From NCBI GenBank assembly GCA_937922675.1, contig CALAJN010000006.1, positions 62,001 to 126,000 on the forward strand: a DNA stretch of 64,000 bases, read 5' to 3'. This stretch comes from an uncultured Granulosicoccaceae bacterium. Lineage in GTDB: Bacteria > Pseudomonadota > Gammaproteobacteria > Granulosicoccales > Granulosicoccaceae. A program made the position numbers and the translations under genes. This document shows, one piece after another, positions 1 through 64,000 of this stretch (its first letter is position 1; each line of letters begins with the position of its first letter). The notes below the pieces were generated by a model that had not been told where the DNA came from, did no database searches, and was given only the letters and a program-made list of their open reading frames with translations.

Positions 1-47
1 CAAACGATCTTCGAGTCGGTTTGTTCACCGCTACAGACGGCTTCTGA
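1..47 (+). CDS. fabA: 3-hydroxydecanoyl-ACP dehydratase FabA, C-terminal end only
   Basis: The window opens inside a gene. In the frame whose first full codon starts at base 3, the last 14 residues read [14 protein letters not shown] and then stop. This closely resembles the C-terminus of E. coli FabA (…SDLKVGLFQDTSAF), the dehydratase/isomerase that introduces the double bond in unsaturated fatty acid synthesis. The stop lies five bases before the fabB start, as in the usual fabA-fabB operon. The match covers only 14 residues, so the call rests on that tail plus the neighbour. Confidence 0.8.
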
Positions 48-52
48 ACGCC

Positions 53-1264
53 ATGCGACGTGCAGTCATCACGGGTATCGGTATCGCATCGTGTCTGGGC
101 AATGACAAGGCTTCGGTGACGGAGGCCTTGCGTTCCGGTACCTCGGGTATCACACGACGCGAGGAGTACGCCGACGTTGGCATGCGCAGTCATGTCGCAG
201 CGCGTCCGGTGGTTGACTTCAAGGAGGCCATAGATCGCAAGCAGCTGCGATTCATGGGAGATGCTGCCGCCTACGCCTATATCGCGATGCGCGATTGCAT
301 AGCCGATGCGGGCCTCGAGGATGCAGAAGTCTCCAACTTCCGCACCGGTATCATCGCAGGCTCTGGCGGAGGTTCGACGCTCAATCAGGTAGAGGCAGCC
401 GATGTCTTGCGCGCCAAGGGCATTCGCCGGGTGGGGCCCTACCGGGTGACCTCGACCATGGCCAGCACAGTCTCTGCGTGTCTCGCCACACCATTCAAAA
501 TCAAGGGCGTCAACTATTCGATCGCCTCTGCGTGCTCAACCAGCGCTCACTGCATCGGCAATGCGGTCGAACTGATTCAGTTGGGTAAGCAGGATCGAGT
601 GTTCGCCGGTGGTGGTGAAGAAGAACACTGGACTCTGTCCTGCTTGTTTGATGCGATGGGGGCCTTGTCAACAAAATACAACGATGACCCCGCTCGCGCC
701 TCGCGCACCTATGATGCCAATCGCGATGGATTTGTGATCGCTGGTGGTGGTGGCATGGTCGTTATCGAGGAGCTTGAAGTAGCCAAGGCGCGCGGTGCTC
801 GCATCTACGCTGAGGTTGTCGGATACGGTGCCACCTCCGATGGATATGACATGGTCGCTCCTTCTGGTGAGGGTGCCACGCGTTGTATGCAGCAGGCGAT
901 GCAGAGTGTGGATAGCTCGATTGACTACATCAATGCGCACGGCACCAGCACACCAGCAGGAGACATCACCGAGCTTGAGGCGGTCGGCCGAGCCTTCCCT
1001 GACGGCGTGCCACCGATTGCGTCTACCAAGTCGCTGACCGGCCACAGTCTCGGCGCTGCAGGTGTGCAAGAGGCAATCTACGCACTTCTGATGCAAGAAG
1101 CGGGATTCATCGCAGCTTCGGCAAATATCGAAACGCTCGATGAAGCTGCACAAAACTATCCCGTGGTGACCGAGCGTCGCGACGGGGTGACGCTGGATAC
1201 TGTCATGTCCAACAGCTTTGGTTTCGGTGGAACCAATGCGTCACTGGTCATGCGCCGACTTTAG
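53..1264 (+). CDS. fabB: beta-ketoacyl-ACP synthase I
   Basis: FabB condenses malonyl-ACP with growing acyl-ACP chains and is needed to elongate the cis-unsaturated intermediates made by FabA. The 403-residue length equals the family norm. The thiolase-fold catalytic triad is visible: Cys161 in [11 protein letters not shown], His296 in [11 protein letters not shown] and His331 in [12 protein letters not shown], with Lys326 before it. The glycine-rich C-terminal [12 protein letters not shown] is also typical. The ATG at 53 follows the fabA stop by five bases, which indicates co-transcription. It converges on srkA with only three bases between the two stops. FabF is the alternative, but the fabA linkage and the sequence style favour FabB. 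Confidence 0.96.
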
Positions 1265-1267
1265 TGG

Positions 1268-2305
1268 TTACAGCAATGGGGGCTCGTCGAGTGCGCCGCA
1301 TTGTTCCTTGAGGCTCAGGATGTGCTCATCCCAGAAGCGCGCGGTATCAAAGAACGGAAAGGCACGCGGGAACGCGGGGTCTTCCCAGCGCCTCGCTATC
1401 CACGCGGCGTAACTGACCAGGCGCAGCGCGCGCAGTGGCTCGATCAGTTCCAGCTCGCGGCGATCAAAGGCTCGATGCGTCTCGTAGCCTTGTAGAATGT
1501 CGGCAAGTCGCGCCGAGGCATACGCCTGATCACCAGACAGGAACATCCATAGATCCTGTATGGCTGGGCCGCTGGCGGTGTCGTCCAGATCAAGAACCCA
1601 CGGCGCGTCCTGACCCCACAGCAGATTGCCAGGATGCATGTCGCCGTGTAGCGACAGCCATTCAACATCGCAGCGCTGGATAACGCTGTCGACGCGTTCG
1701 ACAAGTTCCGAGGCGATGTCTTCATAGGCCTCGTATACCTCGTCAGGCAGGTGCTCGGAGTCCAGCAAATAGTCGATGGCATCGAAACCGAGTCGTAGCG
1801 CCTCGATTTCTGGTCGGTGTTCAAAGACGACCTGCTCGCCGACTTGATGCAGGCAGGCAACGGTTCTGCCGATCGCAGCAAGATCGCGAGGATCGTCCAG
1901 CTCTGGTGCTCTGCCGCTGACCTTTGGAAACAGGCAGAAGCGATATGGTCCTGTTGTATGTAGCGTGCAGCCGTGAAGGTCAGGTAGTGGCGCCACAACT
2001 GGAACATCGGCATCGATGAGGCGTTGGCAAAAATCGTGTTCCTCGTGGATGCTGCTGTCGCTCCATCGATGCGGTCGATAGAACTTCGCGATCACGCTGC
2101 TCCCGTCCTCAAGGCCGATCTCATACACCCGATTTTCGTAGCTGTTCAATGCGCTGATTCGTCCGTCAGTACGCACCCCTGTGGCGTCGATAGCGTCGAG
2201 TAAGGTGACAGGATCAAGGGAACGAAAGGCGTGCGTCGCCGCGTCTTCATGATCAGAAGGGCTGCCATTGTCAGGGGTTTCGATGTCGGGGTTCTCGCGG
2301 GTCAT
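1268..2305 (-). CDS. srkA: stress response Ser/Thr kinase SrkA (YihE family)
   Basis: A cytoplasmic aminoglycoside-phosphotransferase-fold kinase. E. coli YihE/SrkA phosphorylates proteins on Ser/Thr and protects cells under envelope and oxidative stress. The catalytic loop LHGDMHPGNLLW lies near residues 219-230 and the metal-binding VLDLDDTASGP near 237-247, as in the APH/YihE family. Upstream, NSYENRVYEIGLEDGSSVIAK fits the nucleotide-binding lobe with its conserved lysine. At 345 residues it is slightly longer than E. coli SrkA (328), because of an acidic N-terminal tail of about 25 residues. It is convergent with fabB and divergent from accB. In enterobacteria the gene sits next to dsbA, which is not the case here. 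Confidence 0.9.
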   Translation of the reverse strand: MTRENPDIETPDNGSPSDHEDAATHAFRSLDPVTLLDAIDATGVRTDGRISALNSYENRVYEIGLEDGSSVIAKFYRPHRWSDSSIHEEHDFCQRLIDADVPVVAPLPDLHGCTLHTTGPYRFCLFPKVSGRAPELDDPRDLAAIGRTVACLHQVGEQVVFEHRPEIEALRLGFDAIDYLLDSEHLPDEVYEAYEDIASELVERVDSVIQRCDVEWLSLHGDMHPGNLLWGQDAPWVLDLDDTASGPAIQDLWMFLSGDQAYASARLADILQGYETHRAFDRRELELIEPLRALRLVSYAAWIARRWEDPAFPRAFPFFDTARFWDEHILSLKEQCGALDEPPLL

Positions 2306-2387
2306 TCAGTGGCAGGAGCGGTTGTGCAGGTGTCAGTACTGGCGATTCAAAGCTGCGATAAAGAGCGGGACTGCAAACCGACAACGA

Positions 2388-2410
2388 TTAGTGACTGATA
2401 AATTCACTAA
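2388..2410. repeat. perfect inverted repeat between srkA and accB
   Basis: TTAGTGA (2388-2394) and TCACTAA (2404-2410) form a perfect 7-bp inverted repeat separated by nine bases, in the 208-bp gap between the divergent srkA and accB genes. It sits about 100 bp upstream of the accB start. There is no following T run, so a terminator is unlikely and a dimeric-regulator operator is more plausible. I cannot assign a regulator. Confidence 0.45.
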
Positions 2411-2513
2411 CGTTCGCGATTCGATGTACATCTTGCACTCTTTGGGTGCTATCGTGCGCGATCTATAGCCGAAGGCTCGGTCCGACCCCAACGCCCTAGA
2501 GACCTGCGATATC

Positions 2514-2969
2514 ATGGATATTCGAAAGATCAAGAAGCTCATCGAGCTGCTGGAAGGCTCTGATGTCGCCGAACTCGAGATCAAGGAGGGCGAAGAGTCG
2601 GTGCGGATATCGCGCAGTGCGCAGGCGCCTGCGCCGCTGCAGACGGTGGCAGCAGCCCCGGCGGCTGCTGCGCCGGTAGTTGCTGCGGCATCTGCACCGC
2701 AGGATGCGCCGGCGGCGGACGAGCCGATGCCGCCGGGGACCTTTGTTGAGTCGCCGATGGTCGGAACCTTCTACCGCGCGGCGGGCCCGGATCAGAAGGT
2801 GTTCATCGAGGTCGGGCAGTCGGTGTCCAAGGGCGATACCTTGTGCATCATCGAGGCGATGAAGATCATGAATCGAATCGAGTCCGAGGTCAGTGGAACT
2901 GTGCGTGCCATTCTTGTCGAGGATGGTCGCCCTGTCGAGTACGGTGAGCCGCTGGTTGTAATAGATTGA
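2514..2969 (+). CDS. accB: biotin carboxyl carrier protein of acetyl-CoA carboxylase
   Basis: AccB carries the covalently bound biotin that shuttles carboxyl groups from biotin carboxylase (AccC) to the carboxyltransferase in the first step of fatty acid synthesis. The 151-residue protein has the expected layout: N-terminal helical part [13 protein letters not shown], an Ala/Pro-rich flexible linker (about 36-75), then the biotinyl domain. The target lysine is Lys117 in EAMKIMN. Start ATG at 2514. It is followed 16 bases later by accC, the usual operon partner. Confidence 0.97.
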
Positions 2970-2985
2970 TCGGAGACGCCGTCAA

Positions 2986-4350
2986 GTGAGCACGCCTGCC
3001 GTCACACCAATCTCAAAGATCCTGATTGCCAACCGCGGCGAAATCGCGTTGCGCATTATGCGCTGCTGCCGCGATCTGGGTATCCAGACGGTTGCTGTCT
3101 ACTCAACAGCGGACCGCGATCTCAAGCATGTACGACTTGCTGATGAGGCAGTCTGCATTGGCCCGCCGTCATCAACTGACAGCTACCTCAACATTCCAGC
3201 CATTATCGCAGCAGCTGAGATAACGCGTGCCGACGCGATTCATCCGGGCTATGGCTTTCTTGCCGAGAACGCCGATTTTGCCGAGCGAGTGGAGTCCAGC
3301 GGCTTCAAGTTCATTGGCCCGACAGCGGATGTGATCCGCCTGATGGGCGACAAGGTCAGTGCCATCGCCGAAATGACCGCCGCGGGTGTTCCCTGTGTGC
3401 CGGGCTCGGATGGGCCGCTCGACGGCGACGCCGAGCGCAACCGCGAGCTTGCCAACCGCATCGGCTATCCGATCATCATCAAGGCAGCCGGTGGTGGCGG
3501 CGGGCGTGGTATGCGCGTGGTGCGCTCCGATGAAGAGCTATCCGAGGCGGTGGAGATGACTGCCAATGAAGCGCGTGTGGCATTTGGCAACCCGATTGTG
3601 TACATGGAGAAGTACCTGGAGACGCCGCGGCATATCGAGTTTCAAGTGATGGCCGATGAGCACGGCAACGTTATCCATCTGGGTGAGCGTGATTGCTCGA
3701 TGCAGCGTCGTCATCAGAAGGTTGTCGAGGAAGCGCCAGCCCCCGGTATCGATGAGGCCACGCGCGCCGACATGGGAGCGCGTTGTGTAGCCGCGTGCAA
3801 GCGTATTGGTTATCGCGGGGCCGGCACCTTTGAGTTTTTGTATGAAAACGGCAGCTTCTATTTCATCGAGATGAACACTCGGGTGCAAGTAGAGCACCCG
3901 GTAACAGAAATGGTCACAGGCGTTGACATAATCAAGGAGCAGATTTTCTCTGCAGAAGGGCGCGTGTTGCGTTGGCAGCAGGAAGACATTCGTATTACTG
4001 GTCACGCCTTCGAGTGTCGGATCAATGCCGAAGACCCTGTAACCTTCATGCCGTCTCCGGGAGTTATCCATCAATTTCACCCACCGGGTGGGTTGGGAGT
4101 GCGCATCGAGACGCACATCTACAACGGGTACCGTGTACCGCCGTATTACGACTCCATGATTGCCAAGCTGGTCGTTGCCGCCAATCAGCGAGAGTCGGCG
4201 ATTGCACGCATGCGAGGAGCGTTGTCCGAAGCCTTCATTGACGGCATCAAGACCAACATTCCGCTGCACATCGATATCTTCAACGATGAAGCTTTTATCA
4301 AGGGCGGAACCAATATCCACTACCTTGAAGCCAAGCTTGATCTGGACTAG
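2986..4350 (+). CDS. accC: acetyl-CoA carboxylase, biotin carboxylase subunit
   Basis: AccC is the ATP-grasp enzyme that carboxylates biotin on AccB with bicarbonate and ATP. The N-terminal [16 protein letters not shown] is the diagnostic start of the biotin carboxylase domain. The glycine-rich ATP loop [13 protein letters not shown] lies near residues 165-177. Further on are the catalytic stretches [24 protein letters not shown] and [14 protein letters not shown]. The length of 454 matches the family (about 449). The start is GTG at 2986, 16 bases after the accB stop. prmA follows with a five-base gap, a common gammaproteobacterial arrangement. Confidence 0.97.
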
Positions 4351-4355
4351 GCACC

Positions 4356-5441
4356 TTGAGCCCTTCCGGCAAGGAGCCTGGCGACAGCATCGGTGATAGC
4401 AGGGCTGTCGATGGTTCATCGAGCGATGCAGTCTGGCCCGAGGTGCATGTTCTAGTACCGGAGCTGTCGGATGCTGTTCAACATGAATTAGCGATAGAGC
4501 GCATCGAGGATTGGCTGCTGACGGCGGGTGCTCTGGCGGTAACGCTTCTCGACAGTGACAACGCACCTGCTGAATCCGGCGCGGCGGTGCTGGAGCCAGC
4601 ACCGGGCGAGACTCGTCTTTGGCGGCGCGTGACACTAGTGGGGCTCTATCCGCAAGGGCAGGGCTTGCAAAACCTGACCGAGCAACTGAGTGAGGCCTTG
4701 CTGTCATCTGACCTTGATGCCATGCCGGCATGGTCGTTGGTGGGGCTGCCAGATGCGGTGTGGGAGCGCGAGTGGTTGCGCGACTTCGGGCCCATGAGGT
4801 TTGGCCCGCGTTTTTGCGTTGTGCCCACAGCCTACGAATCAGACACGTACCGAGTGCACAAGGGCAGCACGTCCCCGTCACTTGATGATCAGGCTGATAT
4901 GAGTCTGCGCCTCGATCCAGGGCTTGCCTTCGGCACGGGTACTCACCCAACCACCGCGCTCTGCCTCTCTTGGTTGGGCGCCCACACCGAGCACACATGC
5001 AGGCCTTTTGAGGGTCTTGATGTCATTGACTATGGCTGCGGGTCAGGCATTCTCGCGATCGCTGCCTTGCTGCTTGGCGCCGCAGGAGCGGATGCCGTGG
5101 ACATTGACCCGCAGGCACTGATTGCCTCGCGAGACAATGCCCATATCAATGGCGTGCTTGAGCGTATGCGCATTGGCCAACCGGCACTGCTTGACCAAAG
5201 ATTGACGCAGGACGTGCCTGAGCTCTGCGATGTGCTGCTAGCCAACATATTGCATGGTCCCTTGATGGAGTTGGGGGAGCGTTTTGCCAGCCTGATAAAG
5301 CCAGGTGGTCGTCTGGTGTTGTCGGGATTGCTTGAATCGCAAAGCGAGTCTCTGCACCTGCGCTACACTCCGTGGTTCGAATTCGAGCCGGATGTCATGC
5401 GTGACGGCTGGGTGGTGTTGACCGCGATCCGGCGTGCCTGA
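4356..5441 (+). CDS. prmA: ribosomal protein L11 methyltransferase
   Basis: PrmA trimethylates lysines and the N-terminus of ribosomal protein L11 using S-adenosylmethionine. The C-terminal half has the Rossmann methyltransferase core: the substrate-side motif LAFGTGTHPTTALCLSWL followed by the SAM loop DYGCGSGILAIAALLLGA. The family Asn-Pro-type motif appears here as LLANILHGPL. At 361 residues it is longer than E. coli PrmA (293), with roughly 30 extra residues at the N-terminus and an acidic insertion. The start is uncertain: TTG at 4356 gives the full frame, while a GTG at 4443 would begin just before the conserved part. It directly follows accC. Confidence 0.92.
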   Translation: MSPSGKEPGDSIGDSRAVDGSSSDAVWPEVHVLVPELSDAVQHELAIERIEDWLLTAGALAVTLLDSDNAPAESGAAVLEPAPGETRLWRRVTLVGLYPQGQGLQNLTEQLSEALLSSDLDAMPAWSLVGLPDAVWEREWLRDFGPMRFGPRFCVVPTAYESDTYRVHKGSTSPSLDDQADMSLRLDPGLAFGTGTHPTTALCLSWLGAHTEHTCRPFEGLDVIDYGCGSGILAIAALLLGAAGADAVDIDPQALIASRDNAHINGVLERMRIGQPALLDQRLTQDVPELCDVLLANILHGPLMELGERFASLIKPGGRLVLSGLLESQSESLHLRYTPWFEFEPDVMRDGWVVLTAIRRA

Positions 5442-5512
5442 GTGTTTGCGCCGTTGAGCGGTTGGTATCACATGCCCGGAAATGCCTGACGACCTGCGAC
5501 CCGCAAACGTTC

Positions 5513-6889
5513 ATGGCCACATCCAGCGCCTCCACATCGGTTGATTCAGCGCCCGTCGAAACCGGGGTAGCTGCCAGCGCGCAGACCTGTTGTGCCACCT
5601 GTCGCACGGTGTTCGAGGTCGCTGCCGAGCTGCTTGCCTCGACAGATACGCGCGTGCGCTGCGGTGAGTGCTTCGCGATATTCGATGCTGCTGCCAATCT
5701 GGTCAAGGATGGCAGTTCTTCCCCTGCGGACCTTGGCGCGAGCGCTGCGGCGACAAGTGCCGGGGGCAAAGCCGAGGGTGGGGCAACAAGGGCAGACACT
5801 GCAGTGGGGTCTGCCACACCGTCGGGCGGTGATGACGGACTGGCGGATTCAAGCGATAACAACACTCAGCTTGATGTGACGTATTCCGACTTCGATCTGT
5901 TCTCCGAAGACGCTGAATTGCCCGAGATTGCCTACTTTGATCAGACCCGCGACACCCCCGAGTTCGACTTCGACTCAGTGGCGCTGGAAAATGACGAGAC
6001 CTTCAGCGAGACGTTGTTCGTACACGATGTGACCGTTGACGCCGGGACGCTGACGGGTCGTTCAGCGGTACCAGACACAGCGCTGTTGCACGATGAAACA
6101 CCGCATGAGCCGCTGGTGTTTCGGTACCGTGACCCTGAGCCAGATCCGGACGACTCGGCCAACAAGGCGCCCGAGGCAGGGCATGCGGCGATTCCTATCT
6201 TGATGGACGAGCGTGAGCAATCCAGGCCGGCTCAGCACTTGCCCGCAGAGGCGTCGACGCTACTGGCGTCGGTCGGAACACCCGAAGCGACGGCAGAATC
6301 CGCACCCGTATCGTCGTTGCCATCGTCTGCAGATGGGACGCCTGAGTCGGTGGTTGAGATGGATGTGCTGGATATCGATCCGCCGGAAGCCAAGGGTGAG
6401 CATTCTTTCGGGTTGTTGTCCGGGCTCGCCCTGTGCCTCGCTTTTCTGCTCACCGGCTTGTACGGTTGGCGCGACCGGGATTCCTTGCACAATCAATCGT
6501 ACACACGGCCGGTATACGAGATGTACTGTCGTGTAACCGGTTGCCAGGTGCCCTCCAGAGTGTCCCTCAGGGATCTCAGGCTGGTCAGGCGCAACCTGTA
6601 CTCGCACCCGGAAATCGACGATTCTCTGGCGCTTGACGTGACCTTTCGCAACGAGGCCGAGTTTGACCAGCGCTATCCGGTGCTCGTCCTGCTGTTCTCT
6701 AATTCGAGCGGGCGTCTGATGGCACGCCATACCTTCCTGCCGGAAGAGTACCTGTCCGCCTGGCAAGCTACCGACACGATAGCTGCCGGCAGTCAGCGGG
6801 ATATCAGCCTCGACATCACAGACCCTGGCGATGCGGCGTCCTCGTTCGAGGTGGAGTTTCAGGAGACTCCGTGGGTGGGCGGCAGCTAA
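5513..6889 (+). CDS. zinc-ribbon, single-pass membrane protein with DUF3426
   Basis: A 458-residue protein usually found between prmA and dusB in Gammaproteobacteria; function not established. Near the N-terminus (about 27-60) two cysteine pairs, CCATC and RCGEC, form an MJ0042-type zinc ribbon ending in the usual FAIFDAAANL. A long acidic, Ser/Asp/Glu-rich low-complexity segment follows (about 65-290). Then comes one membrane span, GLLSGLALCLAFLLTGLYGW (about 300-320), and a C-terminal DUF3426 domain with CRVTGCQVP and LRLVRRNLYSHPE. The topology implies a cytoplasmic zinc ribbon and a periplasmic C-terminal domain. ATG at 5513 was chosen; a TTG at 5462 would add 17 residues lacking conserved character. 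Confidence 0.8.
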   Translation: MATSSASTSVDSAPVETGVAASAQTCCATCRTVFEVAAELLASTDTRVRCGECFAIFDAAANLVKDGSSSPADLGASAAATSAGGKAEGGATRADTAVGSATPSGGDDGLADSSDNNTQLDVTYSDFDLFSEDAELPEIAYFDQTRDTPEFDFDSVALENDETFSETLFVHDVTVDAGTLTGRSAVPDTALLHDETPHEPLVFRYRDPEPDPDDSANKAPEAGHAAIPILMDEREQSRPAQHLPAEASTLLASVGTPEATAESAPVSSLPSSADGTPESVVEMDVLDIDPPEAKGEHSFGLLSGLALCLAFLLTGLYGWRDRDSLHNQSYTRPVYEMYCRVTGCQVPSRVSLRDLRLVRRNLYSHPEIDDSLALDVTFRNEAEFDQRYPVLVLLFSNSSGRLMARHTFLPEEYLSAWQATDTIAAGSQRDISLDITDPGDAASSFEVEFQETPWVGGS

Positions 6890-6991
6890 ACGCATTGCGT
6901 TGCGCTCTTTTTGCGGCGCTTTACTGTGTCCGGATGTCTCTGGCTGAGCTAGGATAGCGGGCCGCCCGGATGAGCACTCCAGCTTCATTGC

Positions 6992-7978
6992 ATGATTGAG
7001 ATTGGTCCGCATTGCCTGCCCGGCAGGGCACTGTTAGCCCCCATGGCGGGTATCACAGACAGACCCTTTCGGTCGTTGTGTATGCGTTATGGTGCCGTGC
7101 ACGGCCCTTCGGAAATGATTTCCAGTGACACCTTGCTGCATGCGACCGCCAAGACCAGTCATCGCATTGTGCGAGCCAGTGGCAGCCGCGTCCATGCGGT
7201 ACAAATTGCCGGGTCTGACCCACAACAGATGGCCGAGGCGGCTGTGCTCAATGTGTCGCACGGCGCTGAAATCATCGACATCAACATGGGGTGTCCTGCC
7301 AAGAAGGTCTGCAACCGCGCGGCTGGCTCTGCACTGTTGTCGGAGCCTGCACTGGTGGAACGCATTCTCGAGAGCGTGGTTGCAGCGGTCGATGTGCCGA
7401 TAACACTGAAGATTCGTACCGGTCCGGATCGTGGCAACCGTAACGGCGTGGACATTGCCCGGATTGCCGAACGGGCCGGTATTGCTTGTCTCGCGGTGCA
7501 CGGTCGAACACGCGCAGACCGATTTGCAGGAGACGCCGAATACGACACGATCGCCGCCATCGTGGACGCGGTGAGCATTCCTGTCATCGCCAATGGAGAC
7601 ATTCGAACGGGTGCGGACGCTCGTGCTGTACTGGCGTCCACTGGAGCCGCGGGAGTGATGGTTGGTCGGGCAGCTCAGGGCAACCCGTTCATCTTTGCCG
7701 AGATCAACGCTGCTCTGCTGGGTAACGATGCACCGCCACCTCCCGGCATCGAACAGGTGCACGCAGCTTTGATCGAGCAAGTCAGCGGCTGTCATGATCT
7801 CTATGGCGAGTATCGTGGACTGCGCATAGCACGCAAGCATATTGCCTGGTACTGCCGTGGACTCAGACATGCAACGCGATTTCGTGAAGCGATCAATCAG
7901 GTCACTGAGGCATCGGTGCAGCTGCAGATGGTGGATCGCTTCTTTGAGCGTCCCGCCGCCTTTGCCGAGGTGGCCTGA
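6992..7978 (+). CDS. dusB: tRNA-dihydrouridine synthase B
   Basis: An FMN-dependent enzyme that reduces specific uridines of tRNA to dihydrouridine. The N-terminus LLAPMAGITDRPFRSLCMRYG is the flavin-binding start of the Dus TIM barrel. INMGCPAKKVCNRAAGSAL (about 97-115) carries the family's catalytic cysteine region, and VIANGDIRTG plus GVMVGRAAQGNPF are the FMN phosphate loops. The length of 328 is close to E. coli DusB (321). fis follows two bases after the stop, the same dusB-fis pair as in enterobacteria, where it is transcribed as one growth-rate-regulated operon. Confidence 0.96.
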   Translation: MIEIGPHCLPGRALLAPMAGITDRPFRSLCMRYGAVHGPSEMISSDTLLHATAKTSHRIVRASGSRVHAVQIAGSDPQQMAEAAVLNVSHGAEIIDINMGCPAKKVCNRAAGSALLSEPALVERILESVVAAVDVPITLKIRTGPDRGNRNGVDIARIAERAGIACLAVHGRTRADRFAGDAEYDTIAAIVDAVSIPVIANGDIRTGADARAVLASTGAAGVMVGRAAQGNPFIFAEINAALLGNDAPPPPGIEQVHAALIEQVSGCHDLYGEYRGLRIARKHIAWYCRGLRHATRFREAINQVTEASVQLQMVDRFFERPAAFAEVA

Positions 7979-7980
7979 GC

Positions 7981-8256
7981 ATGACTACTGGTACCGATGA
8001 TCGCGCGGCGCGTGGACGAAAAGACGCAACGGCAATTGAGAGCTGCATACAAAAAGAGCTCGAACGCTACTTTGCCTTGCTTGAAGGGCAGCCCCCGGCT
8101 GATCTCTATCGTCTGGTGATGCGTCAGGCTGAGGGTGCAGTCATTCGGGCAGTGCTGGCCGAATGCGATGGTAACCAGAGTCGGGCAGCGAACTGGCTGG
8201 GCATCAGCCGAGGCACATTGCGCGGCAAGCTGGCCGAACAATCCAAATCCGAATAA
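7981..8256 (+). CDS. fis: DNA-binding protein Fis
   Basis: A small nucleoid-associated and regulatory protein that bends DNA at rRNA promoters, recombination enhancers and replication origins. The C-terminal helix-turn-helix [24 protein letters not shown] aligns by eye with that of E. coli Fis ([21 protein letters not shown]). At 91 residues it is slightly shorter than E. coli Fis (98). The start ATG at 7981 lies two bases past dusB, so translational coupling is likely. purH begins 23 bases downstream. Confidence 0.93.
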
Positions 8257-8279
8257 GTTCTCAATCGAGCACCGATATC

Positions 8280-9845
8280 ATGACCGACGCAACGCGTGCG
8301 GCACTTCTGAGTGTGTCTGACAAACGCGGCATTGCCGACCTTGCGCGCGCACTCGCCGCATCCGGTCACCTGTTGTTATCAACTGGAGGTACGGCTGCGG
8401 CTTTGCGTGATGCCGGGCTGGAGGTCGTCGATGTGTCCACGCATACCAGTGCCGAGGAGATGATGGGTGGGCGGGTCAAGACTCTGCATCCGAAGATCCA
8501 TGGTGGCATTCTTGGGCGCCGTGGTATCGATGAGGATGTGATGCAGGCTCGTGGCATCCTGCCCATCGACTATGTCGTGGTGAATCTCTATCCGTTCGAG
8601 CAAACAGTTGCCAGAGCAGATGCCAGCTTTGACGATGCGATTGAGAATATCGATATCGGAGGGCCAGCGATGGTTCGCTCTGCTGCCAAGAATCATGCCT
8701 CGGTAGCTGTAGTGACCGACCCGGACGACTACGCACGCGTCGCTGCAAGCCTTGAGGCGGATGAGTCTGAACGCGTCCAGTTGCGCTTTGAACTGGCGCG
8801 CAAGGCCTTTGCTCATACCGCGGCATATGACGGCGCCATCGCCAACTATCTAAGCAAACTACCCACACCTGAGTCGCAAGCCTCGGCGTTTCCCGAGACC
8901 CTGAATCGACAGTTCGGCCTTATCGAGACCTTGCGTTACGGCGAGAATCCGCATCAGTCTGCGGCCTTTTATCGTGACCCTTCGCTGTCTGCCAATGGGA
9001 CACTGGCGGCAGCCGAGATGCGTCAGGGCAAGAGCCTGTCGTACAACAACGTCGTGGATGCCGATGCAGCACTTGCGTGTGTACGCGCCTTTGATGAGTG
9101 CAGTTGTGTGATCGTCAAGCATGCCAATCCCTGCGGGGTTGGCAGTGCCAGCACAGCTATGGAAGCCTATGAAAAGGCCTATCTCACTGATCCAACGTCA
9201 GCCTTCGGTGGCATCATCGCCTTTAACAGGCCCCTGGATGCCAAAACTGCTGAACTCATCGTGGAACGCCAATTTGTTGAAGTGATCCTCGCGCCGGCCA
9301 TCGAAGATGCCGCTCTGCAAGCTTTTGCTGCCAAGCCAAACGTTCGTGTACTGGTCACCGGAGAGGGCAGTGTTGCACCTTTCTTACGCTATCAGTCTGT
9401 ATCTGGCGGGTTGTTGGTTCAGGATGATGATCAACACAGACTCGACCTGTCTGATGTACAAACGGTGACAGCACGAGCGCCGTCGACATCCGAGTTGCAC
9501 GATCTCGCCTTTGCCTGGCGTGTTGCCAATTTCGTCAAATCAAATGCGATTGTGTACTGCCGGGACGGCGCGACCATTGGGGTAGGAGCGGGTCAGATGA
9601 GCCGCGTGTATTCAGCGCGCATTGCCGCCATCAAGGCGCAGGATGCGGGACTTGATGTATCGGGGTCAGTAATGGCGTCCGATGCCTTTTTCCCTTTTCG
9701 CGATGGTCTTGACAATGCCGCCGAGGTGGGTGTGCGCGCGGTCATTCAGCCGGGTGGTTCACGCAACGATGATGAGGTGATTCGTGCCGCGGACGAGCAT
9801 GACATCGCGATGGTTTTTACCGGAGTGAGGCACTTTCGCCACTGA
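8280..9845 (+). CDS. purH: bifunctional AICAR formyltransferase / IMP cyclohydrolase
   Basis: Catalyses the last two steps of IMP synthesis: formylation of AICAR with 10-formyl-tetrahydrofolate, then ring closure. The N-terminal cyclohydrolase (MGS-like) domain shows [18 protein letters not shown] and [19 protein letters not shown]. The formyltransferase domain has [28 protein letters not shown] and the catalytic region [10 protein letters not shown], then [18 protein letters not shown] near the end. The length of 521 is close to the family's usual ~525. It lies immediately after fis on the same strand. No convincing terminator was seen in the 83-bp convergent gap that follows. Confidence 0.97.
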
Positions 9846-9928
9846 GGTGCATTCGTCGCTGGCCTGTTCGCTTGATTGGTCCGCTGTTGCCAGCACCAGT
9901 GTGTAGTGATGGCGGGGTCGGGCTTGTT

Positions 9929-10396
9929 TTAGAGAGCAAACAAACACAAGAAGCCAGCGTTATAGAACCCATGTAGAAGAATGCAGGGCAGCACGTGTCT
10001 GTAGCGTTCATAGACATAGCCGAATACCAACGAGGGAAACAATACCAGTGCAGCCTGAGTCGCAGATTGGTTGATCAGGTGACTGGCTGCAAACACCACT
10101 GATGTGGCGAGATTGGCAAGGCTTACAGGACCAATGCGTTTTTGCATTGCAGCGCGTTCAAGCAGCATCGCTTGCATAAAGCCGCGGAAGACAATTTCCT
10201 CCAGAGCAGGGTAGAGCAGCACGCCGTACACCAAGGTGCTGACCGAGGGCCACCCGTCAGGTCGGTCTACACCGAGTGCCACCAGCAGTATCCAGGCAAT
10301 CGGTCCGGCGGCAACACAGAGCCACCACGCGCGATCGCTGAGCAATCTGGTCACTCGCCTGCGCCCGTTAGCGGGTTGGCAGGCGGTGGTGTTCAA
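9929..10396 (-). CDS. CPBP-family intramembrane glutamic protease, possibly MrtJ-type
   Basis: A short (155 aa), very hydrophobic protein with several membrane spans and the CPBP/CAAX-protease motif LLYPALEEIVFRGFMQ (paired glutamates followed by FRG). A conserved His follows in FAASHLIN, and another in LLHGFYNAG. These are the active-site signatures of the Rce1/CPBP intramembrane glutamic peptidases. The small size and the FPSLVFGYVYERYR segment recall, from memory, the proteases paired with JDVT-CTERM sorting signals, but no protein with such a tail is seen here. The start is a TTG overlapping the stop of the OmpA-like gene by four bases (TTGA), so translation is probably coupled. Confidence 0.75.
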   Translation of the reverse strand: MNTTACQPANGRRRVTRLLSDRAWWLCVAAGPIAWILLVALGVDRPDGWPSVSTLVYGVLLYPALEEIVFRGFMQAMLLERAAMQKRIGPVSLANLATSVVFAASHLINQSATQAALVLFPSLVFGYVYERYRHVLPCILLHGFYNAGFLCLFAL

Positions 10397-11706
10397 AACC
10401 GTTTCTCGATGATCTCGATACGGTTGTTATCGGCACGGCCGGTTGGCGTATCGTTGCTGTAGAGCGGACGAGCGCCTCCAAAGGAGCGCAAGGTCAATCG
10501 GTTTGCGCTGACGCCACGCCCAACCAAATAGGTGCCAACGGTTTTCAGGCGAGCACGGGTGATAATCGCCTGCTCACGTGCGCTGCCGGTATCGTCGCTG
10601 TGTGCGTGCATCTCTATTCGTGCCCCCGGGTATTGCGTGAGTACATCGGCAAGAAAATCGAGCTGTTTCGTTGCGCCGGATACCAGGTCGGCTGTTCCAT
10701 TGGTAAAGCGCACACCGGTCAGTACGCCGTCGAGCAGCGCGCATCCATTGTCCTGCACGGGAAACCCGCGTGTAGATCCCGGACACGCATCGCGTGTGTC
10801 GGTGATGCCGTCGTCATCACGGTCGTTCGCTACGGATGCCCTTGTGGTTGGCGCAGCCAATTGCTCGGCAGGGCGTGTGTCGTTTGTGCTGGTCTTGTTC
10901 TCCGTGATCTGGTCGGCCACCTGATCGTCAGCATTCACAGCCGGACTGTTGGGCACGGTTTCCGAGATCGACTCGGTTGGCGTTGCGGGCGGGGCGGGCG
11001 GCTCGGTAGGCGGCTCAGCTGGCGTCTCGGAAGTGAGTGCGGCAGGCGGCTCGCTAGGGGCTGGCCGTGGCGTCTGTGCTGGCACTGAGGATTCGTCTTG
11101 CCGCCCGAAGCGGCCGACCAATGAAAGCGAGCCTGCCACCGCATCCTCATCGAGATAAAGACCCTCAGCGCGGACTGCAAGCTTGTGGCTAACGTAAAAC
11201 TCGATACCCGCACCAAGGCCAAACCACAGTGGCTCATCATCTTCGAGATCAAGATCGCTGTCGCGGTCCATGAAACCGAGTCCAAAGCGTGCGTACAGTG
11301 CCATACCCTTTTCGCCGCGTCCTGCATGGTTGCGCGAGTCAAGTACGCGGTAGAGGACGGAGCCATCAACGCCGGTATAGCTGGCTGAGTTGTTGCCGGG
11401 CTCGGTGGTGCTTGGCTCGTAGTTGACCTCCACCAGCCCGTGGAGTTGCAGCTGCACGCTGAGCCGCTTGTTGACGTCGTGGCCAAGAAATACGGTTGGA
11501 CCAAAGACCAGATCCTCTTCGGCATCGACGCCGGATTCGGTGTTAGGGCTCAGCTGGTTTGATGCGCCACCGATGCCAACGTACCAGTCGTCAGCATGAG
11601 CCTGTGACGGGGCGCTGACGGCTCCCGTCGCAAGCAGCAGGCAGGAGAGCAGGAGCTGGAGATTTGCCCTAGGCCGCAGGGCGGCAGTGCGTACGTTGTG
11701 GGTCAT
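10393..11706 (-). CDS. OmpA-family outer membrane protein with peptidoglycan-binding domain
   Basis: An exported 437-residue protein. The signal peptide spans about 1-39, with hydrophobic core LLLSCLLLATGAVSA and cleavage near AHA-DD. Residues 40-200 form a beta-barrel-like region, alternating and ending in aromatic-rich strands such as VGRFG. A long Pro/Ala/Glu-Thr linker follows (about 205-295). Then comes a calcium-binding thrombospondin type 3-like repeat, DRDDDGITDTRDACPGS, and a C-terminal OmpA domain (VRFTNGTADLV … NRIEIIEKRF) that binds peptidoglycan. The arrangement matches OmpA/OprF-like proteins that tie the outer membrane to the cell wall. It overlaps the downstream protease gene. 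Confidence 0.87.
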   Translation of the reverse strand: MTHNVRTAALRPRANLQLLLSCLLLATGAVSAPSQAHADDWYVGIGGASNQLSPNTESGVDAEEDLVFGPTVFLGHDVNKRLSVQLQLHGLVEVNYEPSTTEPGNNSASYTGVDGSVLYRVLDSRNHAGRGEKGMALYARFGLGFMDRDSDLDLEDDEPLWFGLGAGIEFYVSHKLAVRAEGLYLDEDAVAGSLSLVGRFGRQDESSVPAQTPRPAPSEPPAALTSETPAEPPTEPPAPPATPTESISETVPNSPAVNADDQVADQITENKTSTNDTRPAEQLAAPTTRASVANDRDDDGITDTRDACPGSTRGFPVQDNGCALLDGVLTGVRFTNGTADLVSGATKQLDFLADVLTQYPGARIEMHAHSDDTGSAREQAIITRARLKTVGTYLVGRGVSANRLTLRSFGGARPLYSNDTPTGRADNNRIEIIEKRF

Positions 11707-11850
11707 GGTCAGTCAGGTAGGTGAAGCGCCCGGACACGCGCCTCCAAAGAGCATAGTTGGCCGTGACCGGAAGGTCGATCTGCCTGCTGCACCTTGCCCG
11801 TCACTTACCGCCCGGCCAGCGCTTGTCGGTTGCACCGTATGCCAGCCTCG

Positions 11851-12954
<1,104 letters not shown>

Positions 12955-13098
12955 TCAAGGGCGCTCGTAGGAACCTCCTATGTCAGCGCTCCAGCCGGAA
13001 GCCAACGGGTATCGGAGTCACCCTGATGCTGCCCGTGATCGTAGCGGCGGCTCATCATCGAAGGAGCGTCAACACAGGACCCAAAGCGGAACACACCA

Positions 13099-13941
13099 GT
13101 GATCAATGCCTATACCGTGATCGGACAGCCGATTGCACACAGTTTGTCGCCAATGATCCACACGTTGTTTGGCGATCTGACACAGCGGCGCATCAGTTAC
13201 ACACGGACCGAGGGTACACCTGAGACCTTCGCCGAACAGGTTCTGCAGTGGCAAGCATCAGGGGGACGTGGTTGTAATATTACGGCGCCGTTCAAGGAAC
13301 AGGCAGTCGGCGTGTGTACTCACTTGGCGCTCAGTGCCGAACGAGCAGAATCAGTTAACACAATCCACATGCATGCTGATGGCAGGCTTGTGGGCCATAG
13401 CACTGATGGCGCGGGCATGCTTCAGGACATCGAACACAACATTCGCTTTCGCGTTGCGGGTCGTCGTGTGCTCATGCTTGGGGCCGGAGGCGCGGCACGC
13501 GGCGTGTTGGGTCCTTTACTGGACGCACAACCGGCTGCCATCCACATAGCCAACCGTACCGTAGCGCGAGCCGAGGGGATCATTGAGGCGTTTAAAGATG
13601 ACCCGGCAGCGACCTTGCCCATCAGCGCCTCATCCTACGAGGCGCTGGCTGAAGAGCAAGCGTTTGATCTGATTGTCAATGCCACCAGCTTGAGTCTTGC
13701 GGGTAGTTTGCCGACTCTGCCAGAAGGTCTGTTTGCCAGCGAGGCTCTGGCCTACGACATGATGTACAGTCGTCATGACACAGTGTTCATGGGCTGGGCA
13801 CGTGAGCAGGGTGCGGTTGTCTCCGACGGATTCGGTATGCTGGTAGAGCAGGCAGCAGAGGCCTTTCTGGTGTGGGAAGGCGTGCGACCCAAAACACGTA
13901 TGGCGTGGCCGCGACTGTTCGAACTGCTTAACAGCAAATAA
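13099..13941 (+). CDS. aroE: shikimate dehydrogenase (NADP+)
   Basis: AroE reduces 3-dehydroshikimate to shikimate in aromatic amino acid synthesis. The N-terminal substrate-binding motif is VIGQPIAHSLSPMIH. NITAPFKEQAV holds the catalytic lysine, and STDGAGML follows with the conserved aspartate. The NADP-binding loop is MLGAGGAARGVLGPLL, and the C-terminal part has GFGMLVEQAAEAF. The 280-residue length is typical. The start is GTG at 13099 with MINAYTVIG. It is divergent from hemB, with about 230 bases between that hold no recognisable gene. Confidence 0.96.
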   Translation: MINAYTVIGQPIAHSLSPMIHTLFGDLTQRRISYTRTEGTPETFAEQVLQWQASGGRGCNITAPFKEQAVGVCTHLALSAERAESVNTIHMHADGRLVGHSTDGAGMLQDIEHNIRFRVAGRRVLMLGAGGAARGVLGPLLDAQPAAIHIANRTVARAEGIIEAFKDDPAATLPISASSYEALAEEQAFDLIVNATSLSLAGSLPTLPEGLFASEALAYDMMYSRHDTVFMGWAREQGAVVSDGFGMLVEQAAEAFLVWEGVRPKTRMAWPRLFELLNSK

Positions 13942-13960
13942 TCTGACAGCAGGTAAGGCT

Positions 13961-14482
13961 ATGGCAGTTGAAACCGGCAGACCTTGCGCTTGTGTACAGA
14001 ACGCGGGAGCGCGCGGTCTTGGTCAACATCGCGGTGCGCGGCGTCGTACTCTCGGAGCGCTTGCAACGGGCGCTCTACTGTTCGTGTCGGGCGCTGTGGT
14101 ATCTGCAGATGATCAGGGGCAACCTCGGTTGCCGACAATCGTGTTGAGTGTGGGTGAGCATGAGCTGATAGTTGAGGTTGCCAGCACGTCGCAGCAGCGC
14201 TACGACGGGCTAAGTTTTCGAACTCAGCTGGGTGATGATGAAGGTATGTTGTTTGTCTACCGGCAACCGCGCATGCTGACGTTCACCATGCGCAACACGC
14301 TGCTGCCATTATCTATTGCCTACATAGACGCAGACCTTGTGATCAACGAAATCCTCGACATGGACGTGGGCCCGGGGCAGTTGTTTCCCTCACAAGGACT
14401 GGTCCAGTACGCTCTGGAAGTCAGGAAAGGCTGGTTCGAGGAGCGCGGAATTACTGCGGGAACAAAAGTCAGCTTGCGCTAG
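13961..14482 (+). CDS. exported DUF192 protein
   Basis: A 173-residue protein with a C-terminal DUF192 domain (about 65-170). Visible family features are QQRYDGLSFRTQLGDDEGMLFVY, the conserved FTMRNTLLPLSIAYID and ALEVRKGWFEERGI. The N-terminus carries ARRRTLGALATGALLFVSGAVVSA, a positively charged, Tat-like signal (RRxT) followed by a hydrophobic core and an Ala-x-Ala-like cleavage site, so a periplasmic location is likely. The biochemical role of DUF192 is not known to me. It starts 19 bases after aroE and could be co-transcribed. Confidence 0.82.
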   Translation: MAVETGRPCACVQNAGARGLGQHRGARRRTLGALATGALLFVSGAVVSADDQGQPRLPTIVLSVGEHELIVEVASTSQQRYDGLSFRTQLGDDEGMLFVYRQPRMLTFTMRNTLLPLSIAYIDADLVINEILDMDVGPGQLFPSQGLVQYALEVRKGWFEERGITAGTKVSLR

Positions 14483-14542
14483 CACTGACGCCGCTGCGCG
14501 CACCATTGCCCGCGTGGTCTTGTACCTATGAGTCAATAAGCA

Positions 14543-15586
14543 ATGCAATACAGGGATCTTGGACGTAGCGGTATATCTGTCAGCAGCCTGTGTCTTGGCA
14601 GTATGACCTGGGGTACACAAAACAGCTATGAGGAAGGGGCTGAGCAGATTGTTCAAGCACTGGATGCGGGTGTCAATTTCATTGATACCGCAGAGATGTA
14701 CCCAACGACGCCTCTGACAGCGACAACCTTTGGCGACACCGAGCGTATTATTGGCCGTTGGCTCAAGAACAGTGGCAGGCGAGCCGAGCTTGTCATTGCC
14801 AGCAAGGTTCTCGGTAATGGCCGTGTGGATCTTGATGGTGGTGGAGATATCACTTCAGCCAAGTTTGCAAAATCGCTTGATGCAAGCCTTGCGCGGTTGG
14901 GAGTGGACTGTATTGATCTTTACCAGCTGCACTGGCCTGATCGCGGTAGCTATCACTTTCGCCAACATTGGAATTACGACCCCTCAGGTCAATCGAGCGA
15001 GCACGTGGATGCCAGCATCCTGGAAGTTCTCGAAGCCGCTTCCCATGCCATCGAGGCAGGCAAGATCCGTGCGTTGGGCCTGTCCAATGAAACCGCATGG
15101 GGTACCCAGCGCTTTGCCCAACTGGCCGAGACAAATGGACTGCCTCGCGTGGTCAGCGTTCAGAATGAATACAGTCTTTTGTGTCGCTACTTTGATCTTG
15201 ATCTGGCCGAAGTGTCTCATCACGAAGATATCGGACTGCTGGCCTTCTCACCGCTTGCAGCCGGCATGCTCACCGGCAAATATGATGACGGGAACGTGCC
15301 TGCAGGTTCCAGGAAGTCACTTGACGACACGCTCGGTGGTCGCTGGGACCGGCACAGTGCAGCGGCTGCAAAACGCTACAACGACCTGGCTCGGGATCAT
15401 GGGCTTGAGCCCGCAGCCATGGCAGTCGCCTTCTGTCAGCAGCGCGCCTTCATGACATCCGTGATCATCGGGGCAACTACGCCAGCACAGCTGGCGCTCA
15501 GCCTTTCAGCCGCGGATCTGGTTCTGGGTAACGACATTCTTGATGACATACACAAGATCCGGCGTGAACATCCGATGCCCATGTAG
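14543..15586 (+). CDS. aldo/keto reductase, Tas-like
   Basis: A 347-residue NADPH-dependent oxidoreductase of the aldo-keto reductase superfamily (TIM barrel). The opening MQYRDLGRSGISVSSLCLGSM and NFIDTAEMYPTTP (Asp and Tyr of the tetrad) are followed by the lysine in LVIASKVLGNG and the histidine in LYQLHWPDRGSYHF, completing the Asp-Tyr-Lys-His catalytic set. The Tas subfamily insertion TPLTATTFGDTERIIGRWL is present, so it resembles E. coli Tas (346 aa). The physiological substrate is unknown. It converges on a nitroreductase gene with about 20 bases between them. Confidence 0.88.
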   Translation: MQYRDLGRSGISVSSLCLGSMTWGTQNSYEEGAEQIVQALDAGVNFIDTAEMYPTTPLTATTFGDTERIIGRWLKNSGRRAELVIASKVLGNGRVDLDGGGDITSAKFAKSLDASLARLGVDCIDLYQLHWPDRGSYHFRQHWNYDPSGQSSEHVDASILEVLEAASHAIEAGKIRALGLSNETAWGTQRFAQLAETNGLPRVVSVQNEYSLLCRYFDLDLAEVSHHEDIGLLAFSPLAAGMLTGKYDDGNVPAGSRKSLDDTLGGRWDRHSAAAAKRYNDLARDHGLEPAAMAVAFCQQRAFMTSVIIGATTPAQLALSLSAADLVLGNDILDDIHKIRREHPMPM

Positions 15587-15606
15587 AGCTCCTCGGGACA
15601 CGCGCA

Positions 15607-16341
15607 TCAGATGTCGACGTAGCGAGTCCAATCGGTGTAGTCGCCGCGTTTGTCAAACAGGCCACCACCGATGCTCTTGTCAACCGGGTGGTCACGCGGG
15701 GTTAGCATGATCGCGCCAAGCAGACGTTCGATTCTTGCCATGCCGAGATGATCAAAGGTGTCAGGTTCACGCAGTGAACCTCCGCTTGACCAATAGCTGT
15801 CCCAGCCCTCGGCTTGTGCCATTAACATCAGATTCTGTACAGCCGCACCTGCTGCAGCTACGATCTCGATGTTGGCAAGAGAAAATTCTGTGCCGCCGGT
15901 AGTGCTCCGTGTATCGTCCGCCGCTGGGTCCGCCGCCGGCAACCAGGTCACTAGAACGGCTGCTCCCGCTGCGCTCAACAGCGCAGGTATCTTGGAAGCC
16001 CAGGCGCGGGGCCATGGCTCGATACCTGATGCTGCTTGTTGCTCAAGCCAGTCAACCAAACGTGTACAGGCGCCTCGTTCCACGACGTGAAATCGCCACG
16101 GAACCGGTGATGACAGCGTAGCGCTGCAATGGATCTTTGCAGCCGGTTTGTGAAAAGGGGCCTGCCCGGCGATGCGCAACATACGCTTGAGAGTGGCACT
16201 TTCCGCCTCAGACAACGAGGCCGCCTGTATATGCCGTTGCTCAGGTGCTACAAATCGCTTGGTGGTACGCCGCTCGCCAATGACGCTGGCGACGGTGTCT
16301 GCCACCTGTTGTGATGGCGTGTCCGATTCAAGTGTGCTCAT
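15607..16341 (-). CDS. nitroreductase-family FMN oxidoreductase
   Basis: A 244-residue protein with nitroreductase-fold features: the flavin-contacting N-terminal IGERRTTKRF, the central LANIEIVAAAGAAVQNLMLMAQAEG helix and the GWDSYWSSGGSLREP segment, then LGAIMLTPRD near the end. Such enzymes reduce nitro groups, quinones or activated double bonds with NAD(P)H; this substrate cannot be told. The frame stays open to 16533, but the upstream part has no family character. ATG at 16341 (MSTLESD) or 16377 (MTSALQL) is more likely. It is divergent from the dimethylglycine dehydrogenase-like gene with about 120 bases between. Confidence 0.75.
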   Translation of the reverse strand: MSTLESDTPSQQVADTVASVIGERRTTKRFVAPEQRHIQAASLSEAESATLKRMLRIAGQAPFHKPAAKIHCSATLSSPVPWRFHVVERGACTRLVDWLEQQAASGIEPWPRAWASKIPALLSAAGAAVLVTWLPAADPAADDTRSTTGGTEFSLANIEIVAAAGAAVQNLMLMAQAEGWDSYWSSGGSLREPDTFDHLGMARIERLLGAIMLTPRDHPVDKSIGGGLFDKRGDYTDWTRYVDI

Positions 16342-16459
16342 GTTGTCGAGTGTGCCTAGCTGCAGTGCACTTGTCATGGGTGCTGGTCTGATATTGTGCC
16401 GGCTGTCGACGCTCCAACGGTACCCGACGGGCGCTTCATCTTTGATTCGAGGACAGACC

Positions 16460-18937
16460 ATGACCATAGCCGATTCAACCACTGCAGAATCCACAAGGGC
16501 GGACTTGCCGGCCCGTGCTCGAGTGGTTGTCATCGGGGGCGGGGCCGTAGGGGCGAGTGTTCTCTACCACCTGACATCAAGAGGGGAGACCGATGTAGTC
16601 CTGCTCGATATGAATGAGTTGACCTCCGGGTCGACATGGCATGCGGCGGGCAATATCCCTACCTATTCCAGCGATCGTGCGATGCTGCGTGTTCAGCACT
16701 ACTCGACCGAGTTGTACACAAAACTCTCGGCCGATGATGCCTACCCCTTTGCCTACAACAAGACAGGTTCCATTCGCTTGGCGCGTACCGAGGAGCGCTG
16801 GCGCGAGTTCAAGCGAGTGACAGCCATGGCCAATGCACTTGACTATGGCTACGAGTTGATGAGCGCCGAACAAGCGCGTGATCGGTTTTATCCGCAACTG
16901 AACACTGACGATATCGTGGGCGTGTTGTGGGATCCGAATGATGGTGACGTTGATCCCAGTCAGATGACACAGGCTATGGCGAGTGCTGCAAGGCGCCATG
17001 GTGCGAAAGTGCTGCGGTTTTGCCCCGTTACAGCTATCGGCAAGACAAGTGATGGATGGCGAGTGACTTGCGCTCGTGGGAATATAGATGCAGAGGTTGT
17101 AGTTAATGCTGCCGGATACCGTGGCGCCGAAGTTGCCGACATGATTGGCGAGTTTCTACCGATGGTGGCGCTGGAACATCAATACCTGGTGACTGAGTCC
17201 GTGCCGGAATTGCAAGCTCTCGATGCCAAGATCCCGCTACTGCGGGATCCTGATGCCTCCTACTATCTACGGCAAGAAAAACACGGTCTCATTCTCGGGC
17301 CCTATGAGAAGGGCGCAACTCCCCGTTGGACCGATGGTGTATTGCCGGAAGATTTTGCCTATCAACTCTGGCCCGATGATCTCGATCGTCTCGAGTGGTA
17401 CATCGAGGAAGCTTGCAATCGCATGCCTCTGTTGGGCACTGTTGGGGTGCAGCGCGTAATCAACGGACCGATACCCTACGCACCCGATGGATTTCCCTAT
17501 GTCGGGCCAGCGGCCGGGCAGAGCAACTTCTATCACGCATGCGCATTCACCTTTGGCATCTGTCAGGCCGGCGGCTCTGGTCGTGTCATCGCTGAATGGA
17601 TACTCGATGGCAAGCCGTCCTTTGATACCTGGTCCCTCGATCCGCGTCGCTACGATGCCTATGCAGATCAGGCTTATGTGGTTGAACGAGCGACAGAGAC
17701 CTACGCCGATGAGTACGCCATTGCCTTCCCGGAAGAAGAAAAGCCCGCTGGACGGCCGCGTTTGACGACCCCGGTAACAGAGCGGATGCGTGCTCGAGGC
17801 GCCGTCCTCGGCGCACGTGGGGGGTGGGAGCGCGCCGTGTATTTTCGCCAGTCAGAGGATCAGACCAGCTCCGATGAGGGCACGTCCGTGACCTACGCTC
17901 GCAATACCTGGTTTGACAATGTGGCTGCTGAATGCCATGCGGTGCGTGATGCGGTCGGTCTGATCGAGATCTCGGGCTTTGCCCGCTGGCGAGTGACAGG
18001 CCCACAGGCAGCCCAGTGGCTTGATAGGCTCAGCGCGAGCAAATTGCCGTCGATTGGTCGCGTCGGTCTTGCTTACTTTTGTGCACCGCACGGTGGCATC
18101 GTGACTGAAACCAGCGTGACTCGACTGGCAGAGAACGACTTTTTATTGATTGGGGCAGCGGTTGCACGACGCCACGACAGAGATTGGTTGGATTCACATC
18201 TGCCATCCTCGGGTGTCACCATCGAGGATGTCACTGAAGCGACAACTGCCTTGGTGATTGCCGGGCCTAAAGCGCGTGATTTGCTTGCGCCGCTAACCGA
18301 TTCGGATGTCAGTAACCAGGCTTTTCCGTGGCTTACGATGCAACACATTGGCGTCGCTGGCGTTGATGTCATGGCGCTGCGCGTCAATTACGTTGGTGAG
18401 CTCGGGTGGGAGCTACACGTCGGCGTTGAACACGCAGGCAAGCTCTATGATGCGCTTGCTGATGCCGGTGTCCAGTACGGTCTTGCCGATGTAGGGCAAT
18501 ACGCAGTGGGGTCACTGCGATTGGAGAAAGGCTATCGCGCCTGGAAAACCGACTTCGATCTCGATGTGACACCACTTGATGGTGGGCTGGCTCGCTTTGT
18601 TGACCTCGGCAAGAGCGACTTTGTGGGAAAGGAGGCCTTGCTGGCGCAGCGTGAAGCAGGCGTCAAGACCGGGTTTGTGCAGTTGTTGCTCGATGATGCT
18701 GACCCTTGTGAGGCCATGTTTGGAGCGCCGGTCATGTCTGACGGTGCTGTGGTGGGCATGGTCACCTCAGGTGGCTTTGGTCATCGTTTACAGCGCAGTG
18801 TTGCGCTTGCTCTGGTGAACATCGAGCTCACTGCTACTGGCACCGCTCTGGGCATTGACGTATTTGGTGTGTTGCGCCAGGCCGAGGTAGTGGCTGAACC
18901 TGCCTGGGATCCCGACAACGAACGACTGCGCTCCTGA
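16460..18937 (+). CDS. FAD/folate-dependent dehydrogenase of the dimethylglycine/sarcosine dehydrogenase type
   Basis: An 825-residue two-part enzyme. Residues about 20-400 form a DAO-type FAD domain, with the dinucleotide motif VVVIGGGAVGASVLYHL and then SGSTWHAAGN. The His of that motif matches the covalent FAD attachment site of mitochondrial dimethylglycine dehydrogenase. A linker domain and a GcvT-like aminomethyltransferase domain follow (about 470-815), with LRVNYVGELGWELHV and RLEKGYRAWKTDFDLD. Family members oxidatively demethylate dimethylglycine or sarcosine and pass the one-carbon unit to tetrahydrofolate. ATG at 16460 has a GAGGACAG ribosome site; upstream in-frame codons lie in the opposite gene. 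Which methylated amine is used cannot be decided. Confidence 0.88.
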   Translation: MTIADSTTAESTRADLPARARVVVIGGGAVGASVLYHLTSRGETDVVLLDMNELTSGSTWHAAGNIPTYSSDRAMLRVQHYSTELYTKLSADDAYPFAYNKTGSIRLARTEERWREFKRVTAMANALDYGYELMSAEQARDRFYPQLNTDDIVGVLWDPNDGDVDPSQMTQAMASAARRHGAKVLRFCPVTAIGKTSDGWRVTCARGNIDAEVVVNAAGYRGAEVADMIGEFLPMVALEHQYLVTESVPELQALDAKIPLLRDPDASYYLRQEKHGLILGPYEKGATPRWTDGVLPEDFAYQLWPDDLDRLEWYIEEACNRMPLLGTVGVQRVINGPIPYAPDGFPYVGPAAGQSNFYHACAFTFGICQAGGSGRVIAEWILDGKPSFDTWSLDPRRYDAYADQAYVVERATETYADEYAIAFPEEEKPAGRPRLTTPVTERMRARGAVLGARGGWERAVYFRQSEDQTSSDEGTSVTYARNTWFDNVAAECHAVRDAVGLIEISGFARWRVTGPQAAQWLDRLSASKLPSIGRVGLAYFCAPHGGIVTETSVTRLAENDFLLIGAAVARRHDRDWLDSHLPSSGVTIEDVTEATTALVIAGPKARDLLAPLTDSDVSNQAFPWLTMQHIGVAGVDVMALRVNYVGELGWELHVGVEHAGKLYDALADAGVQYGLADVGQYAVGSLRLEKGYRAWKTDFDLDVTPLDGGLARFVDLGKSDFVGKEALLAQREAGVKTGFVQLLLDDADPCEAMFGAPVMSDGAVVGMVTSGGFGHRLQRSVALALVNIELTATGTALGIDVFGVLRQAEVVAEPAWDPDNERLRS

Positions 18938-18969
18938 GTGCTCGAAGAAAGCCTTGGCGTACTGGTTCT

Positions 18970-19004
18970 GGGCCTGTAGCGGGCCTGTTAGCGGACCTGT
19001 GAGC
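18970..19004. repeat. short imperfect tandem repeat, three copies
   Basis: Three consecutive units of 11-12 bases read GGGCCTGTAGC (18970-18980), GGGCCTGTTAGC (18981-18992) and GGACCTGTGAGC (18993-19004), and GGGCC begins a partial fourth. The array spans the last codons and stop of the DUF2256 gene and the short convergent gap before it. Its origin is probably local slippage. Confidence 0.6.
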
Positions 19005-19152
19005 GGGCCGCTCGTCTGCAGCGTTCTGAGCAGTACACGATGCTTTCCCACAAACCGCGGGCTGCCCACTTCTTGCGGTTCTCGAACGCCAGCCCGCACA
19101 CCGGGCAAATCTTGCTCTGGCGTACCGGTTTGTTGCGCCGTCGATCTGCCAT
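18988..19152 (-). CDS. DUF2256 zinc-ribbon protein, photolyase-associated
   Basis: A 54-residue basic protein with two cysteine pairs, ICPVC (Cys16, Cys19) and YCSERC (Cys41, Cys45), around FENRKKWAARGLWESIVY; this is the DUF2256 pattern. DUF2256 genes are often found next to cryptochrome/photolyase genes, but their role is unknown. The ATG at 19152 (MADRRRNKP) overlaps the stop of the upstream photolyase gene (TGATG), so the pair is translated together. A longer frame to 19233 exists but lies inside the photolyase gene. The basic composition and zinc ribbon are compatible with nucleic acid binding, which is inference. Confidence 0.8.
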   Translation of the reverse strand: MADRRRNKPVRQSKICPVCGLAFENRKKWAARGLWESIVYCSERCRRAARSQVR

Positions 19153-20270
19153 CAATAGCCGACGCTCCCTTTTACCTGTTTCCAGAAGGCAAAGAAGCTG
19201 TTGAATGACTTGTCGGGCAAGGGGTAGAGCCACGCGCGCTCTGTGACCGTTCCAGGCCAGTCATTACAGGCAGGGTACTCGCGGCGGACGACCTCATGGT
19301 TTGCCAGTCGCTCTGTCAAGTGTTCGGTCGTGCCTGTTGCCAGCACCGCGCCACAGCGCTCTGCCCAGTGCTTGATGAATGTCCATCGGTTCTCTGACAT
19401 CGGCCAGCGTTCGTGCAGCTCGCTATCAACAAATACGATGTGCTGTTCGATATCCCGTTGCCAGTGTGGATCCAGATTCCAGATGGAGTGAAGTGCCACT
19501 GGTGCACGGTCTGCAATGGAGAGATCCTGTATAGCCGTCAGGCTTGGTAGTGCAGCATACGTCGGTGCTGCTGGTTCAGCCAGCTTGGACGGTAGAGAGA
19601 CCTCAGGCAATTGTTCATAGCTGAGGTCGAGCCATGTGCCAGCTTGCTCACTGTCGGAGTAGCGATTGATATTGTCCTGGTTGGCAAGATATCGTTTGTT
19701 GCTGAACGTTCCGGCAACCCATTGCCAGCTCAAGGTATTGCTGGCCAAATCCCCATCCAGAAGGTGATAGTGCAACCAGCGCGCAGGCTCCAACCAGCGG
19801 GTGTGCGCCATATTGCAGGCGATAGCGGCAACCCACATGCGAGCGTGGTTGTGCATGGTGCCGTACTTGGTCAAATGCTGGATGCAAGCGTCTACTGCGT
19901 TGATTCCCGTAATGCCTTGTATCAGACCGGCGGGTGGTAGCTCATGCCTGACGCCGTGCTGTGGGCCACGCAAGTCAGAGAAGATGGCGTCACCCCGGTG
20001 TTGCCAGGTGCGATGAAAAAACTCGCGCCAGCCCAGTTCAAACAGCAAGCGATAGCAGGCATCGTCGGTGTGCCGGCTGCGTACAGCCTTGGCTACATCG
20101 GTCGTGGAGATCACACCATGTGCCAGAAACGGACCCAACCAGGTGGTCGCCCCTGCAAGGTAGTTGCGTGTTTTGTCGTAGGCTACGGGGTCGATCGAAT
20201 CAAGTCGCGCATGGATCTGTTCAAGCTCGACGCAAAAGTGATCTGGTCGAGGTGCAATGAGTGGGTTCAT
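19152..20270 (-). CDS. photolyase/cryptochrome-like FAD protein lacking the N-terminal antenna domain
   Basis: A 372-residue flavoprotein. Residues about 20-240 are the photolyase FAD-binding helical domain: ARNYLAGATTWLGPFLAHGVIS-like start, LFELGWREFFHRTW, HNHARMWVAAIACNM, and LLDGDLASNTLSWQWVAGTF. Unlike normal photolyases (about 450-500 aa), it begins directly with this domain and has no N-terminal alpha/beta antenna domain. Instead about 110 residues follow it (VALHSIWNL … IVFVDSELHERWP … FIKHWAERCGAVL), which look like a small alpha/beta domain. Some DNA repair or light-sensing function is likely, but the exact role is not known. It overlaps the DUF2256 gene and is divergent from a second photolyase-like gene. 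Confidence 0.8.
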   Translation of the reverse strand: MNPLIAPRPDHFCVELEQIHARLDSIDPVAYDKTRNYLAGATTWLGPFLAHGVISTTDVAKAVRSRHTDDACYRLLFELGWREFFHRTWQHRGDAIFSDLRGPQHGVRHELPPAGLIQGITGINAVDACIQHLTKYGTMHNHARMWVAAIACNMAHTRWLEPARWLHYHLLDGDLASNTLSWQWVAGTFSNKRYLANQDNINRYSDSEQAGTWLDLSYEQLPEVSLPSKLAEPAAPTYAALPSLTAIQDLSIADRAPVALHSIWNLDPHWQRDIEQHIVFVDSELHERWPMSENRWTFIKHWAERCGAVLATGTTEHLTERLANHEVVRREYPACNDWPGTVTERAWLYPLPDKSFNSFFAFWKQVKGSVGY

Positions 20271-20320
20271 GCCTTTTTTACGATCTATTGAGCCTGCTTG
20301 TGATCTTTCCTGACGCCCTT

Positions 20321-20339
20321 TCGTAAGCTTGCCTTACGA
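20321..20339. promoter_or_regulatory. palindrome between the two divergent photolyase-like genes
   Basis: TCGTAAG (20321-20327) and CTTACGA (20333-20339) make a perfect 7-bp inverted repeat around a five-base centre. It sits in the 120-bp region between the starts of the two divergent flavoprotein genes, 51 bases from each start codon. This symmetric placement suits a shared operator for a dimeric regulator. No clear sigma-70 promoter could be matched around it, and the regulator is unknown. Confidence 0.5.
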
Positions 20340-20390
20340 GCTACTGTATGTCCGGCCAAAGTGTGTCCAGCCAGAGAGTGATGTTTGCGC

Positions 20391-21881
20391 ATGTCGTGTG
20401 TAGCACTAGTGTTCCCGCATCAATTGTTCGAGTCATCACCGGCTGTGGATTCGTCCGTGGCAGCGGTGTGGATGGTCGAAGACAGCTTGTTTTTTGGGGA
20501 CGCTCGCTACCCGCTTCGCTTTCACAAGCAAAAATTGGCTTACCACCGGGCCACGATGGGTGCGTGGAAGCAGGCGCGCGAGGCCGAGGGATATACCGTG
20601 CACCTGAAAGCTTATAGCACAGGTAAATCTGCACTCCCGGAGTTGTTCGAGCAGCTGGCTGCCGATGGCCATGAGTGTGTGCAGCTTGCTGATCCGCATG
20701 ATTTCATCCTGACCAAGCGCTTGTCAGCGGCTGCGCAGTCTGCTGCGCTGCGTCTGCGCATTCTTGATACACCCGCCTTCATCAATAGCCCGAGCGACAA
20801 TCGAGATTGGCGGAGCAGCCGCAAGCGGTGGGCCATGAAGGACTTTTATGCGTGGCAACGTCAGCGCCTGGATATTCTGATGGATGGATCGGAGCCTGTC
20901 GGAGGAAAGTACAGCTTTGATGAAGACAATCGGCGCAAGCTTCCCAAGAAGGAAAAGGCACACCTACCGGCGCTCCCCGCAGTCACCGTAAGCGCTGCGA
21001 TCAGAACGGCCATGCAGAGCGTGGAGACCGAGTTTCCGGACAATCCAGGTTCCTTGACCCAGTGGTACCACCCGATCGATCGCAAGGGAGCTCTGGAGTG
21101 GTTGGATCGTTTCCTTGCTGAGCGCTTTGCTAAATTTGGTGCGTATGAGGATGCGATGGCATCCGGGGAGTCGTGGCTCTACCACGGTGTCTTGACGCCT
21201 ATGCTCAACACCGGTCTGCTGACACCCTCGGAAGTTGTAACAAAAGCGCTGGCTGCCGCTGACTCAGAGCAGATCCCCCTGAACAGCCTTGAGGGCTTTA
21301 TCCGGCAGATCATCGGCTGGCGCGAGTTCATGCGGGCGACCTATGATGATCTGGGGGTTGCCATGCGCACGACCAATCACTGGCAACACACCAGGCCGAT
21401 GCCTGGCGCACTGTATGACGGCACGACGGGCATCAAACCCATAGACGAGACCATTGAACGCATTCTGCAAACCGGTTATTGCCATCACATAGAGCGTCTG
21501 ATGATTCTGGGCGGTTTCATGTTTCTGTGTGAGATCGACCCAGACGCAATCTATGCCTGGTTCATGGAAATGTTTATCGATAGCTATGATTGGGTCATGG
21601 TGCCCAATGTCTACGCAATGAGTCAGCATGCCGACGGTGGGGCCATTACAACCAAGCCCTATTTTTCTGGATCCAACTATGTGCTCAAGATGAGCGACTA
21701 TGTCAAGGGCGAGTGGTGTATTACCTGGGACGCGCTGTTTTGGCGGTGGGTCATCAACAACAGCGATGCCTTGGCAGGTAATCCACGATGGTCAATGATG
21801 GTTGCGAACGCGCGCCGCATGCCGGACGAGAAAAAGCACGCTCACATAGACAAGGCTGAGCAATTCCTGAGGTCATTGTAG
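20391..21881 (+). CDS. PhrB/CryB-type photolyase-related protein without the iron-sulfur motif
   Basis: A 496-residue member of the bacterial photolyase-related family (DPRP; PhrB of Agrobacterium, CryB of Rhodobacter), whose characterised PhrB repairs (6-4) photoproducts. The start MSCVALVFPHQLFE and MVEDSLFFGDARYPLRFHKQKL match the antenna domain. The C-terminal half has GWREFMRATYDDL, YCHHIERLMILGGFM and the typical NVYAMSQHADGGAITTKPY. The next motif reads KMSDYVKGEWCITWDALFW (about 433-451), shorter than the cysteine-containing KMSDYCxxCRY…CPF loop of PhrB, so a 4Fe-4S cluster is probably absent. ATG at 20391 was chosen over a TTG two codons upstream. Confidence 0.85.
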   Translation: MSCVALVFPHQLFESSPAVDSSVAAVWMVEDSLFFGDARYPLRFHKQKLAYHRATMGAWKQAREAEGYTVHLKAYSTGKSALPELFEQLAADGHECVQLADPHDFILTKRLSAAAQSAALRLRILDTPAFINSPSDNRDWRSSRKRWAMKDFYAWQRQRLDILMDGSEPVGGKYSFDEDNRRKLPKKEKAHLPALPAVTVSAAIRTAMQSVETEFPDNPGSLTQWYHPIDRKGALEWLDRFLAERFAKFGAYEDAMASGESWLYHGVLTPMLNTGLLTPSEVVTKALAAADSEQIPLNSLEGFIRQIIGWREFMRATYDDLGVAMRTTNHWQHTRPMPGALYDGTTGIKPIDETIERILQTGYCHHIERLMILGGFMFLCEIDPDAIYAWFMEMFIDSYDWVMVPNVYAMSQHADGGAITTKPYFSGSNYVLKMSDYVKGEWCITWDALFWRWVINNSDALAGNPRWSMMVANARRMPDEKKHAHIDKAEQFLRSL

Positions 21882-22139
21882 GCCGCGGTGTGCAGGTATT
21901 CGGTCAATGGAGCATTGATAGTTTCTTGCATCGCGGTTACATAAACCCGCTTCGCCCAACGAGTAAACCCATCAGTATGAGGTGTTCGAAGGCCCAGCTA
22001 AGCAGCCTCCGATCTTATGCTGTGCTGTATTGTCGATTTCAGGAGACTTGACGATAGCCATTGACCCGTTGTTCCAGCCGTATAGCGACTGCTCTTCGTT
22101 AGCGCCACTTGACCAGGAATAGTGCCTGTATTTACTGGC

Positions 22140-22832
22140 TCAGGCTTGCAGTCTGCGCACAAACAGCTCGTTATACGCAGCCATGGCAGACGTTTGCAAC
22201 AGATGTAGTTCATCGTGCAGAACAGGCAGTGAATCCTCGGGTCCTGCAAAGCCTGTGGATCGATGAACCGAGTCATACCAATGAGGTGCCCACACACCGT
22301 CGAAGGGTTTCGGGCCCTTTTGCCACTGAAGCATCTGTACATCAAACGGCAACCCGATTGATGCGCATAGGCAACGCAACATGCGTTCTGGGTGCTGCCG
22401 TATATCGTGTGAGTTGATGACGGGGCCCGGATATCGTTGGTACATCTCCCACTGCTGCAATACGCCGATATCCTGCATGCTGGGTTGTTGGCGTTTTAGT
22501 GCATAGCTTGCGATGACCCGTGCTGGATGACGAATGAGGTGTACGTGCACACAGTCATCGGCCCAGGTCATTGGAAAGCTCTCAAGCATATGAAAAACCA
22601 TCAACTTGAGAAAGTACGGCTGGCGTAGAGCCGCAATGGTCCTCGCGACTGATTGAGGGTCAGTGTCTCCTTCTCTGAGCACTTCATCACGCATCGGGTG
22701 ATCAAGCCTGGTTGCGGCGAGGTAGGCGGCGTAGAAGGGCTCATCGATTACCGATAGGTCAGCGCGACTGCCAAAACTGTACATCATGGCCGTGGACAGA
22801 TTACGCGGGCCTGACCACATCGCGATCTTCAT
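22140..22832 (-). CDS. sulfotransferase-family protein
   Basis: A 230-residue cytoplasmic protein beginning MKIAMWSGPRNLSTAMMYSFGSR, which fits the 5'-phosphosulfate binding loop of PAPS-dependent sulfotransferases (Gly-Pro-Arg-x-x-Ser/Thr). VHLIRHPARVIASYALKR fits the 3'-phosphate site with its Arg and Ser. IDEPFYAAYL is also common in this branch. The substrate is unknown. It follows the aminotransferase gene by seven bases and is presumably its operon partner. A 257-bp region downstream holds no convincing gene, although the same frame stays open for 55 codons past the stop. Confidence 0.8.
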   Translation of the reverse strand: MKIAMWSGPRNLSTAMMYSFGSRADLSVIDEPFYAAYLAATRLDHPMRDEVLREGDTDPQSVARTIAALRQPYFLKLMVFHMLESFPMTWADDCVHVHLIRHPARVIASYALKRQQPSMQDIGVLQQWEMYQRYPGPVINSHDIRQHPERMLRCLCASIGLPFDVQMLQWQKGPKPFDGVWAPHWYDSVHRSTGFAGPEDSLPVLHDELHLLQTSAMAAYNELFVRRLQA

Positions 22833-22839
22833 GAGATGC

Positions 22840-23754
22840 TCATGGGTGTGCCGCTATCAGATCCTTGTACAGGCCACGGATGCGGTGGGTAGTCGGTCCG
22901 GGTTCACCGTTACCAATCAGGCGCCCGTCAATACTGCCCACTGGGGTTTGTGCGCCAAAGGTGCCTGTCAGAAAAGCCTCATCAGCCCCGTAGGTATCCA
23001 CAAGAGAGAAGTTTTTCTCGTACACGGGAATTGCATTGTTTCGGCAGAGATCGATAACCTTCCGCCGGGTTATGCCGTTCATGCAGTAGTCGCCTGTAGA
23101 CGTCCAGACCTCGCCCTTGCGAACGATAAAAAAATTGCAGGCATTCGTTGTATTGACAAAGCCCTGTGCGTCCAGCATAAGCGCCTCATCAGCACCAGCT
23201 TTTTGTGCAGCAATACAAGCCAAAACACAATTCAGTTTTGAATGTGAGTTGAGTTTGGGGTCCTGAGTCATCGGCAGGCCGCGCAAATGCGGCACAGTTG
23301 CCAGAGCAATCGGGCGGGCGAGGCGGGGGCGTGAGTGCTCCATGATAATAACCATGGTCGGGCCCGACTGACTCAGTGAAGGGTGTTGGAAGGGGCGAGT
23401 TTTCACGCCACGTGTCACCATCAAGCGAGCATGTGCATCGGTCGTCATCTGGTTGGCAGCCTGTGTGTCGCGCAGGGCTTGCTCGACAAAAGCACGATCA
23501 AATCCCAACTGCAGGTCGATAGCCTTTGCCGCTTCAAACAAGCGATCAAGGTGCTCATCCATGAAGGTCCAGGTGCCGTCGTGCAAACGCAGGCCCTCCC
23601 AAACGCCATCGCCCAACATGAATCCGCTGTCGAAGACGTTAACGCATGCTTGCTCGCGCTGTTTTAGCTCGCCATTGACGTAGACCAGAACATTGGCGTT
23701 GCGCTTATCGACGTCTGCATCATGCGTCGTCGCTACATCACGTACTGTGCTCAT
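22840..23754 (-). CDS. class IV PLP-dependent aminotransferase
   Basis: A 304-residue fold-type IV aminotransferase of the branched-chain / D-amino-acid transaminase group. Visible features are VYVNGELKQREQACVNVFDSGFMLGDGVWEGLR, SHSKLNCVLACIAAQKAGADEALMLD with the PLP-binding lysine, and the C-terminal phosphate site DEAFLTGTFGAQTPVGSIDGR. Substrate preference cannot be read off. ATG at 23754 was chosen; the frame extends to 23850 without family similarity. The sulfotransferase gene follows immediately, suggesting joint use, perhaps on an amino-acid-derived metabolite (inference). Confidence 0.85.
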   Translation of the reverse strand: MSTVRDVATTHDADVDKRNANVLVYVNGELKQREQACVNVFDSGFMLGDGVWEGLRLHDGTWTFMDEHLDRLFEAAKAIDLQLGFDRAFVEQALRDTQAANQMTTDAHARLMVTRGVKTRPFQHPSLSQSGPTMVIIMEHSRPRLARPIALATVPHLRGLPMTQDPKLNSHSKLNCVLACIAAQKAGADEALMLDAQGFVNTTNACNFFIVRKGEVWTSTGDYCMNGITRRKVIDLCRNNAIPVYEKNFSLVDTYGADEAFLTGTFGAQTPVGSIDGRLIGNGEPGPTTHRIRGLYKDLIAAHP

Positions 23755-23957
23755 CAATTTTTGACCTGGAAGCTGTGGCAAAAGCGCGCCAGTGATTGCA
23801 TCTGCGCCGAGGCTCGCCATTCCGGACGCCGAACTCGATTTCCGCACCACTGAAATTCACTGAAGCACGGCAGGGGGAGAATCCTTGAGGTGTGTGTTTC
23901 GGTACGATACTCATTGACTGGTGGTGGTCATCACTGCCTGCATGAACCCAAACCCAG

Positions 23958-24791
23958 ATGACTGACTCACAGCGGCAACAACAGGACAGCAGCACCGAAG
24001 TATATCGCCATCGCTGGGCTCCACCAGCGGGTGTGTCGGCTCGGTCCGGGGGTGTATATCTACTTCACGGAACCGGTGAACACGCGGGTCGCTACGAGCG
24101 TCTGGCGCAACGACTCGCGGCCAATGGGTGGACGGTCGGTGCTCACGATCACCCTGGGCATGGTCTATCGGGTGGGCCGCGCGGTCGGCTACCGGTTGCT
24201 GGAGCCTTGGCCACACGTGCAGCTATCGAATTTGCACGTTTCGAGCGTGAAATTGGAACACGGCCCTACCTGTTCGGGCATAGCCTTGGAGGGGTTGTCG
24301 CCTGTGAGCTGGTGTTGCTGCATCGCCTTCCGGTAGAAGGCTTGCTGTTGTCGGCGCCGGCAATCGTGCCGCGTCTGAGTCGTGGCAGTGCTTTCAAGCT
24401 AAAATTTTTTTCCCATTTGATGCCGCAAAAAGTGGTGGAGCTGCCGTATGACCCTGCGATCCTGACGCATGATCCAGAGCAACAACAGGCCGCGCTGTCT
24501 GATCCGATGGTCCATGGATTCAAGTCTGCCGAGTTTATCGGCTGGTTGATGCAGGCTGCGCAGCAGGTGTTGAGCGCAGCTGATCAGTTGAATGTACAAA
24601 CGCTTCTGATGATTGCTGGCGAAGACGTCGTTATCGACACCGAATATACACATGAGTTTGCACAGCGAGCGCCGCAGTCCCTGTTGACTGTGAAAATCTA
24701 TGAAGACTGTCATCACGAGTTGCTTAATGAGTGTTTGGAGCATCGAGAGCGTGTCAAGCGTGACATAGTGCGTTGGTTGCACGAGCGTTAG
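23958..24791 (+). CDS. alpha/beta hydrolase, monoacylglycerol-lipase-like
   Basis: A 277-residue hydrolase. The oxyanion region is GGVYLLHGTGEHAGRYERLA, then AHDHPGHGLSGGPRG, the nucleophile elbow LFGHSLGGVVA (Ser109), an acid in LMIAGEDVVID, and the histidine in YEDCHHELLNE. The HGxGEHxxRY and GHGxSxGxRG patterns are typical of the lysophospholipase/monoacylglycerol lipase (PldB, serine aminopeptidase S33) group. No signal peptide is seen, so it is cytoplasmic or membrane-associated. It is divergent from the aminotransferase gene. Confidence 0.86.
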   Translation: MTDSQRQQQDSSTEVYRHRWAPPAGVSARSGGVYLLHGTGEHAGRYERLAQRLAANGWTVGAHDHPGHGLSGGPRGRLPVAGALATRAAIEFARFEREIGTRPYLFGHSLGGVVACELVLLHRLPVEGLLLSAPAIVPRLSRGSAFKLKFFSHLMPQKVVELPYDPAILTHDPEQQQAALSDPMVHGFKSAEFIGWLMQAAQQVLSAADQLNVQTLLMIAGEDVVIDTEYTHEFAQRAPQSLLTVKIYEDCHHELLNECLEHRERVKRDIVRWLHER

Positions 24792-24924
24792 GTTTTGGTG
24801 GTACCGATCTTCGAACCACGGCTGGAGTGAAACCTGATCGAATACAGTCCGATTCAGTGTCTGAGTTGGTCGGCCAATTCGATAGATTGGCGGAGACGTG
24901 TTTTTTTCGGATTTTGTCGGGGGC

Positions 24925-24953
24925 TTGTTCAAGTCGATCAAGCGCGCTAGACT
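24925..24953 (+). promoter_or_regulatory. candidate promoter giving a leaderless transcript for the radical SAM gene
   Basis: TTGTTC (24925-24930) and TAGACT (24948-24953) have 17-bp spacing, matching sigma-70 consensus at three and four of six positions. The expected transcription start, six to seven bases after the -10 box, falls at or next to the ATG at 24960, and no ribosome binding site precedes that ATG. Translation from a leaderless mRNA is therefore possible. Confidence 0.35.
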
Positions 24954-24959
24954 GTTTTT

Positions 24960-26237
24960 ATGAACAGTTGTGAATCCATACAGTATTCAGAGGCGCGTGC
25001 GGTACCCGTCAAGCTGACCCGCAAACTCGCCATACTGGCGGATGCGGCCAAATACGATGCATCCTGCGCTTCCAGCGGCGCGCCGAGAAGAGACTCACTG
25101 GACGGGAAGGGTGTCGGCAGTAGCGAGGGCATGGGTATTTGTCATTCCTATACTCCTGACGGGCGATGTATCTCGCTACTCAAGGTCCTGCTGACCAACT
25201 TTTGCACTTTTGATTGCGTCTATTGCATCAACCGTGCATCCAGCAACGTGCCGCGTGCCCGCTTCGACGTCGACGAGCTGGTCAATCTGGTGCTGGCGTT
25301 CTACAAACGTAATTACATCGAGGGCCTGTTTCTCTCATCGGGAATCATTCAGACTCCTGACTACACGATGGAGCAGATCGTCGAGGTAGCCCGTCGATTG
25401 CGGGAGGTGCATGATTTTCGTGGCTACATTCACCTGAAAACCATTCCAGAGGCGTCGGCGGAGCTATTGCAGTCTGCTGGTCGTTATGCAGACCGCTTGT
25501 CCATCAACATCGAGTTGGCGCGGGATAGCAGCCTTACCGCCTTGGCGCCCGAGAAAGAGGCTGGTGGCATACGGCGTTCAATGGCAGCTATTCGGGTAAA
25601 GCTGGAAGAGAGTCGCGAGCGTTCGTTCCGTGGCCGCAAGTCAAACGACTTTACCGCCTCTGGCCAGAGTACCCAGATGATTGTTGGTGCAGACGATGCC
25701 AACGACAATGAGCTGTTGACATGTAGCACCTCACTTTATTCAGACTACCGTCTGAATCGCGTTTATTACTCGGCATTCAGCCCAATCCCCGATGCCAGCC
25801 CGGAGCTGCCGCCCGTGCCACCGGATCTAAATCGCGAGCACAGACTTTACCAGGCTGACTGGTTGTTGCGCTTCTATGGGTTCGATGTCGATGAGATCAT
25901 CTCGGGCGGTACAGCAGGGATGCTTGATCCATCATTGGATCCAAAATTGGCCTGGGCCATTCGCCATCGCGAGTGTTTTCCTGTCGACATTAATCGTGCT
26001 GATCGCGAGACGCTTCTGCGAGTGCCGGGCTTGGGTACTCGTGGGGTCGAGAAGGTACTGATCAGCAGGGGAAACTACCGCCTGCGTCTTGAGGATCTTG
26101 CGCGGCTGTGCGGCTCGGTCAAGCGCATGAAACCCTTTGTGGTTACGCGCGACTGGACGCCTGGAGCCATGCTGGATGCCACAGCCTTGCGTTCCAGCTT
26201 TTTGCAGCGTGATGCGCAATTGCCCTTGTTCGACTAG
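24960..26237 (+). CDS. putative DNA modification/repair radical SAM protein
   Basis: A 425-residue radical SAM enzyme. The cluster motif is CTFDCVYC (Cys82, Cys86, Cys89, spacing CX3CX2C), followed by INRASSNVPRARFDVDELV. The C-terminal part has helix-hairpin-helix DNA-binding elements, NRADRETLLRVPGLGTRGVEKVLISR (about 342-367). This combination defines the family annotated as putative DNA modification/repair radical SAM protein, which is linked by genome context to a second protein and to uracil-DNA-glycosylase domains; its reaction is not known. The partner gene starts three bases after the stop. The ATG at 24960 lacks a ribosome site. Confidence 0.9.
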   Translation: MNSCESIQYSEARAVPVKLTRKLAILADAAKYDASCASSGAPRRDSLDGKGVGSSEGMGICHSYTPDGRCISLLKVLLTNFCTFDCVYCINRASSNVPRARFDVDELVNLVLAFYKRNYIEGLFLSSGIIQTPDYTMEQIVEVARRLREVHDFRGYIHLKTIPEASAELLQSAGRYADRLSINIELARDSSLTALAPEKEAGGIRRSMAAIRVKLEESRERSFRGRKSNDFTASGQSTQMIVGADDANDNELLTCSTSLYSDYRLNRVYYSAFSPIPDASPELPPVPPDLNREHRLYQADWLLRFYGFDVDEIISGGTAGMLDPSLDPKLAWAIRHRECFPVDINRADRETLLRVPGLGTRGVEKVLISRGNYRLRLEDLARLCGSVKRMKPFVVTRDWTPGAMLDATALRSSFLQRDAQLPLFD

Positions 26238-26240
26238 ACA

Positions 26241-27062
26241 ATGAAAATCGTCAGACTCGACCGGCCGGATGATTTTGCAGGGTGGCGAGCAGCGGCTCGT
26301 GAACATGTCAGAGCAGGTACCCCTCCCGAAGATATCGTATGGCAACAGCCGTACGAACGGGATCTGTTTGCTGACAGCGAAGGTGAGACTTCGATAGGCC
26401 TGCCTGCGCGCTACCGCATACCGACGGTGCCGCGTTCCTTTGTCGATCTTGCCGAGCGAGTGGTCTGTCATCAGGCTACTGATCGGTTTGCACGGCTCTA
26501 TCGTGTGCTGTGGCGGGTAGCGGTGGGAGGCGAGCAGGGCCTCTGGACGCGGTTTTCTGATCCTGACATGCACTATCTGCACACCTTGGGTAAGAACGTG
26601 GCTCGTGAGCGCCACAAAATGCATGCCTTCGTCAGATTTCGGCAAACCCCACCCGCAGGTCACGAGCATTTTCATGCCTGGTTTGAGCCGGAGCATCACA
26701 CGTTGCGTTTGTCTGTGCCCTTTTTTGTCAGGCGCTTTGCCAACATGCATTGGTCAATCGTTACACCCGCCGAGAGCGCACATTGGGACGGCAGTAAGCT
26801 GGTCTTTGGCCCCGGGGGGCAGAGGTGTTCAGGGCCTGAGGATGATGCCTTTGAACCGCTGTGGCGTACCTATTTTTCCAGTATTTTTAACCCGGCAAGG
26901 CTCATGGTAGATGCCATGCAGTCCGAGATGCCAGTCAGGTACTGGAAAAACATGCCGGAAGGAGAGCTGATCCAGGCGCTCGTTGGCGATGCTGGTTCAC
27001 GTACAGCATCCATGCTTGCTGCAGGACAGTCACCTGCAGCGCCGCAGCGCTCTGATCAATAG
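26241..27062 (+). CDS. radical-SAM-linked DNA metabolism protein lacking a UDG domain
   Basis: A 273-residue protein of the family (TIGR03915 type, from memory) that always accompanies the radical SAM protein upstream. Recognisable stretches are DLAERVVCHQATDRFARLYRVLWR, TLGKNVARERHKMHAFVRFR, FFVRRFANMHWSIVTP and RYWKNMPEGELIQALV. In many Proteobacteria the same protein continues into a uracil-DNA-glycosylase-family domain after this KNMPE segment. Here it stops about 30 residues later, and no glycosylase-like sequence follows in any plus-strand frame. Stand-alone forms are known elsewhere. It starts three bases after the radical SAM gene and converges on a small exported-protein gene. Confidence 0.85.
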   Translation: MKIVRLDRPDDFAGWRAAAREHVRAGTPPEDIVWQQPYERDLFADSEGETSIGLPARYRIPTVPRSFVDLAERVVCHQATDRFARLYRVLWRVAVGGEQGLWTRFSDPDMHYLHTLGKNVARERHKMHAFVRFRQTPPAGHEHFHAWFEPEHHTLRLSVPFFVRRFANMHWSIVTPAESAHWDGSKLVFGPGGQRCSGPEDDAFEPLWRTYFSSIFNPARLMVDAMQSEMPVRYWKNMPEGELIQALVGDAGSRTASMLAAGQSPAAPQRSDQ

Positions 27063-27081
27063 CCGCGGTAGTTTGGCGCTT

Positions 27082-27441
27082 TCAACCCGCGGCCGCTACA
27101 ACTTCCAAGTGAGCCGAAGCATCGAGGAAGCGTGGCAGCAGCGATGACCGATTCAGACTGACGTTCGGATTGTTCTGCCAGGCTGCTGTTGTGTTCCGAG
27201 ATTTCTCGGGCAGATCGCGCCACTTTTCATCCAGTTCAAGAATGGTCTCGTGGGACATGCCTTGCGCGTTCTGTGTCTCGACGGCTGCAACAACCACCGA
27301 GTTCTTTTCCCAGGTATCGCCAAGTGGCTTGATTTCGGCAACGAGGTCGGCTGGCAAGACGTCCGCCTGTGTCGTGCCAGCAAGGCTTGCGAGGAGGGTG
27401 GCTACAGCGCCTGCCAGGAGGTGCTTGGAGGGAGTTTTCAT
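27082..27441 (-). CDS. small exported protein of unknown function
   Basis: A 119-residue protein with a clear signal peptide: MKTPSKHLLAGAVATLLASLAGTTQA, cleaved near residue 26. The mature part begins DVLPADLVAEIKPLG and contains VVVAAVETQNAQGMSHETILELDEKW. That segment resembles by eye the start of small periplasmic PDC/Cache sensor proteins, which usually run to about 160 residues. Here the similarity fades after about residue 80, so it may be a truncated or diverged relative. It ends 20 bases from the convergent DNA repair gene. No function can be assigned. Confidence 0.65.
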   Translation of the reverse strand: MKTPSKHLLAGAVATLLASLAGTTQADVLPADLVAEIKPLGDTWEKNSVVVAAVETQNAQGMSHETILELDEKWRDLPEKSRNTTAAWQNNPNVSLNRSSLLPRFLDASAHLEVVAAAG

Positions 27442-27857
27442 CGTCTGTCACTCTGTGTTGGCAGTGAATGGATGTCATCGTCCCGCCCAGCGAGTTGTTA
27501 TCGAGCAATGTGGCGCTGGTGGTCTGGCCCTCTATCGCTAACGACGGCCTTTCGAGAGTCGCCAGCATCTGGTAACCCGCTGTTGCTGGCCTTTGGAGCA
27601 TTCAACATGTGGCATCGCAAGCCCGATTAGAGGGCTGTCAGCGAGGGTTTCAGACTCTTTGCGGGGTAGGGTCACCTCCGCCTGCCAAGGTGTGCGCTGG
27701 GTCCGGGGTGCCAGTTGGATTTCGGGGGGGGGGGGGGGCTGGATAGCCAATTGCGGGCAATCAGCCTAAAGTCGAGTGGCGGTTGACCACGAAAATAACG
27801 TGCGTAATGGGGTACGTTCTACTTGCGGGTGGGCACATAGATAGCCGGAGCAAGAGC
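27442..27857. other. 416-bp intergenic region with a poly-G tract
   Basis: No coding frame in this stretch shows protein-like character. It lies between the divergent starts of the small exported-protein gene and yajD, so it must hold both promoters. Its notable element is a 15-base G run. A weak promoter-like pair, TTGACC (27783-27788) and TAATGG (27805-27810) with 16-bp spacing, points toward yajD. A GGAGCAAGAGC ribosome site lies just before the yajD ATG. Confidence 0.5.
27724..27738 (+). repeat. homopolymeric tract of 15 G
   Basis: An uninterrupted run of 15 G, 119 bases upstream of the yajD start and 45 bases upstream of a weak promoter-like pair. It is not inside any credible gene. Runs of this length are prone to replication slippage and to sequencing length error. 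Confidence 0.9.
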
Positions 27858-28223
27858 ATGAAAAAAACAGGAAGTCTTGATACGGAAAAACTTGATCGGC
27901 TCGTGGCTACAGCCCGAAAGGATTACGCCTCACGTGAGGAGGGTTACCGCCAAAGGGCACTCAAGCAATATCCTTGGGTGTGTGGTCGATGCATGCGTGA
28001 GTTTGATCACAGCAACGTTCGCGAGCTCACCGTGCATCACCGTGATCATGACCACGACAACAACCCGGAGGACGGCAGCAACTGGGAGCTGCTGTGCGTG
28101 TTTTGCCATGACAATGAACACCAACGGTATGTTGAGCAACCGACTGACGGGGATGATCGATCGGTGAAAACTGCCACCCACAATCCGTTTGGAGATCTCA
28201 AGGACCTGCTGAACAGGCCATAG
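27858..28223 (+). CDS. yajD: YajD-family HNH nuclease
   Basis: A 121-residue cytoplasmic protein. It has zinc-binding cysteine pairs CGRC (Cys42, Cys45) and CVFC (Cys80, Cys83), with the HNH core between and after them: ELTVHHRDHDHDNNPEDGSNWELLCVFCHDNEH, in which His60/His61, Asn76 and His84 supply the HNH residues. The C-terminal NPFGDLKDLL is also typical of YajD. Substrate and role are not established. The ATG at 27858 has a good ribosome site (GGAGCAAGAGC); a frame open from 27783 adds residues without similarity. Confidence 0.88.
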   Translation: MKKTGSLDTEKLDRLVATARKDYASREEGYRQRALKQYPWVCGRCMREFDHSNVRELTVHHRDHDHDNNPEDGSNWELLCVFCHDNEHQRYVEQPTDGDDRSVKTATHNPFGDLKDLLNRP

Positions 28224-28282
28224 TCGATGTTGCCAGACTATCCGCAAGAAACCGGGTGAATTGGGGTAGCCTGCGAGGCCAC

Positions 28283-29083
28283 ATGCTTACACGCTCCACC
28301 ATGACCGCCTACGGCTTTGAAGCGATCGACCTGGTTGCTCTTGTTTTTTTCTTCGCGACCTGGTGCATGTACTCCTGGATTGTCAACGGGTCACGTTGGC
28401 GCGTCCACACGATTTCATACCGCATGGAGGATTTTCGGCGTCAGTGGATGCGCAACATGGCCGCACGTGATATGCGCATGGTCGACGCTCTGATCCAGAA
28501 CAATTTGCAACAGGGCGTGTTGTTTTTTGCATCAACCTCGATCCTGCTCATAGGCGGACTGCTGGCAGGCGTCGGGGCCGCTGACAAGGCCATGCAAGTG
28601 CTTGGTGACATCCCGCTTTCCAGTACCAACACACGGACCGAGTGGGAGGTCAAGGTTCTGCTGGTGGTGTTTATTCTCATGTTTGCCTTTTTCAAGTTTG
28701 CATGGGCTTATCGCCTGTTCAACTACGTGATCATCATGATCGGAGCAGCCCCGGAAGGACAGCGCCGTCAGGAGCACGTAGTGACCGATGAACAGGTGTC
28801 TGTCAGGGGTGTCGACGGTGCGTCCGCCGAGACAACAGACAGGCCGGCATCAGGCAAACAAGCAACTGGAGTTGGACAGAACCGCTATGCCGACAAGGTG
28901 GCGCAGCTGCATGCCATTGGCGCACGACATTTCACCTCTGGTCTGAGCGCCTATTTTTTCGCACTCAGCGCGTTGATGTGGTTTGTCAATGCGTGGGTAT
29001 TCATTGTCGCCTCGGTGTGGGTGTCGCTGGTGCTGTATCGTCGTGCCTTCCGATCCAATTTCATGAAGATCCTGGAGGTATGA
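28283..29083 (+). CDS. DUF599 integral membrane protein
   Basis: A 266-residue inner-membrane protein. Hydrophobic spans are visible at IDLVALVFFFATWCMYSWIV (near 15-35), FFASTSILLIGGLLAGVG (near 80-97), VLLVVFILMFAFFKFAWAYRLFNYVIIMIG (near 125-155, two spans) and a C-terminal pair SAYFFALSALMWFVNAWVFIVASVWVSLVLY. Between the central and C-terminal spans lies a polar loop of about 60 residues. The WRVHTISYRMEDFRRQWMRNMAARDMRM segment is characteristic of DUF599. Function unknown. The start may be ATG 28283 or 28301. Confidence 0.8.
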   Translation: MLTRSTMTAYGFEAIDLVALVFFFATWCMYSWIVNGSRWRVHTISYRMEDFRRQWMRNMAARDMRMVDALIQNNLQQGVLFFASTSILLIGGLLAGVGAADKAMQVLGDIPLSSTNTRTEWEVKVLLVVFILMFAFFKFAWAYRLFNYVIIMIGAAPEGQRRQEHVVTDEQVSVRGVDGASAETTDRPASGKQATGVGQNRYADKVAQLHAIGARHFTSGLSAYFFALSALMWFVNAWVFIVASVWVSLVLYRRAFRSNFMKILEV

Positions 29084-29193
29084 GCCGTTGATGTGCCTGC
29101 GTGCTACAACAACCTCAATTGTTGCCAATTGCAATAACTTCGCTGTTACGGTCACTTCGGCCCCACTGTTATAGCGAGGACTATTCCTCGGAT

Positions 29194-29700
29194 ATGAGTG
29201 AACACATGAAAGATTCCAGAAGGCGTACAACCTTGAAAACGCTGGCTGCCAGTGCCGTCGCGACAGGACTTCCTGCCATCGCTGCCGCGTCTGCAGAACT
29301 GATCAACTCTAGCGACAAGCCCGTTGTCGGATCCGCGGTTGGTGAAGCCGGCACGGATGCGTGTATCAGCGTTGTGTTCGGTACAAACGACGCTCGTGGC
29401 ACACGCGTTGTCACCTTGAGCAACACCAGCAACACAGCCGTGGCCATCAAGCGTATCTACCCGGGGCTTGTGACCGTCGACGAGCAGGTGTACGACCTGA
29501 ACAGCCTGTTCGACACGCGTCCGACAAACCTCGATCCTGGTCACTCTGTGCGTGTGCAACTGAGCGCTACCCAGTCTGCCAGCCCCGAGCGTCAGTGGCC
29601 AGCAGGAGTCGCTGCTAACCATACAGTGCGCGTCATGACCCCGTTTGCCACACTCGATGGGACAACCACGGTAGCGACCACGCGCGGTGTACTGACCTGA
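29194..29700 (+). CDS. exported protein of unknown function with Tat-like signal
   Basis: A 168-residue protein. Its N-terminus has RRRTTLKTLAASAVATGLPAIAAASA, a twin-arginine-like signal with an Ala-rich core. The mature part is rich in Thr, Val and Asn and reads like a beta-sandwich (RVVTLSNTSNTAVAIKRIYPG … VRVQLSATQSAS). I do not recognise the family. It precedes the DUF4403 gene by 38 bases on the same strand and may be co-transcribed. A frame open from 29101 adds 31 residues without signal-peptide sense; ATG at 29194 or 29206 is more likely. Confidence 0.65.
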   Translation: MSEHMKDSRRRTTLKTLAASAVATGLPAIAAASAELINSSDKPVVGSAVGEAGTDACISVVFGTNDARGTRVVTLSNTSNTAVAIKRIYPGLVTVDEQVYDLNSLFDTRPTNLDPGHSVRVQLSATQSASPERQWPAGVAANHTVRVMTPFATLDGTTTVATTRGVLT

Positions 29701-29738
29701 GGCTCCGGCCATCTTTTTGACGTAGTGCGCTTGTCCTG

Positions 29739-31286
29739 ATGACATTGACGCGATCACTGACTGCTTGCCTGCTTGTGGCGTTGTTGGTCCTTGGCTGGCA
29801 GTGGCTATCGAGTGCGCGTCAAGCAACCAGGATCAGCATCCAGGCGCCGGATGCTGTAAGCGCATTGGAGGCGCCTGTTCCCGACTTGCTGTCGGAAGTC
29901 AACCTCGGCCTGAGCGTTGAGCTGGACTCGCTTGCCCGCGCTATCGATACGCTTGTGCCGCGTGAGTTCAGCGGGTTCGAGAATGACCCTGTCAGCGCTG
30001 CCGCACGCAGTCGTTTGACCTGGTCACTCGCCGTCGGGCCTGCAAGCCTTGGAGCGCAAGGCGGGGCGCTGACGTTTCGGATTCCCATCAGCGATGGTCT
30101 TGTTAATGTCGAAGGCCACATAGGCCCGCGAGTCAAGAACAAGGGGCCACTCGGTTGGCTCGAGCGTCTGTCCGGGTACTCGTTTGACAAAACCATTGGA
30201 TTTGAAGGCGTCATCTCCGGGGTTGTTCGTCCACAGATGCGCTCCAACTGGACAATTGATCCCGGTTTGTCGGCACACGTCGATTTGTCAGAAGCGAATC
30301 TTGAGCTGTTCCGCGGTTTACTCACGTTCAGCTTTCGCGACGTAATTGAAAAGCGGATAGACACTGAGATTCGGCGTCAGGCAGAGCAGCTACGCAGTCG
30401 TCTGGCCGACGACGGGCGTATCGTCAGCGCTGTGCAACGGGCGTGGGATGCCATGCACGCCGTTGTTGAGCTCTCATCGAACCCGTCGGTGTGGATGACA
30501 TGGCAGCCGGTGAGTCTGGCTGTCAGCCAGCCTCTTGCGGATGATGACCGGGTGGCAGTCACCTTGGGCACGATGGTGCGCGCCGCCATTGATGTCGTCC
30601 CTGAGACGCCATTGATTGCCAAACGTGATTTGCCGCGGCCCACGACGCCGCGTTTACAGGATGAGATTGTTTTGCGGGTGCCTGTAACCATGCGCCTGGA
30701 TCGTTTTCAAAGCCTGCTGCCTGAGCAGATAGGACTGCCGCAAACGATGGAGTATTCAGGTGGGAGTGTCCTGTTTCGATCGCTGTCGATATTTGGCGTG
30801 GCAGATGAGCTCACTGTGGCTGTGGATGTCCTGATTGATATGGACTGGATGACGAGTCACGAAGCCACGCTGTACGTCACGGGTAAACCCGTTTTTGATC
30901 GACAAAGGAACAGACTCAGCCTTGCTGATGCCCGTTATGAAGTAGAAACACGCGATGCGCTGGTCACTTTCGCCGACTTCATGCTCGAGCCGTTCATACT
31001 TGATGAGATAAAGAAACGCAGCGTGTTCGAGATACTCGAGGCCGAGAGTGAATTGTTGCGCCGCGCGCGCGCCGAGGTAGAGGTGCTCGCGACATCTCTG
31101 CCCGCAGGAATCGATGCGCAGTTGCAGATAAACTCCGGCCAGGTCAGTACTGTACTTGCGAGGGACGGGTGGTTAGTAGCTGTCCTCGAGGTTACCGGCA
31201 GGGCGCGTGTTCAGGTCAGCGACTTGCAGCATTTTCTGGAACTGCCCGATACCAGTGCGGACCCGGATACGCAAGGCCGCAACTGA
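29739..31286 (+). CDS. DUF4403-family exported protein
   Basis: A 515-residue protein with an N-terminal hydrophobic anchor or signal (SLTACLLVALLVLGWQWLSSA, about 6-26). The rest has alternating hydrophobicity with few cysteines, long beta-rich stretches and helices such as RRQAEQLRSRLADDGRIVSAVQRAW. Features recalling DUF4403 are LSVELDSLARAIDTLVPREF near the start, VSLAVSQPLADDDRVAVTLG in the middle and the C-terminal VLARDGWLVAVLEVTGRARV. DUF4403 proteins are thought to adopt a TULIP-like lipid-binding fold, which is family knowledge rather than something seen here. The role is unknown. Confidence 0.7.
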   Translation: MTLTRSLTACLLVALLVLGWQWLSSARQATRISIQAPDAVSALEAPVPDLLSEVNLGLSVELDSLARAIDTLVPREFSGFENDPVSAAARSRLTWSLAVGPASLGAQGGALTFRIPISDGLVNVEGHIGPRVKNKGPLGWLERLSGYSFDKTIGFEGVISGVVRPQMRSNWTIDPGLSAHVDLSEANLELFRGLLTFSFRDVIEKRIDTEIRRQAEQLRSRLADDGRIVSAVQRAWDAMHAVVELSSNPSVWMTWQPVSLAVSQPLADDDRVAVTLGTMVRAAIDVVPETPLIAKRDLPRPTTPRLQDEIVLRVPVTMRLDRFQSLLPEQIGLPQTMEYSGGSVLFRSLSIFGVADELTVAVDVLIDMDWMTSHEATLYVTGKPVFDRQRNRLSLADARYEVETRDALVTFADFMLEPFILDEIKKRSVFEILEAESELLRRARAEVEVLATSLPAGIDAQLQINSGQVSTVLARDGWLVAVLEVTGRARVQVSDLQHFLELPDTSADPDTQGRN

Positions 31287-31312
31287 GCGTGCTTATCGGC
31301 ACGGAGCCGTGT

Positions 31313-32296
31313 TCAAGCGGCTCGGCTTACCTCTGGGCTGAGTAACTCGCGACACAGGCGCGCCATCTGGCGCAAGCGAATTTCGCTAGTAACGATCAGT
31401 CGGCGGCTGTTGGCCAAAACAGGTCGGTTTACCGCATTGGCGTGGCTACGCATGTCGAGCAGGCAACCCACCGACTCGGCAATGGTGTTGAACATGGCGT
31501 CTGGCGCATACGACGAGTCCCATGCAGCGCGTGCAGCCCGACCGCGGTCTGCAGATTCGTCCGCGATCGCTGCGAGTCGCTCAGGAATGGTGTGGATCTG
31601 ATCCTCACGTACCCGAACAGCAAAGCTCCAGTCGATATGCGGTGTGGGAACCCACTGGTCAGAAATAATGACCGGTGCGATACCGGCTTCAAGCGCTTCA
31701 AACAGACGCGCGGATGACGGGCCAAGGCCACGTGGGCAGAGTACAAACTGACTCTGCGCCATGTGTTCGGCAAACTTCCAGCCCTGAGCGTGCCGATCCT
31801 CATCGGTGCAATTCCATGCGTCAAACTGCGATGTGTCCTTAACGCCGTCGCACTGCTCGCCAAGGGCGAGAACCGCCTTGCGACATCTGTGGCTGCTTGA
31901 ACCGACAAACGAGTAGAGCCAGCGCTTCTCGGCGTTCCAGGAGTGGATGTATTTGACGAAAGGATTGGGTGTGGTGATGTAAGGCGAAGCGATCTGCGTT
32001 CTGTGGTCAAAATGATTCGCCGACATACAGCAGTAAAGACCTGGCAGTACCGGCCACGGCGTATCCGCCTCGTTGTACATGAAGGTCTTTTCCGGGTACT
32101 GCAGCACGAGCTCGTGTGAGGCAAGGTCGTCGTACAGATAATCGCCAAACTGAGCGTTTTCCACAAACAGTATGGCGTCCGCCTCGTCGGGTGAAGACGT
32201 CAACTGGTGGCGTTGCGCGGAATCCTGGGGCGCACGCCTGATCAGCGCGTCAAGTGCGCTGTGTTCTTTGTAAGCTGAGGTCAGGTGGAGCTTCAT
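31313..32296 (-). CDS. exostosin-like glycosyltransferase (GT47 type)
   Basis: A 327-residue protein with the exostosin-type C-terminal nucleotide-sugar binding region FVLCPRGLGPSSARLFEALEAGIAPVIISDQWVPTP (about 185-220), preceded by RWLYSFVGSSSHRCRKAVLAL. No signal peptide or membrane span is seen, so it is a cytoplasmic glycosyltransferase acting on an unknown acceptor. It stands alone between the convergent DUF4403 gene and hemF, with a good promoter of its own upstream. Confidence 0.78.
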   Translation of the reverse strand: MKLHLTSAYKEHSALDALIRRAPQDSAQRHQLTSSPDEADAILFVENAQFGDYLYDDLASHELVLQYPEKTFMYNEADTPWPVLPGLYCCMSANHFDHRTQIASPYITTPNPFVKYIHSWNAEKRWLYSFVGSSSHRCRKAVLALGEQCDGVKDTSQFDAWNCTDEDRHAQGWKFAEHMAQSQFVLCPRGLGPSSARLFEALEAGIAPVIISDQWVPTPHIDWSFAVRVREDQIHTIPERLAAIADESADRGRAARAAWDSSYAPDAMFNTIAESVGCLLDMRSHANAVNRPVLANSRRLIVTSEIRLRQMARLCRELLSPEVSRAA

Positions 32297-32356
32297 GCGT
32301 TCACCAAAAGGGTTTGGCTGCGGATTCGGTGTATGACTGTTTTGTTACATCTGAGT

Positions 32357-32385
32357 TATATAGTATCGACAGCGGCAGAGTGCAA
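32357..32385 (-). promoter_or_regulatory. sigma-70 type promoter of the exostosin-like gene
   Basis: Read on the minus strand, TTGCAC (32385-32380) is followed after exactly 17 bases by TATATA (32362-32357). The hexamers match the sigma-70 consensus at four and five of six positions. The -10 box is about 60 bases upstream of the ATG at 32296, in an otherwise AT-rich stretch of a GC-rich window. Confidence 0.6.
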
Positions 32386-32515
32386 CATGGCGACAGGTTG
32401 GTAAAAATGCAGTGTTCTCAGGATTTGAGAAGACTGTTCTTTGACAATGTGACTAGTTTCCAGACCGATCTGAATTTTTTTGTGATCCAGCTCACGCTCG
32501 GCAGGCGGCCATCGA

Positions 32516-33430
32516 TCAATACGCCCAGTCGCGCGGCTGCAGGAAGTGATCGGTCAAGGCTGCCTCGGCTGAGCCAGGTTCAGCCGTCCAGCCGTACTCC
32601 CAACTGGCATGGGGTGGCATTGACATGAGAATCGACTCGGTGCGGCCGCCGCTTTGCAGTCCAAACAAGGTGCCTCGGTCCCAGACGAGGTTGAACTCGA
32701 CATAGCGCCCTCGGCGATAGAGCTGAAAATCTCTCTCGCGCTGTCCATAGGGGGTGTCACGCCTGCGTTCCACGATTGGGTGGTAGGCGGGCAGGATATG
32801 TTCGGCAACGCTGCGCATCACCTCGAAGGCATGGGAAAAACCATTGCCGGAAAAGTCGTCAAAGAACAGGCCACCAATCCCGCGAGCTTCATTGCGGTGC
32901 TTCAGGTAGAAGTACCGGTCCGCCCAGGGTTTGAACTCGGCGTACAGCTCTGTGCCCACGGCGTCGCGCGCGGTCGCATGCCACTGCCGGCAATCCTCGT
33001 CAAAACCGTAGTAGGGGGTCAGGTCAAAGCCACCCCCAAACCACCAGACGTCCGGATCGCCAGCGGCATGGAAAAACCGTACATTGGCATGCATGGTCGG
33101 AACGTAAGGATTACTCGGGTGGAGCACCAGTGAGACGCCTGTGGCCTCCCAGCGCCTGCCCGCGAGTTCAGGACGATGGGCGGTAGCAGACGGCGGTAAG
33201 GTGTCCCCCGAGACGACTGATCGGGCCACGCCCGCCTTCTCGAATAGCGCACCGGTGTTGAGTACGCGAGTGATTCCACCGCCGCCCTCTGCACGAGTCC
33301 AGGCGTCAGAATCAAAGTGAGCCATGCCGTCCATCGCCTCCAGATCGGCACAAAACCGATCATGGAAGTCCTCAAGAAACGACCGTACGGCTGCTGGGTC
33401 GGGGGCGTCGGTAGGTGACACGAGAGGCAA
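32516..33430 (-). CDS. hemF: oxygen-dependent coproporphyrinogen III oxidase
   Basis: HemF converts coproporphyrinogen III to protoporphyrinogen IX with molecular oxygen. Family blocks are [75 protein letters not shown] and [28 protein letters not shown], spanning the protein in the usual order. The length of 304 matches E. coli HemF (299). The start is TTG at 33430 or GTG at 33421. It is in the same direction as tsaC, with about 60 bases between; hemF next to tsaC is common in Gammaproteobacteria. Confidence 0.97.
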
Positions 33431-33491
33431 ACGTCAGTAGGTGTGTATGTCTGTCCGACTGTACACCGCAACGCGCACCACAGGATTCGGC

Positions 33492-34046
33492 TCAGCGCAG
33501 TCTGCGACCGGTCCTGACGTCCACGATGTCGCTGGGGCCGCGCCTGCCGCCCAACTCGCCTGCCACAATGCCGTCCAGCTGGTCTCCAAACACCCGAGCT
33601 ATCGCTGTGGGCGTCTTCAGTGTCTTCTCGCCGCTGATATTGGCACTGGTTGAAACGATCGGTTCTCTCAGTGCTGTCGTCAGTGCCAGCAGCACCGGAT
33701 GCGCACTTATGCGCACCGCCAGCGTTAGTCGCCCCCCGGTCAATTGTGGTGACACTGTGCGAGCCGCGGGTATGACAAACGTCACCGGGCCTGGCCAGCC
33801 ATCCTGCAGCCGGGAACGCCAGGCAGGCTCAAGGGTCGCGAGTAGCGGTGTGACCTGGTGTATGTCCGCGCCGATCAGAATCAAACCCTTGCGCGCATCG
33901 CGGGCCTTCAGTGTGATGACGCGTTCAACGGCCTGCGGGTTTGAAGCGCAACAAGCCAGACCCCAAACACCTTCAGTCGGGCATGCCACAACGCCGCCAT
34001 CCTGGAGTACCCGGACAGCGGCGTCCTGTTCAAGGATGACGGCCAA
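33492..34046 (-). CDS. tsaC: threonylcarbamoyl-AMP synthase (TsaC/YrdC)
   Basis: Makes threonylcarbamoyl-adenylate from threonine, bicarbonate and ATP for the t6A37 modification of ANN-decoding tRNAs. The protein opens with LQDGGVVACPTEGVWGLAC, followed by LKARDARKGLILIGADIHQV, the ATP/RNA-binding region PGPVTFVIPA, and the C-terminal PIVSTSANISGE. The length of 184 matches E. coli TsaC (190). The start appears to be TTG at 34046, since the conserved part begins immediately after. It follows topA on the same strand. Confidence 0.95.
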   Translation of the reverse strand: MAVILEQDAAVRVLQDGGVVACPTEGVWGLACCASNPQAVERVITLKARDARKGLILIGADIHQVTPLLATLEPAWRSRLQDGWPGPVTFVIPAARTVSPQLTGGRLTLAVRISAHPVLLALTTALREPIVSTSANISGEKTLKTPTAIARVFGDQLDGIVAGELGGRRGPSDIVDVRTGRRLR

Positions 34047-34067
34047 AAGTCAGCTCAAGCGCCGCGT

Positions 34068-36593
34068 TCAGGACTTTGCAACAACGACCTTGGTGGTCTC
34101 GCCATCCGCGCTTTTCCTTGCTGCGGCCTTCTTGCTCGCGGCAGAGGTCTTCTTCTTGGCGCGTGATTTGGCTTTTTTCTTGACCTTCTTCTTGGTGGCT
34201 TTCTTTTTACTCTCGGCAGTCTTTTTGGCGGTAGCTTTTTTCTTGCCTCGCTTGCGAGGTTCTGGCGCTTCCTCGATCATCTTTAGGCAGGTGGCAAGAT
34301 CGTACTCGTGTGCTGTCTCGTGCTTGTCCTTCGGAATCTTTGCGTTTTTGTTGCCGTCAGTGATGTACGGCCCCCATCGCCCTTTGAGGATCTGTACTTG
34401 AACCTCTCCTTGCTCGTCCTTCCACTCCCGAATGATGCGATCAATGTCAGCCTGTTTTTTCTCGGCAACAACAACCAGCGCGCGCTCAGGAGTAATGGTG
34501 TAGGGATCATCACCCTCCTTGAGCGAGACATACTTGTCGCCGTAACGCACGTACGGGCCGAAGCGGCCGATGTTGGTACTCACCGCCTCGCCCTCCGGTG
34601 TCTCACCCAGTTTGCGGGGCAGCTCGAAGAGTTTGAGCACCTCCTCAAGGGTTACGGTGCTCATGCGCTGGCCGGGCCTGAGGCCCGCAAAACGCGGCTT
34701 TTCCTCATCGTCGCGATGACCGATCTGTGCCATCGGTCCGTAGCGCCCCAGTCTGACGACAATCGGCTTGCCGGTCTTGGGATCTGTGCCTAGAGACCGT
34801 TCTTCAACCGCCTCCTCGCGGGTCACATTCTCCATCTTGTCGTCGACACGTTGCTTGAACGAGTCCCAGAACTTATCGAGCAGTGGTACCCATTCCTTCT
34901 CGCCACGTGACACGGCATCAAGTTCATCTTCGAGTTGAGCGGTGAAGTCGTAATCGACGTAAGTGTCGAAGTGCTGCGACAGAAAACGACTCACAACACG
35001 TCCGGTATCAGTGGGAAAAAAACGCCGGCTCTCTATCTCTACGTACTCGCGGTTTTGCAAGGTCGAGATGATCGAGGCATAGGTGGAAGGGCGACCAATA
35101 CCATACTCTTCAAGCGTCTTTACAAGACTCGCTTCGGAGAAACGCGGCGGCGGTTCAGTGAAATGCTGTTGCAAGAGGATGTCGGCAAGCGGTACACGAT
35201 CCCCTTCCTTCAGCTCCGGCAGGACCTTCTCGTCATCGTCTCCCTTCTTCTTGTCATCCATGTCTTCCCGATAAACACGCATAAAGCCCGGGAAGTGGAT
35301 CGTTGATCCGTTAGCACGGAAGGTGTTGCCCTCACCGCAGGCAAAATCCACCGCTACCTGATCAATGGTGGCGTAGATCATCTGGCTGGCTACAGTGCGT
35401 TTCCAGATCAGGTTGTAGAGCTTGTACTGATCCTCATTGAGGAATTTTTTCATCTCCTCAGGCGTACGCTTGACCGATGTTGGACGTATGCCCTCGTGCG
35501 CTTCCTGCGCGTTTTTGGATTTGTTTTTATAGGTGTTTGCAGCTTCTGGCAGATAGTCCTTTCCATAGCGCTCGGGAATGAGCTCGCGTAACTCGTCAAG
35601 GCAATCCTGCGACAGCGTGACCGAGTCGGTTCTCATATAGGTGATCAGGCCGACCTGCCCGTCACCGATGTCCACGCCCTCATACAGCCCTTGTGCGGTG
35701 CGCATGGTGCGCTGTGCGCCAAAGCCGAGTTTGCGCGAGGCTTCCTGTTGCATGGTTGAGGTCGTGAAGGGCGCAGTGGGGTTGCGCTTGCGTTGTTTCT
35801 TCTCCACCGTTTTGGCAACCAGAGTGCCGGCATCACCGACACCACCGCCCGTGGCAGCCTGTTCTTGAGCGCCTGCGAGTAGATGCGCCTTGGTGTCATC
35901 GGCAAGCTCTGATGAATTGACCGTGAACTGCTTGACCTTCTCGCCTCTGAGCATGGACAGGCGGGCAGTGAAGGGCTGGGTGTCTTTTTCGAGTGAGGCG
36001 TTGACGCTCCAGTATTCCTTGGGAACGAACGCCTCGATCTCATCCTCGCGCTCGCAGATCATGCGCAGTGCAGGCGTTTGCACACGCCCTGCAGACAGTC
36101 CCGCCTTGATCTTGCGCCATAACAGTGGCGACAAATTGAAGCCAACCAGGTAATCAAGTGCGCGTCTTGCTTGCTGAGCATTGACAAGGTCGTGCCCGAG
36201 CTCACGCGGATTGTCCACCGCATCCTGTACCGCGCGTTTGGTGATCTCGTGGAAGACGACGCGTTTGACCTCTTTTCCGTCAAGAGCGCCTGTCTCTCGC
36301 AACAACTCGACAAGGTGCCAACTGATGGCTTCCCCTTCGCGATCTGGGTCAGTCGCGAGCATCAGGGTGTCGGCTTTCTTGAGGGCGCGCTTTATCGCAT
36401 TGACGTGTTTCTCATTGCGCTCGATGATCTGATACTTCATTGCAAAGTCGCGCTCGGTGTCGACCGCTCCCTCCTTTGGCAGAAGATCGCGCACGTGTCC
36501 GTAGCTGGCGAGGACGGTGAAATCCTTGCCGAGATACTTTTCAATGGTCTTGCCTTTCGCCGGTGACTCGACGATGACGAGGTTCTTGCTCAT
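34068..36593 (-). CDS. topA: DNA topoisomerase I
   Basis: The type IA enzyme that relaxes negative supercoils. The N-terminal TOPRIM domain begins NLVIVESPAKGKTIEKYLG and has TDPDREGEAISWHL. The active-site tyrosine is in LITYMRTDSVTLS (about 318-330), with RPTSVKRTP and GIGRPSTYASIIS around it. The 841-residue protein ends not in four-cysteine zinc fingers, as E. coli TopA does, but in two topo-C-type repeats with NIGRFGPYVRYGDKYVSL and KGRWGPYITDG. A very Lys/Ala-rich tail of about 70 residues follows. This zinc-less form is seen in other bacteria. dprA lies 155 bases upstream on the same strand. Confidence 0.97.
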   Translation of the reverse strand: MSKNLVIVESPAKGKTIEKYLGKDFTVLASYGHVRDLLPKEGAVDTERDFAMKYQIIERNEKHVNAIKRALKKADTLMLATDPDREGEAISWHLVELLRETGALDGKEVKRVVFHEITKRAVQDAVDNPRELGHDLVNAQQARRALDYLVGFNLSPLLWRKIKAGLSAGRVQTPALRMICEREDEIEAFVPKEYWSVNASLEKDTQPFTARLSMLRGEKVKQFTVNSSELADDTKAHLLAGAQEQAATGGGVGDAGTLVAKTVEKKQRKRNPTAPFTTSTMQQEASRKLGFGAQRTMRTAQGLYEGVDIGDGQVGLITYMRTDSVTLSQDCLDELRELIPERYGKDYLPEAANTYKNKSKNAQEAHEGIRPTSVKRTPEEMKKFLNEDQYKLYNLIWKRTVASQMIYATIDQVAVDFACGEGNTFRANGSTIHFPGFMRVYREDMDDKKKGDDDEKVLPELKEGDRVPLADILLQQHFTEPPPRFSEASLVKTLEEYGIGRPSTYASIISTLQNREYVEIESRRFFPTDTGRVVSRFLSQHFDTYVDYDFTAQLEDELDAVSRGEKEWVPLLDKFWDSFKQRVDDKMENVTREEAVEERSLGTDPKTGKPIVVRLGRYGPMAQIGHRDDEEKPRFAGLRPGQRMSTVTLEEVLKLFELPRKLGETPEGEAVSTNIGRFGPYVRYGDKYVSLKEGDDPYTITPERALVVVAEKKQADIDRIIREWKDEQGEVQVQILKGRWGPYITDGNKNAKIPKDKHETAHEYDLATCLKMIEEAPEPRKRGKKKATAKKTAESKKKATKKKVKKKAKSRAKKKTSAASKKAAARKSADGETTKVVVAKS

Positions 36594-36748
36594 GAATCCG
36601 GGGCCTGGGTTCGAGCTGGGTCGATGCGGCGTGAGCCGGTCCCTGAGGGTGCCTGCTCGCCGCGCGTTAATCTAGTGGTAATCGAGCAAGGCGTCGAGTC
36701 TCGTGTGTAAACAGGGTCGGCTTGCTGCGAATATTCCTGCTGGACGAT

Positions 36749-37927
36749 CTAACTCAAGCAACGGGCATACCCACCGCTGAAATGGCGCTCGGCATGCCCC
36801 GCCAGTTCCAGTCTGGAGAGCGCAGCCAGCACGCGGGCAGGGGGCAGGGCGCACCGCAGGCACAGCGAATCAACGTCGATGGCGTCCTCCTCGAGGCAGG
36901 CTAGAGCTCGCTCGGCATCATCGTCAAGTGGCTGATGTGGCGCCGATTTTTTGTCACCACGAGCAGGGCTCATCAAGCCAGCTGCCTCTGTATCGGTGGC
37001 AAGGTCGACATCGAGTGCAGGGGAGACCAGGGCGACTATCTGCGCTGTGTCCTCCACCAGGGCCGCGCCTTCGCGTATCAGGTCGTGCCCGCCGCTGCTT
37101 TGCGCCTGGGCGATGGACCCGGGTACTGGCATGACCGCCTTGCCAAGGTCCATGGCGTGGCGAGCAGTCGTCAATGTGCCGCTGCGGCGCGCGGCTTCGA
37201 TCAAAACAACGCCATAGCTCAAGGCAGCGATCAAACGGTTGCGTTGAGGAAACCGCCAGCGATGCACACCGTCGCCACGCGGATATTCGGACACGATCGC
37301 GCCCCGCTCTGTGATCTGTCGAGCCAGGTCGTGATGTCGGGCAGGGTAGATCCGGTCAGGCCCCGTGGCGGCGACGGCAAGGGTGATACCACCGATATCG
37401 AGTGCACCTCGATGAGCGGCACCGTCTATGCCGATGGCAAGGCCAGACACCACAGAGAAGCCGTAGCCTGCTAGCTCGGACGCAAATCGCCTGGCCGTGG
37501 CAAGACCCAGGCGTGATGGGTGTCGTGAGCCGACCATGGCGATGCCCGGGCGGTCGAGTGCCGCAAGGTGGCCTGTGACAGCCAACATGGGCGGTGGGTC
37601 AGGCAAAGCCTGCAGGCCGGACGGGTAGGCGGCGTCAGTCGGGATCAGCAGATGCCTGTCGGCGGCCTGGTCAGCCCACCGGATCGTGGCCTCGGCTCTC
37701 TTGAGCGCGGCTGGATCGCGAATTCTGCGTATCAGCCGGCCCGTCAGTGGAGGCGGCCCCTCGTGCTCAGCTCGGGTGGTAAAAGCGTCATCTTCGCCAT
37801 CGAGCAGGCGTGTCAGGCGCAGGCCAAGCTGGTCAAGATCGGGTTCGATCTCGCGCAGGCCTGCCAATACGGGAGAGTTTCCGGGGGCTGCATGTGCGAG
37901 GCGCAGCCAGGCGAGGCGTTGTTGCAT
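36749..37927 (-). CDS. dprA: DNA-processing protein DprA (Smf)
   Basis: DprA binds incoming single-stranded DNA during natural transformation and loads RecA. The Rossmann-like domain has IAMVGSRHPSRLGLATARRFA, VVSGLAIGIDGAAHRGAL, YPRGDGVHRWRFPQRNRLIAALS and EAARRSGTLTTARHAMDLGKAVMPVPGS (about 125-290). The N-terminal SAM-like part and a C-terminal winged-helix-like DprA domain (LACLEEDAIDVDSLCLRCALPPARVLAALSRLELAG) complete the 392 residues. The position between a LysM gene and topA follows the conserved order. The topology smg gene often found next to dprA is absent here. Confidence 0.95.
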   Translation of the reverse strand: MQQRLAWLRLAHAAPGNSPVLAGLREIEPDLDQLGLRLTRLLDGEDDAFTTRAEHEGPPPLTGRLIRRIRDPAALKRAEATIRWADQAADRHLLIPTDAAYPSGLQALPDPPPMLAVTGHLAALDRPGIAMVGSRHPSRLGLATARRFASELAGYGFSVVSGLAIGIDGAAHRGALDIGGITLAVAATGPDRIYPARHHDLARQITERGAIVSEYPRGDGVHRWRFPQRNRLIAALSYGVVLIEAARRSGTLTTARHAMDLGKAVMPVPGSIAQAQSSGGHDLIREGAALVEDTAQIVALVSPALDVDLATDTEAAGLMSPARGDKKSAPHQPLDDDAERALACLEEDAIDVDSLCLRCALPPARVLAALSRLELAGHAERHFSGGYARCLS

Positions 37928-38000
37928 AGGTCGTCGTCCGTGACGAAAATGAAGTCTTTTCGAGAGGCCCGCGTCTGGGCGGTCCTTCCTCTAGTCTGCC

Positions 38001-38030
38001 ACGGGCCCCGCCTCCTGTGCGCGGGCCCGT
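38001..38030. repeat. GC-rich inverted repeat between dprA and the LysM gene
   Basis: ACGGGCCC (38001-38008) and GGGCCCGT (38023-38030) form a perfect 8-bp stem with a 14-base loop, just past the stop of the LysM gene and about 75 bases before the dprA start. Read in the direction of those genes there is no following T run, so intrinsic termination is doubtful. It may act as an mRNA end or processing hairpin. Confidence 0.4.
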
Positions 38031-38046
38031 TCAAAAACCGTGTCGA

Positions 38047-39312
38047 TCAAATACCGGAAACGTAGTCCTTTTCCCGTATCGGGCGTTTGGATTCCATTAC
38101 CAGCGCATAGCTGACCTTTTCAAACGACTGGAAAACCATGACCACGCCCGTTCGTGTGTTCGGCATCTTGATGCGCTGATGGCTGCGGCTACCACGCCGA
38201 TCGATGAACGAATCACCGCGCGACTCGACCGCGAGCAGGTCACCGGCTTGCACACCACTGCGCTGGCCAAGGTTGAGCACAACAACCTGATTGCGACCGC
38301 TCTGAACCATGGCATCGATAAGCGAAACAATACGGCCGTCACCACGAATCTCCGGCATGCGTGGGACGAAATCGGCGACTGCCGCAGTGGAATTATGCGG
38401 TAGCAGAATGTCTCCTTCGATCGTTTCGAGATTGTTCTCGACGATTACAAGCGTTGAGGGATCACCTGCCTTGAGCAGTCTGGCGTTAGCCACATGCGTC
38501 ACCTCATTACCGAGGTGCTCACCGGTAACCGGGTCTGTGAACGTGCCGCTGGGACGGTAGATGCCGTACTCGTTGACCGAAGGATCAATGTCGCCACGGG
38601 CATAGATCTCGTGGCCGGCTGCACTGATCAAGCGGCCTTCGTTATTGGCCACAACGTAGGGTGCCGCGTTGATTTGCGATGCTTCAACCACGCGAGGGTG
38701 AATCAGGAAGCTGCTGATCGACTCTGCCTCGATCACCGGAATGGCTTGCTCCAGAGACTCCTCGCGGATACGCGGTGACAAGCGCTCAACGCCGGGGGTG
38801 GCAGCGCCCAACAGTGGCTCACCATTGGGTCCTACCTGGCCGTTGGCAGCTCCCAAGCGTGGGACCGGCAGAGTTTGGCCGTTGCGTGAGAGCACCAGAG
38901 TAGGTCGGTTATCGACATACTCCAGGGCCAGCTCGTCACCTGGGTAGATCAAATGCGGGTTTGCGATCTCGGGGTTGTAACTCCAGATCGTGGTCCACAT
39001 CCATGGCTGTTTCAGGAAGCGGTCCGAGATATCCCACAGTGTGTCGCCTTTGATGACCGTGTAGTGATCCGGTGCATCCGGATCGAGGTCGTCGGCGTTG
39101 ATAAAGGCGCGCGGGACCACAGCGGTGTAGGAGACAGACTGCGTGTCGCTTGTGGCAACCGGTTGCGCTGGAGCTTCGGTTACCGTGGCAAAGCGCGGCA
39201 TGGAGCAGGCACCGAGTGCCAGCGTGATTCCAGCAGCGATAGCCATCAGGGCGATCGGTCGCTTTGCCTTGACCTTCGCCGGGCTGGCGTGTGTCGACAT
39301 GTTTGGGGCCAT
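38047..39312 (-). CDS. LysM-domain lipoprotein
   Basis: A roughly 421-residue exported protein. A lipoprotein signal (KVKAKRPIALMAIAAGITLALGAC) places a lipid-modified Cys at the lipobox LGAC. A LysM peptidoglycan-binding domain follows: DHYTVIKGDTLWDISDRFLKQPWMWTTIW … NPHLIYPGDEL. The remaining 300 residues are a conserved region of unknown function with QRSGVQAGDLLAV near the end. The orthologue lies divergent from def in many Gammaproteobacteria. The start is ambiguous: in-frame ATGs occur at 39360, 39345, 39312 and 39300. 39312 was chosen because a GAGGGA lies upstream of it. Confidence 0.85.
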   Translation of the reverse strand: MAPNMSTHASPAKVKAKRPIALMAIAAGITLALGACSMPRFATVTEAPAQPVATSDTQSVSYTAVVPRAFINADDLDPDAPDHYTVIKGDTLWDISDRFLKQPWMWTTIWSYNPEIANPHLIYPGDELALEYVDNRPTLVLSRNGQTLPVPRLGAANGQVGPNGEPLLGAATPGVERLSPRIREESLEQAIPVIEAESISSFLIHPRVVEASQINAAPYVVANNEGRLISAAGHEIYARGDIDPSVNEYGIYRPSGTFTDPVTGEHLGNEVTHVANARLLKAGDPSTLVIVENNLETIEGDILLPHNSTAAVADFVPRMPEIRGDGRIVSLIDAMVQSGRNQVVVLNLGQRSGVQAGDLLAVESRGDSFIDRRGSRSHQRIKMPNTRTGVVMVFQSFEKVSYALVMESKRPIREKDYVSGI

Positions 39313-39497
39313 CTTGGGCGGGTTTCCCTCGGTTTGTTCCTGCATCTCGTGAGGAACCATCGGCGGTTTCTCGCAGGACTTGACCCGGTTCGCTATGCAA
39401 TCGCAGTGCCTGCACGCGATCAGTGGTCGGGACCGGGACCGCGCAAGCGTCGTAGAATGGGGCAACGCCTGACCCGGGCTTGCCATGGTTCGTCAAT

Positions 39498-40022
39498 GTG
39501 ACGTCGCTATCGATTCTCCTGTTTCCAGATCCTTTGTTGCGACGCACTGCCGCACCCGTAGAAAACGTCGATGGGGCAGTTGTTGAACTGATCGACAAAA
39601 TGCTCGACACCATGTACGCGGCGCCAGGTATTGGCCTGGCCGCCACCCAGGTCGATGTGCATCGACGAATCGTCGTGATTGATGTGTCCGATGAGAGCGA
39701 CTCTCCGCTCGTGCTGGTCAACCCCGAGCTGGTGCTCGCAGAGGGCGAGGGAGAAATGCAGGAGGGCTGTTTGTCGATTCCCGGTGTCTACGAGACAATC
39801 AAACGCCCCAGTGAGGTCAGGGTGCGGGCCGTCAACCGCGAGGGCGAACCCTACGAACTGGACGCTGATGGTCTGTTGGCCGTGTGTATCCAGCACGAGA
39901 TCGATCACCTCGATGGCAAGTTGTTTGTTGACTACCTCTCACCGCTCAAACGCAGCCGTATCCGGCGCAAGATGGAGAAGCTAATGCGCGATGGCGATGA
40001 CGACGATGAGGCGCCGACCTGA
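39498..40022 (+). CDS. def: peptide deformylase
   Basis: Removes the formyl group from the N-terminal Met of new proteins. All three metal-site motifs are intact: [10 protein letters not shown] (about 44-53), EGCLSIPG with Cys91, and QHEIDHLDG with His133, Glu134 and His137. A GTG at 39498 gives [16 protein letters not shown], the usual beginning, and 174 residues. A TTG at 39480 would add six residues. fmt starts five bases after the stop, the classic def-fmt pair. Confidence 0.97.
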
Positions 40023-40027
40023 TCGCT

Positions 40028-40993
40028 ATGTCGCCGAGGCTTGACTGCGATTGTTTGCGCGTGGTGTTTGCAGGGACGCCGGAGTTCGCCGCGGTCGCTC
40101 TGCAGGCGCTGTTGGACAGCAAGCACGATGTCGTGGGTGTTCTCAGTCAGCCGGATCGGCCATCAGGAAGAGGGCGCAAGCTCACTGCCAGCCCGGTCAA
40201 GTCCCTGGCTATCGCGCATGACGTGCCAGTGCAGCAGCCGTCGAGCCTGCGAGATGACACCGCTGTGGCAGAGCTTGCAGCCTTGGCACCGGATGTCATC
40301 GTGGTTGCCGCCTACGGCTTGTTGTTACCTGTGTCAGTGCTGGAGCTGCCACCGATGGGCTGCCTCAACATTCATGCGTCACTGTTACCGCGTTGGCGTG
40401 GAGCCGCGCCCATTCACCGTGCGCTGCTGGCGGGCGATGAACAGAGTGGTGTGTGCATCATGCAAATGGATGAGGGTCTTGATACAGGAGATGTGCTGCT
40501 TGAGCGCCGTGTGCCAATCGGCACCTCGGAGACCAGTGCAAGTTTGCATGACACGCTCGCAGCACTCGGTGCCAATGCGCTTGTCGATGCGCTCGAAGGC
40601 TTCTGCCTTGGTGAGTTGCAGCCCACGCCTCAGGCCACTCAAGGCGTGACCTACGCAGCCAAGCTCGACAAGAGCGAGGCGCGTCTGGATTTTTCGGAGT
40701 CAGCCGTTGCGCTTGATCGTCGCATCAGGGCCTTCAATCCCTGGCCTGTGGCGGAGACCTTACTTGGCAAGCATCGCGTGCGCGTGTGGAACAGCAGTCT
40801 TGCGCCAGTCACCAGTACACACCGTGTCGCGACACCTGGCGACATCATCGCCATCAGCGGAGATAGCATCGATGTCGCCACGGGCGCAGGAACGCTGACC
40901 GTGCACGAGTTGCAACGCGATGGTGGCAAACGTGTCTCCGCTGCATCGCTAGTTCGATCGTTGAATGCTGTCGGGCACCGTTTCGGCGCATGA
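40028..40993 (+). CDS. fmt: methionyl-tRNA formyltransferase
   Basis: Formylates Met-tRNA(fMet) using 10-formyl-tetrahydrofolate for translation initiation. The N-terminal Rossmann domain starts LRVVFAGTPEFAAVALQALL and continues with VLSQPDRPSGRGRKL. The catalytic segment NIHASLLPRWRGAAPIHRAL (Asn, His) is followed by MQMDEGLDTGDVLL (Asp). The C-terminal tRNA-binding barrel includes RIRAFNPWPVAET. The length of 321 fits E. coli Fmt (315). It overlaps rsmB by four bases (ATGA). Confidence 0.97.
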   Translation: MSPRLDCDCLRVVFAGTPEFAAVALQALLDSKHDVVGVLSQPDRPSGRGRKLTASPVKSLAIAHDVPVQQPSSLRDDTAVAELAALAPDVIVVAAYGLLLPVSVLELPPMGCLNIHASLLPRWRGAAPIHRALLAGDEQSGVCIMQMDEGLDTGDVLLERRVPIGTSETSASLHDTLAALGANALVDALEGFCLGELQPTPQATQGVTYAAKLDKSEARLDFSESAVALDRRIRAFNPWPVAETLLGKHRVRVWNSSLAPVTSTHRVATPGDIIAISGDSIDVATGAGTLTVHELQRDGGKRVSAASLVRSLNAVGHRFGA

Positions 40994-42393
40994 GCCGGTC
41001 ACACGTCAGAGCGAGGTCGAGACCCAGAGGATCAAGCCGCCATCGCAGCTCGACTGATGGGGGTGGCGGCCCGCGCATAGCTGCCGTGCGGATCATGTGT
41101 GCGGTGGCTGATCAGCAGGGTTCGTTCAGAGATCGATTGCCACAGGCTCTGGCAGGACTCGAGCCCGCTGAACGTCCTCGCTGTCAGGCGTGGTGCTACG
41201 GACTGGCCCGTTATCACGTGGCGCTCTCGGCGCGCTTGCAGCAATTGATGCAAAAGCCGCTCAAAGCCCGTGACGCAGACCTTGCCTGGTTACTGCAACT
41301 CGGCTTGTATCAGCTTGAGCACAGTGATGTACCAGCGCCCCTGGTTGTCTCCGAAACCGTTGAAGCGGTTGAACAACTCGACAAGTCATGGGCACGGGGC
41401 TTCATCAACGCGGTGTTGCGCCGGGCGGTGCGCGAGCGCGAAGCGGGCGCAGAGCCAGAGCCTGCCACCGACGCACAACGCTATGCCTTTCCAGAATGGT
41501 TGTATCAGCGACTGCTCAGCGACTGGGGCGATCGAGCGCCCGATATTGCGCAGGCTAGCAATGAGCAGGCTGCCATGTGCCTGCGTGTTGCCGGCGGAGC
41601 CGCCAATCTTGAGACCGTTGAGGCAGAATTTGACGCCGCTGGTATGCCCACCCGGCGCGGCACCCGCGCAACGGCGGCCTTGTTACTGGAGACGGCGGTT
41701 GATGTGGAATCGCTACCAGGCTTTGCTGCGGGCGCTGTGTCCGTGCAAGACGAGTCTGCTCAGCTGGCAGTTGAGTTGCTGGCCGCTGTGACACCCGAAG
41801 GTGCCCGCTTGCTTGATGCCTGTGCCGCGCCCGGTGGCAAGACGGCTCATGCATTGGACAGCGGCCGCTTTGGTCCGATCGTGGCTCTTGATCAGTCTGC
41901 GTCCCGTTTGGCACGGGTGCAACAGACACTGGATCGCCTGGGGCGCAGTGATGCAGCGAGCCTTGTGGTGGCTGATGCCGCCGAGCTTGATGACTGGTGG
42001 GATGGTAAGTCCTTTACAGCGGTATTGCTGGATGCACCCTGTAGTGGCAGTGGCGTCATTCGGCGCCATCCGGATATCAAGTTGCTACGCGACGAGGAGG
42101 ATGTCGAGGCGCTTGTGAAAACACAGGCGCGTTTGCTGGATGCTGCCTGGAAGGTACTCGCGCCCGGTGGTCACTTGTTGTACACGACTTGCTCGGTGTT
42201 CAAGTCTGAAAACGAGGATCAGGTGGCTTGCTTTATTGAGCGCCACCCGGATGCCCAGGTCTGCGCAATTGACTCCCTCGCTGGTCAAGCGCGCCCTGAC
42301 TCGGGCCCGATACTTGGCCGTCAATGGATATCCGATAGCAGCCAGGCTGGCGATGGTTTTTGGTACTCGTTGCTGACACGTCTGGCCGACTGA
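40990..42393 (+). CDS. rsmB: 16S rRNA m5C967 methyltransferase RsmB
   Basis: Methylates C967 of 16S rRNA with SAM. An N-terminal NusB-like RNA-binding domain (about 30-160) includes DLAWLLQLGLYQLEHSDVPAPLVVSETVEAV. The methyltransferase core has the SAM loop LLDACAAPGGKTAHALD, then the catalytic cysteines in LLDAPCSGSGVIRRHPDIK and YTTCSVFKSENEDQV. The 467 residues include about 30 extra Arg/Ser-rich residues at the N-terminus compared with E. coli (429). The start overlaps the fmt stop (ATGA). It belongs to the def-fmt-rsmB-trkA order. Confidence 0.96.
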   Translation: MSRSHVRARSRPRGSSRHRSSTDGGGGPRIAAVRIMCAVADQQGSFRDRLPQALAGLEPAERPRCQAWCYGLARYHVALSARLQQLMQKPLKARDADLAWLLQLGLYQLEHSDVPAPLVVSETVEAVEQLDKSWARGFINAVLRRAVREREAGAEPEPATDAQRYAFPEWLYQRLLSDWGDRAPDIAQASNEQAAMCLRVAGGAANLETVEAEFDAAGMPTRRGTRATAALLLETAVDVESLPGFAAGAVSVQDESAQLAVELLAAVTPEGARLLDACAAPGGKTAHALDSGRFGPIVALDQSASRLARVQQTLDRLGRSDAASLVVADAAELDDWWDGKSFTAVLLDAPCSGSGVIRRHPDIKLLRDEEDVEALVKTQARLLDAAWKVLAPGGHLLYTTCSVFKSENEDQVACFIERHPDAQVCAIDSLAGQARPDSGPILGRQWISDSSQAGDGFWYSLLTRLAD

Positions 42394-42400
42394 GCGGCCG

Positions 42401-43036
42401 ATGAGTCAAGTTGCCCCACGCATGAAGTTTTCAATTGCCGTACCACTCGTAGCATGTGCCATGCTTGCGTTGTTGTTTCTGGTGGCTGGCCTTGGTAGTG
42501 GTGATACGCGAGAATCTCCGGACATCATTTTCAATGACGCGCGCCTTGTGACCGAGGGCGAACGGCTGTACCTGGATGCACAGGCTGACATCGTACTACC
42601 GCAGGAGGTGCAACGTGGATTGGACAGTGGCGTACCGTTGGAGTTTGTGGTCAAGCTGACGCTATCCGAGCCGCGTTCATTGTGGCTAGACAAGCGAGTG
42701 CTCACCGAGCGCTGGCGTTACAGGCTGAACTACTACGAATTGACCCGGCATTATCGAATCAACGCGCTCGACGGGACCGGAAGTCGCAACTATCGGTCCT
42801 TGCGGCGCGCGCTGGATGGTCTTGGATCACTGCGTACGCCAGTCTCATCGCCGAGCACTGACAATACCATTGCGACCTTGCGGATACAGCTGGACAGCAC
42901 ACGTTTGCCACTACCACTGCGACCGATTCTCGGTAACCTGTTTGGCAGCCGTTTTGGTGGCAACTGGGCGGTGCGCGGTGAGCCTTATCGGTGGGCCATT
43001 GAGCTCGCCGAGTCATCCTCACAGGGGCGCAGCTGA
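42401..43036 (+). CDS. DUF4390 protein, NtrY-associated
   Basis: A 211-residue protein with an N-terminal signal anchor (FSIAVPLVACAMLALLFLVAGLG, about 9-32) and a beta-rich periplasmic part containing GERLYLDAQADIVLPQEVQRGLDSGVPLEFVVKL and LNYYELTRHYRI. This is the DUF4390 pattern, regularly found between rsmB and the ntrY-like kinase. Its function is unknown; the constant linkage suggests it modulates or reports to the kinase (inference). The ATG at 42401 is eight bases after rsmB, and the kinase gene starts three bases after its stop. Confidence 0.82.
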   Translation: MSQVAPRMKFSIAVPLVACAMLALLFLVAGLGSGDTRESPDIIFNDARLVTEGERLYLDAQADIVLPQEVQRGLDSGVPLEFVVKLTLSEPRSLWLDKRVLTERWRYRLNYYELTRHYRINALDGTGSRNYRSLRRALDGLGSLRTPVSSPSTDNTIATLRIQLDSTRLPLPLRPILGNLFGSRFGGNWAVRGEPYRWAIELAESSSQGRS

Positions 43037-43038
43037 CA

Positions 43039-45435
43039 ATGGCGCAGATAAAGGCGAAGAATACTGAAACATCCGGACGCGGTCCGGCTCGACTGCTAGC
43101 TCGGCGACCCACCAGCGCTGTGCTGATGGCCTTGTTCTTTATCGTACTGATTGTATCTTTGTATGTGCTCGGCACGATTGCGTTGCAGCTGGACCGGTTT
43201 GGTAACTACTACCACTGGTTGTTGATCGGTAACGGGCTTGCGCTCTCCTTTATCGCTTGCCTGGTAGTCGTCAATGGTGCGCGTCTGGTGCGCGAGTTTC
43301 GTGCCCGCGTGGCGGGCTCCAGGCTGACGCTCAAGTTGGTCGCGATCTCGGTAGTGCTCGCATTGGTGCCGGTAACCCTGGTCTATGGTTTTTCGGTTCG
43401 CTTTCTACGTGCAAATATCAACAGTTATTTTGATCTGGAGATCGAACAGACACTGGATGATGCGCTGGAGTTGAGCCGTGAGGCGTTGAGTCTCCAAATG
43501 CGAACGTTGCAGCGCGATACGATCAATATCGCGCTACAACTGACTGGTATCGATGATGACTATGCTGTACTCGCTCTTAACGAGTTGACCGCCGAGGGAG
43601 AGGCCAGTGAAATGACATTGGTCGGGCCAGATAATCGCATCGTCGCTTCAACCGGATTGCCCGGTAGTCTCAGTGTGCAACCGGATCGGCCTGATGATGA
43701 TCTGGTAGCCAGAGCGCGTCTCGGTTTGTCCTACGTCGGTGTAGACCCGGTGGGTGAGGGCGAGCTTTATATTCGTGTTGTGACCCCGGTGCTGAGCGAC
43801 AACCCGGCACGCGAAAATTCCGTACTACAAGCCTTGTACCCGGTGGCGCGTCGTTCCACTGATCTTGCCGAGAGTGTGCAAACGAGCTACCAGCAATACC
43901 GTCAACTGGTCTTTCTGCGTCAGCCTCTGATTCTTTCATCCATTCTGACGTTGTCACTCGCATTGCTGCTCTCGGTGATGATGGCAGTCTGGTTTGCCTT
44001 CTATGCCGCACGCCGGATGATGATGCCTGTGCACGATCTGGTAGAGGGGACCCGCGCTGTCGCTGACGGCAACTACTCGACACGAATCTACAAACGCAGC
44101 AAAAACGATGAGCTGGGTTTCCTGGTTCAATCATTCAATTACATGACGTTGCAACTGGATCAGGCGCAAAAAACTGCCGAGGACAGTCGCCGCGAGATTG
44201 AACAACAACGCGCCTGGTTGCAATCCGTGCTGACGCGTATCTCCTCCGGCGTAATAACGCTCGACGCACACAATCGCATCAAGACCTGTAATGTGGCAGC
44301 AGTTGACATACTTGCGCCTGTATCCCTTGAGTCTGAAAACACGGGTGCCCCGGATTGCTCTGGCCTGGAAGGTGAGTCACTGGTGCGGCCTGTCAGCGAT
44401 GTCAGTGTGCTTGCACAGTTCGGCGATCGTCTGGTGCCGCTGCTGGAGCAGGCAGGTGATGAGGATTTTGCAACTGAAATCGAAGTCAGCGACGAAACCG
44501 GCAGACGTCTGTTGTTCTGTCGGGGTTCCCTGCCTCTTGATGTGGCTGCAGGTCCTGCCGGGCGCGTTATCGTCATCGACGATATGACAGCGGTTGTCAG
44601 TGCACAGCGTGATGCGGCCTGGAGTGAGGTGGCACGACGTCTGGCACACGAAATCAAGAATCCCTTGACACCGATCCAATTGTCGGCCGAAAGATTGCGT
44701 CACAAATTCTCTACGCGAGTGGAGGTCGAAGATCGTGAATTGCTGGGTCGACTCACACGCACGATCGAGAATCAGGTAGACGCCATGAAGTCCATGGTAA
44801 ATGCCTTTGCAGACTACGCTGCCGCACCCACACTCACACTGGTGGAGGCTGATATCAACATGCTGGTGAGCGAAGTCGCCGAGCTGTATGGATCGGTGAG
44901 CAGCGGACGCCAGGTTGTGACCACCGAGCTAGCCTCGCCGTTACCCAAGCTTCCCGTTGATGTTGCACGGCTGCGACAATTGGTACATAACCTTGTCAAG
45001 AATGCACTGGAAGCTCAGCCCGGGCAGGAGCCGAGAGTGCACCTGCGTACGCTTCAGGTTGACGACAACCGAGGCGGCGCCGGATGTGTAGAGGTCATTT
45101 GCGAGGACCGTGGCCCGGGCTTTGCACCAGAGCTGCTCAACCGACTGTTTGAGCCCTATGTAAGCTCCAAACCCAGGGGTACGGGGCTTGGCCTTGCTAT
45201 TGTCAAGAAGATTGTTGAAGAGCATGGCGGTACTATCCGGCTCGACAACTGTGGTGGCTCGGACCCATCGATGCCGGTAAGCGGCGCTCGGGTGACAGTC
45301 CGTCTGCCGTATCTTTCCACTCCGCCTGTCCGGGTAGGTGTCGTCTCTGACGCCCGCCAGGGCTCATCATCTCTGACCAGCACCCAGACACCTGTCGGGT
45401 TGGCTGCCGAGGTATCGACCAGGAATCGGGCATGA
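43039..45435 (+). CDS. NtrY-like membrane sensor histidine kinase
   Basis: A 798-residue sensor. Two N-terminal spans are seen (SAVLMALFFIVLIVSLYVLG, LLIGNGLALSFIACLVVV), then another at LVAISVVLALVPVTLVYGF. A periplasmic segment follows (about 125-290), then a further span and a HAMP domain (AARRMMMPVHDLVEGTRAVADGNYSTRI). A PAS-like domain is next, and then the HisKA domain RRLAHEIKNPLTPIQLSAERLRHKF with phospho-acceptor His537. The ATPase domain has HNLVKNALEAQPG, CEDRGPGF and GTGLGLAIVKKIVEEHGG. It is the presumed partner of the regulator gene that overlaps it by four bases. Signal unknown. Confidence 0.92.
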   Translation: MAQIKAKNTETSGRGPARLLARRPTSAVLMALFFIVLIVSLYVLGTIALQLDRFGNYYHWLLIGNGLALSFIACLVVVNGARLVREFRARVAGSRLTLKLVAISVVLALVPVTLVYGFSVRFLRANINSYFDLEIEQTLDDALELSREALSLQMRTLQRDTINIALQLTGIDDDYAVLALNELTAEGEASEMTLVGPDNRIVASTGLPGSLSVQPDRPDDDLVARARLGLSYVGVDPVGEGELYIRVVTPVLSDNPARENSVLQALYPVARRSTDLAESVQTSYQQYRQLVFLRQPLILSSILTLSLALLLSVMMAVWFAFYAARRMMMPVHDLVEGTRAVADGNYSTRIYKRSKNDELGFLVQSFNYMTLQLDQAQKTAEDSRREIEQQRAWLQSVLTRISSGVITLDAHNRIKTCNVAAVDILAPVSLESENTGAPDCSGLEGESLVRPVSDVSVLAQFGDRLVPLLEQAGDEDFATEIEVSDETGRRLLFCRGSLPLDVAAGPAGRVIVIDDMTAVVSAQRDAAWSEVARRLAHEIKNPLTPIQLSAERLRHKFSTRVEVEDRELLGRLTRTIENQVDAMKSMVNAFADYAAAPTLTLVEADINMLVSEVAELYGSVSSGRQVVTTELASPLPKLPVDVARLRQLVHNLVKNALEAQPGQEPRVHLRTLQVDDNRGGAGCVEVICEDRGPGFAPELLNRLFEPYVSSKPRGTGLGLAIVKKIVEEHGGTIRLDNCGGSDPSMPVSGARVTVRLPYLSTPPVRVGVVSDARQGSSSLTSTQTPVGLAAEVSTRNRA

Positions 45436-46811
45436 GCACTCGCTCCGTTCTCGTCGTTGACGACGAGCCAGACATACGCAGCCTGCTACAGGAAATCCTA
45501 GAAGACGAGGGCTACGCCGTGTCTGTTGCGGATACCGCTTCTGCCGCTCAACAAGCGATCGACGAGCAAAGCCCTGATCTGGTGCTGCTTGATATCTGGA
45601 TGCCTGATATGGATGGCGTATCACTGCTCAAGAGCTGGAAACTGGGCGGTACTTTGGCCTTTCCGGTCATCATGATTTCGGGCCACGGCACCGTCGAGAC
45701 AGCGGTTGAGGCGACCCGCCACGGTGCTGTGGATTTCATTGAAAAGCCGGTGTCGATGGCCAAGCTGCTTTTGACGGTAGAGCGAGCTTTTGCCGATGCC
45801 GGTCAAGCAGCTGCCAATGACCCTCAGGGTGTCCCTTCCGTGGCCCTACTGCCTCAGCTGCTCGGTGAGAGCAGTTTTGTCGTGAGCCTGCGTGAGCGCC
45901 TTGATGAGGTCTCTGTACGTAGCAACCCTGTGCTGTTGGTAGGGGAACAGGGCAGTGGTCGACTGCTGTTTGCCCAAAACGTGCACGAGCGCTCTACTGC
46001 ACTTGATGGTCCATTCATACATTTGCGCTGCGATACCTTGTCGTCGGCCAACGCTCACCGTGAGCTGTATGGCGAGCAATCGGGCGATACTGTGCGCCCC
46101 GGATATCTGGAAGCAGCTTCTGGAGGGGCGCTCTGCCTGACTGATGTTGAGCTGTTACCGCCAAGCGCGCAGACCTGTCTGCGCCAGGCGATTGAACAGA
46201 AGGGATTTATGCGGGTGGGTGCCAATGTCAGGGTTCCACTACGCTGCCGCATGATGTCTACATCTCGTCAGGACTTGGCTGAGGTCGTCAAGCGCAATGC
46301 CTTTGATGCAACACTGGCACATCAGTTGGCTTCCGAGTTGATCACTATTGAGCCTCTGAGAAAGCATCCCGAAGACATACCTGCCCTGCTTGAAGGTTTT
46401 GTGGATTGGCATGTGGAGCACGAGGGCCTTCCATACCGGCATTTCACACTGGCCGCTCAGAACCGTTTGAGAAATCTTGAATGGGCGGGCAACTTGCTGG
46501 AGCTCAAGAATCTGGTGCAACGTGTGTTGCTATTAGGTGGTGCTGCCGAGATAGAGGTCACGGAGGTCGACAAGGCGCTCGGTAACCGCGATTCTCTGGA
46601 TAACGCCGAGCAAGGGGCGATCGTGCTGCGCCATGATCTACCTCTACGTGAGGCGCGGGCTGATTTTGAACGACGTTACTTGTTGCGATGTCTGGCTGAG
46701 ACACAAGGCAATATCGGTGATCTTGCCAAACACGTCGGTATGGAGCGTACTCATTTGTATCGCAAGCTACGTAGCCTCGATATTGATCTCGACAAGGTGC
46801 GCGACGCGTGA
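45432..46811 (+). CDS. NtrX-like response regulator with degenerate AAA+ domain
   Basis: A 459-residue regulator. The receiver domain is intact (Asp10, Asp11, phospho-acceptor Asp54 in LLDIWMPDMDG, Ser83, Lys105). A sigma-54-activator-like central domain follows, but key parts are changed. The Walker A lysine is replaced in GEQGSGRLLFAQ (Arg177). The Walker B Asp-Glu reads GGALCLTDVE. The GAFTGA loop after ELYGEQSGDT is missing. The C-terminal Fis-type helix-turn-helix GNIGDLAKHVGMERTHLYRKL is intact. It probably binds DNA in response to the overlapping kinase without ATP-driven sigma-54 activation. Confidence 0.9.
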   Translation: MSTRSVLVVDDEPDIRSLLQEILEDEGYAVSVADTASAAQQAIDEQSPDLVLLDIWMPDMDGVSLLKSWKLGGTLAFPVIMISGHGTVETAVEATRHGAVDFIEKPVSMAKLLLTVERAFADAGQAAANDPQGVPSVALLPQLLGESSFVVSLRERLDEVSVRSNPVLLVGEQGSGRLLFAQNVHERSTALDGPFIHLRCDTLSSANAHRELYGEQSGDTVRPGYLEAASGGALCLTDVELLPPSAQTCLRQAIEQKGFMRVGANVRVPLRCRMMSTSRQDLAEVVKRNAFDATLAHQLASELITIEPLRKHPEDIPALLEGFVDWHVEHEGLPYRHFTLAAQNRLRNLEWAGNLLELKNLVQRVLLLGGAAEIEVTEVDKALGNRDSLDNAEQGAIVLRHDLPLREARADFERRYLLRCLAETQGNIGDLAKHVGMERTHLYRKLRSLDIDLDKVRDA

Positions 46812-48181
46812 AGATCATTGTGTTGGGAGCAGGGCAGGTAGGCTCAACGGTAGCGCGAAGCCTCTCCCTTGAAGGCAATGACGTGACTGTTGTTGATATC
46901 GATCACGCTCGCTTGAAAGAGCTCGACGACACCAGTGATGTTCAAACCCTGGTGGGTCCTGCCTCCTACCCGGAGGTGTTGCGCGCGGCCGGGGCCGAGG
47001 ACTGCGACATGCTCATCGCGGCAACCAACTCCGATGAGACCAACATCGTTGCCATTCAGATTGCCTACACCCTGTACAAGACGCCGGCCAAGATTGCTCG
47101 CATACGATCACGTGAGTACATGCGGGAGAAAAATCTGTTCAACAATGAGCACATCCCCATCGATGTGATCATCAGTCCGGAAGATCTGGTCACCGATCAC
47201 ATACGACGCATCATCGAGCATCCGGGAGCTATTCAGGTGGTCGATTTTGCGCGCGGCACGGTACGCATGATCGGTGTCGAGGTTCAGCGGGGCGCAACCA
47301 TGGCCGGGCTTACCTTGGCGAAATTGCCTGACTTGCTGGGCGATATCGAAACCCGTGTCATGGCCGTTTATCGCGGTAAGGAGCCGATCATCCCGACGGG
47401 TACTACGCTGATTCGTGAAGAGGACACGGTGTTTTTTCTCAGTGAGCGTGAACATAGCGCAGTCGTGATGGCGCAATTTCACCATGAGGATGAGCCCTGC
47501 AAGCGGGTGATGATTGCTGGCGGCGGCAATATCGGGCGTTTGCTCGCACGCAAGCTGGAGCGTCACTATCGCGTCAAGCTGATAGAGGCCAACGAGGAGA
47601 GAACCAACGAGCTGGCAGCCGATTTGTCGAGTGCGATGGTGTTACAGGGAGATGTAGCCAACAAGAAACTGCTCACAGACGAAGGTGTTGATCAGACAGA
47701 CGTGTTTTGTGCGCTTACCAATGATGACGAAGCCAACATTCTGTCGGCGATGCTCGCCAAAGACATAGGGGCGCGCAAGGTGATGTCCTTGATCGGTCGG
47801 CCAGAATACGTCGAGCTGGTTGAGCGCAACAACATTGATGTGGCCATCTCGCCTCAACAGATCACCATCGGCGCTTTGCTGACATTGATCAGACGTGGCG
47901 ATGTGGTCGCTGTGCATTCGCTGCGCGGCGGTTCTGCCGAAGCACTTGAAGGCGTCGCCCACGGAGACCGCGAGACCTCAAAGCTGGTCGGGCGTAGCAT
48001 CGGCAAAATCAAATTGCCCAAGAGCGCCAACATCGGCGTTGTTGTGCGTGGAGATCAAGTGCTGGTCGGTCACCATGACCTGATCATCGAGCCCGAGGAT
48101 CACCTGATTGTGCTGATCACTGACAAGGAGCAGATTGCCGATGTCGAGAAGCTCTTTCAAGTCAGTGTGACTTTCATCTAG
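46808..48181 (+). CDS. trkA: Trk potassium uptake regulatory subunit TrkA
   Basis: A cytoplasmic NAD(H)/nucleotide-binding protein that gates the TrkH potassium channel. The 457 residues contain two RCK units, each with a Rossmann loop: KIIVLGAGQVGSTVARSL at the start and VMIAGGGNIGRLLARKLE near 237. Each is followed by a TrkA-C domain (for example RGATMAGLTLAKLPDLL and KLVGRSIGKIKLPKSANIGVVVRGD). E. coli TrkA is 458 residues. It overlaps the regulator gene by four bases, and trkH follows ten bases downstream. Confidence 0.97.
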   Translation: MKIIVLGAGQVGSTVARSLSLEGNDVTVVDIDHARLKELDDTSDVQTLVGPASYPEVLRAAGAEDCDMLIAATNSDETNIVAIQIAYTLYKTPAKIARIRSREYMREKNLFNNEHIPIDVIISPEDLVTDHIRRIIEHPGAIQVVDFARGTVRMIGVEVQRGATMAGLTLAKLPDLLGDIETRVMAVYRGKEPIIPTGTTLIREEDTVFFLSEREHSAVVMAQFHHEDEPCKRVMIAGGGNIGRLLARKLERHYRVKLIEANEERTNELAADLSSAMVLQGDVANKKLLTDEGVDQTDVFCALTNDDEANILSAMLAKDIGARKVMSLIGRPEYVELVERNNIDVAISPQQITIGALLTLIRRGDVVAVHSLRGGSAEALEGVAHGDRETSKLVGRSIGKIKLPKSANIGVVVRGDQVLVGHHDLIIEPEDHLIVLITDKEQIADVEKLFQVSVTFI

Positions 48182-48191
48182 GACTGATCCT

Positions 48192-49643
48192 GTGCCTGTT
48201 CAGTTTCGCGTAGTACAGCGTGTTGTCGGACTATTGCTAGCGCTGTTCAGCATCACGATGCTGACACCGGTACTGGTCGGCCTGATCTATGGCGATGGCG
48301 CCATCGTGCCTTTTCTGGGTGGGTTTCTGGCAACGGTGCTAACCGGGCTGTTGTTGTACCTGCCGGTGCGCGACGTGCGGGCTCAGTTGAAGTTGCGCGA
48401 CGGCTTTGTGGTGGTCGTTGCCTTCTGGGCGGTGCTCGGCATCTTCGGTGGCTTGCCGTTCTGGTTATACGACCCGCTGGATATGTCCATACCGGCAGCG
48501 ATCTTCGAGTCCATGAGTGGTTTGACAACCACCGGGGCTACCGTGATCGTGGGGCTGGATCGCCTGCCACACTCGATTCTCTGGTATCGACAACAGATGC
48601 AATGGCTGGGTGGTATGGGCATTATCGTGCTCGCAATAGCGGTGTTACCCATGCTCGGCATTGGCGGCCAGCAGCTCTACCGGGCGGAGACGCCTGGTAT
48701 CAACAAGGAGAAGTTGACGCCGCGCATAGCGGGGACTGCCAAGGCACTCTGGTACATCTATCTGGGACTGACCATTAGCTGTGCGCTCGCTTACTGGGCT
48801 GCAGGCATGTCAGGTTTTGACGCCATAGGGCATAGTTTTTCAACGGTGGCCATCGGCGGATTTTCTACCCATGATAATTCGATCGGGTATTTTGATTCTT
48901 ACCTGGTAGAGCTGGTCGCTGTAGTGTTCATGCTTATCTCGGCCATGAACTTTGGCTTGCACTTTACCGCTGCACGCACGCGCAGCGTGCGGCACTACAT
49001 TCGTGATGAGGAGTTCAGGGTTTTTATTGGCCTGCTATTGGCGCTGACTCTGATTACCTCGGTGTATCTTTGGCTGACCGACACCTTGATCGGGCAACAT
49101 GCCTTTGTAGAGGGCTTGTTCCATGTGGTGTCCATCGGTACGACCACGGGGTTTACGTCGCAGGCCTACTTCGATTGGCCGGGGTTTCTGCCGATCCTGT
49201 TGTTGTTTGCCTCGTTTGCGGGAGGGTGTACCGGGTCCACTGGTGGCGGGATGAAAGTGATCCGGATTGTGCTCTTGTACAAGCAGGGGCTGCGTGAGCT
49301 CAAGCGTCTGCTGCACCCCAATGCCAAGATCGTTGTCAAGATCGGCAATCAGGCGCTGGATAACCGAATGATTGATGTGGTCTGGGGTTTTTTCTCCGCC
49401 TACGTGGTGCTGTTGATCCTGATGTTGTTGTTACTCATGGCTGCGGGCCTTGATCAGGAGAGTGCGTTTTCAGCAGTGGTTGCCTGTCTGAACAACCTCG
49501 GCCCAGGGTTGGGTATCGTGGCTGCCAACTATTCTTCTCTGGGGGATTTTTCCTACTCTGTGTTAAGCATTGCCATGTTGTTCGGGCGGCTTGAGATTTT
49601 TACCCTGCTGGTCTTGTTTACGCCCGCCTTCTGGCGTGTGTAG
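48192..49643 (+). CDS. trkH: Trk potassium uptake channel subunit TrkH
   Basis: The integral membrane pore of the Trk system. The 483 residues contain about ten hydrophobic spans arranged as four pore repeats. Selectivity-filter-like segments are SGLTTTGATVI, SFSTVAIGGFSTHD, VVSIGTTTGFTSQA and CLNNLGPGLGIV. The conserved TGSTGGGMKVIRI (about 350-362) is also present. The start is GTG at 48192, ten bases after trkA. The next gene begins on the base directly after its stop. Confidence 0.96.
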   Translation: MPVQFRVVQRVVGLLLALFSITMLTPVLVGLIYGDGAIVPFLGGFLATVLTGLLLYLPVRDVRAQLKLRDGFVVVVAFWAVLGIFGGLPFWLYDPLDMSIPAAIFESMSGLTTTGATVIVGLDRLPHSILWYRQQMQWLGGMGIIVLAIAVLPMLGIGGQQLYRAETPGINKEKLTPRIAGTAKALWYIYLGLTISCALAYWAAGMSGFDAIGHSFSTVAIGGFSTHDNSIGYFDSYLVELVAVVFMLISAMNFGLHFTAARTRSVRHYIRDEEFRVFIGLLLALTLITSVYLWLTDTLIGQHAFVEGLFHVVSIGTTTGFTSQAYFDWPGFLPILLLFASFAGGCTGSTGGGMKVIRIVLLYKQGLRELKRLLHPNAKIVVKIGNQALDNRMIDVVWGFFSAYVVLLILMLLLLMAAGLDQESAFSAVVACLNNLGPGLGIVAANYSSLGDFSYSVLSIAMLFGRLEIFTLLVLFTPAFWRV

Positions 49644-50987
49644 ATGATCCATAGCAACGCGCTTGCCGCCGAGATGCGGCGAGCTTTGCGCCAGGGCTTG
49701 CCGTTGATGGCCGCTCAGGTGCTCTCCATTGTCAACGGTCTGGTCGATACGATTGTCGCTGGCAGGATCGGGCCGAACGCTCTCGGTGCAGTAGCTGTCG
49801 GTGCCGGCCTGATCTTCTTCATCACCATTGCAGGCATTGGCCTGATGGCGGCGTTGTCACCTACCATGGCGGCATTGCGCGGGCAGGGTCGTCGCAGCGA
49901 TGTCGGCGTGGTGTTTCGTCAGGGTGTGTGGATGGCATTGGCTTTTGGCCTGGCAGGATTTCTTGTCGCCTGGTGGGCACGTCATCAGGTACAGCACTGG
50001 GGAATTGATCCGGCATTACTGCCTTCATTGCATGCCTACCTTGATGCCATCAAGTGGAGCCTGCCGCCAGCGATTCTGCTGCTCGCTGCCCGCAATGTGT
50101 GCGAGGCAACCGGCCGTAGCCGCCAAGTGCTACTCGTCCAGGTGGCAGGTGTTGCAGTCAATGCCACAGCCAATGTGGTGCTGGGTCTTGGCATTGGTTT
50201 GGGCAGGTTCGGTATTGAGCCACTCGGCATTGTAGGTGTCGCCTGGTCAACGGTGATCGTGCAGCTTTTTACCTGTGCTGTTCTCTATGTGATGCTACGT
50301 CGACCGACGTTTGTGCGCTTTGCCCTGTATCGCTCTTTTGAGCGTCCGGACCTGGTACGACTGCGGCAACTATTGAGGCTGTCAGCACCGATAGCTCTCA
50401 CGCTGTTGGCCGAGGCAGGACTGTTTCTGGCAACGGCAATCCAGATGGCGCGCTTTGGTGTGGTGGAGGCTGGTGCTCACAATATCGCTATCACCATGAC
50501 GGCTGTGTTCTACATGCTGCCGCTGGGCTTGTCTTTCGCGTTGACGGCTCGTGCAGGTACCGCCTTTGGTCGTGGTTGGTGGCCGGGCGTAAGGCTGAGG
50601 GCCATGGCAGGCTTGTTTTTGGCTGTTGGTGTATCCATTGTCAGCGCGACCATTCTGGTGGTGTTTCGCGAGCCGATCACTGGTTTGTTTACGTCGGATG
50701 CCGAGGTCGCTACCCTGGCTACTCGTTTGATGTTATTGGCAGCCGTTTTTCAGATCTCTGATGGCTTGCAAGCGAGCCTGCTCGGACTGCTGAGAGGCCT
50801 GCAAGATACCCGACTACCCATGTTGATCAACCTCTTCAGTTACTGGGGCATCGGTTTTGGGGTTGGATGGACTGCAGCAAATGTTCTCGGCTTTGGTCCG
50901 GCCGGGTTGTGGTTTGGGCTGATCTCAGGGCTGAGTGTGTCAGCCGTGCTGCAAGGGTGGCGCTTGTGGAGACATATCACCGAGTGA
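49644..50987 (+). CDS. MATE-family efflux transporter
   Basis: A 447-residue inner-membrane antiporter with about twelve spans. The N-terminal half has LRQGLPLMAAQVLSIVNGLVDTIVAGRIG and the second half LRLSAPIALTLLAEAGLFLATAIQMARFG, the paired openings of the two MATE bundles. RGLQDTRLPMLINLFSYWGIGFGVGW is also characteristic (NorM-like). Such proteins export cationic drugs or metabolites with Na+ or H+; the substrate is unknown. The ATG at 49644 follows the trkH stop with no gap, so it is likely the last gene of the operon. Confidence 0.9.
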   Translation: MIHSNALAAEMRRALRQGLPLMAAQVLSIVNGLVDTIVAGRIGPNALGAVAVGAGLIFFITIAGIGLMAALSPTMAALRGQGRRSDVGVVFRQGVWMALAFGLAGFLVAWWARHQVQHWGIDPALLPSLHAYLDAIKWSLPPAILLLAARNVCEATGRSRQVLLVQVAGVAVNATANVVLGLGIGLGRFGIEPLGIVGVAWSTVIVQLFTCAVLYVMLRRPTFVRFALYRSFERPDLVRLRQLLRLSAPIALTLLAEAGLFLATAIQMARFGVVEAGAHNIAITMTAVFYMLPLGLSFALTARAGTAFGRGWWPGVRLRAMAGLFLAVGVSIVSATILVVFREPITGLFTSDAEVATLATRLMLLAAVFQISDGLQASLLGLLRGLQDTRLPMLINLFSYWGIGFGVGWTAANVLGFGPAGLWFGLISGLSVSAVLQGWRLWRHITE

Positions 50988-51017
50988 AGGTCACCCCCTC
51001 AGGGCAGTACCAGGTTG

Positions 51018-52574
51018 TCACATTCGCCCAATGGCCTCTTTGGGCAGTAGAACCCTATGCTCGCGACGGATGAGATCGTCTACCTCGTCGTCAAGAGAGT
51101 TTGGGTGATTTGCCAACAGTGAGGCCAATCGCTTGCGTGCAGTGCATATCAGCTCTGGCCGATCCTGTTCCAGCCATTCCTTTGGGCTGGTGCGATCCCC
51201 GACATCGGGATATACGTAGTCCTTTTGCATCCTCTCAAGCGTTTGCGGGTGGCCAAGGTAGTGGGAAGGCCCACCAATGCAAGTGTCACGCATGGCATCC
51301 AGTGACAGTGTGTCCTCGTTGATCTCGATACCTCTGACCGTGCGGTTGATGGCGCCGAGCATATCGTTGTCTATCACCATCGACTCATAGCAGCAGCCCA
51401 GCAGAGACGCATGCATACCCGCAGACTCATACACAAGATTGGCACCCGAGTGAGCTGCCAGGGTCAAGGTATAGGCTTTTTCGTAGCCCGACTGAGCATC
51501 CGGAAGTTTGGCATCTGCCATGCCGGCAGGGATGCCAGTTGGCAAGTCATAGTGTCTGCCCATCTGGCCGCAGGCCGCAGCGAGAATTGCTTGTTCTCCA
51601 CTGCCGCCACTCATCGAACCCGTACGTAGGTCGGACACAAAGGGCCACGTGCCAAACATGGCCGGGTGACCGGGTACCAACAGGTTCACGTACACAAGAC
51701 CGGCAAGTACCTCGGCCACGGCCTGTACGACTGAACCCGCCAGAGACGCCGGGCTGGTTGCACCGGCTTGCCCGGCTGATAGCAGCAGTACGGGCATGCC
51801 ACCGTGGACCGCTACTTCCATGCAATGACAAGCGTCTTCGGCAAAACGCAAGGGAGGAACTACAAAACAATTTGACATGCTGACAAAGGGACGCTCACGC
51901 CACTTCGCCTCGGAGCCTGCAATAGTGTGCAACATCTTGAGCGACTCACGCACATGATCTGGCTCTACCCAACTGGAGCCGATATGTTTGGTGGTGCCTC
52001 GCACTGCTGCGTAACAGGTGTTGAAATCCATGTCGGCGGGTTCTGCCATATCGCGCGCCACAACGCACCGCTGGAAATAGTGAATGTTGTCCAGTCCGTC
52101 CACCACTCGGGCAAGGTCATAGACATCTTGCAGTGTCGATTCGCGATACTCGCGAGAGTCGATGTCAACGATGTGGACAGCGGCGCCGGCGGTGCCGAAG
52201 TACACGCGTGACCCGGAGATTTCCAGGTCATGGCGCGGGTCACGTCCAAACAGGGTAACGCTGCGATTGGCGTTTGCAATGGTGTCCTCGACCAGAGCCC
52301 TTGGGAAATGCAGCCGACCGTTTTCGTAGCGTCCGCCCGCGCGGGTGACTGTCTCTACGCAGGTCGGGATGGCCTGGGCAAGCCCGATAGTCTCAAGCGT
52401 CTCGAGCACCGCCTCGTGTATCCGGGCGATCTCGGGTTTGGTCAAGGGTTGATAGCGACCACCGGAAAGACCCGGGCGAATCGGTTGATCCGCATCGGCC
52501 AAGGGCGCTGCGCGCAAGGCATGCATGGCGGCGCGGGCACCTCGGCGGCGGCGTCCTCGGGTCGGTTCGGTCAT
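51018..52574 (-). CDS. trimethylamine methyltransferase (MttB) family protein, non-pyrrolysine
   Basis: A 518-residue member of the MttB superfamily. Visible stretches are LSGGRYQPLTKPEIARIHEAVLETLETIG, YFGTAGAAVHIVDIDSREYRESTLQDVYDLARVVDGLDNIHYF, VHGGMPVLLLSAGQAGATSPASLAGSVVQ and GIPAGMADAKLPDAQSGYEKA. The frame is continuous, so there is no in-frame amber codon for pyrrolysine. Characterised non-pyrrolysine members demethylate quaternary amines such as glycine betaine and pass the methyl to a corrinoid protein. No corrinoid protein or reactivase gene is nearby. It may relate to the dimethylglycine-dehydrogenase-type enzyme in this window (inference). Confidence 0.85.
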   Translation of the reverse strand: MTEPTRGRRRRGARAAMHALRAAPLADADQPIRPGLSGGRYQPLTKPEIARIHEAVLETLETIGLAQAIPTCVETVTRAGGRYENGRLHFPRALVEDTIANANRSVTLFGRDPRHDLEISGSRVYFGTAGAAVHIVDIDSREYRESTLQDVYDLARVVDGLDNIHYFQRCVVARDMAEPADMDFNTCYAAVRGTTKHIGSSWVEPDHVRESLKMLHTIAGSEAKWRERPFVSMSNCFVVPPLRFAEDACHCMEVAVHGGMPVLLLSAGQAGATSPASLAGSVVQAVAEVLAGLVYVNLLVPGHPAMFGTWPFVSDLRTGSMSGGSGEQAILAAACGQMGRHYDLPTGIPAGMADAKLPDAQSGYEKAYTLTLAAHSGANLVYESAGMHASLLGCCYESMVIDNDMLGAINRTVRGIEINEDTLSLDAMRDTCIGGPSHYLGHPQTLERMQKDYVYPDVGDRTSPKEWLEQDRPELICTARKRLASLLANHPNSLDDEVDDLIRREHRVLLPKEAIGRM

Positions 52575-52637
52575 TGCGCTATGTCCTCACACTCTTTATG
52601 AGCGACTATAGAGCCTGATTTCACTGATCATGATTCC

Positions 52638-53213
52638 ATGAGCGACACGCTTCGGGCAAAGTGGGACGCGCGCTATGCCTATTCGGGTGACTCGGTACCG
52701 CCGCCTGCAGAGGTGCTGTCGCGCTACGCCGCTGCGCTTCCGGATCCGAGACAAATCGGGGGACGGCTGCGCGCGCGTGCGCTCGATCTGGCCTGTGGGC
52801 GTGCGGGTAATGGCGAGTGGCTGGCGCGGCGCGGGTTCGACGTCAGCGCCTGGGATATCTCCCGCGTCGTGATCGACAGTCTGCGTGCGCGCTCTGATAC
52901 AGGCATCGCGCACCTTGCGGTGCGCGATGTCATCAAGCACCCACCGGAGGCGGACAGTTTCGAGGTCATCGTTGTGACGCGCTTTCTCGAGCGTCGCCTG
53001 TGTGCAGCGATTGCGCAAGCGCTGACCCCAGGAGGCGCGCTGTTCTACCAGACCTTTACGCACGGGCTCGACAACCCAGACTATCTGCTGCGTGAGGGCG
53101 AGCTCCCAGCGCTCTTCCCGATGCTCAAGGTCGAGCACTACTCAACGCAACAGCCGAACGCTGATGGGCGTGCCGAGGCCATGCTCGTGGCGCGCGCCGC
53201 CTCTGACGCATAG
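52638..53213 (+). CDS. class I SAM-dependent methyltransferase (TehB-like)
   Basis: A 191-residue cytoplasmic methyltransferase. It opens LRAKWDARYAYSGDSVPPPAEVL, followed by the SAM loop ARALDLACGRAGNGEWLARRGFDVSAWDIS (about 48-75), and FYQTFTHGLDNPDYLLREGEL near the C-terminus. That last motif is typical of a proteobacterial TehB-like group. The acceptor is unknown. It is divergent from the MttB-like gene and begins a plus-strand run of five genes toward glycosyl transfer. Confidence 0.83.
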   Translation: MSDTLRAKWDARYAYSGDSVPPPAEVLSRYAAALPDPRQIGGRLRARALDLACGRAGNGEWLARRGFDVSAWDISRVVIDSLRARSDTGIAHLAVRDVIKHPPEADSFEVIVVTRFLERRLCAAIAQALTPGGALFYQTFTHGLDNPDYLLREGELPALFPMLKVEHYSTQQPNADGRAEAMLVARAASDA

Positions 53214-53222
53214 ACTCCACCA

Positions 53223-53558
53223 ATGGGTACAGACACCGACCGGATTGCGAGTTTCAAGGCCATGCTGCAACGCGGGCAGGACAGCGAGATGCTGCGCTAC
53301 ACGCTCGGCAGCGCCTGCCTCGATGCCGGCCAGCTCACCGAAGCGATTGAGCATCTGACGCAGGCTGTAACGCTCAAGCCGGACTACACCGCGGCATGGA
53401 AGCTACTGGGGCGGGCACATGTGGCAGCGGGTGACCCAACAGCGGCGATCAAGGCTTTTGATCGTGGGTTGGTCGCCGGTGACGCCAACGGTGACAAGCA
53501 GGGTGTCAAGGAGATAGAGGTGTTTCGAAAACGCGCGCTCAAGGCGCTGTCGGAATAA
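53223..53558 (+). CDS. tetratricopeptide-repeat protein
   Basis: A 111-residue soluble helical protein with about two and a half TPR units. Residues from LRYTLGSACLDAGQLTEAIEHLTQAVTLKPDYTAAWKLLGRAHVAAGDPTAAIKAFDRGL show the canonical Gly-Ala-Pro spacing. It ends with a basic helix (EIEVFRKRALKALSE). TPR units mediate protein contacts; the partner is unknown. It starts nine bases after the methyltransferase and ends four bases before the glycosyltransferase, so all three are probably co-transcribed. Confidence 0.82.
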   Translation: MGTDTDRIASFKAMLQRGQDSEMLRYTLGSACLDAGQLTEAIEHLTQAVTLKPDYTAAWKLLGRAHVAAGDPTAAIKAFDRGLVAGDANGDKQGVKEIEVFRKRALKALSE

Positions 53559-53562
53559 GGCT

Positions 53563-54390
53563 ATGCACCTGTCAGTCATTTTCAGCACCTACCAGTCTCC
53601 TGCGTGGCTGGAGAAGACCTTTTGGGGTTTTCTGGAGCAGAGCCACAAGGAGTTTGAGATCATCGTTGCCGATGATGGCTCAGGTGATGAAACACATGCG
53701 CTCGTGGATCGCTATCGCGAACATTTTGCATCCATAGGTGTTTCGTTGCGGCATGAGTGGCAGAGCGACGAGGGTTTTCGAAAGTGCCGCATCCTCAACA
53801 GAGCCATAGTGGCAGCAGCCAGCGAGTACCTGGTCTTCACCGATGGGGATTGTATTTGTCGTCGCGACTTTCTGGCCACGCACGCTGCGCGCGCCGAGCG
53901 CGGGTATTACTTGTCTGGCAGCTATTTCAAATTGCCCATGCAAACCAGCCTTGCCATCACCCGCGAGGATGTCGCCGAGCAACAGTGTTTTGACTGGAAC
54001 TGGCTGCGCATCAATGGCCTGCCGGCAAGTGCCAAACGCAGCAAGATTGCAACGCGCCCGCGCATTGCCAAGTGGATGAATCGTTTGACGCCAACAGCGT
54101 GTAATCTCAAGGGCTCCAATGCCTCCGCGTGGCGTGATGATCTACTCGCTGCGGGTGGTTTTGATGAACGCATGCAGTGGGGAGGTCTGGATCGAGAGCT
54201 TGGTGTTCGCCTGCAGAACGCGGGGATTCGTGCCCGTCATGTGCGCTATGACGCGATCTGCGTGCATCTGGATCATGCGCGTGGTTACAAGGATCCGGAG
54301 ATGGTTCGTCGCAACAGGGAGTTGCGTGTGAACGTAGCAAAATCGCGCACCAGACGCACTGAACACGGTATTCAAGCTGAGCATGTCTGA
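53563..54390 (+). CDS. family 2 glycosyltransferase
   Basis: A 275-residue GT-A-fold transferase. The N-terminus reads LSVIFSTYQSPAWLEKTFWGFLEQSHKEFEIIVADDGSGDET, and the metal-binding DxD is in LVFTDGDCICRRDF. The C-terminal acceptor part has FDERMQWGGLDRELGVRLQNAGIRARHVRY (galactosyltransferase-like GGxDxE pattern). It probably adds a sugar to a cell-surface glycan. The stop overlaps the start of the FkbM gene by eight bases, indicating coupling. Confidence 0.87.
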   Translation: MHLSVIFSTYQSPAWLEKTFWGFLEQSHKEFEIIVADDGSGDETHALVDRYREHFASIGVSLRHEWQSDEGFRKCRILNRAIVAAASEYLVFTDGDCICRRDFLATHAARAERGYYLSGSYFKLPMQTSLAITREDVAEQQCFDWNWLRINGLPASAKRSKIATRPRIAKWMNRLTPTACNLKGSNASAWRDDLLAAGGFDERMQWGGLDRELGVRLQNAGIRARHVRYDAICVHLDHARGYKDPEMVRRNRELRVNVAKSRTRRTEHGIQAEHV

Positions 54391-55234
54391 CACACTAGCC
54401 CACGACGTCGAAGCGGCTTTCGTCGCGCGTTATCCATGGGGGCATTTTGCCCCTACCGGCGCCGCAGCGGTTACGCTTGGCCTGTGCGCAGGTCTGGCCA
54501 CATCAACGGGTGTGTTGTACTCGTTGAACAAGCTGATCCGTGGGCCGCTCAAGAACGCCAGCCCACGCGTGTTTGATGTGCAGCGCTTCGGGCTGGATCT
54601 ACGCCTGTTGACACGTGGAAACTACTGCGAGACAACGGCCTTGTTCGCGCCTGGTGTCTACGATGTACCCGAGCGCAAGTGGATTGCTGCAAACCTGCCC
54701 GCGGGCGGGACCTTTCTCGATATCGGCGGCAATGTCGGGCTGTACAGTCTCACCACAGCGTGCGCCGTTGCCAATGCGCGCGTGATCAGCGTAGAACCCG
54801 ACCCAAGGCTTGCAGCAAGAATGTACTTCAACGCGAGTACCAATGGATTGGCAGTTGAGCATCATGAAGTGGCCTTGGGTGATGAAGAGGGCCGGGCCAG
54901 CTTGTTAAGGTCAGGGTATCAAAGCGGAGCCAATCGACTTGCCGGTGCTGATGACACCGGTGGTGAGCGCATTGATGTGCGCCTGTTGCCGCTGATGTCC
55001 TTGTGCAAAGAGAACGCCATTGATCACATCGACGTGATGAAGATTGACATCGAAGGGTATGAGAAAACCGTGCTTGATCACTTCTTTGCGCATGCACCGC
55101 AGGCGCTCTGGCCTGCAGGGATTGTTATCGAGCACTCCCACGATATGTCAGGCCTTGTCGATCAACTGGCGCAACAGCAGGGCTACAGGATCGATGCGAG
55201 GACGTCGCGCAATGTAGCGCTAAAGCGCGACTAG
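54383..55234 (+). CDS. FkbM-family SAM-dependent methyltransferase
   Basis: A 283-residue methyltransferase of the FkbM family, which commonly O-methylates sugars or polyketides. The SAM loop is TFLDIGGNVGLYSLTTACAV (about 110-129), the acidic loop VISVEPDPRLAARM, and the family's late motif VMKIDIEGYEKTVLDHFF. With the preceding glycosyltransferase it suggests methylation of a surface sugar. Its ATG at 54383 lies inside the end of the glycosyltransferase gene. Confidence 0.87.
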   Translation: MSDTLAHDVEAAFVARYPWGHFAPTGAAAVTLGLCAGLATSTGVLYSLNKLIRGPLKNASPRVFDVQRFGLDLRLLTRGNYCETTALFAPGVYDVPERKWIAANLPAGGTFLDIGGNVGLYSLTTACAVANARVISVEPDPRLAARMYFNASTNGLAVEHHEVALGDEEGRASLLRSGYQSGANRLAGADDTGGERIDVRLLPLMSLCKENAIDHIDVMKIDIEGYEKTVLDHFFAHAPQALWPAGIVIEHSHDMSGLVDQLAQQQGYRIDARTSRNVALKRD

Positions 55235-55283
55235 GCCGTTTTTTGGTAGCTCTTTAGTGAGTTTGTCAGTGCAGCGTCGCTAT

Positions 55284-56165
55284 TTACGTGTTGCCGAAGC
55301 GTCGCCAGCTGTCCTGCCATGCGCGCACCTGTCGGCGTAGCGAGGTCACAGGCCCGTGCTCTGCATAGCGACCTTTCTGCACATGCTGAACCCGGCACAC
55401 GCCATCGACCTCGACCGGTACGCCCTGGGTGCCCAGTAACCAGCGAAACATGCGATCCTCATCCGCCTTCTGCCATCGCGCTTGTGGCTGCTGGTAGTAG
55501 GGGACCGCATTGCAGTAGCCGACGGATCGGGCGACATCGCCATGCGTGATTTGCAGTGGACCTGTGGCCCGCGTGACCTGATGCTCGATGAAGTCCTCGG
55601 GTGCTACTCGCAGTAATTCCGGGGTCTTGAGGACATTGGGTTGTTCTGCATCCTCCTGGGCATAGGCATCGGTCTTTGACTCGGTTTGCGGATATACAAG
55701 TGCATCGCGGCGTCCTTGCAGGACTGCATTCAGACTGTCAAGGCAGTCGGTTTGGAAGGTCATGTCGCAGTCGGTAAACCAGAGCCAGTCGGCACTGGAC
55801 TCCAGCGCTGCGAGGTTACGTCCGATGGAGCGTCGAAAGAGTTGCTGTGGTGGCAGTACACGCCAGTTCCACTCAAGGTTGTTGATACGGTGCTCCTTGA
55901 TGAAGGCCAGCAGATTGACTGTCGCTGTGTCCTCCTTGCCATGGAATACGGTCATGCGCACGCGCGCATCGCTTATCGGATGGTCGATCAGAGATGTGAG
56001 CTGATAGGCAAGCAGGCGCGAATAGCCCCAGCAGTGCGAGACAATCTCGATAGACAAGGGCCCCTCGCGCGCGACGCGCTCGGACTCCTTTGGTGGGCTC
56101 GGGTACCACCAGTTTGCGGGTAGTGGAGAGCCTGCCAACAGTTTTAGCGCGCGACGACCTAGCAC
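55284..56165 (-). CDS. glycosyltransferase, family unclear (GT-A fold)
   Basis: A 293-residue protein beginning MLGRRALKLLAGSPLPANWWYP. A nucleotide-sugar-type region follows: LSIEIVSHCWGYSRLLAYQLTSLIDHP, then a DxD-like motif in WLWFTDCDMTFQTDCLDSLNAVL. RWQKADEDRMFRWLLGTQGVPVEVDGVCRVQHV lies toward the end. These features fit a GT-A glycosyltransferase of an uncommon group. The start is a GTG at 56165 with a strong AAGGAG site six bases upstream, and a large hairpin lies just beyond. It faces the FkbM gene tail to tail. Confidence 0.72.
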   Translation of the reverse strand: MLGRRALKLLAGSPLPANWWYPSPPKESERVAREGPLSIEIVSHCWGYSRLLAYQLTSLIDHPISDARVRMTVFHGKEDTATVNLLAFIKEHRINNLEWNWRVLPPQQLFRRSIGRNLAALESSADWLWFTDCDMTFQTDCLDSLNAVLQGRRDALVYPQTESKTDAYAQEDAEQPNVLKTPELLRVAPEDFIEHQVTRATGPLQITHGDVARSVGYCNAVPYYQQPQARWQKADEDRMFRWLLGTQGVPVEVDGVCRVQHVQKGRYAEHGPVTSLRRQVRAWQDSWRRFGNT

Positions 56166-56181
56166 AGTGTCTCCTTGGGTA

Positions 56182-56243
56182 GCGTGGCTTCAGGGTAGTT
56201 TGACCGGGCAAGATAGCCACGATCAGGCGTCCCTGAGCCACGC
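56182..56243 (-). promoter_or_regulatory. long hairpin in the leader of the GT-A glycosyltransferase gene
   Basis: GCGTGGCTTCAGGG (56182-56195) and CCCTGAGCCACGC (56231-56243) pair as a 13-bp stem with one bulged T and a 35-base loop. Its near edge is 17 bases upstream of the GTG start at 56165 and directly before the AAGGAG ribosome site, so in the mRNA it could affect translation or stability. It matches no riboswitch class I recognise. Confidence 0.5.
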
Positions 56244-56379
56244 CTCGCAATCGAAATGATACCGCGGCCCGCGCGCGTGCAGATGCTGGTAATCTGCTCG
56301 GCTGTAGCGTTTATCACCCCGTGCACCTTCGTGCAGTGGTCCGCGATCATGATCTCGTATTGAAAGAGACCCTATCCTG

Positions 56380-56583
56380 ATGAGTACCACCAACGACAGC
56401 GCCCGTGTAGAGGTCAAGGCGAGCGAGCTGCCGATTCACTGCCCGACGCCTGACGCGCCTTTGTGGAACAGTCATCCGCGGGTGTACATTCCCCTGGAGG
56501 ACGCGCCTGACGGGGTCGCTACCTGCAGCTATTGCGGGACCGAGTTTGTGCTCGTGCGTGAGCAAGCCGCAGCCGCCGACTGA
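56380..56583 (+). CDS. small zinc-finger protein (CHCC type)
   Basis: A 67-residue protein with the zf-CHCC pattern: Cys21 (PIHCPTPDAPLW), His32 (NSHPRVYIPLE) and CSYCGTEFVLV with Cys49 and Cys52. It resembles the zinc-binding domain of the complex I accessory subunit NDUFS6; bacterial forms are free-standing and of unknown role. In many Gammaproteobacteria such a gene sits beside lipopolysaccharide-core genes, as here before kdkA. Confidence 0.82.
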   Translation: MSTTNDSARVEVKASELPIHCPTPDAPLWNSHPRVYIPLEDAPDGVATCSYCGTEFVLVREQAAAAD

Positions 56584-56590
56584 GGTCCGT

Positions 56591-57364
56591 ATGGCCGGTG
56601 CCGGCATAGTCACCTGTCACTCTCCGGACAAGCCACAACAAACCTGGCGTTACCGCGAGTCGTCAAGCCCGGGTTTTGATCCGGTCGTGTTTGATGCCAG
56701 CGCCTTGCGCGCGCGTGGGCTCATAACCGGTGTGGCGTCTGCCGGGCGGGGCGGCACGATTTTCTTCGAGCTTGATGGCAGGCCTTTGGTGCTGCGCGAA
56801 TTCAGGCGAGGTGGGATGGTGCGGCACATCAGCACCCACTCGTATCTTCAAATGGGTCTTGAACGGAGCCGCGCCATGCGCGAATTCAACCTGCTTATGG
56901 AGCTGGAAGCGCTCGGTCTTCCTTCTCCGCAGGTGTTCGCTGCCTGCAGAACGCGCCGTGGATTGCTCGAGACCGGCGAGTTGGTGACGCATCTGTTGCC
57001 CGGAGCCAGCTTCGCCGAGCACGCTGCCGAGTCAGTTGCGGCGCGGGGGGAGCTCTCATCATCTCTTGCCGTGTCTGTCGGTCGATGTATAGCGCGCTTT
57101 CATGCCGCCGGGATCGAGCACGCTGACCTCAACGCTCACAATATTCTGGTTGACAAGACCGGCGGCACCATATCGCTACTGGACTTTGACGGCGGACGCA
57201 GACACGTCGGTGCGTCGGTCACAGCCACGACACCCTGGGCGGCTCGCAATCTGTCGCGTCTGGCGCGCTCGCTTGAGCGCCTTGACGCCTCATCAGTGTT
57301 TTCCGAGCTGGAGCAAGCCTGGCGCGCAGCGCTTCAGGAGTCAACTCCGAGCGCGTCCAGATAG
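56591..57364 (+). CDS. kdkA: 3-deoxy-D-manno-octulosonic acid kinase
   Basis: KdkA phosphorylates the 4-OH of Kdo in the lipopolysaccharide inner core, as in Haemophilus and Vibrio. The 257 residues have the family's N-terminal glycine-rich start GVASAGRGGTIFFELDGRPLVLREFRRGG and YLQMGLERSRAMREFNLL. The kinase catalytic part has IEHADLNAHNILVD and SLLDFDGGRR. ATG at 56591 avoids overlap with the zinc-finger gene; the frame is open to 56546. Its 3' end overlaps that of waaA on the other strand by 31 bases. KdkA usually goes with a WaaA that adds a single Kdo. Confidence 0.92.
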   Translation: MAGAGIVTCHSPDKPQQTWRYRESSSPGFDPVVFDASALRARGLITGVASAGRGGTIFFELDGRPLVLREFRRGGMVRHISTHSYLQMGLERSRAMREFNLLMELEALGLPSPQVFAACRTRRGLLETGELVTHLLPGASFAEHAAESVAARGELSSSLAVSVGRCIARFHAAGIEHADLNAHNILVDKTGGTISLLDFDGGRRHVGASVTATTPWAARNLSRLARSLERLDASSVFSELEQAWRAALQESTPSASR

Positions 57365-58611
57365 CGCTGCAACACATCGGAGTCAGCCATTGCCACTCGA
57401 TGCGCTCGTGCGCCTCTCTCGCCGCGCTCTGCATCGTCAAGCGACAATAGCCACTGTACAGCTGCATCGGCACTGACAACTTGTTGCAGAGCCTTGGCGT
57501 TGCCAAGAGCGATGACAGTCTCAGTGAAGTTCTCGGTATGCATGCCAGTGACAATGGCTCGCGCAGCGCGGGCGGGCTCCATCAGATTGTGACCGCCGCG
57601 CGGTATCAGCGACCCGCCGACAAAGACAGCTTGGGCGTGCGCGTACCAGAGATTGAGTTCCCCGAGCGTATCGGCAAGGTAAATCTTGTCAGCGCTGCTG
57701 GCGGACTCACCGCGTGAGCGTCGACGTATGCGATGTCCTGTCAGTGAAGACAGGGTATGTGCAAGCCTGTCGCCTCGCTCAGGGTGGCGCGGAGCGATAA
57801 CCAGAAGCCCTGTTGCCTCGCGTTTCAACCAGGCGGTAGCGAGCTGTGTTTCCTCGTCATCATGTGTTGATGCTGCCAGCATGTAGGGGCGGTCAAGCGG
57901 GGCGGCTGCCGTGTGTGCATCCAGAGCGGGGACCTGCTTGAGGTCACCGATTGTCGTGGCGTTGATGGAGCTCGAGCGTGCAAGACTACGGTACCTTTCG
58001 GCATCAACGTCACTCCTTGCGAGTACTCTGACACCGCGCAGGGCCTGCGCGTAGACAGGCGCCAATCCACGCTGAGCGCCCTGTAGAGTGCGCTCGGACA
58101 GACGCGCGTTGACGATGCTCAGTGGTAGCCCTTGCTGGCGGGCGATTGCAAAGAGCCAGGGCCATATTTCAGTTTCAACAATCCATCCGCAACGCGGTTT
58201 TGCCGCGGCCAGAAAGCGAGCAACGGCAGCGCGTCGATCAACAGGGAGGTAGCAGTGAGCGACATCAGGTGCGTGTTGTGCGAGTACGGCGGCTCCTGTT
58301 GCTGTGGCTGTGGTGACCAGCAATCCCTCAGGGTGAACAGCCTGTATCAGAGGTAGCGCGGTCAGCACTTCTCCTACCGAGGCTGCATGTATCCAGCGTC
58401 GTCGCTGCAGGGATGAGTCGACAATTGTGTGATAACCGAGCCTGTGCAGCACAAAGCGTTTCGCATCCTTGCGAGGTCGTGCCTGCCGCCAGGCAATCAC
58501 AACAACCCAGGCAAACAGCAGCGGCGTGAGCAGGCGGATGCCAACCCGGTAGCGTAGGGGCGGGCCGGATTGGCGTGATGAAGATTCCGCTTTAGCTATC
58601 GGGCTTGTCAC
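57334..58611 (-). CDS. waaA: Kdo transferase WaaA (KdtA)
   Basis: Transfers 3-deoxy-D-manno-octulosonic acid from CMP-Kdo to lipid IVA at the inner face of the inner membrane. A hydrophobic anchor (LLTPLLFAWVVVIAW) is followed by the catalytic-base region IHAASVGEVLTALPLI. ETEIWPWLFAIARQQGLPLSIVNARLSERT and the C-terminal GGSLIPRGGHNLMEPARAARAIVTG complete the GT-B fold. The start is a GTG at 58611 that overlaps the lpxL stop as GTGA, giving 425 residues as in E. coli. An upstream frame to 58674 lies inside lpxL. The presence of kdkA suggests a monofunctional enzyme. Confidence 0.95.
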   Translation of the reverse strand: MTSPIAKAESSSRQSGPPLRYRVGIRLLTPLLFAWVVVIAWRQARPRKDAKRFVLHRLGYHTIVDSSLQRRRWIHAASVGEVLTALPLIQAVHPEGLLVTTATATGAAVLAQHAPDVAHCYLPVDRRAAVARFLAAAKPRCGWIVETEIWPWLFAIARQQGLPLSIVNARLSERTLQGAQRGLAPVYAQALRGVRVLARSDVDAERYRSLARSSSINATTIGDLKQVPALDAHTAAAPLDRPYMLAASTHDDEETQLATAWLKREATGLLVIAPRHPERGDRLAHTLSSLTGHRIRRRSRGESASSADKIYLADTLGELNLWYAHAQAVFVGGSLIPRGGHNLMEPARAARAIVTGMHTENFTETVIALGNAKALQQVVSADAAVQWLLSLDDAERGERGARAHRVAMADSDVLQRYLDALGVDS

Positions 58612-59537
58612 CGAATACCTGCATAGGGGTCCGGAAACTCTGCTGACGGCGGCTTGAACCGCTTGTGCGACCACAGATATTGCTCGGGCTGTTGGCGTAC
58701 CTGTGCCTCAAGATGATCATTGACGGCCTGAGTCGCAGACGTGGTGTCGGTGGTATCCAGCTCAAGTGGCCGGTCAAAGCGGACGGCATAGCGGCTGCCG
58801 TCACTACTGCGCGACGGGATCATCGGAACTATCACGGCCCCGGTCATGGCCACAATGCGAGCTGTGCCGCTGGAGGTCAAGACGTCTTGACCGAAATAGC
58901 GGGTAGGTATGCCGCCGTGGCGAGCATTGACGGCCTGATCCGGTGAGAACCAGACGATCTCACCGCGCTTGAGCCGACGCACCATGTCGCGAATATCCCG
59001 ATTGGGGATGACGGCGCTTAGCGAGCGCCTTCGAAAGCGCGCCTGCAATTCAGCAAACAGGGGGTTCTTGGGAGGATCGTATACAGCCGATGCGGTATAA
59101 CGCTCGCCGACAAAGGCGCTACACAGATCGATCAGCGTGAAGTGTGCCTGCAGCAAAATGACGCCGCGACCGGTTGCCAAGGCGGCATCAAGATGTTCTC
59201 TACCTTCGAGACGTAGTCGATCATCAAAGGCACGTGCACCACGAAACCACAGCCATGCGGTCTCAAGCACAGCCATGCCGGCGTGTTGATGTGACAGCGA
59301 CGCGATGCGGTCATGGTCCTCATGCGGGAGTGCCAGCGCAAGGTTCATCTCGGCGATTGCACTGCGGCCAGGGATCAGGCGCATGGCAACCGGCCCCAGT
59401 CGCCGGCCGATGGCTAGCACCGTGCTTAGCGACGGCCTGGTCAGCAGCCAGAGAAAGGCGATCCCGCACCAGGTTGGCCAGTACTGTACTGCGGTCCAGT
59501 CACGCCAGGGAAAAGGATCCTGCGCCGGGGTGTTCAC
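58608..59537 (-). CDS. lipid A lauroyl-type acyltransferase (LpxL/LpxM family)
   Basis: Adds a secondary acyl chain to Kdo-lipid A from acyl-ACP. The 309-residue protein has an N-terminal membrane segment (IAFLWLLTRPSLSTVLA). The catalytic HX4D motif is in LLQAHFTLIDLCSAF (His-x4-Asp). YDPPKNPLFAELQARFR, WFSPDQAVNARHGG and RFKRPP-like HKRFKPPSAEF are family blocks. LpxL and LpxM cannot be separated by sight. It overlaps waaA by four bases, and its own ATG overlaps the TolC-type gene's stop, so this block is one transcription unit. Confidence 0.9.
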   Translation of the reverse strand: MNTPAQDPFPWRDWTAVQYWPTWCGIAFLWLLTRPSLSTVLAIGRRLGPVAMRLIPGRSAIAEMNLALALPHEDHDRIASLSHQHAGMAVLETAWLWFRGARAFDDRLRLEGREHLDAALATGRGVILLQAHFTLIDLCSAFVGERYTASAVYDPPKNPLFAELQARFRRRSLSAVIPNRDIRDMVRRLKRGEIVWFSPDQAVNARHGGIPTRYFGQDVLTSSGTARIVAMTGAVIVPMIPSRSSDGSRYAVRFDRPLELDTTDTTSATQAVNDHLEAQVRQQPEQYLWSHKRFKPPSAEFPDPYAGIR

Positions 59538-60916
59538 TACTGGATAGAGACGAGGAAGCGATTGATGTTAACCAGATCAGACTCGTCCAGAATTCCAGCA
59601 GCAGATTTCAGCTGGAATGAATTGAGAATGTAGTCATAGCGAGCATTGGCATAGTCAGCGCGTGCGCTGAAAACATCACGCAAGGCATTGAGCACTTCAA
59701 CCGAGGTACGTGTACCTGCTCTAAATCCTGCTTCAACGGCATCAGCAGATTGTTGTGTGGACACCAGCGCCTGATTCAGCGCACGTGCTCGCGCAATCGA
59801 TGCCACCACTCCGCGATAGCCGTCTCGCGCTTGCTGCACAGCAGCGCGCTCCTGAGCTTCAAGATCCGCTGTAGCAGACATCCAGTCGGCTTGCGCCTGC
59901 GCAATTTGGGCCTTTATCCGGCCACCGGTAAAAATGGGAAGTGTTGCAACCAGTCCTATCTCGCCGGATTCAGACATGCTGTCACGCAAGTTCTGTTCTG
60001 TGTCCAGACGACTGGCGCTGGCGGTCAGCGCTACTGTTGGGTAACGCTGACCGCGTTCTACAGAGATGCCGGCACGGGCGCTGTCGGTGGTCAATCTGGC
60101 CAGCACCAACGCAAGGTTTTGCTCCTTGGCAAGATCTACCCAATCATCAATGTCTGCAGGATCTGGTCGATTCAGGGGCAAGTCGTCGGTGAGTCGTGAG
60201 AGCAGCTCTGCGTCAACGCCCGAGATCACGCGCAGGGCTTCCTGAGCCGTTTGCAATTGATTGGAAGCGGCAATTTCCTGCGCGATAGCGAGGTCATACA
60301 AGGCCTGCGCGGTACGCACATCGGTTACCGGGATCAGCCCGACATCAAAGCGACGCTCGGCCTGCTCACGCTGACGAGCGATGGCCTGCAATTCAGACTG
60401 GCTGAACTCCACATTGGCATCTGCACGCAGCACATCAAAGTAGGCAGTGGCCACGCGCAGAATCAGGTCCTGGCTTTGTGAGGCATACAGTGCCTCGGCC
60501 TGCATCACGCCAATTTGGGCTTGATCGACAAGTGCCGCAAATTCGCGGTTGAACAAGGTTTGCGATAACTCGATGCGCAGGCCACTATTGAAGTAGGTGT
60601 CGCTTTGATCCGAGTTGAAGTCATTCAGGCCCGCAGAGCCGCTGAAGTTCAGCTGCGGCAGGAATGAAGACCGTGCAATGGGTACATTGAGCCTGGCCGA
60701 CTCAAGGTCATGAAATGCTCCTTTTATCGCTGCGTCGTAGTTGCGTGACTGCTCGTAGATCTCGACCAGATTGGCAGCGTTGGCACTGGCAAGGCTGCCA
60801 AACAGGCAAGCGGCAGCAATAGCCGCCCTGGTCGCCGCGGTACTAGCCAAGTTGTGCAGCCGAGTCTGCAGCCGGCGGCAAGGTTGGCAACGCTTGAGTG
60901 CGTTTCTCATGGGCAA
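59537..60916 (-). CDS. tolC: TolC-family outer membrane efflux protein
   Basis: An outer-membrane channel for type I secretion and drug efflux. The 459 residues include a signal peptide (TRAAIAAACLFGSLASANA, ending near residue 46 after an unusually long basic lead). Two homologous coiled-coil repeats follow: AANLVEIYEQSRNYDAAIKGAFHDLESARLNVPIARSSFLPQLNFSG opens the first and ADIDDWVDLAKEQNLALVLARLTTDSARAGISVERGQRYPTVAL the second. GFRAGTRTSVEVLNALRDVFSARADYANARYDYILNSFQLKSAAG is the classic TolC C-terminal region. The gene order pcm-like, tolC, waaA is frequent in Gammaproteobacteria. Confidence 0.93.
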   Translation of the reverse strand: MPMRNALKRCQPCRRLQTRLHNLASTAATRAAIAAACLFGSLASANAANLVEIYEQSRNYDAAIKGAFHDLESARLNVPIARSSFLPQLNFSGSAGLNDFNSDQSDTYFNSGLRIELSQTLFNREFAALVDQAQIGVMQAEALYASQSQDLILRVATAYFDVLRADANVEFSQSELQAIARQREQAERRFDVGLIPVTDVRTAQALYDLAIAQEIAASNQLQTAQEALRVISGVDAELLSRLTDDLPLNRPDPADIDDWVDLAKEQNLALVLARLTTDSARAGISVERGQRYPTVALTASASRLDTEQNLRDSMSESGEIGLVATLPIFTGGRIKAQIAQAQADWMSATADLEAQERAAVQQARDGYRGVVASIARARALNQALVSTQQSADAVEAGFRAGTRTSVEVLNALRDVFSARADYANARYDYILNSFQLKSAAGILDESDLVNINRFLVSIQ

Positions 60917-60934
60917 TTGGAAAACGGGGTCGGG

Positions 60935-61597
60935 TCAGAAAACAAAACGAGGGGCTTGCGGCGCTCCGCTGTTCAGCGGCGGTAGGCAGGTTTCAAACAG
61001 GCTTTCGGTCAACCATTCGGTCTCGGTGACTCGGACAAGGCGAATCGCCTCCATCGTGGGCCTGGTTGTAGTCCCTACCACTGCAAGCAATCGGCCACCA
61101 ATCGCGAGTTTGTTTTTGTAGTAGTCCGGAACTGATGCCACCGAGCCACCGATCAGGATGGCATCGTAGGCGTCACGTGCGTCCCAACTGGCCTCGGCGT
61201 CCTGAACGAGCACGCAAGCGTTGGCAACCCCATGCTCTGCCAGGCGGGCTGAAGCACGTTCTGCCAGCTCAGGTATGATTTCAAGCGCCTCGACGCGTTG
61301 CGCCAAACGGGCGATGCAGGCGGTTACATAGCCGCTACCGGCACCAATCTCGAGCACACTGTCGGTATTTGCAAGCTGAAGCGATTGCAACAAACGGCCT
61401 TCTACAACCGGTTTGAACATGCGCTGACCGTGACCAATGGGCAGTTCGTAGTCGCTATAGGCGAGCTGTCGATGCTCTTCGGCAACGAAGGCGTCACGGG
61501 GCATTTCGGCGAGCACATCCAGCACGCGTTGATCGAGTACGTCCCAGGGGCGTACCTGCTGTTCGATCATGTTGCTACGGGCTTGCTGGAGGTTCAT
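60935..61597 (-). CDS. protein-L-isoaspartate O-methyltransferase-like protein
   Basis: A 220-residue SAM-dependent methyltransferase of the Pcm family. It has MIEQQVRPWDVLDQRVLDVL, AYSDYELPIGHGQRMFKPVVEGRLLQSL, the SAM loop VLEIGAGSGYVTACIARLAQRVEALEI and DAILIGGSVASVPDYY. The branch linked to tolC differs from housekeeping Pcm, for example in the PIGHGQRM segment where classical Pcm has a similar but distinct IPxGQTIS. True isoaspartate repair activity is therefore uncertain. It lies 18 bases before the TolC-type gene. Confidence 0.87.
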   Translation of the reverse strand: MNLQQARSNMIEQQVRPWDVLDQRVLDVLAEMPRDAFVAEEHRQLAYSDYELPIGHGQRMFKPVVEGRLLQSLQLANTDSVLEIGAGSGYVTACIARLAQRVEALEIIPELAERASARLAEHGVANACVLVQDAEASWDARDAYDAILIGGSVASVPDYYKNKLAIGGRLLAVVGTTTRPTMEAIRLVRVTETEWLTESLFETCLPPLNSGAPQAPRFVF

Positions 61598-61660
61598 TGC
61601 GCTTGACTGGAGTTGGGTTGGACAGCAATCGTGATCGCTGAAAGAGTATAGAAGTGACTG

Positions 61661-63160
61661 TCAATCACTGGTACCTCCAGACCCTGTCTCTTGTGACGGA
61701 GTGTCTGAAGCGGAGCCAGCACCAGCGGATTTGCCGCCGCGCCTGCGCCGACGGCGACGCTTGCGCGGCGCGTCGGTGGCGGCACCATCGACCGCGGTAG
61801 GGATGGCCGACCCTGACCCTGCTGCCTGCTCACCTGGTGTGGTCGGGGCGCTGCGTTTGGGGCGGCCTTCACCGCGCGGCGGACGCTTGCCGCCGGGCTT
61901 GGGCCCTCGACCGGCGCTTCGTCCCGAGCCCTTGCGCTCACCGTGTTTCTCCACGCGGTCGCGCTCTATCTTCGCCGGGCGTTTGGGATCGACCAACAGC
62001 TCATCGGTGATGGGTTCGAGCGGAATGCTCTGACCGATGTAGTCCTGGATTTCGGGTAACGAGAACGAATAGTTTTCGCAGGCAAAGCTGACAGCCACAC
62101 CTTCAGTGCCGGCTCGCGCTGTGCGGCCGATGCGGTGCACGTAGTCTTCGGCGTTTTGCGGCAGGTCGTAGTTGAATACATGACTGACATCGTCGATGTG
62201 CAGTCCGCGTGCTGCCACGTCGGTGGCGATGAGTACCGGTATGTTCCCGCCGGTAAACTCCGACAAGATCCTTTGACGCTTGTTCTGGCGTACATCGCCG
62301 GACAGTAGCCCGCAGGTAATGCCATTGCCCACCAGATAACTCTCGATTCGTTCGGCTGCGCGTTTGGTGTTGACAAAGACCATCGAACGCTGAGGCTCCA
62401 TATCTCGGATGAGCCCCAGCAGTAGCGGAATCTTTTCATCTGATGCCGGGTGATAAAGCGATTGGCGCACGCCGTCTGCTGTGACCTGAGTGGTTTCGGT
62501 CTTGAGCTCTTCAGGCTTGTCCATGTGCTCGTACGCAAGCTCCATGACCCGGTGCGACAAGGTGGCCGAGAACAGCATGCTCGTGCGCTCTCCCGGCGGC
62601 GGCATGCGGCGCAGCAAAAAGCGGATGTCGGCAATGAAACCGAGATCGAACATCCGGTCGGCCTCATCCAGCACAACGATTTCAAGCGCCTTGAGGTTGA
62701 ATACCTTCTGCTTGAAGTAGTCGATCAATCGGCCGGGTGTGCCGATCAGTACGTCTATGCCGCCCGCTACCTGATCTCGTTGCTTCTCGTAGTCAATGCC
62801 GCCGTAAACCACAGCCGTTTTCAGCTTGGCGTGCTTGCCGAGCGAGTCTGCGTCCTTGCCGATCTGGATAGCCAACTCACGCGTGGGGGCGATTACCAGC
62901 ATGCGAGGCTGATCCGCTCTGCGTTCACCCGGTTCGGTGGTCAGAAGACGCGAGAAGCTGCCGAGCAAAAAGGCTGCGGTCTTGCCAGTACCGGTCTGAG
63001 CCTGGGCTGCCACGTCACGGCCGGCGGCAATGACGGGCAGGGTGAGCGCCTGAATTTCGGTGCTGAACTCGAAGCCGAGTTCATCGGTTGCCTGCAACAG
63101 GGGGGCCGGTAATCCGAAGTCACGGAAGGCCGGCGTATTGGCCTCGTCAGAAGATGTCAT
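61661..63160 (-). CDS. rhlB: DEAD-box ATP-dependent RNA helicase RhlB
   Basis: A DEAD-box RNA helicase; RhlB is the helicase of the RNA degradosome in E. coli. Motifs appear in order: the Q motif FRDFGLPAPLLQATDELGF, AQTGTGKTAAF, APTRELA, GTPGRLIDYF, VLDEADRMFDLGF, LFSATLSH, then IATDVAARGLHIDDV and YVHRIGRTARAG. The 499-residue protein ends in a long Arg/Gly/Pro-rich basic tail (about 415-499), probably an RNA-binding extension. ATG at 63160 was chosen. The divergence from trxA matches E. coli, which supports RhlB over other DEAD-box proteins. Confidence 0.93.
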   Translation of the reverse strand: MTSSDEANTPAFRDFGLPAPLLQATDELGFEFSTEIQALTLPVIAAGRDVAAQAQTGTGKTAAFLLGSFSRLLTTEPGERRADQPRMLVIAPTRELAIQIGKDADSLGKHAKLKTAVVYGGIDYEKQRDQVAGGIDVLIGTPGRLIDYFKQKVFNLKALEIVVLDEADRMFDLGFIADIRFLLRRMPPPGERTSMLFSATLSHRVMELAYEHMDKPEELKTETTQVTADGVRQSLYHPASDEKIPLLLGLIRDMEPQRSMVFVNTKRAAERIESYLVGNGITCGLLSGDVRQNKRQRILSEFTGGNIPVLIATDVAARGLHIDDVSHVFNYDLPQNAEDYVHRIGRTARAGTEGVAVSFACENYSFSLPEIQDYIGQSIPLEPITDELLVDPKRPAKIERDRVEKHGERKGSGRSAGRGPKPGGKRPPRGEGRPKRSAPTTPGEQAAGSGSAIPTAVDGAATDAPRKRRRRRRRGGKSAGAGSASDTPSQETGSGGTSD

Positions 63161-63510
63161 TCGGTCTGGTAGAGTAGCGACCGCGCAGCGGCGGTGCAGA
63201 ATCGGCAGCTCCATCCGGAGCCGGCAGGTGTACATCTGTTGCGTCGGGCGCGTTTCCGAGCGCCCATCCGAGCGCCAGGGGCCAGCCGCAACGCGAAGTG
63301 CTGGATGTTGAACAACAAGACAAACAACGGGTCAAAAGGCAAGTTGGACCGCTCATCAGTCAATGCCGAGCGCCGTTTTTGCCAACAGTTTTTTCGTGAC
63401 AGCTGTAGCCCGGGCACAGCCCAGGTTGGCTTGCAGGGGCCACGCACGTCCATATCATCTGCCGGGCAACGTGAGTTGCCGACGGTCCGTACACACACTC
63501 GAGAGATACC
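63161..63510. other. 350-bp divergent intergenic region between rhlB and trxA
   Basis: No protein-like frame is seen here. The region must hold the promoters of both rhlB and trxA. A run of short A- and T-rich blocks occurs around 63310-63400 (for example AACAACAAGACAAACAACG), followed by a promoter-like pair for trxA at 63431-63458. Nothing resembling a transposon, RNA gene or large repeat was found. Confidence 0.6.
63431..63458 (+). promoter_or_regulatory. candidate sigma-70 promoter of trxA
   Basis: TTGCAG (63431-63436) and TATCAT (63453-63458) are separated by 16 bp and match consensus at four and four of six positions. The -10 box is about 52 bases upstream of the trxA ATG, a normal leader length. 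Confidence 0.45.
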
Positions 63511-63837
63511 ATGAGCGAACATGTTACCGCGATTACCGACGACACCTTCGAACAGGAGGTATTGAAGTCTGATACCCCGGTGCTCGTTGATTACTGGGCC
63601 GAGTGGTGCGGGCCCTGCAAGGCCGTCGGACCCGTGCTGGAGGACGTGGCCCCGGGATATTCGGGCAAGGTCAAGATCGTCAAGCTGAACATTGACGAAA
63701 ACCCCAATACGCCGCCCAAGTACGGTATTCGCAGCATTCCGACCTTGATGCTCTTCAAGAATGGCTCGGTGGAGTCCACTCAGGTCGGCGCCCTGTCCAA
63801 GGCACAGCTTACCGAGTTTCTCGACCAGAACGCCTGA
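63511..63837 (+). CDS. trxA: thioredoxin 1
   Basis: A 108-residue cytoplasmic disulfide reductase. The redox motif is in [20 protein letters not shown] (Trp-Cys-Gly-Pro-Cys, about residues 31-35), and the cis-proline loop is [14 protein letters not shown] near 72-85. The length and sequence style are those of E. coli TrxA (109 aa). The upstream neighbour rhlB diverges, and rho is the expected next gene on the plus strand, starting just past the window edge. Confidence 0.97.
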
Positions 63838-63841
63838 TATC

Positions 63842-63864
63842 GTCTGCGCGGCGGCGCGCCAGAC
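63842..63864 (+). terminator. weak hairpin after trxA
   Basis: GTCTG-CGCG (63842-63850) can pair with CGCG-c-CAGAC (63855-63864) around a four-base loop, directly after the trxA stop. There is no T run after it, so it is at best a partial or factor-dependent terminator or an mRNA 3'-end stabiliser. Confidence 0.25.
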
Positions 63865-63909
63865 CTTGGCGCGTTGCTTGCACGGCTCTCGGCACCTTTC
63901 CCGGCACAC

Positions 63910-63937
63910 TTGCTGGCATATCACCATCACCTATACT
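63910..63937 (+). promoter_or_regulatory. candidate promoter downstream of trxA, probably for rho
   Basis: TTGCTG (63910-63915) and TATACT (63932-63937) are spaced 16 bp; the -10 box matches five of six consensus bases. It lies past trxA and points off the window. A small hairpin GCACC-TTCGGC-GGTGC fills 63985-64000, compatible with a structured rho leader. That the next gene is rho is inferred from conserved order. Confidence 0.4.
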
Positions 63938-64000
63938 GGACGCGGGCGCCAGTGCGTGCTAACTTATGCTAGATCAAGTGAGGTGCACCTTCGGCGGTGC

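Follow-up and report, generated by a model that had tools for sequence, protein, structure and literature searches.

Photolyases are generally regarded as stand-alone enzymes. The NewPHL/SPL photolyases (Emmerich 2020, Xu 2021) carry an FAD domain first and a short alpha/beta domain last, and a preference for single-stranded DNA has been published for the NewPHLs (PMC9426592, PMC13274461, PMC9178010). PMC13274461 gives A8LJA9 and M7YZC8 as the accessions of characterized NewPHLs. Phr4/Phr5 and Phr6 of marine Synechococcus/Cyanobium, described as close to NewPHL-type Phr7, share this reversed domain order and have four Fe-S cysteines (PMC9426592). Reversed-domain photolyases as such are already known from that report, so circular permutation was rejected as an unpublished feature. 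The other relevant branch is the prokaryotic 6-4 photolyase family in its wide sense (DPRP), with the FeS-BCP PhrB. Repair-related roles have been assigned to W390, H366, L370, M410, Y424, and Y430 of PhrB, the H366N variant loses repair activity, and mutants of the Fe-S cysteines are insoluble or unexpressed (PMC4619345). PromaPL and the "subgroup M" of prokaryotic 6-4 photolyases are Fe-S-less DPRP members, and the passages of PMC9178010 that describe them make no mention of a cassette of DUF2256 and a reversed photolyase. DUF2256 (PF10013) itself belongs to the TRASH clan (PMC4047054) and is among the domains without a known function that are frequent in small bacterial proteins (PMC11796252). 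A literature search that combined photolyase, zinc ribbon, gene neighborhood, and small protein found nothing relevant.

The locus described here lies in a window (the whole stretch of 64,000 nucleotides that was analyzed) from a relative of Granulosicoccus. An earlier note had read it as a compact unit of three genes, and all three proved real, with Pfam matches to PF10013, FAD_binding_7 only, and PF04244. Its features are as follows.

18988-19152, minus strand: DUF2256 gene, 54 aa (Pfam PF10013, E 3.6e-14)
19150-19154, minus strand: TGATG stop/start overlap of the photolyase and DUF2256 genes, read in the sequence
19152-20270, minus strand: photolyase gene, apparently of reversed topology and NewPHL/SPL-like, 372 aa (PF03441, FAD_binding_7, E 3e-23, residues 77-194)
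19152-19514, minus strand: C-terminal alpha/beta domain, from about residue 253 to 372, apparently similar to the antenna domain that ordinary photolyases carry at the N terminus
19566-20270, minus strand: N-terminal FAD/catalytic domain, residues about 1-235, from VIA-align to 1iqr
19719-19757, minus strand: flavin/lesion motif D172-G-D-L-A-S-N178-T-L-S-W182-Q-W184, with residues invariant in the alignment
20321-20339, no strand: palindrome TCGTAAG-CTTGC-CTTACGA (7+7, N5), not conserved
20391-21881, plus strand: DPRP-family gene, Fe-S-less member of the prokaryotic (6-4) photolyases, 496 aa (PF04244, E 7.7e-48)
21438-21440, plus strand: P350, at the position of PhrB Fe-S ligand C350 in the alignment to PhrB (P in 65 of 71 rows of a DPRP alignment in which some genomes are present twice)
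21483-21488, plus strand: H365-H366, with H366 matching the essential repair residue of PhrB in the alignment
21702-21719, plus strand: V438-K-G-E-W-C443, where the PhrB C438-x2-C441 loop is missing (HMMER and MAFFT alignments)

The gene identities, the kept repair residues, the conserved clustering, and the genome-level association of DUF2256 make it probable that the locus is a photoreactivation cassette of a CPD-type and a (6-4)-type enzyme with DUF2256 as an accessory. Light would excite the reduced FAD of the 372-aa enzyme, which would pass an electron to a cyclobutane pyrimidine dimer, perhaps with a preference for single-stranded DNA by analogy with the NewPHLs, and the 496-aa enzyme would repair (6-4) photoproducts through H366. 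DUF2256 would act as a zinc-ribbon accessory, either in folding or loading of the enzyme or in DNA or protein binding at the lesion. Its start codon shares one base with the stop codon of the photolyase gene, which bears out the overlap read earlier, and we infer that the two genes are translationally coupled.

The 372-aa protein appears to have its FAD domain first and its alpha/beta domain last, based on two confident models and the structural alignment of its C-terminal domain to photolyase N-terminal domains. The AF2 model of the full protein has a mean pLDDT of 96.5 and a pTM of 0.93, and residues 240-372 modeled alone reach a pLDDT of 94.7. As in NewPHL/SPL, the FAD-binding catalytic domain is N-terminal; in addition to the PF03441 match, VIA-align places model residues 8-226 on 172-411 of the 1iqr chain (Z 16.3, rmsd 2.5, 213 aligned). 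For the C-terminal domain, the top VIA-align rows are photolyase N-terminal domains, and photolyases make up 14 of 16 rows at a Z of 5 or above; the match to residues 2-164 of PhrB (6dd6) has a Z of 5.9, under 8, with rmsd 2.9 over 117 aligned positions. Foldseek returned no match for this domain at E of 0.001 or below and no photolyase among the 50 matches listed, and comparing its profile with that of the N-terminal domain of DPRP gave no significant match (probability 2.9%). When VIA-align is run on the full 372-aa model, the aligned part extends over little more than the FAD domain.

The residues of the 372-aa protein point to CPD repair. By a correspondence derived by hand from 1dnp alignment ranges rather than from a residue-level alignment, E78, W81, R82, M145, N178, W182, and W184 fall on E. 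coli photolyase E274, W277, R278, M345, N378, W382, and W384, which we take to be CPD-type residues. W81, R82, N178, W182, and W184 are invariant in 50 homologues and E78 and M145 are kept in 90% or more; D172, D174, A176, S181, and Q183 of the flavin/lesion motif are likewise invariant. The 372-aa protein is thus most likely a CPD photolyase. Alphaproteobacterial NewPHL-like proteins, used as stand-ins for the NewPHLs, are about 370-430 aa long and have the HNHxRMW and DGDxASNTLSW motifs in common with it. Sequence matches between them and the window clade end before or barely inside the C-terminal domain. The window clade stands apart from that of the stand-ins (support 84/95 versus 98/99) in a tree in which these proteins take the place of the characterized D. 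shibae and M. mesophilicum sequences, which carries a long-branch warning, and which leaves the deeper branching order open. Members of the window clade are labeled Granulosicoccaceae, Bacteroidota, Acidobacteriota, and Verrucomicrobiota. In contrast to the four Fe-S cysteines of Phr4/Phr5 and Phr6, which were compared by description (PMC9426592), no cysteine reaches even 90% conservation among 50 aligned window-clade proteins.

The idea of a conserved unit held up. A search of 57 genomes, counting the host, found the reversed photolyase in 23 (one copy is a contig-end fragment), and the two photolyase genes are divergent neighbors in 13 of the 18 host-family genomes that have both. In Bacteroidota they are also together but co-directional, and 41 of 80 named loci have a DPRP gene within 3.5 kb of the reversed enzyme, facing the other way at 14 of them and the same way at 27. 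Among 21 genomes that have both DUF2256 and the reversed enzyme, 17 have them side by side, and a classical photolyase follows DUF2256 in five of the 13 loci examined. Within the host family alone, co-occurrence of the reversed and Fe-S-less enzymes is not significant (p 0.15). Loci labeled "Gracilibacteria" had been considered as a case of genes transferred into a recoded bacterium. This reading was dropped because TGA is the stop codon of the photolyase genes in L123 and L127 and because L184 has a GC of 0.60 and 96% table-11 coding.

The palindrome between the divergent genes fared differently. It is present midway as described, with the flanking ATGs 50 and 51 bp away, but it is no better than chance: 80 of 2000 shuffles of the same spacer yield a 7+7 inverted repeat whose loop is at most 12, and 49 of the 533 tiles of 120 bp in the window contain one that is equally good. 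When its conservation upstream of orthologues was checked, the palindrome was in none of 12 other divergent spacers of the photolyase pair. Across the 57 genomes searched, the exact motif has a single site in the host and a single site in one other genome, there on a different contig from that genome's own cassette. A shared regulatory site was therefore rejected.

The DUF2256 protein has both the Pfam match (53 bits against a curated cut-off of 25) and the CxxC...CxxxC pattern of its family. The signature C16-x2-C19 ... C41-x3-C45 is zinc-ribbon-like, its four cysteines are invariant in 21 aligned homologues, and zinc binding is probable on these grounds. The host-family cassette proteins have NRKKW..RGLW instead of the WRKKW...W of DUF2256 (11 of 21 aligned rows). 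A profile search for PDB relatives gave none that was convincing (best E 0.0027 over 20 positions).

Co-occurrence, which had been proposed as a check, was counted for DUF2256 and DPRP. The two are found together in 101 of 397 Pseudomonadota genomes versus 35.4 expected (Fisher p 1.6e-56). The frequency of DUF2256 is 85% where a genome has DPRP, 13% where its photolyase hits are all of other kinds, and 3% where it has neither. Caulobacter vibrioides, included in a control search, gave hits for both families. The association persists within families: across all 19 mixed-status families among 223 genomes (the other 174 have no DUF2256 or DPRP hit), DUF2256 occurs in 87 of 100 genomes with DPRP, compared with 14 of the 58 that have none (Mantel-Haenszel OR 30, p 6e-12). 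A narrower set of nine hand-picked families gives an OR of 61 and leaves out ten mixed families, several of them contrary. The 29 reversed- or short-type genomes among the 397 reflect a rank cut (28 rows, L188-L215, plus the window) made just above the classical row, L216, so that neither it nor any row below is counted; L189 and L190 within it show the FAD part only, and reversal was not confirmed one by one. DUF2256 is also present in 33 of 34 genomes chosen for the reversed enzyme, a set made up of 30 of the 39 loci without a DPRP within 3.5 kb plus L112, L130, L133, and L184, which have one. Nine loci without a nearby DPRP were left out of it (eight labeled Granulosicoccaceae or Granulosicoccus), and it overlaps the earlier set, with at least one genome, G453, looking identical to G029. 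The tie is also seen in genomes without the reversed enzyme (G005, G006, G033, and G035). Exceptions run in both directions. Six of 118 genomes with DUF2256 have neither a DPRP nor an FAD-domain hit, and DUF2256 is absent from 18 of 119 genomes with DPRP; within the host family, G014 and G018 (98 and 99% complete) have DPRP and no DUF2256 hit. Some of these absences may be false because DUF2256 scoring took at most 18 first-look candidates per genome in one search and at most 105 in another.

That DUF2256 so closely tracks these photolyases suggests what it is for. The proposal that it works with the flavoprotein has gained this statistical tie to photolyase type, with physical partnership as the conjectural part. 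We tentatively put forward that DUF2256 could be a dedicated partner of (6-4)-type and reversed photolyases, for maturation or lesion presentation. If so, the cassette would be a multi-protein photorepair machine rather than a set of stand-alone enzymes. A more doubtful account holds that DUF2256 is merely co-regulated as one of a broad set of genes for light or oxidative stress, with no action on photolyases. Consistent with co-regulation, only 50 of the 101 genomes with both DUF2256 and DPRP have the two within 5 kb of each other, and an annotated photolyase appears in two of the eight plasmid DUF2256 neighborhoods viewed, from 42 plasmid records matched. However, co-regulation sits poorly with the preference for DPRP over photolyases generally, including within families, and with the retention of DUF2256 in all six Hymenobacter genomes of the 34, which have the reversed enzyme and no DPRP hit. 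The tie gives a direct and cheap test of what this widespread protein does.

The closest PDB match of the 496-aa protein is PhrB (5kcm, E 6.1e-76), and the (6-4)-type residues H365, H366, L370, W390, M410, Y424, and Y430 are all kept in the alignment with PhrB. Homology together with H366 and Y424 places it in the DPRP family. It is not a FeS-BCP, since the four [4Fe-4S] cysteines are not kept: C350 is replaced by P and C438 by V, the C441 loop is deleted, and only C454 has a counterpart. This counterpart is C443 by HMMER, where relatives have S, Q, T, A, or C; in the MAFFT alignments the fourth ligand column is shifted by at least one residue and has Cys only in four Fe-S-type rows. The insoluble or unexpressed PhrB cysteine mutants imply that an enzyme free of the cluster needs compensation, and photoreduction may differ because PhrB W342 and Y391 correspond to Y and F here. 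PromaPL and "subgroup M", compared by description, are similar in their lack of the cluster. The claim that neither protein is a textbook photolyase was thus sound, one being apparently reversed and the other lacking the Fe-S loop.

The 496-aa protein is most likely a (6-4) photoproduct photolyase acting through H366. It is unlikely that this protein instead repairs CPDs, so that both cassette enzymes share one lesion, as the authors of PMC9426592 suggested for the Fe-S-less Phr2 of picocyanobacteria, given that H366 is kept and its change in PhrB to Asn, the CPD-photolyase counterpart, kills (6-4) repair (PMC4619345). Least credible is that this protein, or both enzymes, are cryptochrome-like light sensors controlling genes, for although R. 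sphaeroides CryB of the same family reportedly has cryptochrome functions too (PMC9178010) and the 496-aa protein has lost its Fe-S ligands and altered its electron chain, it retains the residues that PhrB requires for (6-4) repair, a classical photolyase can join the cluster, and no regulator or kinase is among the neighboring genes scanned in the window. Of the earlier alternatives of a repair or signaling unit, repair is the one that gained evidence; the literature search did not establish a tie to a known light regulon.

Two non-standard photolyases are paired here and beyond a single phylum, which is relevant to the question of how an enzyme can do without the Fe-S cluster. A cysteine check of 33 phylum-sample DPRP rows (L189, L199, L202, and L247-L276) gave 31 readable rows, all with the Fe-S pattern, and two truncated ones, in a sample biased to the Fe-S type because its 30 loci were picked by top family score. 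The single-cysteine label of L291 and L292 comes from a loose pattern and was not relied on. Among the 41 linked DPRPs, one (L112) keeps its Fe-S cysteines.

We read this locus as a conserved photoreactivation cassette in which a distinct clade of the known reversed photolyase type is encoded beside an Fe-S-less relative of the known (6-4) photolyases. We also propose, on a statistical basis, that DUF2256 is an accessory of both photolyases. Both enzymes are variants of kinds already known, and the newest element is the DUF2256 association, which is statistical rather than experimental.

Features of the locus (Pfam assignments for the genes)
18988-19152, minus strand: DUF2256
19152-20270, minus strand: 372-aa protein, of which Pfam recognises the photolyase FAD domain only
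20321-20339: palindrome TCGTAAG-N5-CTTACGA
20391-21881, plus strand: 496-aa protein of the DPRP family of prokaryotic (6-4) photolyases

Read from the sequence, one base is common to the stop of the 372-aa photolyase gene and the start of DUF2256. The host genome (3.63 Mb) encodes a classical photolyase elsewhere (G000:C9).

Past its FAD domain, the 372-aa protein has a C-terminal region of about 120 aa that is conserved in the family alignment. AlphaFold2 confidently modeled the full protein with pLDDT 96.5 and pTM 0.93, and residues 240-372 on their own with pLDDT 94.7. With VIA-align, the first part of the model fits photolyase FAD domains (Z 16.3), and the last part maps, in order, onto photolyase N-terminal domains. 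Photolyases make up 14 of the 16 rows at Z >= 5 for this C-terminal part, where Z is middling; some rows span almost the full length, such as 6dd6 residues 2-164 (Z 5.9, 117/133 aligned), and others reach model residue 107. The modeled domain order is likely reversed, in agreement with the published NewPHL/SPL class as described in passages of PMC9426592 and PMC13274461. We grade it only as likely because of these middling Z values, because Foldseek with the C-terminal part gave no photolyase among the 50 matches listed, and because profile comparison with the DPRP N-terminal domain was not significant. A tree built from 61 FAD domains places the 27 rows of the window clade (support 84/95, under the tool's mark for firm support) apart from two other groups, the alphaproteobacterial NewPHL-like clade (98/99) and one that includes a Deinococcus protein (95/90); the tree gives no mutual order of the three groups and drew a long-branch warning from the tool. 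Full-length homologues among the best 80 of 474 confirmed loci are labeled Granulosicoccaceae, Bacteroidota, Acidobacteriota, and Verrucomicrobiota. A short-type protein from a Pseudomonadota genome of another class (L190, G071) has a cysteine-rich stretch past the FAD domain that recalls Phr4/Phr6, the Fe-S type known from cyanobacteria.

The 496-aa protein aligns over residues 34-496 with PhrB (E 6.1e-76). Two Fe-S ligand positions are replaced (C350 by P, C438 by V), C441 is deleted along with its loop, and C443 is the counterpart of PhrB C454. All four cysteines occur in 4 of 71 aligned rows, in which some genomes are present twice (G052, G029, G027, and L112); the other 67 lack the full set, three of them being partial. 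W390, H365, H366, L370, M410, Y424, and Y430 of PhrB are retained, and W342 and Y391 are changed to Y and F. Passages of the PhrB study describe W342 and W390 as electron carriers, abolished repair in H366N and Y424F, and insoluble or unexpressed cysteine mutants (PMC4619345). Known Fe-S-less relatives include PromaPL and subgroup M, according to passages of PMC9178010. One sub-lineage of the Fe-S-less enzyme (L096, L105, L095, L051; G015, G020, G022, G005) is missing about 28 residues between domains (query 197-226).

Of the 36 host-family genomes, 23 carry the reversed enzyme (in one as a fragment at a contig end), 25 the Fe-S-less enzyme, and 18 both, a co-occurrence that is not significant in this set (p 0.15). 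The two enzymes are divergent neighbors in 13 of the 18 genomes. Of the 21 genomes that carry DUF2256 together with the reversed enzyme, 17 have the two genes side by side. Orientation varies. Among the best 80 of 474 loci, 41 have a DPRP gene within 3.5 kb of the reversed enzyme (14 opposite, 27 same), and 25 have DUF2256 within that distance; the 55 of these 80 with 3 kb on either side include 28 with DPRP, 17 with DUF2256, and 22 with neither. One of the 41 linked DPRP genes keeps the cysteines (L112), and another (L126) ends before the cysteine loop. The arrangement differs between groups and yet linkage is kept, which argues for selection on togetherness of the cassette genes. In the remaining five host-family genomes with both enzymes (G002, G016, G021, G023, G025), the two are not on one stretch, the G016 reversed-enzyme copy sitting at a contig end. 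DUF2256 followed by a classical photolyase was seen in 5 of 13 loci inspected, several on contigs that stop nearby (Pfam check on two). Three contigs with the cassette or pieces of it (L123, L127, L184) are labeled Candidatus Gracilibacteria, probably wrongly, and show no sign of recoding.

The palindrome is present in the spacer as the earlier note described, and the conservation upstream of orthologues that the note proposed to test was not seen: neither the motif nor a comparable inverted repeat occurs in the 12 other divergent-pair spacers (longest arms 5; spacers 13-120 bp across 13 genomes, host included). The exact palindrome occurs in 2 of 57 genomes at a single site each, in G020 on a contig other than that bearing the cassette. 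Inverted repeats of equal quality arose in 80 of 2000 shuffles of the spacer and 49 of 533 tiles of the window, a chance level. The palindrome is no evidence for a regulated unit.

Across 397 Pseudomonadota genomes, DUF2256 (118) and DPRP (119) are jointly present in 101, against 35.4 expected (Fisher p 1.6e-56), and lie within 5 kb of each other in 50 of these. DUF2256 is found in 101 of 119 DPRP genomes; of the genomes lacking DPRP, it is in 11 of the 83 that have another FAD-domain match and in 6 of the 195 that do not. Within the 19 families (from 223 listed genomes) that hold both DPRP-bearing and DPRP-less members, the counts are 87/100 versus 14/58 (Mantel-Haenszel OR 30, p 6e-12). Selecting reversed- or short-type enzymes by a rank cut gave 29 genomes, with DUF2256 in 29 and DPRP in 28, either lying within 5 kb in only 4. 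A set of 34 genomes carries the window-type enzyme, and 30 were chosen because no DPRP lies within 3.5 kb. In this set 33 have DUF2256 and 25 a DPRP match; all six Hymenobacter genomes have no DPRP match and retain DUF2256. Counter-evidence comes from the 18 DPRP genomes in which DUF2256 is absent, and the lack of an annotated photolyase in 6 of 8 plasmid DUF2256 neighborhoods inspected also counts against the tie; the other two, from Vibrio parahaemolyticus and Rhizobium rhododendri, do hold one. In the open literature searched, passages on DUF2256 are silent on photolyases, and no relevant paper was listed for a photolyase paired with a neighboring zinc-ribbon small protein. The host-family cassette form of DUF2256 (window 18988-19152; L047, L133) reads NRKKW..RGLW with a two-residue insert, versus WRKKW...W in other DUF2256 proteins (11 versus 10 of 21 aligned rows).

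About 3 kb past the cassette, the window carries a putative DNA repair pair (24960-27062) made up of TIGR03916, a radical SAM protein, and its partner TIGR03915, followed by a YajD-type HNH nuclease (27783-28223).
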